DNA of 26,549 bases, taken from a virus. Numbering within the stretch: the first letter of the stretch is position 1; the number at the start of each line of letters is the position of its first letter. The stretch covers positions 1 to 26,549 of the IMG/VR virus record IMGVR_UViG_3300030419_002044. The stretch is one strand, 5' to 3'. This document shows, in pieces, positions 1 to 26,549 of the stretch. The notes below the pieces were generated by a model, which had not been told where the DNA came from, did not search any database, and saw nothing but the letters and a program-made list of their open reading frames with translations. Both the position numbers and the translations under genes were made by a program.

Positions 1-62
1 TGTGAAATAAAATCTGGAATATTACTTAGATCTTGGGTTACCTTAGTATACCAATTAACCAT
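1..62 (-). CDS. N-terminal fragment of an unknown protein
   Basis: Only the first 20 codons lie in the window; the reading frame begins MVNWYTKVTQDLSN and runs off the left edge. The ATG sits six bases after a clear TATAAT box and there is no Shine-Dalgarno sequence, so the mRNA is probably leaderless. I recognise no function from this fragment. The start is supported by the promoter geometry, which matches two other genes in the window. Confidence 0.55.
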   Translation of the reverse strand, partial: MVNWYTKVTQDLSNIPDFIS

Positions 63-68
63 ACTAAT

Positions 69-96
69 ATTATATACTAATCTGTTAAGATGTCAA
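69..96 (-). promoter_or_regulatory. sigma70-type early promoter, leaderless geometry
   Basis: TTGACA (91-96), a 16-base spacer and TATAAT (69-74), all on the minus strand. Six bases separate the -10 box from the ATG at 62, so transcription should start at or next to the start codon. Both hexamers match the bacterial sigma70 consensus exactly. Confidence 0.75.
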
Positions 97-97
97 G

Positions 98-313
98 TTA
101 TTCATCATCATAATAGTAGCTAGTATCATCCGTGTCGTCATTATATTCGACAGCTTTTGCTAGATATTTGTCTTCTGCAGCTAATGTGGTAAGTGTTTCA
201 TCAGTAACACCTAAATCGATTAATTCTCCTATCCAATGATCTGCTGCGCTTTGTTTGTCTTTGATGTACTCTTTTAAAATAGTCCAGGTTTCAACAATGA
301 GCTCATCATCCAT
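98..313 (-). CDS. small acidic protein, unknown function
   Basis: 71 residues, strongly acidic, ending in a Tyr/Asp-rich tail (DDTDDTSYYYDDE). An SD sequence AGAGGAA lies about eight bases before the ATG, which supports this start. It follows uvsX by 58 bases and is probably transcribed with it; the promoter at 69-96 lies beyond its 3' end and serves the next gene. No membrane segment or known motif is visible, and I do not recognise the family. An acidic DNA-mimic or a structural role are both possible; nothing in the sequence decides. Confidence 0.7.
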   Translation of the reverse strand: MDDELIVETWTILKEYIKDKQSAADHWIGELIDLGVTDETLTTLAAEDKYLAKAVEYNDDTDDTSYYYDDE

Positions 314-371
314 GCAACTTATTCCTCTATGTTTTCTTTAATAGCATATGAATCTTACTTTATCCAATAGC

Positions 372-1460
372 TTATACGACATTATTTAGTTCCGTTTCTT
401 CTTCTTCTGTCGCCTCAGGTTCTGCTTCTACTTCAACTTTTAAACCCTCAGATTTTGTAGCATAATCTTCCATAATTATTTCTAACTTATCACCAGTCCA
501 ACCTTTGCGAAACGCTAGTATTTCCTCACCTGCACTAGTAATATATTTAAGACGATTGCCCTGTTTTGTTAAAAGCCCTTGTTTTTCAAACATATCTAGT
601 AAGCCACTATAAGGATCCATTCCTGATTCATATGGAATTTTAACCTGTACTCCTTCAAATGGTTTATTAAATCTTGTTTTCATAACTTTACATGCTGCAC
701 GGATACCTTGCACATCGCTTGTCTTATTGCCCTCTAAATCTTCTTTAAGTTTAAGTTTACGCATAGCAACAACAATACTACTTGCATAGATAAAACCTTG
801 ACCGCCGCTTATCTTGTCATCTGGATCAAACATATCCTGGCTTGCATAAGTGTGATTAGTGCATACCATGCCTACATTATAACTACCAATCATGTTAACT
901 GTATTACGTACCAGAGCAGTAAGTGCTTTAGGCTTGCGACCCATATCACCTTTCATGTCACCCTTATCAAATTGATCAACATCAGTAGGTGTTAGTAACA
1001 TGCCCAAACTATCAATAACAAATAACACCTTAGGACGATCTTCCTCGGCCATACTTTTATAATCTTTCATAAATGTGCTAATTGTCTTAGCAACATCATC
1101 AATCATGCTCATGCTTAATTTTAGTAGTTTACTTTCGTCAGTATCTACACCAAGTGCATGTAGCCATGTCTCATCTAATGCGTTTTCGCTATCTATTAGT
1201 ACAACAAAGATATCTTGTTCCTGTGCGGCTTTAACAATATTAGCACTGGCAAAGTAACTTTTGCCTGCACCTGATTCTCCAGCGAATACTGTAACTTTAC
1301 CCATAGGAACACCTTTGTGAAAGTCTCCGCTAATAAGATAGTTAAGTGCATAGTTGCCTGTGCTAACCCAATCAGTTGGGTCATGAAAACCTACACTTAG
1401 TCCATCGATTGATTTTGTAATATCCTTGCGGAACTTACTTACGTCAAAAGGTTTTGCCAT
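372..1460 (-). CDS. uvsX: UvsX/RecA-like recombinase
   Basis: 362 residues, close to the usual T4 UvsX length. It should be the phage strand-exchange ATPase that forms filaments on ssDNA during recombination-dependent replication and repair. Visible motifs are Walker A GESGAGKS (residues 61-68), the Walker B-type segment VLFVIDS (145-151) and a RecA-core TNHTYAS segment (201-207), followed by an SGGQG loop near 218-222. The C-terminus is a Glu-rich tail, as in other RecA-family proteins. The SD GAGGA six bases before the ATG lies in the end of the upstream 280-residue gene, only two bases away, so the two are co-transcribed. In T4, UvsX works with gp32, which is encoded about 1.3 kb upstream here. 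No UvsY was recognised in the window. Confidence 0.93.
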   Translation of the reverse strand: MAKPFDVSKFRKDITKSIDGLSVGFHDPTDWVSTGNYALNYLISGDFHKGVPMGKVTVFAGESGAGKSYFASANIVKAAQEQDIFVVLIDSENALDETWLHALGVDTDESKLLKLSMSMIDDVAKTISTFMKDYKSMAEEDRPKVLFVIDSLGMLLTPTDVDQFDKGDMKGDMGRKPKALTALVRNTVNMIGSYNVGMVCTNHTYASQDMFDPDDKISGGQGFIYASSIVVAMRKLKLKEDLEGNKTSDVQGIRAACKVMKTRFNKPFEGVQVKIPYESGMDPYSGLLDMFEKQGLLTKQGNRLKYITSAGEEILAFRKGWTGDKLEIIMEDYATKSEGLKVEVEAEPEATEEEETELNNVV

Positions 1461-1462
1461 TT

Positions 1463-2305
1463 CTAATCCTCTATTATAATTTTAAAACTGTTATTTTTAT
1501 TATTATAAACTATTTGTCTATACTCTGTCAGTCTATTTTTATAGTCTACTAAATTTCCTATGTTTAGAAAATCTCCGGATGGCTCTCTATTTAATTTTTT
1601 ACACCAGTTGCTATATTCTTTACTAAGTGGTATAGTCTGTGGGCGAGAAAGACTAATATCAACAACTCCTAATAATTCGTTGTATGTATTCTCATCATTA
1701 AATTCTAATTTATCGTCTGAAGTATTAAATTTATTATACAGCGTCCTGCCAAGATGTTTGAACGCTAATCTAAAGTTACATACGTCATTTGTACAACGAT
1801 TTTTTGGAAATGGGTTATCCATTTGTAACCAATGCCCTACATCATATCTTACTCTATTAAACTGACTTTCAAAGCGGTGTATGGCAGTATTTAAACTATT
1901 ATAATGATCCATTTTGTTAATTTTTGTAATTACATCATTCCATGCAGGATAAAGATTATCATCTGAAAAATATTCTAAAAGTCCTTTGTTCTTTACATCT
2001 ACTTTTATATTATTATATTTTTCAGATGCCCAGTCAGCGTGTAGCTTATTAAGAACATGCTGATTAAAATACTCATAATTTTCGTATACGTTAAATTTGC
2101 AGCCTGTGTAATATTCAAAGTATTCATTTATTTCATTGGTAAGATCGCATATAACAGCAGGATCTTTAAAAGAATTCTTTGTCCCAAACTCATTTTTATT
2201 TTTAGCATTAAGTTCATCAACATAATAAGTTAAAATATCACTATTATTGTTTGCAACAAATGGTAAGATATCAGTTGATTTATCAAATTGAAGAAAGAAG
2301 TTCAT
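1463..2305 (-). CDS. unknown 280-residue protein
   Basis: 280 residues, rich in Asn, Tyr and Asp, with no signal peptide or membrane segment. I do not recognise the family. Segments that look constrained are NKLHADW (about residue 87), LNTAIHRFE (about 138), NRCTNDVCNF (about 169), KHLGRTLYNKF (about 183) and YSNWCKKLNREPSGDF near the C-terminus. The His, Cys and acidic residues in these could form a metal site, but that is speculation. The start codon overlaps the stop of the upstream 49-residue gene as ATGA, and the 3' end is two bases from uvsX, so it belongs to a gp32-to-uvsX replication-type operon. Its position suggests an early or middle gene; its function is unknown. Confidence 0.75.
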   Translation of the reverse strand: MNFFLQFDKSTDILPFVANNNSDILTYYVDELNAKNKNEFGTKNSFKDPAVICDLTNEINEYFEYYTGCKFNVYENYEYFNQHVLNKLHADWASEKYNNIKVDVKNKGLLEYFSDDNLYPAWNDVITKINKMDHYNSLNTAIHRFESQFNRVRYDVGHWLQMDNPFPKNRCTNDVCNFRLAFKHLGRTLYNKFNTSDDKLEFNDENTYNELLGVVDISLSRPQTIPLSKEYSNWCKKLNREPSGDFLNIGNLVDYKNRLTEYRQIVYNNKNNSFKIIIED

Positions 2306-2451
2306 TCTACTTTCTTATTTCTTAGTACCCACTTGTGTGCCTTCTCATCCCATTTAACTAAGTCAGCACTAACATGTGAGTTTCCATGTGAAACTGTCTT
2401 GCCTGTACGTTTTGCTTTTGGATCCTTACCCGGCATTAATTTTTTACCCAT
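2302..2451 (-). CDS. small basic protein, unknown function
   Basis: A 49-residue basic protein beginning MGKKLMPGKDPKAKRTGKT and ending WVLRNKKVE. The SD GGAG six bases before the ATG gives a clean start. Its stop overlaps the next gene's start as ATGA (2302-2305), which implies translational coupling to the 280-residue protein. It lies 14 bases after the 63-residue gene. The Lys/Arg-rich composition would fit nucleic-acid binding, but there is no recognised motif. Confidence 0.7.
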   Translation of the reverse strand: MGKKLMPGKDPKAKRTGKTVSHGNSHVSADLVKWDEKAHKWVLRNKKVE

Positions 2452-2465
2452 TTGTATCTCCAATG

Positions 2466-2657
2466 TTATTCGTCACGTTCCATTTCCGTTGCTTCTGTAA
2501 TGATTTCTAAAAGTTCTTCGACAGATGAAACCATAACCCTAGCGTTAGCCCAGTCATCTTCTTCATTTTTACCGGACACGTCAACCATGTAACCATTATC
2601 ATAAAGGTTAACTGTAAGTGAATCACCTATTTTTGCAAGTTTGTCTTTAAGTTGCAT
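2466..2657 (-). CDS. small acidic protein downstream of gp32
   Basis: 63 residues; the N-terminal half reads like a small beta-sheet domain (IGDSLTVNLYDNGYMVDVSG) followed by an acidic helix (VEELLEIITEATEMERDE). The SD GGAG lies just before the ATG, immediately downstream of the gp32 hairpin. I recall similar small proteins in marine T4-like phages but no function. It is probably expressed by read-through past the gp32 hairpin. A role next to gp32 and uvsX in replication is inference from position only. Confidence 0.7.
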   Translation of the reverse strand: MQLKDKLAKIGDSLTVNLYDNGYMVDVSGKNEEDDWANARVMVSSVEELLEIITEATEMERDE

Positions 2658-2680
2658 TGTATTTCTCCATTTTAAAGGGA

Positions 2681-2706
2681 AAGGGGAGGAGTTTCCTCCT
2701 CCCCTT
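2681..2706 (-). terminator. GC-rich hairpin after gp32
   Basis: An 11-bp perfect stem (2681-2691 with 2696-2706). On the minus strand it is closed by a GAAA tetraloop. It begins nine bases beyond the gp32 stop. The following TTTCCCTTTAAAA is only partly T-rich, so it may be a leaky terminator or an mRNA 3'-end stabiliser that favours gp32 over the genes downstream. Confidence 0.7.
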
Positions 2707-2714
2707 AATTATAA

Positions 2715-3692
2715 TTAGGCTTTTTGCCTTGCACGAATCATTGCAAGAATGTCATCTGCACTCTTACCACCTGATTCTTCTGTAGACTCTGCTACTTGAG
2801 CAGGCTCTGCAGGTACAGACTCAGCTACTGGCTTTTCTACTGCTTCTGTTGTTGGCGCTGGTGTTGCTACTGGTGCAGGTGTTGCAGACGCATTTGAGGA
2901 TCCTGCTGGTGCATCAACTCCGAATGGACGATAGTATTGTCCAAAACGCTCAACATCATAAGCATCGCCATCAACGGATGCTTCAAACATCTCCTTAATA
3001 GCGTTTAATTCTACCTCGCCTGGACGCTTGGGTAGAAAGTCGGATAGGTTATATAACCCATGGGTTTCAATAGCTGCTTTCTGATCAGCTGTTAGCGCAG
3101 TTTCTTTGCGGGCCCATTTACTAGTGGAATAATCCGCATACTGACCTTTTGTAGTTTTAGTAATACGGAAGTCTAATCCCATTTCTGGATCAGTTGGAAG
3201 CTCTTGGATATCTGGATCCATTAATGCGTCCTTAATAATACCAAAAATACTTGGGCTAATAACAAACCTGCGAATTGGATTCTCAGGTGTATTATCATCA
3301 GTCATTGGATTTTCGTTCACAAAGCCCTGAAAAATGTATGAACGCTTTTTCCAATATTTACGACCCATGTCTTCTAGACTTGAGTCTTTGAACCACCCAC
3401 GTACTTCACTTAGTACTGGGCACGTATCATTCCACATTTCAACGCATGGAACCTGAACAACAATTTGCTTGCTGTCTTGGTTCTTTACGCCATTAAAAGG
3501 TAACCGAATCATCAAACGTTCTTTCCAAAAGAAAGTATTTGATTCATCATTATCCTGCAGGAAACGAACTACTGCCGTTGATCCTTCTGGAATATTCCAA
3601 TGTGGGTAAATTGCGTTGTCGCCGCCGCTGCCACGCTCTGTGCGTGATTCTTGTGCTTTTAGTTTTGCACGGATTTCTGCTAAAGATGCCAT
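2715..3692 (-). CDS. gp32: gp32 single-stranded DNA-binding protein
   Basis: 325 residues, the T4 gp32 size class. It coats ssDNA at the replication fork and in recombination. The OB-fold core runs from about residue 28 to 235 (VVRFLQDND, KYWKKRSYIFQGFV, RRFVISPSIFGIIKD). T4 gp32 binds zinc with one His and three Cys; here Cys83 and Cys91 are seen in CVEMWNDTCPVL but the third position (T4 CPVC) is Leu94. A Pro/Ala/Glu-rich linker follows from about 260. The C-terminus (SADDILAMIRARQKA) echoes the N-terminus (LAEIRAKLKAQ). The SD AAAGGAG lies ten bases before the chosen ATG. An out-of-frame ATG at 3700 would give only a six-codon peptide. Promoters of both the early and late kind lie upstream. 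Confidence 0.92.
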   Translation of the reverse strand: MASLAEIRAKLKAQESRTERGSGGDNAIYPHWNIPEGSTAVVRFLQDNDESNTFFWKERLMIRLPFNGVKNQDSKQIVVQVPCVEMWNDTCPVLSEVRGWFKDSSLEDMGRKYWKKRSYIFQGFVNENPMTDDNTPENPIRRFVISPSIFGIIKDALMDPDIQELPTDPEMGLDFRITKTTKGQYADYSTSKWARKETALTADQKAAIETHGLYNLSDFLPKRPGEVELNAIKEMFEASVDGDAYDVERFGQYYRPFGVDAPAGSSNASATPAPVATPAPTTEAVEKPVAESVPAEPAQVAESTEESGGKSADDILAMIRARQKA

Positions 3693-3765
3693 AGTGCCAT
3701 TTCTCCTTTGCCTATTGTTTAGCCTATTTGTGTTTGCCTAAGACATACACTACATTAACTCTTAT

Positions 3766-3795
3766 AGTATATGACATGTGTATTTATCAAGTCAA
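3766..3795 (-). promoter_or_regulatory. sigma70-type promoter of gp32
   Basis: TTGACT (3790-3795), an 18-base spacer and TATACT (3766-3771). The predicted start leaves a leader of about 70 bases with a normal SD, unlike the leaderless promoters elsewhere in the window. Confidence 0.6.
3780..3788 (-). promoter_or_regulatory. T4-late-type promoter of gp32
   Basis: GATAAATAC on the minus strand, matching the NATAAATAC motif found before virion genes in this window. It lies inside the spacer of the sigma70-type promoter, so gp32 may be transcribed both early and late. Confidence 0.55.
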
Positions 3796-3822
3796 TAAAA
3801 AAATTGTGTTTTTTCTGGTTTT

Positions 3823-4239
3823 TTATGGTTCTAGTAACCAACCCCTGTTTAGTACTTTATGCTTCCATCTATAAAAAGGTTCTGGTATTTCTAGTACCCA
3901 TTCGCCGTTAAATCCTAAATGGTTAGTTGGATCACCATAATCATGATCATTGCTATAGTTAACTAGATGTGTCCATTCAGGTATAATCTCAAAATCGTCT
4001 ATACATAACGATTGTACTATAATAGCAGTTTCAGGTGTATTATTATAGTCTTTATTTTTAAGTGCTACTCGTATATTAAACTTTTCTAATAAGCCTATTG
4101 AATCATTTAAAATCATTGATGACTTCAATGTTCCAGAATACAGTACTTTATCATTCACATGTAAGTCCATTTCAGGCATTGTACCTTTATAAGGTTCTAT
4201 ACGAGTCTTAATATCCAGCTGATTGTAGTATATGTTCAT
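3823..4239 (-). CDS. small partner protein of radical SAM gene 1
   Basis: 138 residues with alternating hydrophobic residues suggesting an all-beta domain; no signal peptide or membrane segment. Landmarks are DLHVNDKVLYSG (about 25-36), LCIDDFEIIPEW (about 78-89) and the C-terminal FNGEWVLEIPEPFYRWKHK. The start overlaps the radical SAM gene by 32 bases, so translation is probably coupled; the GGAG is only one base from the ATG, which is unusually close. The protein following the second radical SAM gene (24906-25361) shares the same order of landmarks (IDDELVYTS, LTINDVDMI, HNGKFAMELPVP), so I infer the two are remote homologues. It could be a substrate, a substrate-presenting domain or a chaperone for the enzyme. 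The function is unknown. Confidence 0.72.
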   Translation of the reverse strand: MNIYYNQLDIKTRIEPYKGTMPEMDLHVNDKVLYSGTLKSSMILNDSIGLLEKFNIRVALKNKDYNNTPETAIIVQSLCIDDFEIIPEWTHLVNYSNDHDYGDPTNHLGFNGEWVLEIPEPFYRWKHKVLNRGWLLEP

Positions 4240-5503
4240 ACTCCGGTGCGTAATCTAAGATAGTGTTTTTTCTAGAACTTTCTAGTTTTTTAATATAATT
4301 TACGAGATCAGGCCATCTATTAGTTTCGTCCGGCCCATTGCGAAGATAATCCACATAACTAAGAGCATCTCTAAGGATATACTCACGAGTTAAATTAGGG
4401 TCCCTAACATTTACCATATTAGAATCACTGCTTTTAACATTTTTACTTTTTACCCAACTATCTAAATCTTCTGCTATACTTTCCCTAACATCTTTTGGTA
4501 ATATTGACATACGCATAAAATCTGGATTGTTTAAAAAATTACAACTTTCTACGCCAACTTGGTTGTCATATGCATAATCATATATTGTTTTAAGATGTGC
4601 AATACTAAAAACAGTAGGCGTAGTTCTAATTTGTATTAGCCAGCCTATTTCTTTTGATAATGTTACCCACTTATTAAGCATATCTTTTACATGTTCAATA
4701 TTACTTGGCCATCGTAAGTAATCATTTATAGGATGCAAGCATTCAACACTCATGCCAACATTTACAGATTTAAACTTTTTTAGTAAATCAATAATATTGT
4801 TGTCCCATATGGTTAGGTTTGTTGTGAAACCAATAGTTGTTTCTTTATGTAATCCCTTGTCTACAAGTTGTGTTAGTATACGGTTAAACGCTGGCGTTAC
4901 TAATGTTTCACCTCCTATAAAATGGATATACTGTAGTTTTTTTGATTTAGTTAGAAGTTCTATAAATCTTTCTATAGCTACAGGATCATCAGTCCAATTT
5001 CTAGGAGGTAACTTATTAATCAAACCTAACTTCATAAACTCAGTTGCTAATTTACTGCTAGATTTAGGTTCGCAAAATATACAAGCACTGTTGCAATGAT
5101 TTCCAAGATCTATTTGCCAATCCTGCGGCCATAAATCAGTATCGCCGTTATTTTGTGCTGACTTAGCAAACTCATCATAGAATGTACTACTCCGTAAAGT
5201 TTTCTCAAAGTTTTTAGTATCAATGCCTACTTTAAGTAGTTGTTTTTCACGGCCACTTACCTTACCGTGCTTTTCCATTATAAAACATTGATTACATGCT
5301 TCTAAACTACCTCCTTGCAACATTGTTGCTCGTAAAGAGGACATTTCTTTTTGGAAGTATGTCACAAAATCAGTTTGATACAAATTGCTTGTTAGTTGAT
5401 TATTTTTATCAGGTAACCAACGACAATATAGCAATTTACCAGACGACAAAACCCTCATGTGAATCCATGGGCTTGCACAAAATGTTTTTGAGATAGGATT
5501 CAT
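4208..5503 (-). CDS. radical SAM protein with N-terminal auxiliary-cluster segment
   Basis: 431 residues. The SAM-binding [4Fe-4S] motif CxxxCxxC is Cys137, Cys141 and Cys144 in HCNSACIFCEP, followed by an IHFIGGETL segment that fits the SAM-binding GGE motif. Ahead of it, Cys9 (FCASPW), Cys27, Cys70 and Cys73 form the CxxPW...C...CxxC pattern of twitch/SPASM-like segments that hold an auxiliary cluster, here N-terminal. Family members catalyse radical reactions, often on peptides or proteins; the substrate here is unknown. The ATG lies five bases after a consensus TATAAT, with no SD, so the mRNA should be leaderless. A strong terminator just upstream isolates it from the late genes. The partner gene overlaps its 3' end. 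Confidence is high for radical SAM and low for any specific reaction. Confidence 0.88.
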   Translation of the reverse strand: MNPISKTFCASPWIHMRVLSSGKLLYCRWLPDKNNQLTSNLYQTDFVTYFQKEMSSLRATMLQGGSLEACNQCFIMEKHGKVSGREKQLLKVGIDTKNFEKTLRSSTFYDEFAKSAQNNGDTDLWPQDWQIDLGNHCNSACIFCEPKSSSKLATEFMKLGLINKLPPRNWTDDPVAIERFIELLTKSKKLQYIHFIGGETLVTPAFNRILTQLVDKGLHKETTIGFTTNLTIWDNNIIDLLKKFKSVNVGMSVECLHPINDYLRWPSNIEHVKDMLNKWVTLSKEIGWLIQIRTTPTVFSIAHLKTIYDYAYDNQVGVESCNFLNNPDFMRMSILPKDVRESIAEDLDSWVKSKNVKSSDSNMVNVRDPNLTREYILRDALSYVDYLRNGPDETNRWPDLVNYIKKLESSRKNTILDYAPEYEHILQSAGY

Positions 5504-5508
5504 TTTAT

Positions 5509-5538
5509 ATTATATACTATTTTGTGTGCTTTTGTCAA
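5509..5538 (-). promoter_or_regulatory. sigma70 consensus promoter of radical SAM gene 1
   Basis: TTGACA (5533-5538), an 18-base spacer and TATAAT (5509-5514). Both hexamers are perfect consensus. Only five bases separate the -10 box from the ATG at 5503, so the transcript should start at or next to the start codon. The -35 box abuts the T-run of the upstream terminator. Confidence 0.8.
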
Positions 5539-5564
5539 AAAAAGAGGTCCCCAAGGACCTCTTT
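5537..5564 (-). terminator. intrinsic terminator after the 134-residue gene
   Basis: A perfect 10-bp stem (5541-5550 with 5555-5564), loop of four, then a run of seven T on the minus strand. This is a textbook rho-independent terminator that closes the late unit containing the 888- and 134-residue genes, directly before the radical SAM promoter. Confidence 0.9.
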
Positions 5565-5590
5565 TAATAGTGATTAATAATTAATAATAA

Positions 5591-5995
5591 TTATACAGGG
5601 AATACGTCACTATCACCCACTACGTCTTCTTTTGCTGCGCTTGGGCCACCAGAAATTGCTGTAGCTGAGCTTAGGTTGATTGAATCAACTGTGCCTAATG
5701 CCCGCAGAGCTGCTTGGATAACAGTTAACGTAGCAAATTCAGCAACTGTTGTATCAGTTGTCATACCCTCAACACCAAAAATTTGACGTGTATTACTGTC
5801 AAATAATGGGCCTGCATATACCACTGTACCAAAAGTTCCGAGCATTTGTGTTACCGCTGCGATTGTACTCGCTGGGCCTGTTTTTCCGTTTACTGCGGAA
5901 AGGTAATCAATCTCAAGAAAACGAACCATGCCTGCTGGCGCCATTACTGTATTCTGCGTAGTTGCAGTTGGGTGTGTCCTGGTTACTTCTGCCAT
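5591..5995 (-). CDS. probable virion protein, 134 residues
   Basis: 134 residues, rich in Ala, Thr, Ser and Val with almost no Cys or Lys, like many phage structural proteins. I do not recognise the family. The start has an excellent SD (TAGGAG, then seven A, then ATG). A late-promoter motif lies 52 bases upstream of the ATG, overlapping the stop of the 888-residue gene, and a strong terminator follows. It can therefore be made alone and abundantly late in infection, which fits a capsid decoration or minor tail protein. That role is inference from composition and regulation; a possible 5' UTR hairpin pair is listed separately. Confidence 0.75.
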   Translation of the reverse strand: MAEVTRTHPTATTQNTVMAPAGMVRFLEIDYLSAVNGKTGPASTIAAVTQMLGTFGTVVYAGPLFDSNTRQIFGVEGMTTDTTVAEFATLTVIQAALRALGTVDSINLSSATAISGGPSAAKEDVVGDSDVFPV

Positions 5996-6016
5996 TTTTT
6001 TTCTCCTATTTATGAT

Positions 6017-6066
6017 GCACGAAAAAAATATAATACGTGCTTACTAGTATTTATTACTTCGCACGT
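6017..6066 (-). promoter_or_regulatory. alternative hairpins around a late promoter
   Basis: Three matching elements on the minus strand: ACGTGC (6061-6066), GCACGT (6035-6040) and CGTGC (6017-6021). The middle one can pair with the first (six bp, late promoter in the loop) or the last (five bp, T-rich loop). Late-initiated RNA lacks the first arm and can form only the second hairpin. Stems are short, so this is tentative. Confidence 0.35.
6047..6055 (-). promoter_or_regulatory. T4-late-type promoter of the 134-residue gene
   Basis: AATAAATAC on the minus strand, overlapping the stop codon of the 888-residue gene. The expected leader is about 45 bases. Confidence 0.65.
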
Positions 6067-8720
6067 TCTAGTTCTTGTAATTTTCTCATTTCTCTAGCAA
6101 CAATACTCCGTGGGGTAATTCGATAGCCTGGTTCGCCTTCTCTAAGCCCGTGATTGCTTCGTGCATTTGACCCTATGCCTGACATGCGTTTAATCCAGTC
6201 CAAGTCGTCAGTGCCTTCTACTACTGCTTCTTCTTCCATCATATCTCTCATATCGTCTCGTTTTTGCTTTAGATATTCTTTAGTTACTAAACCTTGGTAT
6301 TCGGCCATAATTTCTTCATCTGTTGCGCCATTTGCTATCATTTCTCCAACATGGAGGTCAATGTCTGACATTCTGCCTTCTTCAACATAGTCACTTGCTT
6401 TATCATTTGCAGCGTCTTTAAGCTCTTCAGTACTCATATCTGCGGCATCTTCTTCACTAATACCAAGATAATCTATAAGTTCTTCACGATTCATTGTACT
6501 GATTGGTTGATCTCCAGAGCCACTTTCTTCAACTTCATCACCATATATTTGGTCATATATCTCTTTTGTTTCTGGACCTAAACCATAATCGTTATCTTGG
6601 ATTCTTCTTTCCATCCAGTCTTTAAAAATAAGATTAGCATCACCTTCTGGGTTTTTGTCACCTGCCATACCTAGAGCATCATAAAGATCATCATCACCAA
6701 AGTATTTGCCAAGAACATCCATAGCATCTTGACCTTCGGGTCCTAATGGAATTGGTTGTTTAAGTAACTCTTTTAGTTCTGCGACATCAGCATCTGATTC
6801 TGGGTAACCCCATGTACCTTCTTTAACTGCTTCTTCTTCCACCATACCCAAGTCGTCTAGTCTGTCCATTATGAATTCTACTGGATCACCGTCTCTTGCT
6901 TTTTGTGTACCATATGGCATTTCATCTTGATAGTATTGATATAAATCCATATATAACGCAGAACCCATATCTAAATCTCCAGTTTGCTTCATTTTAGCAA
7001 CATCTTCTGGATGTTTAGCCATAATAGCCATTACTTCATCTGATCCAAATCCTTCTTTAACTGCTTCAACTTCTTCTTCATCACTCTTGTTAAACTCTGC
7101 AATATTATCCATCTCTTCTTCATATGCAGCAAGTGGTTCTTTTGATGCTTCAGCTACTTCGGGTTCTGCACTTTCAGATTTGTTATGCTGTGCTAGATAC
7201 ATCTTTGCAAGATCAACAGCTTTCTTCTTTTGATCGGCAAACACTTCTCCTTTGGATCCAAAATCTTGAGAATCTTGTTGGCCAAAAGGACCTGATTGAC
7301 TGCCAATTTTTTCTGCCATATCAGATGCAAAACCACTGACTTCATCATCTATAGCTCTACTAGCAATATCTACTAAAATCATTTGCAACATTGCACGTTT
7401 ATCTCTAACTTGCATGTTAGGCATCTCGCCAGGAATAAGTCTTAACTCATCAGGCAAATCAAAATCACGTTCTTTGGTTTCTCCACGGTCACCCTTTGGC
7501 ATATTAACATCACCAGAACCGCGGTTTTCAGGTTCTATGCCACTTCCCAGTTCTGTTCGATCGTAGTCACTAGCAACAGAATACCACGTACCAATTTCTT
7601 CACCGTCTTTAATTGCAACAGCGTATTTTGTAATTGGATCTTTCATACTGATGTAATCTTTATAGTCTTCGCTATCCTCAGGTGCTCGTTCTTCTACTTC
7701 TGCACCAGCACTCTTGGCCCACGACACCCACTGTTTATAGTCATGTGTCTCGCCCTGTTTCTTTTCACTTAGTTTCATTGCTTTACTGACTGCGCCGAGA
7801 CTACCTTCTAACTTATCATCAAAAACCTCTCTTGTAAGTTTATGTTTAAGATCATTAATATCGTCATCAGTAACATCTACTTCATAAGGTTGATAATTTT
7901 CAAAATAATCAACATAACCTTTTTGTTTGCTAACACTTTCTAATGTGCTTTTAAGACCATAATATCTGCCAGTAGCTTTTTCAATAATATCTTGTGCATC
8001 CTCGCTTACGTATTCCTGCCTCTTAACTGCCCGGACAAACGACTTTAGCTCGTTCATTTCTGCCATGATCTCTGAAATGTGTGTGCCATATTCATCTTTT
8101 GTGTACCCGCCGTTACTAACGTGCCGAGCCATTGCTCTTGCACCTGGAAGATAATTATTCTCAAACCTGTAACGTTCACCATCGCCGTTCTCAATATAAA
8201 TCGCCTTAATGTTCCTACTTCTAGCACCGCGTCGTTCTTCATCAACTGTGCGAGTATGTTGAACAATAAGTTTTGCACCGTTTAAATCTTGATAGCTTTT
8301 TTGTCTGCTACCGTATAGTTTGCTCTCCATGGCGAGTTCTTCCTCTGTTTTATTCTGTTTAGCAAGAAATTCAAAATCTTTTTTATCCAATCTAGTTTTA
8401 CTGATATTTTTTGATTCATAGTTAAGTAGATTAGCTGTAGAAAATTGCTTTAGCCCGTTTAAAAAGTCATAAAAGCCTTGCCTCGATTCTGCGTCCTGTT
8501 CTGTAACTATATCGTTATTAAAATATACTTTTAAAGCACCTTCATCTACTAGACTTACAACCATACTTCCTAGTTTACTGCCATCGCTCATGTAGTCAAA
8601 CTCAAAAAATACTGCTTCATCAGGTACTAATGTTTGCTGCCCATCATCTCTAGCAAGAGTCAAGTTTTTAGCTGTGCCCTTTATCTTATTAAATAAATCT
8701 TTTGATACTGAATTTGCCAT
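6054..8720 (-). CDS. large acidic virion-type protein, 888 residues
   Basis: 888 residues. The N-terminal half (to about 400) looks folded, with segments such as DEAVFFEFDYMSDG and RRGARSRNIKAIY that I recall in large virion-associated proteins of marine T4-like phages. The C-terminal half is highly acidic and low in complexity, with helix-rich Glu/Asp stretches and a repeated (E)EAVKEG / EEAVVEG motif (at least four copies, between about residues 550 and 860). Those short x-x-E-G/A sites could be prohead-protease processing sites, but this is inference. A late-promoter motif ends seven bases before the ATG and there is no SD, so even this late mRNA appears nearly leaderless. It follows gp17 by 18 bases. 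A head-internal or structural role is likely; the exact role is unknown. Confidence 0.8.
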   Translation of the reverse strand: MANSVSKDLFNKIKGTAKNLTLARDDGQQTLVPDEAVFFEFDYMSDGSKLGSMVVSLVDEGALKVYFNNDIVTEQDAESRQGFYDFLNGLKQFSTANLLNYESKNISKTRLDKKDFEFLAKQNKTEEELAMESKLYGSRQKSYQDLNGAKLIVQHTRTVDEERRGARSRNIKAIYIENGDGERYRFENNYLPGARAMARHVSNGGYTKDEYGTHISEIMAEMNELKSFVRAVKRQEYVSEDAQDIIEKATGRYYGLKSTLESVSKQKGYVDYFENYQPYEVDVTDDDINDLKHKLTREVFDDKLEGSLGAVSKAMKLSEKKQGETHDYKQWVSWAKSAGAEVEERAPEDSEDYKDYISMKDPITKYAVAIKDGEEIGTWYSVASDYDRTELGSGIEPENRGSGDVNMPKGDRGETKERDFDLPDELRLIPGEMPNMQVRDKRAMLQMILVDIASRAIDDEVSGFASDMAEKIGSQSGPFGQQDSQDFGSKGEVFADQKKKAVDLAKMYLAQHNKSESAEPEVAEASKEPLAAYEEEMDNIAEFNKSDEEEVEAVKEGFGSDEVMAIMAKHPEDVAKMKQTGDLDMGSALYMDLYQYYQDEMPYGTQKARDGDPVEFIMDRLDDLGMVEEEAVKEGTWGYPESDADVAELKELLKQPIPLGPEGQDAMDVLGKYFGDDDLYDALGMAGDKNPEGDANLIFKDWMERRIQDNDYGLGPETKEIYDQIYGDEVEESGSGDQPISTMNREELIDYLGISEEDAADMSTEELKDAANDKASDYVEEGRMSDIDLHVGEMIANGATDEEIMAEYQGLVTKEYLKQKRDDMRDMMEEEAVVEGTDDLDWIKRMSGIGSNARSNHGLREGEPGYRITPRSIVAREMRKLQELERAK

Positions 8721-8726
8721 TATATA

Positions 8727-8735
8727 GTATTTATT
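8727..8735 (-). promoter_or_regulatory. T4-late-type promoter of the 888-residue gene
   Basis: AATAAATAC followed by TATATA and the ATG. By T4 geometry the transcript would start about two bases before the start codon, so this would be a near-leaderless late mRNA. Confidence 0.65.
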
Positions 8736-8738
8736 ACT

Positions 8739-10301
8739 TTACATTATTACAAAGGGCAAAGGTTGAATGTCATCTTCCCTATCTCTCATAAATTCATCTA
8801 GCTCAGGGATATAATTCTTTATTTCACTAGCCATACGCACTGCTAGTAATGTTGACATAACAAGATCATCTGTTTCGCCTATTTTTGCAGCATAGCTACT
8901 ACCATTTGCAATAAAACTTTTAAGTTCACCAACTAGTAATTTGCTTTTAACTTTCATTCTATTAGATTCAACAAGGGTTTTTAACTTACTACAATATGTT
9001 AATTTACTACGTTGAGTAGTATTAAACCCTTTTCTAAAACGTCTACTATTTCCATGTGCTTTACTTTCACTGAGAAATATTCCATTAATATTCTCTTCAC
9101 CAACTTCTGCTATACTGATAAGAGCCGCTTCTCCTAACGTATTGTTTTCAACACTGTAGTATATACTGTTTTCTTCTTGAATTTCGTCAGCAATGTACTT
9201 ACATATATTAGTAAGTATATCTATTTGTGTAGGTATAGCACTCTTATTGTGACACCATTCCGCGACTTGTTCCATGCCTGGCGCTTCGTATACTTGGATT
9301 GCCGCAGGATCACCGCCAGTTCCCAAGCTAGGATCAAGTGCAACAAGGTATGTCATACCTTTCTTAGGCATTTTATACCAACGCACTGTGCCTTGTTTTT
9401 GAATAGGATCAATACCAATCATATTAGTTAGTACTAAACTATCAATAAGAGTTTCATCGTCAATGATAAATTCACAGTCATGCTCACGTCTAAAGCGTTC
9501 TTCACCAATTCTTCCTAGTTCTTCTTCTTTCCATTGCTCATCTCTTTCAGGATGTTCATGCCAATAACTGCGAAAGGCTTTGAATCCGTTAATACCAAGA
9601 TCCGTTTCATTACCATGAGTATCAAAACATTTATTAGCCTCTCGCCAAATCAATGCAAACTGATCTTCATCACTATTAGGTGTACTTGTAATAATAGCAT
9701 TACCACCAGTTGCTAGTGTTGGCGAAATACTTGTCCAAAATTCTTTTGCAATACTTGGGCGTACAAACGCAAACTCATCACAGTATAGCAATGAGATGGA
9801 CATGCCGCGTCCAGTATTGTCAGTAGTTGCTTGTGCTACGATGCGACTACCGTTATCAAATTCAATACTTCCTTTGTTATAACTAGTAGCGCCTGCTCTA
9901 ATGTGATTAGGGCATAGTTCGTAAGCATAGCGGATACGTTGCATAATTTCCTGTGCGCCGCTGTACTTGTGGGCTGCAATAAGAATAATACTATCAGGTA
10001 CAAACATGGCTCGCCACAACAAATATCCAGCAGCGGTAGTTGTTTTTCCAGTTTGTCTTGGCATCATATTAATATTAAATCTGTAATTATGATAAGTGTC
10101 TAGTAGGTTTTTTTGAAATTCATATGGACTATATTTAAGTTGCCCTTTGACAGGATGTTGAATAGTAAAAAAATTATTTAAAAAATACATAGGACCAGTC
10201 TTACTATCAGCACATGCAGCAAACTCTTGAATTTGCTCATGAGTATAAGATTCTTGCCTATGGGCTTTTTTAATTAACACTCCGTCTAAGTGAATGCTCA
10301 T
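8739..10301 (-). CDS. gp17: terminase large subunit (gp17), packaging ATPase and nuclease
   Basis: 520 residues, somewhat shorter than T4 gp17 (610). It is the motor that cuts concatemeric DNA and drives it into the prohead. The N-terminal ATPase has Walker A PRQTGKTT (81-88) and Walker B LLYCDEFAF (171-179), with a coupling-type ITSTPNS (204-210). The C-terminal RNase H-fold nuclease has acidic residues at the expected places: Asp323 in ALDPSLGTGGDP, Glu385 in VENN and Asp478/479 in ETDDLVMS. The start overlaps the preceding 80-residue gene as ATGA, so it relies on coupled translation. Its small subunit (gp16) is encoded about 2.4 kb upstream with five genes between, unlike T4 where 16 and 17 adjoin. 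Confidence 0.95.
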   Translation of the reverse strand: MSIHLDGVLIKKAHRQESYTHEQIQEFAACADSKTGPMYFLNNFFTIQHPVKGQLKYSPYEFQKNLLDTYHNYRFNINMMPRQTGKTTTAAGYLLWRAMFVPDSIILIAAHKYSGAQEIMQRIRYAYELCPNHIRAGATSYNKGSIEFDNGSRIVAQATTDNTGRGMSISLLYCDEFAFVRPSIAKEFWTSISPTLATGGNAIITSTPNSDEDQFALIWREANKCFDTHGNETDLGINGFKAFRSYWHEHPERDEQWKEEELGRIGEERFRREHDCEFIIDDETLIDSLVLTNMIGIDPIQKQGTVRWYKMPKKGMTYLVALDPSLGTGGDPAAIQVYEAPGMEQVAEWCHNKSAIPTQIDILTNICKYIADEIQEENSIYYSVENNTLGEAALISIAEVGEENINGIFLSESKAHGNSRRFRKGFNTTQRSKLTYCSKLKTLVESNRMKVKSKLLVGELKSFIANGSSYAAKIGETDDLVMSTLLAVRMASEIKNYIPELDEFMRDREDDIQPLPFVIM

Positions 10302-10540
10302 ACTTTAAATATTTCCTCTACAAAACGTATATTGTCTTTTCTATCTACGTATGATAGATTAACAGACTCGATAACTGCTTCAATTTCCTCATGCCAAAAA
10401 TTAAGGAACGTATGTGTCCTAGGAAATTTGGGTAACCGGTCAGTATATTGCCAAACAAATTCTTGTATTATATTGTTGTAATCAGGCATATAATAATATA
10501 CTTGAAGTGTGGTCAAAGTCTTTTGTTGTAGTATCATCAT
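10298..10540 (-). CDS. unknown small protein coupled to gp17
   Basis: 80 residues; aromatic and acidic (QEFVWQYTDRLPKFPRTHTFLNFWHEEIEAVIE), probably helical. I do not recognise it. Its stop overlaps the gp17 start as ATGA, which ties its translation to the terminase. It is too short for, and unlike, gp16, which I place at 12696-13184. No SD precedes the first ATG; a GTAAATA sequence 13 bases upstream might be a weak late promoter. An alternative start is the Met at residue 18. The terminator at 10558-10592 lies just upstream, so this gene and gp17 may form a unit of their own. A packaging accessory role is only suggested by position. Confidence 0.65.
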   Translation of the reverse strand: MMILQQKTLTTLQVYYYMPDYNNIIQEFVWQYTDRLPKFPRTHTFLNFWHEEIEAVIESVNLSYVDRKDNIRFVEEIFKV

Positions 10541-10557
10541 ATCTATTTACTAAATAT

Positions 10558-10592
10558 AAAAAAGAGGGGAAGAAACTCACTCTTCCCCCCTT
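10558..10592 (-). terminator. intrinsic terminator after the small membrane genes
   Basis: Arms 10562-10573 and 10581-10592 pair over 12 positions with one mismatch around GGGGAAGA/TCTTCCCC, followed on the minus strand by TCTTTTTTAT. It separates the upstream small membrane protein genes from the gp17 unit. Confidence 0.85.
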
Positions 10593-10611
10593 AAAAGTAA
10601 TTGTAAACAAT

Positions 10612-10845
10612 TTATTTACGATTGTATATGTGATACAATACCCAAACTGCTACTAAGCCTACTAGCCCTTGGGCTGAGAAACCTGCAACAATAGTTTGTA
10701 CGTTTCCAATTACGCTTATGTTTGGCCAAAAAGGTATGCCTTGGCCTGAAAAAAGAACTTCAAGCACGATACCTAAAGCTAGTAAACTAACACCAACTTC
10801 AGTTAACCCTTTAGCCCAGCTCTTTATTTTTGTTAAATAATCCAT
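10612..10845 (-). CDS. small two-helix membrane protein, 77 residues
   Basis: 77 residues with two predicted membrane segments, about 17-33 (VGVSLLALGIVLEVLFS) and about 50-72 (TIVAGFSAQGLVGLVAVWVLYHI), a short charged N-terminus and a basic C-terminal YNRK. The SD GAGGAG lies seven bases before the ATG. It follows another tiny membrane protein by 41 bases and ends just before a terminator. Size and topology would fit a class II holin or a virion membrane-contact protein, but there is no family signature, and the lysis genes of this phage are not in the window. Function unknown. Confidence 0.75.
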   Translation of the reverse strand: MDYLTKIKSWAKGLTEVGVSLLALGIVLEVLFSGQGIPFWPNISVIGNVQTIVAGFSAQGLVGLVAVWVLYHIYNRK

Positions 10846-10886
10846 ATTACTCTCCTCATAATCTGGATATCTTTAATTAATTGAAC

Positions 10887-11057
10887 TTAGTTTTCCTTTG
10901 TAATTAAAGCCCACGCCCCATAAGCAAGACCGGCGTATGCTACCCATTTTATAATAGGGCTAGCTATTAAAATAAGTACACTCATTCCAATAACCACACC
11001 ACCGTCCCATGTTGTTCTTTCATTTAGACGATCTTTAATATATGAAATTGCTCCCAT
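10887..11057 (-). CDS. tiny membrane protein, 56 residues
   Basis: 56 residues: an amphipathic, charged N-terminus (MGAISYIKDRLNERTTWDGG) followed by a mostly hydrophobic stretch from about 21 to 52 broken by a Lys (SPIIKWVAYAG), giving one or two membrane segments, and ending TKEN. A strong SD (AAGGAG, then seven bases, then ATG) supports the start. It pairs with the 77-residue membrane gene immediately downstream. About 100 bases without a gene lie upstream (11058-11156); I see no promoter motif there. Function unknown; holin-like or virion-associated roles are possible. Confidence 0.72.
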   Translation of the reverse strand: MGAISYIKDRLNERTTWDGGVVIGMSVLILIASPIIKWVAYAGLAYGAWALITKEN

Positions 11058-11156
11058 ATTCTTTCTCCTTATATTAAGGTATCTTTACCGACAAAGGCCC
11101 ATATATAGCCTAGGCATTGACTCCCGCTTAACTGGATAGGATTACTAATTTTAGTG

Positions 11157-12167
11157 TTAATCGCGTAGACTCTCGACAAAAGCGTCATACTTCTCATAGA
11201 AGTTATCAAAACCTGTATCTTCTGACTCTTCTACTTCTCTAGGTTCTTGATCCATTGGATTATCTGCACCAGCTGCGGCTGGATACATTTTTTTAGGACC
11301 ATTCATGCCGCCACTTAGACCAATCATTTGATCTTCAGTGTCCATATATTCTGGCTCTGGCTCATTAGCATATTCTTCTACTTTCGTCTCGTAGTTTTCA
11401 TAACCTGCTAACTTCATTAAATCTGCTAGTGCTGATACTGGAATTTCAACTGTTTCTTCAACAGCTTCTTCATCTACGATTTCTTCTGCAATGTCATCAT
11501 CTGCCATTGCTTCTTCCTCAATCTCTTCTTCTTGTACTTCAATATCTTCTACAACAAGAGTTTGTGGAGTTTTCATACCAAGAACGCCGCTTTGTCCTGC
11601 TAGTTTAAGGATATCTGACAAGTCATCATAATCTTCCTCAACTTCTTCATGAACTTCTTCTACGTCAGCTTCAGCAGCTTCAGCCAATGCTTGGCGAAAC
11701 GCTGGAACTTCTGTACTTTCCATTACAAGCCAGTTACTTCCATTAGGATCACTGCAATCACAATGACAATCTGATTTTGGTTTATATATCTCATCACCAC
11801 AGTGTTTACAGATCATTTTAGATTCAGAAAGTTCTTCTGACTCACCAACATAATTCCATTTATAAGCACCTGCGCCCATATAACCGCCTCGTTCGTAACC
11901 AGCCATTTCCATTGCGTCATCGCCGTCGATGCCGTTTTCTTCTGCCCACTTCATAATGTAATATGAACGCTGGCTGGGTTTAATTTTAGCAAATCTTGCT
12001 ACTATCGCTGGGTCTGCTTTTGCTTCGTTGACTTCTTCGTCTTCGTACTTCTTTTTCTTCTTACCATATTGACCTTCAGCAGCAGCAATGCCGCGCTGAA
12101 TATCTTCATTGTCGTATCCGCTTTCTGCAATCTCTTTAAGTTTTGCCATTACATCAATCATATGCAT
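11157..12167 (-). CDS. acidic protein with a Cys-rich zinc-ribbon-like segment
   Basis: 336 residues from the chosen start. An SD AAGGA lies before ATGCATATG at 12167, one base after the stop of the upstream gene; a longer frame from 12191 has no SD and overlaps that gene. The N-terminal part is helical, with a basic KKKKK run near 38. Around 120-140 a Cys/His cluster (ICKHCGDEIY...CHCDC) looks like a degenerate zinc ribbon. The rest is dominated by Glu/Asp runs with two similar helical pieces, LSDILKLAGQSG and LADLMKLAGYEN. Possible gp21-type protease sites (VNEA, LSES, VMES) occur. Location between gp16 and gp17 and the acidic composition suggest a head-core or packaged protein; this is inference. 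Confidence 0.72.
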   Translation of the reverse strand: MHMIDVMAKLKEIAESGYDNEDIQRGIAAAEGQYGKKKKKYEDEEVNEAKADPAIVARFAKIKPSQRSYYIMKWAEENGIDGDDAMEMAGYERGGYMGAGAYKWNYVGESEELSESKMICKHCGDEIYKPKSDCHCDCSDPNGSNWLVMESTEVPAFRQALAEAAEADVEEVHEEVEEDYDDLSDILKLAGQSGVLGMKTPQTLVVEDIEVQEEEIEEEAMADDDIAEEIVDEEAVEETVEIPVSALADLMKLAGYENYETKVEEYANEPEPEYMDTEDQMIGLSGGMNGPKKMYPAAAGADNPMDQEPREVEESEDTGFDNFYEKYDAFVESLRD

Positions 12168-12168
12168 T

Positions 12169-12672
12169 TTACTTTTCCTTTGCAAACTCATATTTGCGAG
12201 TCTCTAAATCTTTCAACATGTTCTCGTTGTACTTGTCGCCATAGTGATCGTCTGTGTTAACAGCGTCCCCATCTTTGTATTCGGCGTCTTCAAGTTTAGC
12301 GACATATTCATCGCCTTCCTCTTTAAGAGCTTCCTCTCTAGCAATCTCTTCAGGATGATCTTTATCAATTACTACTAAGTGACTTCCGGGAATTCCAACT
12401 ACCTGACTAATATATTCATAAAGTTGAAAAGCAGTTACAGGATACTGTACATCAGCATCCATAATGTGAACTTCTGCGTTATTAAGTGTTTGGAAATCAG
12501 CTGGGTGCTCTTGAATTGGTGTACGCTTTGGTTTACTTAAACTTTTTAGCTCATATTTTTCAAGGGCTGTTTCTAACTTGTCCAGTGTTTCTTCATTACA
12601 CTCACAAGCAATCTTTAATCTAAACTGATAGGTCTTTTCTGCTTCTGTTAAATATGTTTTCAAACTTTTCAT
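12169..12672 (-). CDS. candidate packaged head protein with capsid-targeting-like N-terminus
   Basis: 167 residues. The N-terminus MKSLKTYLTEA resembles the capsid-targeting sequence of T4 internal proteins (MKTYQEFIAEA), which the gp21 prohead protease removes after the Glu. The middle (about 15-110) looks like a compact alpha/beta domain with two Cys (ACEC), and the tail is acidic. A late-promoter motif CATAAATAC and an SD-like AGGAT precede the ATG, consistent with a late virion gene. It follows gp16 and is one base from the acidic 336-residue gene. Head-core or packaged protein is an inference from the N-terminus and context; the domain itself is not recognised. Confidence 0.7.
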   Translation of the reverse strand: MKSLKTYLTEAEKTYQFRLKIACECNEETLDKLETALEKYELKSLSKPKRTPIQEHPADFQTLNNAEVHIMDADVQYPVTAFQLYEYISQVVGIPGSHLVVIDKDHPEEIAREEALKEEGDEYVAKLEDAEYKDGDAVNTDDHYGDKYNENMLKDLETRKYEFAKEK

Positions 12673-12691
12673 ATTAATATCATCCTATATT

Positions 12692-12700
12692 GTATTTATG
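12692..12700 (-). promoter_or_regulatory. T4-late-type promoter of the 167-residue gene
   Basis: CATAAATAC on the minus strand overlapping the gp16 stop codon. It is followed by AATATAGGATG, so the late transcript would begin right at the SD region, the same spacing as at the gp13 and 465-residue genes. Confidence 0.6.
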
Positions 12701-13184
12701 TGTTTTTGTCCAAAATTTCTTGCAATAAGGTGTTTCTATCCAGTACTACACCGTCTCCATCGTGTGCGTTACCATAGCTTACATCGCCTTTTTTAAGTTC
12801 TAAATTAGCTTTTTTGAGCTGTAAATCTACCATTTTAAGTTTTTTGTTTATTTTATTGGATTTAGCTGTTAATGCTGTGTCTAACATTTTACTAGCATTA
12901 TTAAATATCTCTCCAGCAAATCTAGCTTCTACATTCATACCTAGATCCATTAGATCCTGGAATGTAGATTTTGCTGTATCTGCTATCTCGTCTAATTCTT
13001 TATCGCTAGTTTCCAGATCCCTAACAGTAGGTAGTGCCGCATCAATTTTATCTACTGCCTCTAATGTTTGTTTTATTTCTGGAATGTCTTGTGCAACAGG
13101 TTCTACATCTGTGCCAGCCGCACTGTAATCAACATCGTCTTTAACGTCAGGTAAGTCAAATAAGGATTCAAGTTTTTTTGTCAT
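12696..13184 (-). CDS. gp16: terminase small subunit (gp16)
   Basis: 162 residues, matching T4 gp16 (164). The small terminase recognises viral DNA and regulates the gp17 ATPase and nuclease. The layout fits the family: a short acidic N-terminal tail with LFDLPDV, a central helical hairpin from about 60 to 130 (TAKSTFQDLMDLGMNVEARF, LTAKSNKINKKLKMVDLQLKK), and a C-terminal tail ending LLQEILDKNT. The residue pattern matches marine T4-like gp16 as I remember it. The start has only a weak SD and lies eight bases after gp4. The neighbours gp4 and two head-type acidic proteins fit a head and packaging operon. The separation from gp17 is unusual. An unrelated coiled-coil protein is the main alternative. 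Confidence 0.75.
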   Translation of the reverse strand: MTKKLESLFDLPDVKDDVDYSAAGTDVEPVAQDIPEIKQTLEAVDKIDAALPTVRDLETSDKELDEIADTAKSTFQDLMDLGMNVEARFAGEIFNNASKMLDTALTAKSNKINKKLKMVDLQLKKANLELKKGDVSYGNAHDGDGVVLDRNTLLQEILDKNT

Positions 13185-13192
13185 ATTAATAC

Positions 13193-13627
13193 TTAGCGTT
13201 TACTTCCACCATGAAAAATATCATGTTCTGTAACTATTCTAAAATGCAATCCTTTAAGCCTACACCATTTTGCTGCGGCTTCCCACTTTGCATGATTAAG
13301 AGCAATTTGTAACTTTTCTCTATCTCTTGTCTTTTCTGTAAGTCTAGTTTGACCACTTGGTTTTACTTCTACTAGCTCTGCTCTACGTTTACCTTTTTTA
13401 TCTTGATAAACTAAAACAAAGTCTGGTACATATACACTTTGTTTTCCAGTAAGAGGATTTCTATAAGGTATTTTTATTGATTCACTTGCCCATTGTATAA
13501 CGCTAGGATGATTATCTGCAAACCGCATAAAAGCATGCTCCCAGCTACTTCTGTATCTGGGCTTTTTGTTGCCTGCATACTTTTCTGGATTAGCAACCTC
13601 ATATATACCGTTTGCCCAATTTGCCAT
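13193..13627 (-). CDS. gp4: head completion protein gp4 (nuclease-fold)
   Basis: 144 residues, matching T4 gp4 (about 150; also called gp50/gp65), needed to finish DNA-filled heads before tails attach. It shows the TnsA/PD-(D/E)XK-like layout: Glu30 in SSWEHAF, Asp69 in VPDF and Glu87-Val-Lys89 in ELVEVKP. IQWASESIKIPYRNP and a C-terminal WCRLKGLHFRIVTE are also typical. Because all three acidic/Lys positions are kept, nuclease activity is plausible. The start is one base after the stop of the upstream 122-residue gene. It sits between tail genes and gp16, consistent with a head/neck assembly role. Confidence 0.88.
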   Translation of the reverse strand: MANWANGIYEVANPEKYAGNKKPRYRSSWEHAFMRFADNHPSVIQWASESIKIPYRNPLTGKQSVYVPDFVLVYQDKKGKRRAELVEVKPSGQTRLTEKTRDREKLQIALNHAKWEAAAKWCRLKGLHFRIVTEHDIFHGGSKR

Positions 13628-13628
13628 G

Positions 13629-13997
13629 TTAAGACAGTATTTGTTGTTTTACTCTGGGAGGTACTATTTTATCTTGAACATATCCCAGTAGACTTACACC
13701 GTTCCTACTAAGATTTAAGAACAATGGTATTGATTCTTTAAGGTTAGTGTTATCAAATTGTTCAAGAACATCAGCAGCATATAAGTCTAACTCATTGATA
13801 ACATTAATTAACGCGGCCGTAAGAGCACTTGCCGCTTCTATATTTGATGTACGTGCGACGCAAAAACTTTTAATTAATTCATAATCATTCTCTGATACCT
13901 TTGCCTTAGGTAAAAAATATCCATTAAAGAATTCACTTACTTTCTTATCAACATCGTCGTTAATGTTCACCAATGGTAAGCTAGTATTTTGTGTCAT
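13629..13997 (-). CDS. unknown 122-residue protein between tail and head genes
   Basis: 122 residues, largely helical by composition (YELIKSFCVARTSNIEAASALTAALINVINELD), with an LSRNGVSLLGYVQDKI segment near the end. I do not recognise a family with confidence. The SD GAGGTG lies in the end of the upstream 465-residue tail gene, one base before this ATG, and gp4 follows after one base, so the three are a tight operon. Placement next to tail-tube-fold and gp4 genes suggests a baseplate, neck or head assembly protein; that is inference. Confidence 0.72.
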   Translation of the reverse strand: MTQNTSLPLVNINDDVDKKVSEFFNGYFLPKAKVSENDYELIKSFCVARTSNIEAASALTAALINVINELDLYAADVLEQFDNTNLKESIPLFLNLSRNGVSLLGYVQDKIVPPRVKQQILS

Positions 13998-13998
13998 T

Positions 13999-15396
13999 TT
14001 ACACCTCTACTCCGAACTCTAAATTACGCCGTTGCACTAATTCGTCTCTTTCTCGTAGTAGAAAAGCAGGTACGCCGCCGGCTGGGGTGTTACTTATTTG
14101 TGCATTTAATTGTGCTATTCTGTTATTTAAAAAGTCTAACTTTTTTCTCTTTCTATCACTAGGTGATGTGAGTAAAGATTTTAACTGGCCAGAGCTTAGT
14201 CTGCGAGGGGCTCCAGGAGCTCGCGATGAATCTGGATTAAATATTGATTGACCCATACTAATTAAATCATCTACGAAACTAGTGCCTTGCTGAAATTGAT
14301 TAGAAAAAACATTACTATTATTACTGAATACAATATCTGGTTTTCTAGTAGGTATAGCAGATCTTGATACAGGAGCATTACCATCATTGGTACCTCCTGA
14401 AGGAATTCCAAGCGTATCGTTAAGATTAACACCAAAAATATTAGGGAGTATAACATCAGAAAGAGGATTATTGCCTCTGAGGACACTACCGAGTATTCTT
14501 GTTAAGTCTTTTTCTAGAACCCTGCCTAAATCAACATCTTTGCTATTATTAAATATTACTGCGCCGCGACCTATTGCACCTAGTATATTTCCTGCGGCAA
14601 GGTCTTTTATTACTTGGTTTGCTGCATCAATAAATCCACCACGGAAGAATATACTATTATCTACACCAGCGCCAAATACTCCTAATGGGCTTGGTGTTTT
14701 GTCATAATGTATTTCTCCAAACCCTTTTGGGTTTACATTGTTTACAAAACCTGTTGCATATTTTACAGCTTCATAATTAATGGCCATTGAATGCTGCATA
14801 ACTCCGCCACTGGCATATGCATGGTTATCATGTTGTAATGAACTAACTATTGGGTTTATAAGTGTATATTCTGCAAATCGTTTCTGCAACATACTATATA
14901 CTCTTATATCTTTAAAAAACCTTTGCTTTCCTGATGCTAAGCCATATGCATCACCTGAATTCCCCCCATACCGATCATTAGTATTATAAGCTCTACCACC
15001 TAAAGAATAGTTAGAATCTTGATAATAAAACGTTGTATATGTGTGTAAAAGACTTCGTATAAGATCATTTTGATCATCATGAAAAGATACATTCACGGGA
15101 TTATAATTAATTTTATGTTGACTGTGAACCTGTCTATTATATTGGTTATGCGTCTGTACGTCTATGTTAAAGCTAGGTAAGTCTATACTCTTAACAAGCA
15201 TATTAATTTCTAGTTTTTCTTGATTATTAAATAACCTTGCTGCTTGTGGTGTAAAGTTAAAAACTACATGAAATAGATGTGAGAAGCGTGGCTGTAATTC
15301 ATAGTTATTATCAACAAATAATCTTGCAGCATGTTGAAAATCTCTAATTTGGTCGCCCCTAGAAAGAGCTTTTAATGTACTATTAACACTAGTCAA
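13999..15396 (-). CDS. tail-tube-fold protein (tube initiator or baseplate-like)
   Basis: 465 residues beginning at a TTG codon (MTSVNSTLKALSRG) with a strong SD, ATAGGAG, seven bases upstream; no ATG in this frame fits as well. Residues about 30-220 have the layout of the gp19/gp54 tail-tube fold: FHVVFNFTP, LVKSIDLPSFNIDV, NPVNVSFHDDQ and the closing NPIVSSLQHDNHAY...MAINYEAVKYATG. The rest is Gly/Asn/Ser-rich with a basic coiled-coil end (RKRKKLDFLNNRIAQLNAQI). It follows gp19, from which a terminator separates it, and has its own late promoter inside an inverted repeat. T4 gp54 is about 320 residues, so this is longer. Tube initiator or other tube-associated baseplate protein is likely; the exact T4 equivalent is uncertain. 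Confidence 0.75.
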   Translation of the reverse strand: MTSVNSTLKALSRGDQIRDFQHAARLFVDNNYELQPRFSHLFHVVFNFTPQAARLFNNQEKLEINMLVKSIDLPSFNIDVQTHNQYNRQVHSQHKINYNPVNVSFHDDQNDLIRSLLHTYTTFYYQDSNYSLGGRAYNTNDRYGGNSGDAYGLASGKQRFFKDIRVYSMLQKRFAEYTLINPIVSSLQHDNHAYASGGVMQHSMAINYEAVKYATGFVNNVNPKGFGEIHYDKTPSPLGVFGAGVDNSIFFRGGFIDAANQVIKDLAAGNILGAIGRGAVIFNNSKDVDLGRVLEKDLTRILGSVLRGNNPLSDVILPNIFGVNLNDTLGIPSGGTNDGNAPVSRSAIPTRKPDIVFSNNSNVFSNQFQQGTSFVDDLISMGQSIFNPDSSRAPGAPRRLSSGQLKSLLTSPSDRKRKKLDFLNNRIAQLNAQISNTPAGGVPAFLLRERDELVQRRNLEFGVEV

Positions 15397-15404
15397 AGTT
15401 AGAC

Positions 15405-15430
15405 TCCTATATACAGTATTTATAATAGGA
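15405..15430 (-). promoter_or_regulatory. SD-sequestering inverted repeat enclosing a late promoter
   Basis: On the minus strand TCCTAT (15425-15430) pairs with ATAGGA (15405-15410), six bp plus three more after a one-base bulge. The 3' arm is the SD of the 465-residue gene. The late promoter TATAAATAC lies in the loop, so late transcripts start after the 5' arm and cannot fold it. Confidence 0.6.
15416..15424 (-). promoter_or_regulatory. T4-late-type promoter of the 465-residue tail gene
   Basis: TATAAATAC, the full T4 late consensus TATAAATA plus C. Predicted transcripts begin near TATAGGAG, leaving a leader of about 15 bases with the SD at its 5' end. Confidence 0.8.
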
Positions 15431-15453
15431 AAAACCCCCCACTAAGTGGAGGG
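15430..15453 (-). terminator. intrinsic terminator after gp19
   Basis: On the minus strand CCCTCCAC pairs with GTGGGGGG (eight pairs, one G-T) around a short TTA loop, followed by five T. It ends the gp19 transcript immediately before the next gene's late promoter. Confidence 0.88.
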
Positions 15454-15477
15454 CTTAATTTCCCCAGGGTTTAGAAA

Positions 15478-16095
15478 TTAGCCTGTAACTGTTTGACCTA
15501 AGGCCCTTGCTACTGTTGCACCAACACCATCACCAATTGGTGTCTGTATAGCGTTATCGAACCTAATAGCCGCTGTAATTGTTACTGGTTCATTTGATGC
15601 GTAGTTAAGATCATTATAGTTGACGTTCTGTAAGAAACAACCATACATTTCCCATGTCTCTAATACGTTAGCTGCACTTGCTCCGTTACCACCATCTAGA
15701 ATTTCAAATCTTGTGATGAACTTGTAATCAATACCTGCTGCGGCACTTGCTTGTTCAAGAACGTCGAACTGCTTCTGTACTTGCTCACCAAGTAGTCTGC
15801 TTACACTACCGTTTACGTCATCACGGAAATTAACCGTTACCATATCCCAACTATGTTTCCCTGATAGGTACACACGTGAGTTATAAACTGGAACTTCAAT
15901 TTCTTCAAACGTAACTGAAGGACGGGTAATATCCATTACCTGCTTTGTTAATTCTGTACGTGGAGTAGACACGCCAAGGTTTTCAAATAACGCACGGTAT
16001 CGATATTTGAGTTTGGGCATTAACAAGCCCTGTGCGTTTGCTGACTGATCACTGTCTAAAGGTACAGTAAATTTTAATAGTGATGAAACTGACAT
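15478..16095 (-). CDS. gp19: tail tube protein (gp19)
   Basis: 205 residues; T4 gp19 is 163. It polymerises into the inner tail tube through which DNA passes. The pattern fits the tube fold: LKYRYRALFENLGV, a VTFEEIEVPVYNSRVYLSGKH core, WDMVTVNFRDDV and the C-terminal VTITAAIRFDNA. Start choice is secure: a perfect SD AAGGAGG seven bases before the ATG. A late-promoter motif lies just upstream and terminators bracket the gene on both sides, so it can be expressed as a very abundant single-gene unit, as expected for a tube protein made in many copies. It lies directly after gp18, the T4 order. Confidence 0.9.
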   Translation of the reverse strand: MSVSSLLKFTVPLDSDQSANAQGLLMPKLKYRYRALFENLGVSTPRTELTKQVMDITRPSVTFEEIEVPVYNSRVYLSGKHSWDMVTVNFRDDVNGSVSRLLGEQVQKQFDVLEQASAAAGIDYKFITRFEILDGGNGASAANVLETWEMYGCFLQNVNYNDLNYASNEPVTITAAIRFDNAIQTPIGDGVGATVARALGQTVTG

Positions 16096-16120
16096 GTAAT
16101 CTGCCTCCTTAATATAATAA

Positions 16121-16128
16121 TATTTATC
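16121..16128 (-). promoter_or_regulatory. T4-late-type promoter of gp19
   Basis: GATAAATA on the minus strand, 25 bases before the gp19 ATG; it ends in T rather than the usual C. The leader carries the perfect SD. Confidence 0.6.
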
Positions 16129-16142
16129 TGAAAGTGGTCACA

Positions 16143-16177
16143 AATAATAGGGCAATTTTATGGACTGCCCTATTATT
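16143..16177 (-). terminator. hairpin terminator between gp18 and gp19
   Basis: A perfect 12-bp stem, AATAATAGGGCA (16143-16154) with TGCCCTATTATT (16166-16177), loop of eleven. It lies 18 bases beyond the gp18 stop. The AT-rich outer stem supplies a weak T-tract, so it may be partial or bidirectional. Confidence 0.8.
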
Positions 16178-16195
16178 TTATGTGTTATAGATACC

Positions 16196-19100
16196 TTAAA
16201 CAGCGTTTGCTGCGGCTACGTTACCACTTGCAATTTCACCTGTATTCTTCAATCTGATTGGAATAAAGATAAACTCTGCTGACTTGACTGGTTCAATAGC
16301 AACGTCTACGTATAGTTCATTACGATCAATTCTTGTTGCTGTGTTGTTTGTTTCATCACAAACTACCAAGTAATCGTAAATGCCACGTTTTGCTACTAAA
16401 TCGTTCATCAACTGTTCTACTTGTTCTTTTAATTCGTCCCTAGTAATTTTATCATTAGGTTCGAACACAAAGCCCAAAGCAGTTTCTTGTAATGTCTTAC
16501 GCATGTACGCAACAAGTCTTGTAACGTTAATACGATCAAGTGCGCTAGTTGTAACTGCTCTTGTCTTATTGCCGTAGTTCATAATCCCAACACCACTAAA
16601 GAATGTAATTGGATTTACTCTCTGTTGATATAGTGTATCACGTAGGCTTTCTCTAATATTATCGCCTATGAATTCACCAGTAGCTGCGTTAATGTAGCCA
16701 ATGCTAGATACATTATCCACAAGTCCACGCCTACTACCTGCTGGTGCTAACCAAGGGAATGACTGGTCATCACTTCTGCTAATCATCCTTAGTACCATAT
16801 GACTTGCAGGAACAGTAATAGTGTTACCAGCTAGATCATTTGTTTGTCCAGCAGGGTAGAAAATACCTAAGTAAGGATCACTGGTTACTAGACCATCTTC
16901 ACCATTAACTGGTGCAACATTTGCATTGCTAGCCCAGTTTGTAATTGCTGTTCCTGTAGCTTCTAATCGCATACTAGTATCACCAACTACAAATGCTGTT
17001 TGACGCCTATCATTATTTAAACTAACCATATTAGAAATTAGTTCTGGATAGCCTGGAGCTGCAATAACATTAAATGTTCTTGAATCTTCACGAAGCTCTT
17101 CACTACTATCACAAGCTGACTTCATCGCGGCAGTAACTACATTACGTACTGCTTTTCGTCCCATGTAAGGCGAACCATTACTGCGATTACCACTTGCTGT
17201 TACCCATGCATCTTTTTCTGTTGGAAGTGTTGGATAAAGCGTTGTATCGCTGAAGTTTGTCCTACTAAAGTAATTACTACGGAATTTTTTTACACCATAA
17301 CTACTACGGCGTGTATTAAACAATAGCATGCCTCTTGGATACAATGTTGGATCAGGAGCATCAATGTCTACGTCATTATCTGTTAACAATGATGCGGTTG
17401 TAGCTAAAGTTCCTGTTACTACGTCTGTAGATGTGTCGCCCATAAAACGGGCATCAGCAAATAATATGCCATCTTCTGTAGTTTGATCTGTATTGTCAAT
17501 TAATACCCAACGGTTTTCACTGTCTACTACCTGATAACGATATAGTTTTGGATAATTTTCTAAATCGCTAGTATCAATCCATAAGTCACCAACTACAAGA
17601 GCAGTTTCATCACTCTGTGTAGTAGGTTCACTTGCACTAAAAATAACACCTGCAGGATCTGTATTGGCTAAATTATGTCCACGTGCATCATTGGTTACGT
17701 TCTGGTAACCTCTCCAGTTAGTACCATTACTAATCATAATATCAGCTTCTGTACCACCGTGATACCAATATGTATTATCACTTGGATCTGCACTTGGTGA
17801 AGTTGCACTTGCGGTATGTGTTGGCGCAATCCAGTTACTTACAATAAGATCACTGCTATTACCAGCACGAACTTGACCAGTAGTAATTGCTGCAACAATA
17901 CCTGCATCCGCAAGCGGAGTGCCGCTAGTATCTTTAAGGATTAACGACCCGCCTAGAGCATGTTTAATCTTTAAATAATTATCACTAGTAACTTCTGCAC
18001 TTACATTAGCAACGTTTGCAGCATTAATGTCACTAGCCATGTGCGTAACTGTTACGCCACTAAGTGTAACAGTAGTTGCGGCTGTTAGTGCGGTACTATT
18101 AGCTGCACTTGCTTGAATTGTAAATGTTTCACTTCCTGTTAGTGTAGGTGAAGCAACATTACCAGTAACTTCTAGTACGCCTGTTGCATACCTGCGGAAT
18201 AATTTATAAGTTACTGTATCATTTTCACTAACATCAAACTGTACATAATATGTTCCTGCTGCAATAGCTTTACCACCTGTAGAATCTAGATTTTTGTTTG
18301 CAGTTTGATCATTTTCGTAAAGTGGCGCATCACTTGCGGCAAATGCGGCAGTTGATGAATCATAAACACTAACATCAAAAGTCGCGCCAGTGTTTTGGCT
18401 TGTTGTTTTAACCCATACGCTACCATCTGGACGCGGCGTACTATCTGTGCTTTTCCATTCTGGAACAGAATAATGTTGACTCTGTTGAATTAATGGACAT
18501 GCATATGTTCCAGCTGTCATACCTGCGTCAGTTAAAATTGTTCCACTACCGTTTGTTAGTACAATTTTACCATCTGTCGTTGAACCGTCACTTGCTGCTG
18601 AACTTGTAGCATAAATTTCAATCTTATTATCAACAGCGGCGGCTGTAACGCCCGTAATACTTGCACTATTAATATTTGTAGCAAGTGCTGACACAGTCGT
18701 TCCACTTAATGTAACAGTTGTACCATTAATAACAATAGTGTTACTGTTAGTTAAAGTTGGACTTGCGGTTGTTCCTGCAATGGCTGGCCAAGCAATTTGC
18801 CAACTTGCACTACCAACTAGTACCCATGCATTACTGCGATTTTTATAATATGTAGGATTGCTTACATTAGTTGCAACTACAGCATAATCACCAATAGCAC
18901 CAATTGCGGTTTTTGGAATTCCGCCATCAAGATCATCAGTGCTTGTAATAACTGTTGGAACTTGATTCGTAAATGTGCCAGATGTCTTGCTCCATTCAAA
19001 AATACCCCAACGTGTATCTGTTCCGGTATCCAACCAAATCGTACCATTAGCTGGATTGCCAAGTGGTCTGCTTGTTGAACTTGTCAATTCTGACAAATCT

Positions 19101-19441
19101 ATGTCTGCACGAGTTACATATGCTCTATTGCTTACACCAAGTAAACTATATGCTGCCATAAGACCGTATTCATTAGTTTCATAACCATGAATTGGTGTCC
19201 CACTTGTTGTTTGGTAGAAACTTGGATTTCCAAATGTGGAAACTAAGTCTCGTTGGCTGCTAATCAAATACGTTTTACCAGCATTTGCTGCGGTGGTCCC
19301 GGCCGCTGTACCTGAGCCTGTTCCACTTGTTTTGTCTTGTGCGGTTGCTACAATAAGAGCTGCTACGGTGCCTGTGTCATTGGCAACATAATTGCTTTCG
19401 TCTATGACTGTAACTTCTACGCCTGGAGATACTAACGCCAT
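16196..19441 (-). CDS. gp18: contractile tail sheath protein (gp18), enlarged
   Basis: 1081 residues, well beyond T4 gp18 (659). It polymerises around the tail tube and contracts during infection. The N-terminus (MALVSPGVEVTVIDESNY) is the sheath signature. The C-terminal part (about 660-1081) holds the other conserved core, including ARFMGDTSTDVVTGTL, FNVIAAPGYPELI and a typical end, FIFIPIRLKNTGEIASGN. Between about residues 120 and 650 lies a Ser/Thr/Ala-rich insertion made of repeated beta-type modules, listed separately; these should be surface-exposed on the tail. The SD AAGGAAT lies before the ATG and a full late promoter lies 31 bases upstream of the start. Confidence 0.93.
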   Translation of the reverse strand: MALVSPGVEVTVIDESNYVANDTGTVAALIVATAQDKTSGTGSGTAAGTTAANAGKTYLISSQRDLVSTFGNPSFYQTTSGTPIHGYETNEYGLMAAYSLLGVSNRAYVTRADIDLSELTSSTSRPLGNPANGTIWLDTGTDTRWGIFEWSKTSGTFTNQVPTVITSTDDLDGGIPKTAIGAIGDYAVVATNVSNPTYYKNRSNAWVLVGSASWQIAWPAIAGTTASPTLTNSNTIVINGTTVTLSGTTVSALATNINSASITGVTAAAVDNKIEIYATSSAASDGSTTDGKIVLTNGSGTILTDAGMTAGTYACPLIQQSQHYSVPEWKSTDSTPRPDGSVWVKTTSQNTGATFDVSVYDSSTAAFAASDAPLYENDQTANKNLDSTGGKAIAAGTYYVQFDVSENDTVTYKLFRRYATGVLEVTGNVASPTLTGSETFTIQASAANSTALTAATTVTLSGVTVTHMASDINAANVANVSAEVTSDNYLKIKHALGGSLILKDTSGTPLADAGIVAAITTGQVRAGNSSDLIVSNWIAPTHTASATSPSADPSDNTYWYHGGTEADIMISNGTNWRGYQNVTNDARGHNLANTDPAGVIFSASEPTTQSDETALVVGDLWIDTSDLENYPKLYRYQVVDSENRWVLIDNTDQTTEDGILFADARFMGDTSTDVVTGTLATTASLLTDNDVDIDAPDPTLYPRGMLLFNTRRSSYGVKKFRSNYFSRTNFSDTTLYPTLPTEKDAWVTASGNRSNGSPYMGRKAVRNVVTAAMKSACDSSEELREDSRTFNVIAAPGYPELISNMVSLNNDRRQTAFVVGDTSMRLEATGTAITNWASNANVAPVNGEDGLVTSDPYLGIFYPAGQTNDLAGNTITVPASHMVLRMISRSDDQSFPWLAPAGSRRGLVDNVSSIGYINAATGEFIGDNIRESLRDTLYQQRVNPITFFSGVGIMNYGNKTRAVTTSALDRINVTRLVAYMRKTLQETALGFVFEPNDKITRDELKEQVEQLMNDLVAKRGIYDYLVVCDETNNTATRIDRNELYVDVAIEPVKSAEFIFIPIRLKNTGEIASGNVAAANAV
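17897..18157 (-). repeat. gp18 insertion module, copy 2
   Basis: Codes for residues about 429-515 of gp18. It shares with copy 1 the order SPTLT, TVTLSG.TV, a short DINAANVANVSAEV helix/strand, a KI hydrophobic strand, and a D.SGTPLADAG end. It is a diverged protein-level duplication rather than a DNA repeat. Confidence 0.7.
18506..18760 (-). repeat. gp18 insertion module, copy 1
   Basis: Codes for residues about 228-312 of gp18: SPTLTNSNTI, TTVTLSGTTV, NINSASITGVTAA, KIEIYATS and GSGTILTDAGMTAG. It matches copy 2 in order and spacing. Around both copies are WxDT/WVK-type segments (about 134, 342, 558, 620) that look like a second, shorter repeated unit. Confidence 0.7.
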
Positions 19442-19472
19442 TCTATATTCCTTTGCAATGAATTCATTTATC

Positions 19473-19481
19473 GTATTTATA
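19473..19481 (-). promoter_or_regulatory. T4-late-type promoter of gp18
   Basis: TATAAATAC, full T4 late consensus plus C, 31 bases before the gp18 ATG. ATTCCTT on the minus strand at 19506-19512, upstream of the promoter, is complementary to the gp18 SD region AAGGAAT (19447-19453). Confidence 0.8.
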
Positions 19482-19527
19482 ATATCTGCATTAAAAACCC
19501 TTATTAAGGAATCACCTTTAAAGGTTC

Positions 19528-19887
19528 ATGCAAATAAGTAAATGTATGCGACAAGTATGTTTAGAGTGTGGATTGAATCCTAGAGCAGTAAATTACCATA
19601 GGAATGGAAAAATTTACTATAGGAAACTATGTGATTCATGTGATAGAAAAAAAACTAAGAAAAATTTACATGAAAAGAGTAGATGGCAAATGGCGGGATA
19701 CAAACAAAAATCTACGTGTGAAAAATGCGGGTTCGTTCCAGCAATACCTAACCAACTTGTTGTTTTTAGTATAGATAGAAATCAACAAAGCATTGCTATT
19801 AGAAATTTGAAAACAGTTTGTTTAAATTGTAATTATGAACTTTCAATTACTGGCTGGACACAAGGAGATCTTGAAGAAGATCTTTAA
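19528..19887 (+). CDS. zinc-binding, degenerate HNH-like protein
   Basis: 119 residues, the only plus-strand gene in the left 23 kb. Three CxxC pairs plus one more give four zinc knuckles: CLECG (about 10-14), CDSC (35-38), CEKCG (60-64) and CLNC (98-101). The spacing of the last two with an IRNLKTVCLNCN end resembles the HNH endonuclease scaffold, but the expected catalytic His positions are Ser/Asn here (VVFSIDRN, CNYEL), so activity is doubtful. The SD is weak (AAAGG three bases from the ATG); a start at the next Met (19546, MRQVC) is possible. It is divergent from gp18 and overlaps the kinase gene tail to tail by 41 bases. It could be a relic homing endonuclease or a small DNA/RNA-binding regulator. 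Confidence 0.75.
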   Translation: MQISKCMRQVCLECGLNPRAVNYHRNGKIYYRKLCDSCDRKKTKKNLHEKSRWQMAGYKQKSTCEKCGFVPAIPNQLVVFSIDRNQQSIAIRNLKTVCLNCNYELSITGWTQGDLEEDL

Positions 19888-20464
19888 CTGTAAATTTAAG
19901 ATCATCTATACTGCCATCATTCAATATCATGTAATCTGGAGTAACACTAGCCCACATATATTCACTAGCATGAATTCCAGGATGAGCATGTTGCATAGCA
20001 TCTGGATTGTGTATTGCTAAATCAAACCAATCTGGATCTTCGCCCCGTTTAACTCTTACTACCTTGCCGCCGGCTCTGCGTATCATGTTTACTTCATTTG
20101 GAAATCTAGCATCTGTAACTACGATATCATTTTGTATTTCTCGTAGTCGTTTTTCTAAACTTAAAATCCATATATCTTGATGAAATTGATTTCTAAATAA
20201 ATCAGTTCCGAGTAATTGTAATGCTAACCTAGGAGTAAAATCTGGTATGTTTAGTCTTTCTTGCCACCACGTGTCAACTTCTTCTCTCTTAGCTCTACTT
20301 ACGTCAGTATCGCCTTCGAGCATTGCTCTGTCCCAGCCAAAGATACTTGCGGTAGCATCTTTTAAAGTATTAGCAAAACTTTCGTGCTGAAACCCCTCAT
20401 CTATTAGCATGTCGCCAACAGTGCCTTTACCAGAACCTATAAGTCCTATTAATCCTACAATCAT
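19847..20464 (-). CDS. gp1: deoxynucleoside monophosphate kinase (T4 gp1 family)
   Basis: 205 residues; T4 gp1 is about 240. It phosphorylates dNMPs for phage DNA synthesis. The P-loop is GLIGSGKGT (residues 7-15). LALQLLGTDLFRNQF, IVVTDARFPNEVNMIRRAGGKVVRV and the closing DYMILNDGSIDDLK match the order of gp1 landmarks (LMQALGTDL, DTRQDHEMDAARAMGATVI, TNDGSLEEL). It lies between structural genes gp13 and gp18 but has its own sigma70-like promoter within the end of gp13: TATAAT six bases before the ATG and no SD, suggesting a leaderless early message for an early enzyme inside a late cluster. Confidence 0.87.
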   Translation of the reverse strand: MIVGLIGLIGSGKGTVGDMLIDEGFQHESFANTLKDATASIFGWDRAMLEGDTDVSRAKREEVDTWWQERLNIPDFTPRLALQLLGTDLFRNQFHQDIWILSLEKRLREIQNDIVVTDARFPNEVNMIRRAGGKVVRVKRGEDPDWFDLAIHNPDAMQHAHPGIHASEYMWASVTPDYMILNDGSIDDLKFTVKDLLQDLLVSSQ

Positions 20465-20470
20465 GTTTAT

Positions 20471-20499
20471 ATTATAGCAAAGTTTTTAGTGTTAACCAA
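20471..20499 (-). promoter_or_regulatory. sigma70-like promoter of the dNMP kinase
   Basis: TATAAT (20471-20476), a 17-base spacer and a weak -35 TTGGTT (20494-20499) overlapping the gp13 stop. Six bases separate the -10 box from the ATG, the same leaderless geometry as at 69-96 and 5509-5538. Confidence 0.55.
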
Positions 20500-21247
20500 T
20501 AATAAAACTGAGTGGATCACTTCCATCCACATAATTCTTTAGATCTTCCTCTAAAGCTGCCATTTCAGACTGTGCTTCTGCTTTAAGCGTATCACCATTT
20601 AAACTTGTGCCGCCTTGTGGTCCAGCAATAGTACTGAACTTACTACGAGCTTCACCAAGCGTATACTTTGCAATAGCAAGACTATAATCTCTAATCCAAG
20701 GTTTAACATTTATATCCTGTAGTAGTCCAGTTTCAGGTCTAGTATTGTAAACCCATAGCACTATATCTTCACCACTAGCATCAAACTTGCGTAGCAATGT
20801 AAGTGTCTTACTTACACTATTCCATTCAAAGTTAACAAAACCACCAAATAATCTTGCACTCATTTCTTGATATTGGTAGTACATTTCATACGTAGCTTGG
20901 CCACCAACCCTACCTGCTTGAAGCAGATAAGTGTTAACGAATGCAGCTTCAAATGGTTCAAATTGTGTACCTGTATCACCTGAGCCACTACCCACACTGC
21001 GACGAAATACCTGTCTTACCTCTTGAATCTCGCTTGGTAAAACGTATTCTTGCTGCTCTTCAACAATCTCTAAAAATACATAACTACTTTCAGTACTCTG
21101 TTGAGCCCGTTGTCTATAACGTTCTATTGCTTTATCAATACACATGTCATAGTGTGCAGGATCAAGTTCAACATCAATCATATCGCCGCCTAGGCGAAGA
21201 TAGATATAATCTTGAACATCTTTACGTAGTGTAGTTAAACTAGCCAT
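20492..21247 (-). CDS. gp13: neck protein (gp13)
   Basis: 251 residues; T4 gp13 is 309. It joins the head portal to the tail. The N-terminal helix bundle (TLRKDVQDYIYLRLGGDMID, CIDKAIERYRQRAQQ) leads to a beta domain, and the C-terminus has the gp13 pattern: KPWIRDYSLAIAKYTLGEAR, then a GGTSLNGDTLKAEAQSEM segment and an acidic helix before DPLSFIIG. The SD AGGAAA is seven bases before the ATG but lies in the 3' arm of a perfect hairpin with a late promoter inside. No canonical gp14 is adjacent; the plus-strand gene at 25395 may fill a related role. Confidence 0.78.
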   Translation of the reverse strand: MASLTTLRKDVQDYIYLRLGGDMIDVELDPAHYDMCIDKAIERYRQRAQQSTESSYVFLEIVEEQQEYVLPSEIQEVRQVFRRSVGSGSGDTGTQFEPFEAAFVNTYLLQAGRVGGQATYEMYYQYQEMSARLFGGFVNFEWNSVSKTLTLLRKFDASGEDIVLWVYNTRPETGLLQDINVKPWIRDYSLAIAKYTLGEARSKFSTIAGPQGGTSLNGDTLKAEAQSEMAALEEDLKNYVDGSDPLSFIIG

Positions 21248-21252
21248 ACTTG

Positions 21253-21280
21253 TTTCCTAATAGTAGTATTTATTAGGAAA
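21253..21280 (-). promoter_or_regulatory. SD-sequestering hairpin enclosing the gp13 late promoter
   Basis: A perfect 10-bp inverted repeat: TTTCCTAATA (21271-21280) with TATTAGGAAA (21253-21262), loop of eight. The 3' arm contains the gp13 SD. The late promoter overlaps the 5' arm and loop, so RNA started there begins near ATTAGGAAAC and lacks the 5' arm. Read-through RNA from the 401-residue gene would fold and hide the SD. Confidence 0.8.
21266..21274 (-). promoter_or_regulatory. T4-late-type promoter of gp13
   Basis: AATAAATAC on the minus strand, overlapping the stop codon of the upstream 401-residue gene. The predicted leader is about 13 bases. Confidence 0.75.
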
Positions 21281-22478
21281 CCTTGAGTAGTACAGTATGT
21301 TCGTTGAACCTGCCGTTCATTTTAGTTTCAGTAGCTTTAATATCTTGTAAGAATTTACGTAGAGCTACTTTTCCCGCCTTGCCAAACTCTTTAAGTTGCT
21401 GTTCAGGCTTGCGTAGTGTCTTTTGTACACTCAATGCCTCATCAAAAAACTGCAAGGTTGTTCCTTTTATTGAAAACTCGCCATGCTCTACCGCAACATA
21501 TTTTCCTAGTTTACGGTTTTTTGTATTAAAGACCCAAAGTTCAGTAGCACCGATAATTTTAGTAGGATCAATGCTAACAGTTTTATATCTAGGATCGTCT
21601 GTCTTGTATTTGAGCTTTGATACGAGCTTATCAGCACTCTTGGGCTTAGGCTTACGAGTTGCGCGACTTGCTTTCTTAAGGGCGGCATAAGCATCAAGGT
21701 CACCAAACAAAGAATCAAAAAACTTTGTATACTTGGTTATATCTTGTTTACTAAGAAAACCATAGCCTTCCTTAATTTGTTCCCAAGAGTCTTGTTCCTC
21801 GGCAGTCATTTTTTTAAATTTACTAGCCGTGGGCATGTTTTGTAACAGTTGATACTCAGCTGCAATTGGTTCGTAGTAACTACGAATTTTACTAATATGA
21901 GCTTGAGCAACATTATTAGCTTTAAGCCAATCAAAGAATTTAGGTATGTCGCTGCTAGGCTGCAAATCAACCCATAATTCAAATTCGCCTATAATATCGC
22001 TGAGTTGTTCTCTCATACGTTCCTGAATACTAGGCTTGTAAACTTTGTTATTAACCTTGTCTTTTGCTTTCTTTTCTTTAACAAGAGCTTTGCCAGACTC
22101 TGCTAGTTCGTCTAGTTTTTTCGTATAATATTCAGTGCTCTGGTTGAACTGATCTTCATCATTTTTTGCACCAGCACAAGGACCAAAATCTCCTTTTACA
22201 AAGGGCTGTTCAGGATATACAGTAGACCAGTAACACCAAGCGGCAAGTCCACTATTCTGTATTAAATAATCAGGATTTGCAAGAATCGCTTGAGCTGTAG
22301 ATTTGTTATAAGCCTTACGAACGTAGCCTTTAACAATGTTTACATACTCTTTAGAGTTAACAGTTGCATGAACAGCTCTGCTAAAAGCGACATAACCTTT
22401 ATCAGGTTTAATTCCACCAATGCCAACTTTGGCTCGACGTACTGTTTTTTTCTTACGCCGTTTGGTCGTTGCTGCCAT
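21273..22478 (-). CDS. Lys-rich protein of unknown function, 401 residues
   Basis: 401 residues from the chosen start MAATTKRRKKK, which has a perfect SD (GGAGGA, six bases upstream). The longer frame from 22499 has no SD and is less likely. The N-terminus is a run of basic residues that could contact nucleic acid. A domain with AFSRAVHATVNSKEYV follows, then a charged helical middle (KKLDELAESGKALVKEKKAK) and a C-terminal beta-rich part (TELWVFNTKNRKLGKYVAVE, IKGTTLQFFDEA). I do not recognise the family beyond a vague similarity to marine T4-like hypotheticals. It overlaps the upstream 57-residue gene by 26 bases and is followed by gp13. It could be early or structural. Confidence 0.78.
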   Translation of the reverse strand: MAATTKRRKKKTVRRAKVGIGGIKPDKGYVAFSRAVHATVNSKEYVNIVKGYVRKAYNKSTAQAILANPDYLIQNSGLAAWCYWSTVYPEQPFVKGDFGPCAGAKNDEDQFNQSTEYYTKKLDELAESGKALVKEKKAKDKVNNKVYKPSIQERMREQLSDIIGEFELWVDLQPSSDIPKFFDWLKANNVAQAHISKIRSYYEPIAAEYQLLQNMPTASKFKKMTAEEQDSWEQIKEGYGFLSKQDITKYTKFFDSLFGDLDAYAALKKASRATRKPKPKSADKLVSKLKYKTDDPRYKTVSIDPTKIIGATELWVFNTKNRKLGKYVAVEHGEFSIKGTTLQFFDEALSVQKTLRKPEQQLKEFGKAGKVALRKFLQDIKATETKMNGRFNEHTVLLKVS

Positions 22479-22626
22479 AATATTCCTCCATACTTTCAAT
22501 AAGGCTCATAATATCAGCCATGTCTAAGTTGTCTATGGCTTCGTTAGAAACAGTTTCAACCCATTCCTTCTGTAGGGTACTTATAGGAATAGGTTTACGA
22601 GTTTTAAAATCAATAATATTAGACAC
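22453..22626 (-). CDS. small acidic protein with GTG start
   Basis: 57 residues from a GTG codon two bases after the stop of the upstream gene: MSNIIDFKTRKPIPISTLQK, then an acidic helix (DNLDMADIMSLIESMEEYY). No ATG in this frame would keep the N-terminal part. The SD is weak, so translation is probably coupled to the upstream gene. It overlaps the 401-residue gene by 26 bases in another frame and carries that gene's SD inside its coding region. The N-IIDFKTRKPI opening is a style I associate with small marine phage proteins of unknown function. Confidence 0.62.
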   Translation of the reverse strand: MSNIIDFKTRKPIPISTLQKEWVETVSNEAIDNLDMADIMSLIESMEEYYGSNDQTA

Positions 22627-22628
22627 TG

Positions 22629-22814
22629 TTATGCGCCTAATATTTCATATGACACTCGCTTATTTAAGGTCTTAAGAAACTGTTCAACCTGATTTTCAGT
22701 GAAAACAGTGTCAACTAATCCAACGCTATCATAATTGACTAGTTTCACTATCTTAAACAGTTTTTCACGCCGACTATTGTTTGGCATTGCTTTAATAACT
22801 ACTTTGGATGACAT
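22629..22814 (-). CDS. small basic protein, unknown function
   Basis: 61 residues beginning MSSKVVIKAMPNNSRREKL. The ATG at 22814 lies eight bases after GGAG; the ATG at 22820 is only two bases from it and is less likely to be used. The sequence suggests a small alpha/beta domain (KIVKLVNYDSVGLVDTVFTENQVEQFLKTL is partly helical). It lies in the early-type run of small genes driven by the promoter at 23331-23358. No family recognised. Confidence 0.68.
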   Translation of the reverse strand: MSSKVVIKAMPNNSRREKLFKIVKLVNYDSVGLVDTVFTENQVEQFLKTLNKRVSYEILGA

Positions 22815-22843
22815 ATGCATCTCTCCTTATGTTAAGTGTTAAT

Positions 22844-23128
22844 TTAGGCTCCTATGGTGTTGTAGTAACCTGCGGCAGACACCAGCATGCAATTGTTTTC
22901 GTCAACGCCTGCATGCTTCAAAGCAGAGCCAGTGAAGAAGATACAAGCCTCATTGCTAATATCAAATTCATCTTTGTGAATTAACTTGAGGATGGGCATC
23001 TTCCAATTAGAAGGATCAGCAATCTTATCAAAAGCATTGCTCAACTCGCCACGGGTATAACCGTTGAGAGAAACGACTTTGTCGTCCAAATCCTTAAGAA
23101 TAGTAGCAACTGTGGTTTCTTTGCTCAT
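22844..23128 (-). CDS. unknown 94-residue protein
   Basis: 94 residues, apparently one compact alpha/beta domain: TVATILKDLDDKVVSLNGY, NAFDKIADPSNWKMPI, ACIFFTGSALKHAG and CMLVSAAGYYNTIGA. No membrane segment or recognised motif. Its start overlaps the stop of the upstream 66-residue gene as ATGA (23125-23128), with GAGAGG as SD. By its position in the promoter-proximal early operon it may act on the host soon after infection, but this is only inferred from place. Confidence 0.7.
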   Translation of the reverse strand: MSKETTVATILKDLDDKVVSLNGYTRGELSNAFDKIADPSNWKMPILKLIHKDEFDISNEACIFFTGSALKHAGVDENNCMLVSAAGYYNTIGA

Positions 23129-23325
23129 CTAACCCTCTCTTTAATTACCTCAAGACAATCTCTCTTGGTATCCCATGTACTATAATATCCGGATCCACAC
23201 ATGTCATACGTTTCATCATAAAGAGTCCAACAGTTTCCACCATCGTAACTCTTGGAAATGTAGTATACAGGGTTGGTGTTCGTAGTTACGTAGTCACCAG
23301 CACCAAGTTTCTTTGTTCTAATCAT
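23125..23325 (-). CDS. unknown 66-residue protein, first gene of the leftward operon
   Basis: 66 residues, rich in Tyr, Asp, Gly and Cys (SYDGGNCWTLYDETYDMCGSGYYSTWD), probably a small beta domain. No SD is present; the ATG is five bases from a -10 box, so the mRNA should be leaderless. It is the first gene of the leftward operon and overlaps the next gene as ATGA. The promoter-proximal site is typical of early, host-directed phage genes, but no function can be assigned. Confidence 0.68.
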   Translation of the reverse strand: MIRTKKLGAGDYVTTNTNPVYYISKSYDGGNCWTLYDETYDMCGSGYYSTWDTKRDCLEVIKERVR

Positions 23326-23330
23326 ACTTT

Positions 23331-23358
23331 ATATTAGCATAAATACAGCAAACGTCAA
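23331..23358 (-). promoter_or_regulatory. sigma70-type leftward promoter
   Basis: TTGACG (23353-23358), a 16-base spacer and TAATAT (23331-23336), five bases before the ATG of the 66-residue gene. The geometry predicts a leaderless transcript. A plus-strand late motif lies within its spacer. Confidence 0.65.
23338..23346 (+). promoter_or_regulatory. T4-late-type rightward promoter
   Basis: CATAAATAC on the plus strand, 61 bases before radical SAM gene 2 and inside the spacer of the leftward promoter. It could allow late expression of the rightward genes and would collide with early leftward initiation. Confidence 0.45.
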
Positions 23359-23366
23359 CCATTTTA

Positions 23367-23395
23367 TTGAAATAAATGAAAATATGCCGTATAAT
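23367..23395 (+). promoter_or_regulatory. sigma70-type rightward promoter of radical SAM gene 2
   Basis: TTGAAA (23367-23372), a 17-base spacer and a perfect TATAAT (23390-23395). The -10 box is 12 bases from the ATG, giving a leader of only about six bases with no SD. Confidence 0.75.
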
Positions 23396-23407
23396 ATGGT
23401 ATAAGCT

Positions 23408-24916
23408 ATGACATCTACTGATATTTTACTATGTGCAATGCCTCTTCTGGTGGTAGATAGGGCTCCTGGAGCACCTGCTATCCTAAAATCAGCAGTAATT
23501 GATGCTGGGTACACGGCTAAAGCACTAGATTTCTCAATAAATTTTTATCATAATCAATGTGATCGTGACATAAGCCTATATGAGTCATTGGGGTCAGTTT
23601 TTAGGCCAAATGAACCGATTACAGCTAGTTCACATACTGCCGGTAACGCATGGATAGCAGATAGCATTGAAGAAATAAGAAAACATAATCCTAAACTGGT
23701 AGGATTAAGCGTATTCACAAACCACCAACATCGTAGCACACTAATGTTAGCAAAGGCGGTAAAAGATAACCTTCCTGAAGTTAAAATTATTGTGGGAGGG
23801 TTAGGATTAGATCAGCCTATTAACACGAGTCTTAACAATGTAATTGAAATTGAAAAAGCAAAATCCTCTACTGTATTTGCAGATTACATTAGCGACATAG
23901 TAGATTTTACTGTGAGAGGATCATCTGGATTAGATCAAATGCTTATGATTTTAAAAATGGAGCTCGGACAAGTTAAGCCAAATGTGCAATATTTTCCTGA
24001 AGATGATCTAATATTTAAAACACCCATACCAGACTGGGATGATTACGATTTCGACGATTATGATTGGGATCATCAAGTAAGCCTGCAAGTAACAGGCAGT
24101 AGGGGGTGTGTAAGAAATTGCACATTTTGTGATATCGGTGGGCAATACGGTAAGTTCAGCTATAGAACAGGTGAAGATATTGCTAATGAGATAATAGCAA
24201 GCCATAAAAAATATGGTATAAGAACATTTGAATTTACTGATAGCCTAGTAAATGGTGGGTTAAAAGTTTTTAAGGAATGGCTTGTAAAACTTGCTGATTA
24301 CAATTCTACATTAGATCCAGAAAAAAGAATACAGTGGTTTGGGCAATACATATGCAGACCACAATCACAAACTCCAAATGAATTTTATCCTCTAATGAAA
24401 AAATCGGGTGTTATTAACCTAATCATTGGTATGGAAAGTGGCAGTAATGAAGTATTAAAAGCTATGGACAAAAAGATGACAGTGCAAGATGCCTATGACG
24501 AGCTTGAACAGTTTAGTAAACATAGGATATCAACCAGTTTACTTTTATTTGGAAGTTTTATCAATGAAACTTGGCCTAGGTTTTTAGAAACATTAGATTT
24601 TATAGCAAACTGTCAATCATATGTTGCGGACGGAACTATTACTAGATTTAACCCAGGAATTCCTCTATACATAACTAAAAAAATGCCACTAGGTGCTAAC
24701 GCAGACGAGTTGGGTCTAGTCCTTGATGAATCTAATTACTACAACTGGGTTGACAAGAACAATCCAGAATTGGATTACGTTGAGCGTTGCCGCAGAAAAA
24801 TGATTATGCAAGAACTTTTTGACTTACTTAACATTCCTGCTAATAGTGTTGGATTCTTACATCTAAAGCAAATTGATAAGCAATTACGAGAAATGACAGC
24901 TGAGTATGAAACTTAA
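23408..24916 (+). CDS. B12-binding-domain-type radical SAM protein
   Basis: 502 residues. The N-terminal about 180 residues look like a cobalamin-binding-type Rossmann domain (AILKSAVIDAGYTAKALDF, KLVGLSVFT, VKIIVGGLG), without a clear DxHxxG His motif, so B12 may bind base-off or not at all. The radical SAM core follows an acidic IPDWDDYDFDDYDWD linker; its CxxxCxxC is Cys234, Cys238 and Cys241 in GCVRNCTFCDIGG. Later segments FEFTDSLVNG and LIIGMESGSNEVLKAM fit the barrel. Class B enzymes of this kind often do methylations or other radical changes; the substrate here is unknown. Transcription starts a few bases before the ATG. The next gene overlaps by 11 bases, mirroring the radical SAM gene 1 arrangement. 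Confidence 0.88.
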   Translation: MTSTDILLCAMPLLVVDRAPGAPAILKSAVIDAGYTAKALDFSINFYHNQCDRDISLYESLGSVFRPNEPITASSHTAGNAWIADSIEEIRKHNPKLVGLSVFTNHQHRSTLMLAKAVKDNLPEVKIIVGGLGLDQPINTSLNNVIEIEKAKSSTVFADYISDIVDFTVRGSSGLDQMLMILKMELGQVKPNVQYFPEDDLIFKTPIPDWDDYDFDDYDWDHQVSLQVTGSRGCVRNCTFCDIGGQYGKFSYRTGEDIANEIIASHKKYGIRTFEFTDSLVNGGLKVFKEWLVKLADYNSTLDPEKRIQWFGQYICRPQSQTPNEFYPLMKKSGVINLIIGMESGSNEVLKAMDKKMTVQDAYDELEQFSKHRISTSLLLFGSFINETWPRFLETLDFIANCQSYVADGTITRFNPGIPLYITKKMPLGANADELGLVLDESNYYNWVDKNNPELDYVERCRRKMIMQELFDLLNIPANSVGFLHLKQIDKQLREMTAEYET

Positions 24917-25361
24917 TATTCCAAAATCAGTTATCAATAGATTACAACTAGATAGATTTGATCTGATAATAAAGTTATTAGGACCAGCAGCAATTTATAT
25001 AGATGATGAGCTTGTATATACATCTGATTATGATGATATATTAGATGTTACACATTCACATAAATTAAAAATGAACGGAGACAAGGTTGTTCTACGTATG
25101 GATTGTGCTAGCGTATATGAGTTAACTATAAATGATGTAGATATGATAACATGTGGATTAGCATATAGATTTGTTGATGGGCCAGAGTTTCATAATGGTA
25201 AGTTTGCAATGGAATTGCCTGTTCCGGTGTTGCCTGGATTTATAAAATTAGTAAGTCCAATAGAAACGCATGGATTATGGCCTAATCCAAGCCTAAAGGA
25301 CTCTATATTACAGAATATAGAGTTACTTCGTAATAGGAGTCAAAATAACAGAGCTAATTGA
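24906..25361 (+). CDS. small partner protein of radical SAM gene 2
   Basis: 151 residues, mainly beta by pattern: AAIYIDDELVYTS, KVVLRMDCASVYELTINDVDMIT, then FHNGKFAMELPVPVLPGF and a helical tail. It has the same order of landmarks as the 138-residue partner of radical SAM gene 1 (VNDKVLYSG, CIDDFEIIP, FNGEWVLEIPEP), so I infer remote homology. The first 11 bases overlap the enzyme gene, implying coupled expression. No signal peptide, membrane segment or known catalytic motif is seen. It could be the substrate, a carrier or an accessory domain for the enzyme. Confidence 0.75.
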   Translation: MKLNIPKSVINRLQLDRFDLIIKLLGPAAIYIDDELVYTSDYDDILDVTHSHKLKMNGDKVVLRMDCASVYELTINDVDMITCGLAYRFVDGPEFHNGKFAMELPVPVLPGFIKLVSPIETHGLWPNPSLKDSILQNIELLRNRSQNNRAN

Positions 25362-25364
25362 TTC

Positions 25365-25373
25365 AATAAATAC
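25365..25373 (+). promoter_or_regulatory. T4-late-type promoter of the rightward virion-type gene
   Basis: AATAAATAC on the plus strand, 22 bases before the ATG, just after the partner gene stop. The leader of about 17 bases carries the SD AGAAGGA. Confidence 0.75.
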
Positions 25374-25394
25374 TATTACGTAGAAGGATTTGCT

Positions 25395-26549
25395 ATGCCT
25401 CGTTTAAGCATGTGGAAAGAGGGCACACATACCTCTGATTTTAAGTTTTTTGATCGCAACATTAAAGAGATGTTTACTGTGGGCGGCACAGGTATATCCG
25501 TACACAAGTATATGGGTATTCTGGATCAAGGATCTAGTACAGATGCTACACAACCCACTACTACCCAGGACGATCCTCTTGCGATACAAGATTTATTGTT
25601 CCTAGAAAATAGAGATCGCAAATACGACACAGACATATATAATCTTCGTGGGTTATATAATGTTGCTGACACTGACTTTGATCTAAGTCAGTTTGGATTA
25701 TTTTTACAAAATGATACATTATTCATAACATTCCATCTGGCAGATATGGATCGTATTCTAGGTCGCAGGTTAATGAGCGGGGACGTATTAGAACTTCCGC
25801 ATCTTAAAGATTATAATAGCTTAGATACCACGTTAGAGCTTGCGCTAAAACGTTTTTATGTAGTACAAGAGGGTACACGGCCCACAGAAGGATATAGTCC
25901 AACATGGTGGCCACATCTTTGGCGTGTAAAATGCACACCAATGGTGGATAGCCAGGAATACAATGATATCCTTAATAAAATACAATTAGACGATGACGGA
26001 TCAAGCACTGAAAAGACGCTACGAGATCTACTTAGCACATACAAGAAAGAGCTTGAGATTACTGAGAAGGTTGTACAACAGGCAGAAGCAGAAGTTCCTA
26101 AAAGTGGATATGATACAAGCAGATATTATGTTGTACCAGCAGACGAAACAGGCAAGCCCTTGGAGCCAACTGGATTTACTGCTGATACCAGCACAATATC
26201 AGTTGACAGTGATATTATAAAAACAGATTCTACACGTATTAGTCCAGAAAATTCTAATGCGTATAGTGGATACCTCATAGGAGATGGGTTAGCACCCAAT
26301 GGAGAAAGTGTTACTATGGGTACAAGTTTCCCAACAGATTCTATAGAAGGAGACTATGTATTACGTCTGGACTTTCTACCTAATAGGCTATTTAGATATA
26401 ATGGATCACGCTGGGTCAAGGTAGAAGACAGTGTAAGATCTCCATTAACTCCAGGAAAAGGAAATAGGCTGTTAGATACATTTACAAATAATACAAGCAA
26501 AACAATCCGCGATGATAATGTAGAAATAGATCAACGTGTAGGATTAAGT
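25395..26549 (+). CDS. virion structural protein, neck-like, partial at right edge
   Basis: 385 codons are open to the window end, with no stop. It begins MPRLSMWKEGTHTSDFKFFD; a strong SD AGAAGGA lies six bases upstream and a late promoter just before. The first about 190 residues hold GGTGISVHKYMG, a DLSQFGLFLQNDTLFITFHL block, RRLMSGDVLELPHL and TWWPHLWRVKCTP. The order (N-D-x-L-hydrophobic strand, then SGDhhxhP, then a W/V strand) resembles the beta domain of T4 gp14, another neck protein, but sequence identity looks low. A repeated structural segment (SRYYVVPADETGKPLEP) and a DSIEGDYVLRLDFLPNRLFR...W unit follow. I am confident it is a late virion-type gene and less so that it is gp14. 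Confidence 0.7.
   Translation, partial: MPRLSMWKEGTHTSDFKFFDRNIKEMFTVGGTGISVHKYMGILDQGSSTDATQPTTTQDDPLAIQDLLFLENRDRKYDTDIYNLRGLYNVADTDFDLSQFGLFLQNDTLFITFHLADMDRILGRRLMSGDVLELPHLKDYNSLDTTLELALKRFYVVQEGTRPTEGYSPTWWPHLWRVKCTPMVDSQEYNDILNKIQLDDDGSSTEKTLRDLLSTYKKELEITEKVVQQAEAEVPKSGYDTSRYYVVPADETGKPLEPTGFTADTSTISVDSDIIKTDSTRISPENSNAYSGYLIGDGLAPNGESVTMGTSFPTDSIEGDYVLRLDFLPNRLFRYNGSRWVKVEDSVRSPLTPGKGNRLLDTFTNNTSKTIRDDNVEIDQRVGLS

Follow-up and report, generated by a model that had tools for sequence, protein, structure and literature searches.

Two overlapping gene pairs in a fragment of a jumbo-phage relative link radical SAM enzymes with members of a CBM60-like protein family

Radical SAM enzymes that work with a dedicated partner protein are exemplified by PqqE with PqqD/RRE and by AprD4 with AprD3. 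The PqqD-like RREs are winged-helix domains. AprD3 is a reductase, and the sugars of aminoglycosides are methylated by GenK and GenD1, which are radical SAM enzymes of class B (B12-dependent) (PMC5461906). Another group, the N-terminal twitch radical SAM proteins, is gathered in the NCBIfam model NF033640, which names no function and does not include a fixed small partner. Marine T4-like phages carry many radical SAM genes (12 in one genome; PMC5332604), or radical SAM cassettes in a variable region (PMC7029224); the passages on this cargo describe no partner protein or module. Radical SAM genes are a numerous and largely unexplained cargo of large aquatic phages, and several contigs carry 9–14 radical SAM domains. 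One record of 86,115 bases (L249, G015) carries 14, the majority concentrated in some 20 kb (48–68 kb).

The two radical SAM genes considered here each overlap a small gene, the products of which (P1 and P2) are assigned below to one family, P. No description of this pairing or of the partner family was found in the literature searched, which consisted mainly of openly accessible journal papers.

Two gene pairs in a fragment of a jumbo-phage relative

The window (the whole stretch of DNA analysed, a 26.5 kb virus record of 26,549 nucleotides) is, judging by its proteins, a fragment of a relative of T4-like jumbo phages. Its ssb product and a structural protein share about 40–57% and 35–39% identity, respectively, with those of T4-like jumbo phages (e.g. 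PA5oct, Atu_ph07, RaK2 and SCTP-2). In the reference relatives, terminase is followed by structural gene(s), then by ssb and recA, without any radical SAM gene; in the window, the rSAM1-P1 pair has structural genes on one side and ssb on the other. The features of both pairs are as follows:

3823-4239, minus strand: P1, beta-sandwich partner of 138 aa, 32-base overlap with rSAM1 (profile, AF2, Foldseek, position)
3826-3876, minus strand: P1 residues 122-138, motif FYxWxH...(Q/R)GWLLxP (conservation in 27 homologues)
4208-5503, minus strand: rSAM1, N-terminal-twitch radical SAM protein (NF033640) of 431 aa (NCBIfam, Pfam, Cys motifs)
5509-5538, minus strand: promoter-like TTGACA-18-TATAAT directly upstream of rSAM1 (12/12 consensus positions; consensus match only)
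5540-5565, no strand: terminator-like perfect hairpin between rSAM1-P1 and the upstream gene (RNA fold -15.6 kcal/mol, z -4.45)
23367-23395, plus strand: promoter-like TTGAAA-17-TATAAT directly upstream of rSAM2 (11/12 consensus positions; consensus match only)
23408-24916, plus strand: rSAM2, radical SAM protein of 502 aa with a probable B12-binding domain (Pfam matches)
24906-25361, plus strand: P2, divergent family P member of 151 aa, 11-base overlap with rSAM2 (clade profile, phmmer, AF2)

The coordinates, lengths, overlaps, cysteine motifs and shared landmarks of the two pairs given in an earlier note on this DNA all proved correct. Owing to the hairpin and the 12/12 promoter match of rSAM1-P1 and to the 11/12 match of rSAM2, both pairs look like self-contained two-gene cargo units, promoter matches alone being no proof of this.

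In aquatic jumbo phages, the ssb-recA interval is a cargo hotspot (L028:9755-12982, L045:1381-4592, L050:6476-9681, L016:2688-5825), where a gene for a 175–219 aa protein of unassigned family is followed by a twitch radical SAM gene, a short-chain dehydrogenase-like gene and a second twitch radical SAM gene. This juxtaposition of a radical SAM gene and a reductase gene is reminiscent of the sugar deoxygenation by AprD4-AprD3. Elsewhere in the window, a small plus-strand gene with CxxC pairs (19528-19887), HNH-like by eye, overlaps a deoxynucleotide-kinase-like gene carried by the opposite strand.

The rSAM1 protein matches NF033640 over residues 5-425 (E 3.5e-73, 247 bits), well above the family cut-off of 170 bits, as do its orthologues from L287 (257.7 bits) and L016 (216.9 bits); it also matches Pfam Radical_SAM (44 bits). 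It carries CNSACIFC, i.e. the CxxxCxxC motif, and its N-terminus bears the auxiliary-cluster cysteines C9, C27, C70 and C73, arranged as CxxPW ... C ... CxxC. The rSAM2 protein shares a Radical_SAM domain (PF04055, 50.6 bits) and probably a B12-binding-like N-terminal domain (PF02310, 31.5 bits, just below the 32.1 cut-off) with the class B methylases GenK, GenD1 and PhpK, but it lies far under the cut-offs of all named NCBIfam functional families (87.8 versus 600 for the best-scoring one, the PhpK family TIGR04479, and 83.8 versus 281.85 for TIGR03975). Genes related to rSAM2 are abundant in IMG/VR (at least 551 confirmed candidates); only 23 loci of the genome collection match, most of them distantly.

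Family P and its resemblance to CBM60

P1 and P2 have ordered landmarks in common (VNDKVLY/IDDELVY, CIDD/TIND and FNGEWVLEIPEP/HNGKFAMELPVP), but BLAST alone gives no significant match between them (top score 18.5 bits over 11 residues, E 0.03). A profile built from P1 and the orthologue in L016 reached a gene located 4 nt upstream of a B12 radical SAM gene in L033, and the resulting three-sequence profile (P1, L016, L033) reached the C-terminal domain of a 716-residue B12 radical SAM protein in L078. Loci with rSAM2 relatives, retrieved from IMG/VR, then extended the family to 76 members, duplicates included. A leave-out profile, from which the sequences of the window and L016 had been removed, finds P1 (E 6.3e-16) but not P2 (E 5.6). 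The latter is found at E 2.4e-10 by a profile of the four partners of the nearest relatives of rSAM2 (L173-L176), which also reaches about 50 other members of the family; by phmmer, P2 matches the L175 partner at 2.4e-7. Since the leave-out profile retrieves P1 and the L173-L176 profile retrieves both P2 and the wider family, P1 and P2 belong together, P2 being, on these profiles, a shortened and divergent member. This bears out the proposal, made in the earlier note, of a repeated module in which one partner family serves two kinds of radical SAM enzymes.

Family P is newly defined: the Pfam, PHROGs and NCBIfam models searched include no family for P1 or P2, and a PDB sequence search with the family gave no match. 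Single-protein scans of IMG/VR with P1, P2, rSAM1 and rSAM2, seeded by exact peptides and too strict, returned nothing; queries with alignments succeeded.

The AlphaFold2 model of P1 (pLDDT 89.8, pTM 0.82) is an all-beta sandwich with one C-terminal helix; the last eight residues of the protein are modelled with low confidence (pLDDT 57). The beta-type fold inferred in the earlier note is confidently predicted for P1; the P2 model is weaker (pLDDT 78.3, pTM 0.60) and has no significant structural match. An RRE of the PqqD-like type was rejected for P on fold, as the P1 model is not a winged-helix. The top two PDB matches of this model by Foldseek are both vCBM60 structures (probability 1.00), namely 2xhh (E 6.7e-5, TM 0.54/0.61) and 2xfd (E 4e-4, TM 0.55/0.66).

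P1 resembles CBM60 (PF16841) in its model fold, its strand order and a weak profile similarity. The profiles of P and of CBM60 built from genome sequences are collinear over 120 columns (P-value 8e-4) with a low HH-suite probability (9.8%), and their comparison scores 19.9 versus at most 12.6 in 40 shuffled controls. The Pfam cut-off of CBM60 is reached by none of the sequences: P1 has no hit and only three of the 49 family members have weak ones (best E 0.0082). In the profile alignment, an invariant Lys of P falls on the Asp of the CBM60 ND pair; the Asp of the DRN motif is retained in many P members, P1 having a nearby Glu instead. In CBM60, the conserved ND and DRN positions bind calcium. 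The metal site is probably altered in P, given the invariant Lys aligned with the Asp of the ND pair, and calcium-dependent sugar binding may have been lost. P is therefore described as CBM60-like and not as a CBM60; the clade of P1 also has an additional C-terminal motif.

Linkage of family P to radical SAM genes

B12 loci were chosen by the similarity of their radical SAM gene, not by the presence of P, and dereplicated to 66 B12 radical SAM genes related to rSAM2. P accompanies 44 of these: it overlaps or abuts the gene downstream in 26 cases and upstream in seven, and is fused to the C-terminus of the enzyme in 11. It was not detected for the remaining 22, some of which show a divergent P-like sequence by eye (downstream in L177, at the C-terminus in L051). 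The arrangement of P tracks the tree (11 changes versus about 33 in shuffles), in which fusions occur in at least two separate places. The trees of P and of the enzyme co-vary in this branch (Mantel r 0.72, p 0.0005), which indicates a stable unit rather than contact, as joint inheritance also yields co-variation.

Pairing is nearly fixed in the twitch branch. Among 36 loci retrieved for rSAM1, two were excluded (L350, which ends with the gene, and L362, with a match of only 23%); a P-type gene lies downstream of 33 of the 34 judgeable orthologues, L358 being the sole exception. It was found by profile in 28 loci, sometimes weakly (E 0.003-0.007), and by its ends in five (L339, L341, L351, L360 and L361), whose 81-126 aa proteins start and end like P1 but lie under the profile threshold. 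The start codon of P is mostly located 28 bases upstream of the end of the radical SAM match, so that the overlap is nearly constant. In 27 homologues of P1, the main positions of the C-terminal motif FYxWxH..GQGWLL are 85–100% conserved (F 100%, Y 96%, W 100%, H 96%, Q 93%, G 100%) and its last Leu 74%, far above the mean of 34% for residues 13-75 of the sandwich; P1 of the window has Arg where the homologues have the Gln of the motif. In the rSAM1 branch, P is a near-obligate partner, with its tail as the most constrained part. Five minimal P proteins of 81-82 aa encoded downstream of the radical SAM gene (L339, L341, L342, L343 and L360) have lost most of the sandwich but retain the C-terminal motif, the N-terminus and, between them, the strand IDGxEILP, forming a natural deletion series. 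As they are still paired with the enzyme, sugar binding cannot be a requirement in this branch.

Linkage was also assessed with P copies that had not been selected by a radical SAM gene. A first set consisted of the window and of loci retrieved through ssb or a structural gene, 161 in total; all five P genes of this set, including the two of the window, are fused to or overlap a radical SAM gene. In whole viral records, seven of 16 unselected copies have a same-strand radical SAM domain within 1 kb, against an expectation of 0.72 (p 5e-5), and the other nine are more than 1 kb from any such domain. Several of these unlinked copies adjoin genes for glycosyltransferase-like, cytidylyltransferase-like or Asp/Asn-hydroxylase (2-oxoglutarate oxygenase) proteins; in L284, L285, L286, L293 and their neighbours, P lies next to or close to a conserved glycosyltransferase-like gene with a PCYGG motif, or to cytidylyltransferase-like genes. 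Linkage of P to radical SAM genes is strong but not exclusive. That the partner would be linked to radical SAM genes in other phages, as the earlier note expected, holds in both branches (44/66 and 33/34, fusions included).

Family P is phage-centred and essentially confined to phages among the genomes sampled. Among 399 Pseudomonadota genomes, a single one has it, and the contig concerned appears to be of phage origin; searches of isolated phage records returned only distant radical SAM genes and no P. Bdellovibrionia chromosomes carry B12 radical SAM genes (and one of them also a twitch radical SAM gene) without P, so that cells provide no functional context. One such chromosome (L254:5538-9609, on a 1.2 Mb contig) has two B12 radical SAM genes and a twitch one in tandem, P being absent. 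A phage-like contig of 7.9 kb binned in a Rickettsiales MAG (L253) carries a B12 radical SAM gene, P, a glutaredoxin-like gene and a twitch radical SAM gene.

Possible roles of the pairs and comparison with known systems

The neighbourhoods of the B12 loci point to sugars. Among the B12 radical SAM loci linked to P, 15 of 43 have genes of sugar-nucleotide, epimerase, carbamoyltransferase or possible glycosyltransferase clusters nearby, whereas one of 22 does among those without P (Fisher p 0.007; a post hoc test, as these categories were chosen after the clusters had been seen). In L078, the gene for the P-radical SAM fusion is located between a gene encoding a cytidylyltransferase-mannose-6-phosphate-isomerase fusion and a cupin gene, and the locus is followed by genes of the epimerase and possible glycosyltransferase clusters. 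The earlier note suggested a virion or host protein as a possible target, which is not supported; in the B12 branch at least, the fold and these neighbourhoods point to a carbohydrate, and this branch looks like glycan tailoring.

Family membership, the fold resemblance of P1, linkage, fusion and co-variation are the observations on which the following model is built; the physical complex, the carbohydrate substrate and the chemistry are what we infer from them. Each pair would be a two-gene cargo unit made of a radical SAM enzyme and of P as its dedicated recognition subunit, a reading that we favour and to which we give about an even chance. P, a beta-sandwich related to the CBM60 fold, would bind the enzyme (with which it forms a single chain in some phages) and select or present the substrate. 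For rSAM2-P2 and the rest of the B12 branch, P would probably present a carbohydrate, and the enzyme would most likely methylate or otherwise tailor a sugar or glycan of phage or host origin. As for rSAM1-P1 and the twitch branch, the sandwich would have turned into an obligate partner of the enzyme, on which the conserved C-terminal helix and tail would dock.

According to another explanation, which we regard as unlikely, P is the substrate and the enzyme modifies its residues as in RiPPs; the core would then be the P1 tail FYxWxH..GQGWLL, and the remainder of P1 would serve for recognition. The tail is by far the best conserved part of the P1 homologues, is kept in the 82-aa forms, contains aromatic and His residues and ends in the residues of low model confidence; the order enzyme-partner with its nearly constant overlap and the presence of peptide C-methyltransferases among the nearest named relatives of rSAM2 (under the cut-off) also fit a substrate. 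However, a docking tail would show the same conservation, the fusion of P to the enzyme in separate places of the B12 tree would be unusual for a substrate, and some P genes have a glycosyltransferase or 2OG oxygenase gene as neighbour. No motif like the C-terminal one of P1 was noticed in the B12-linked members. The tail of P1 suggests docking or, with lower probability, a role of P1 itself as substrate: that it is a phage-encoded substrate whose tail is chemically altered by the twitch enzyme is considered unlikely. If true, phages would have a maturation system that uses a former CBM-like domain as the carrier of a radical-modified peptide.

It is likewise unlikely that P is a general glycan-binding module of phages without any special tie to radical SAM enzymes, these being one class among many glycan-acting enzymes. 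Nine unselected copies have no radical SAM domain within 1 kb, and some have as neighbour a gene of the glycosyltransferase-like, cytidylyltransferase-like or 2OG hydroxylase type, in agreement with such a module, but linkage to radical SAM genes is about tenfold over expectation, pairing shows almost no exception among rSAM1 orthologues, and the B12 clade combines repeated fusion with tree co-variation. Finally, that unrelated small genes merely neighbour radical SAM genes in cargo-rich regions, as the ssb-recA hotspot and the non-significant pairwise similarity of P1 and P2 could suggest, is refuted by the leave-out profiles, the fusions and the fixed pairing and is highly improbable.

The pairing leads to testable predictions (complex formation, glycan binding, tail modification), and a conserved and sometimes fused partner provides a handle on the targets of a defined group of radical SAM enzymes. 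Compared with known systems, rSAM1 belongs to the NF033640 group and adds to it a fixed small partner, and rSAM2-type enzymes differ from the class B methylases by an overlapping or fused P. CBM60 modules, which are calcium-dependent, are attached to carbohydrate-acting enzymes; P differs from them in being phage-borne and in having radical SAM enzymes as partners. Like PqqE-PqqD and AprD4-AprD3, these pairs associate a radical SAM enzyme with a dedicated protein, but P differs from both the PqqD-like RREs and AprD3 in being all-beta and CBM60-like.
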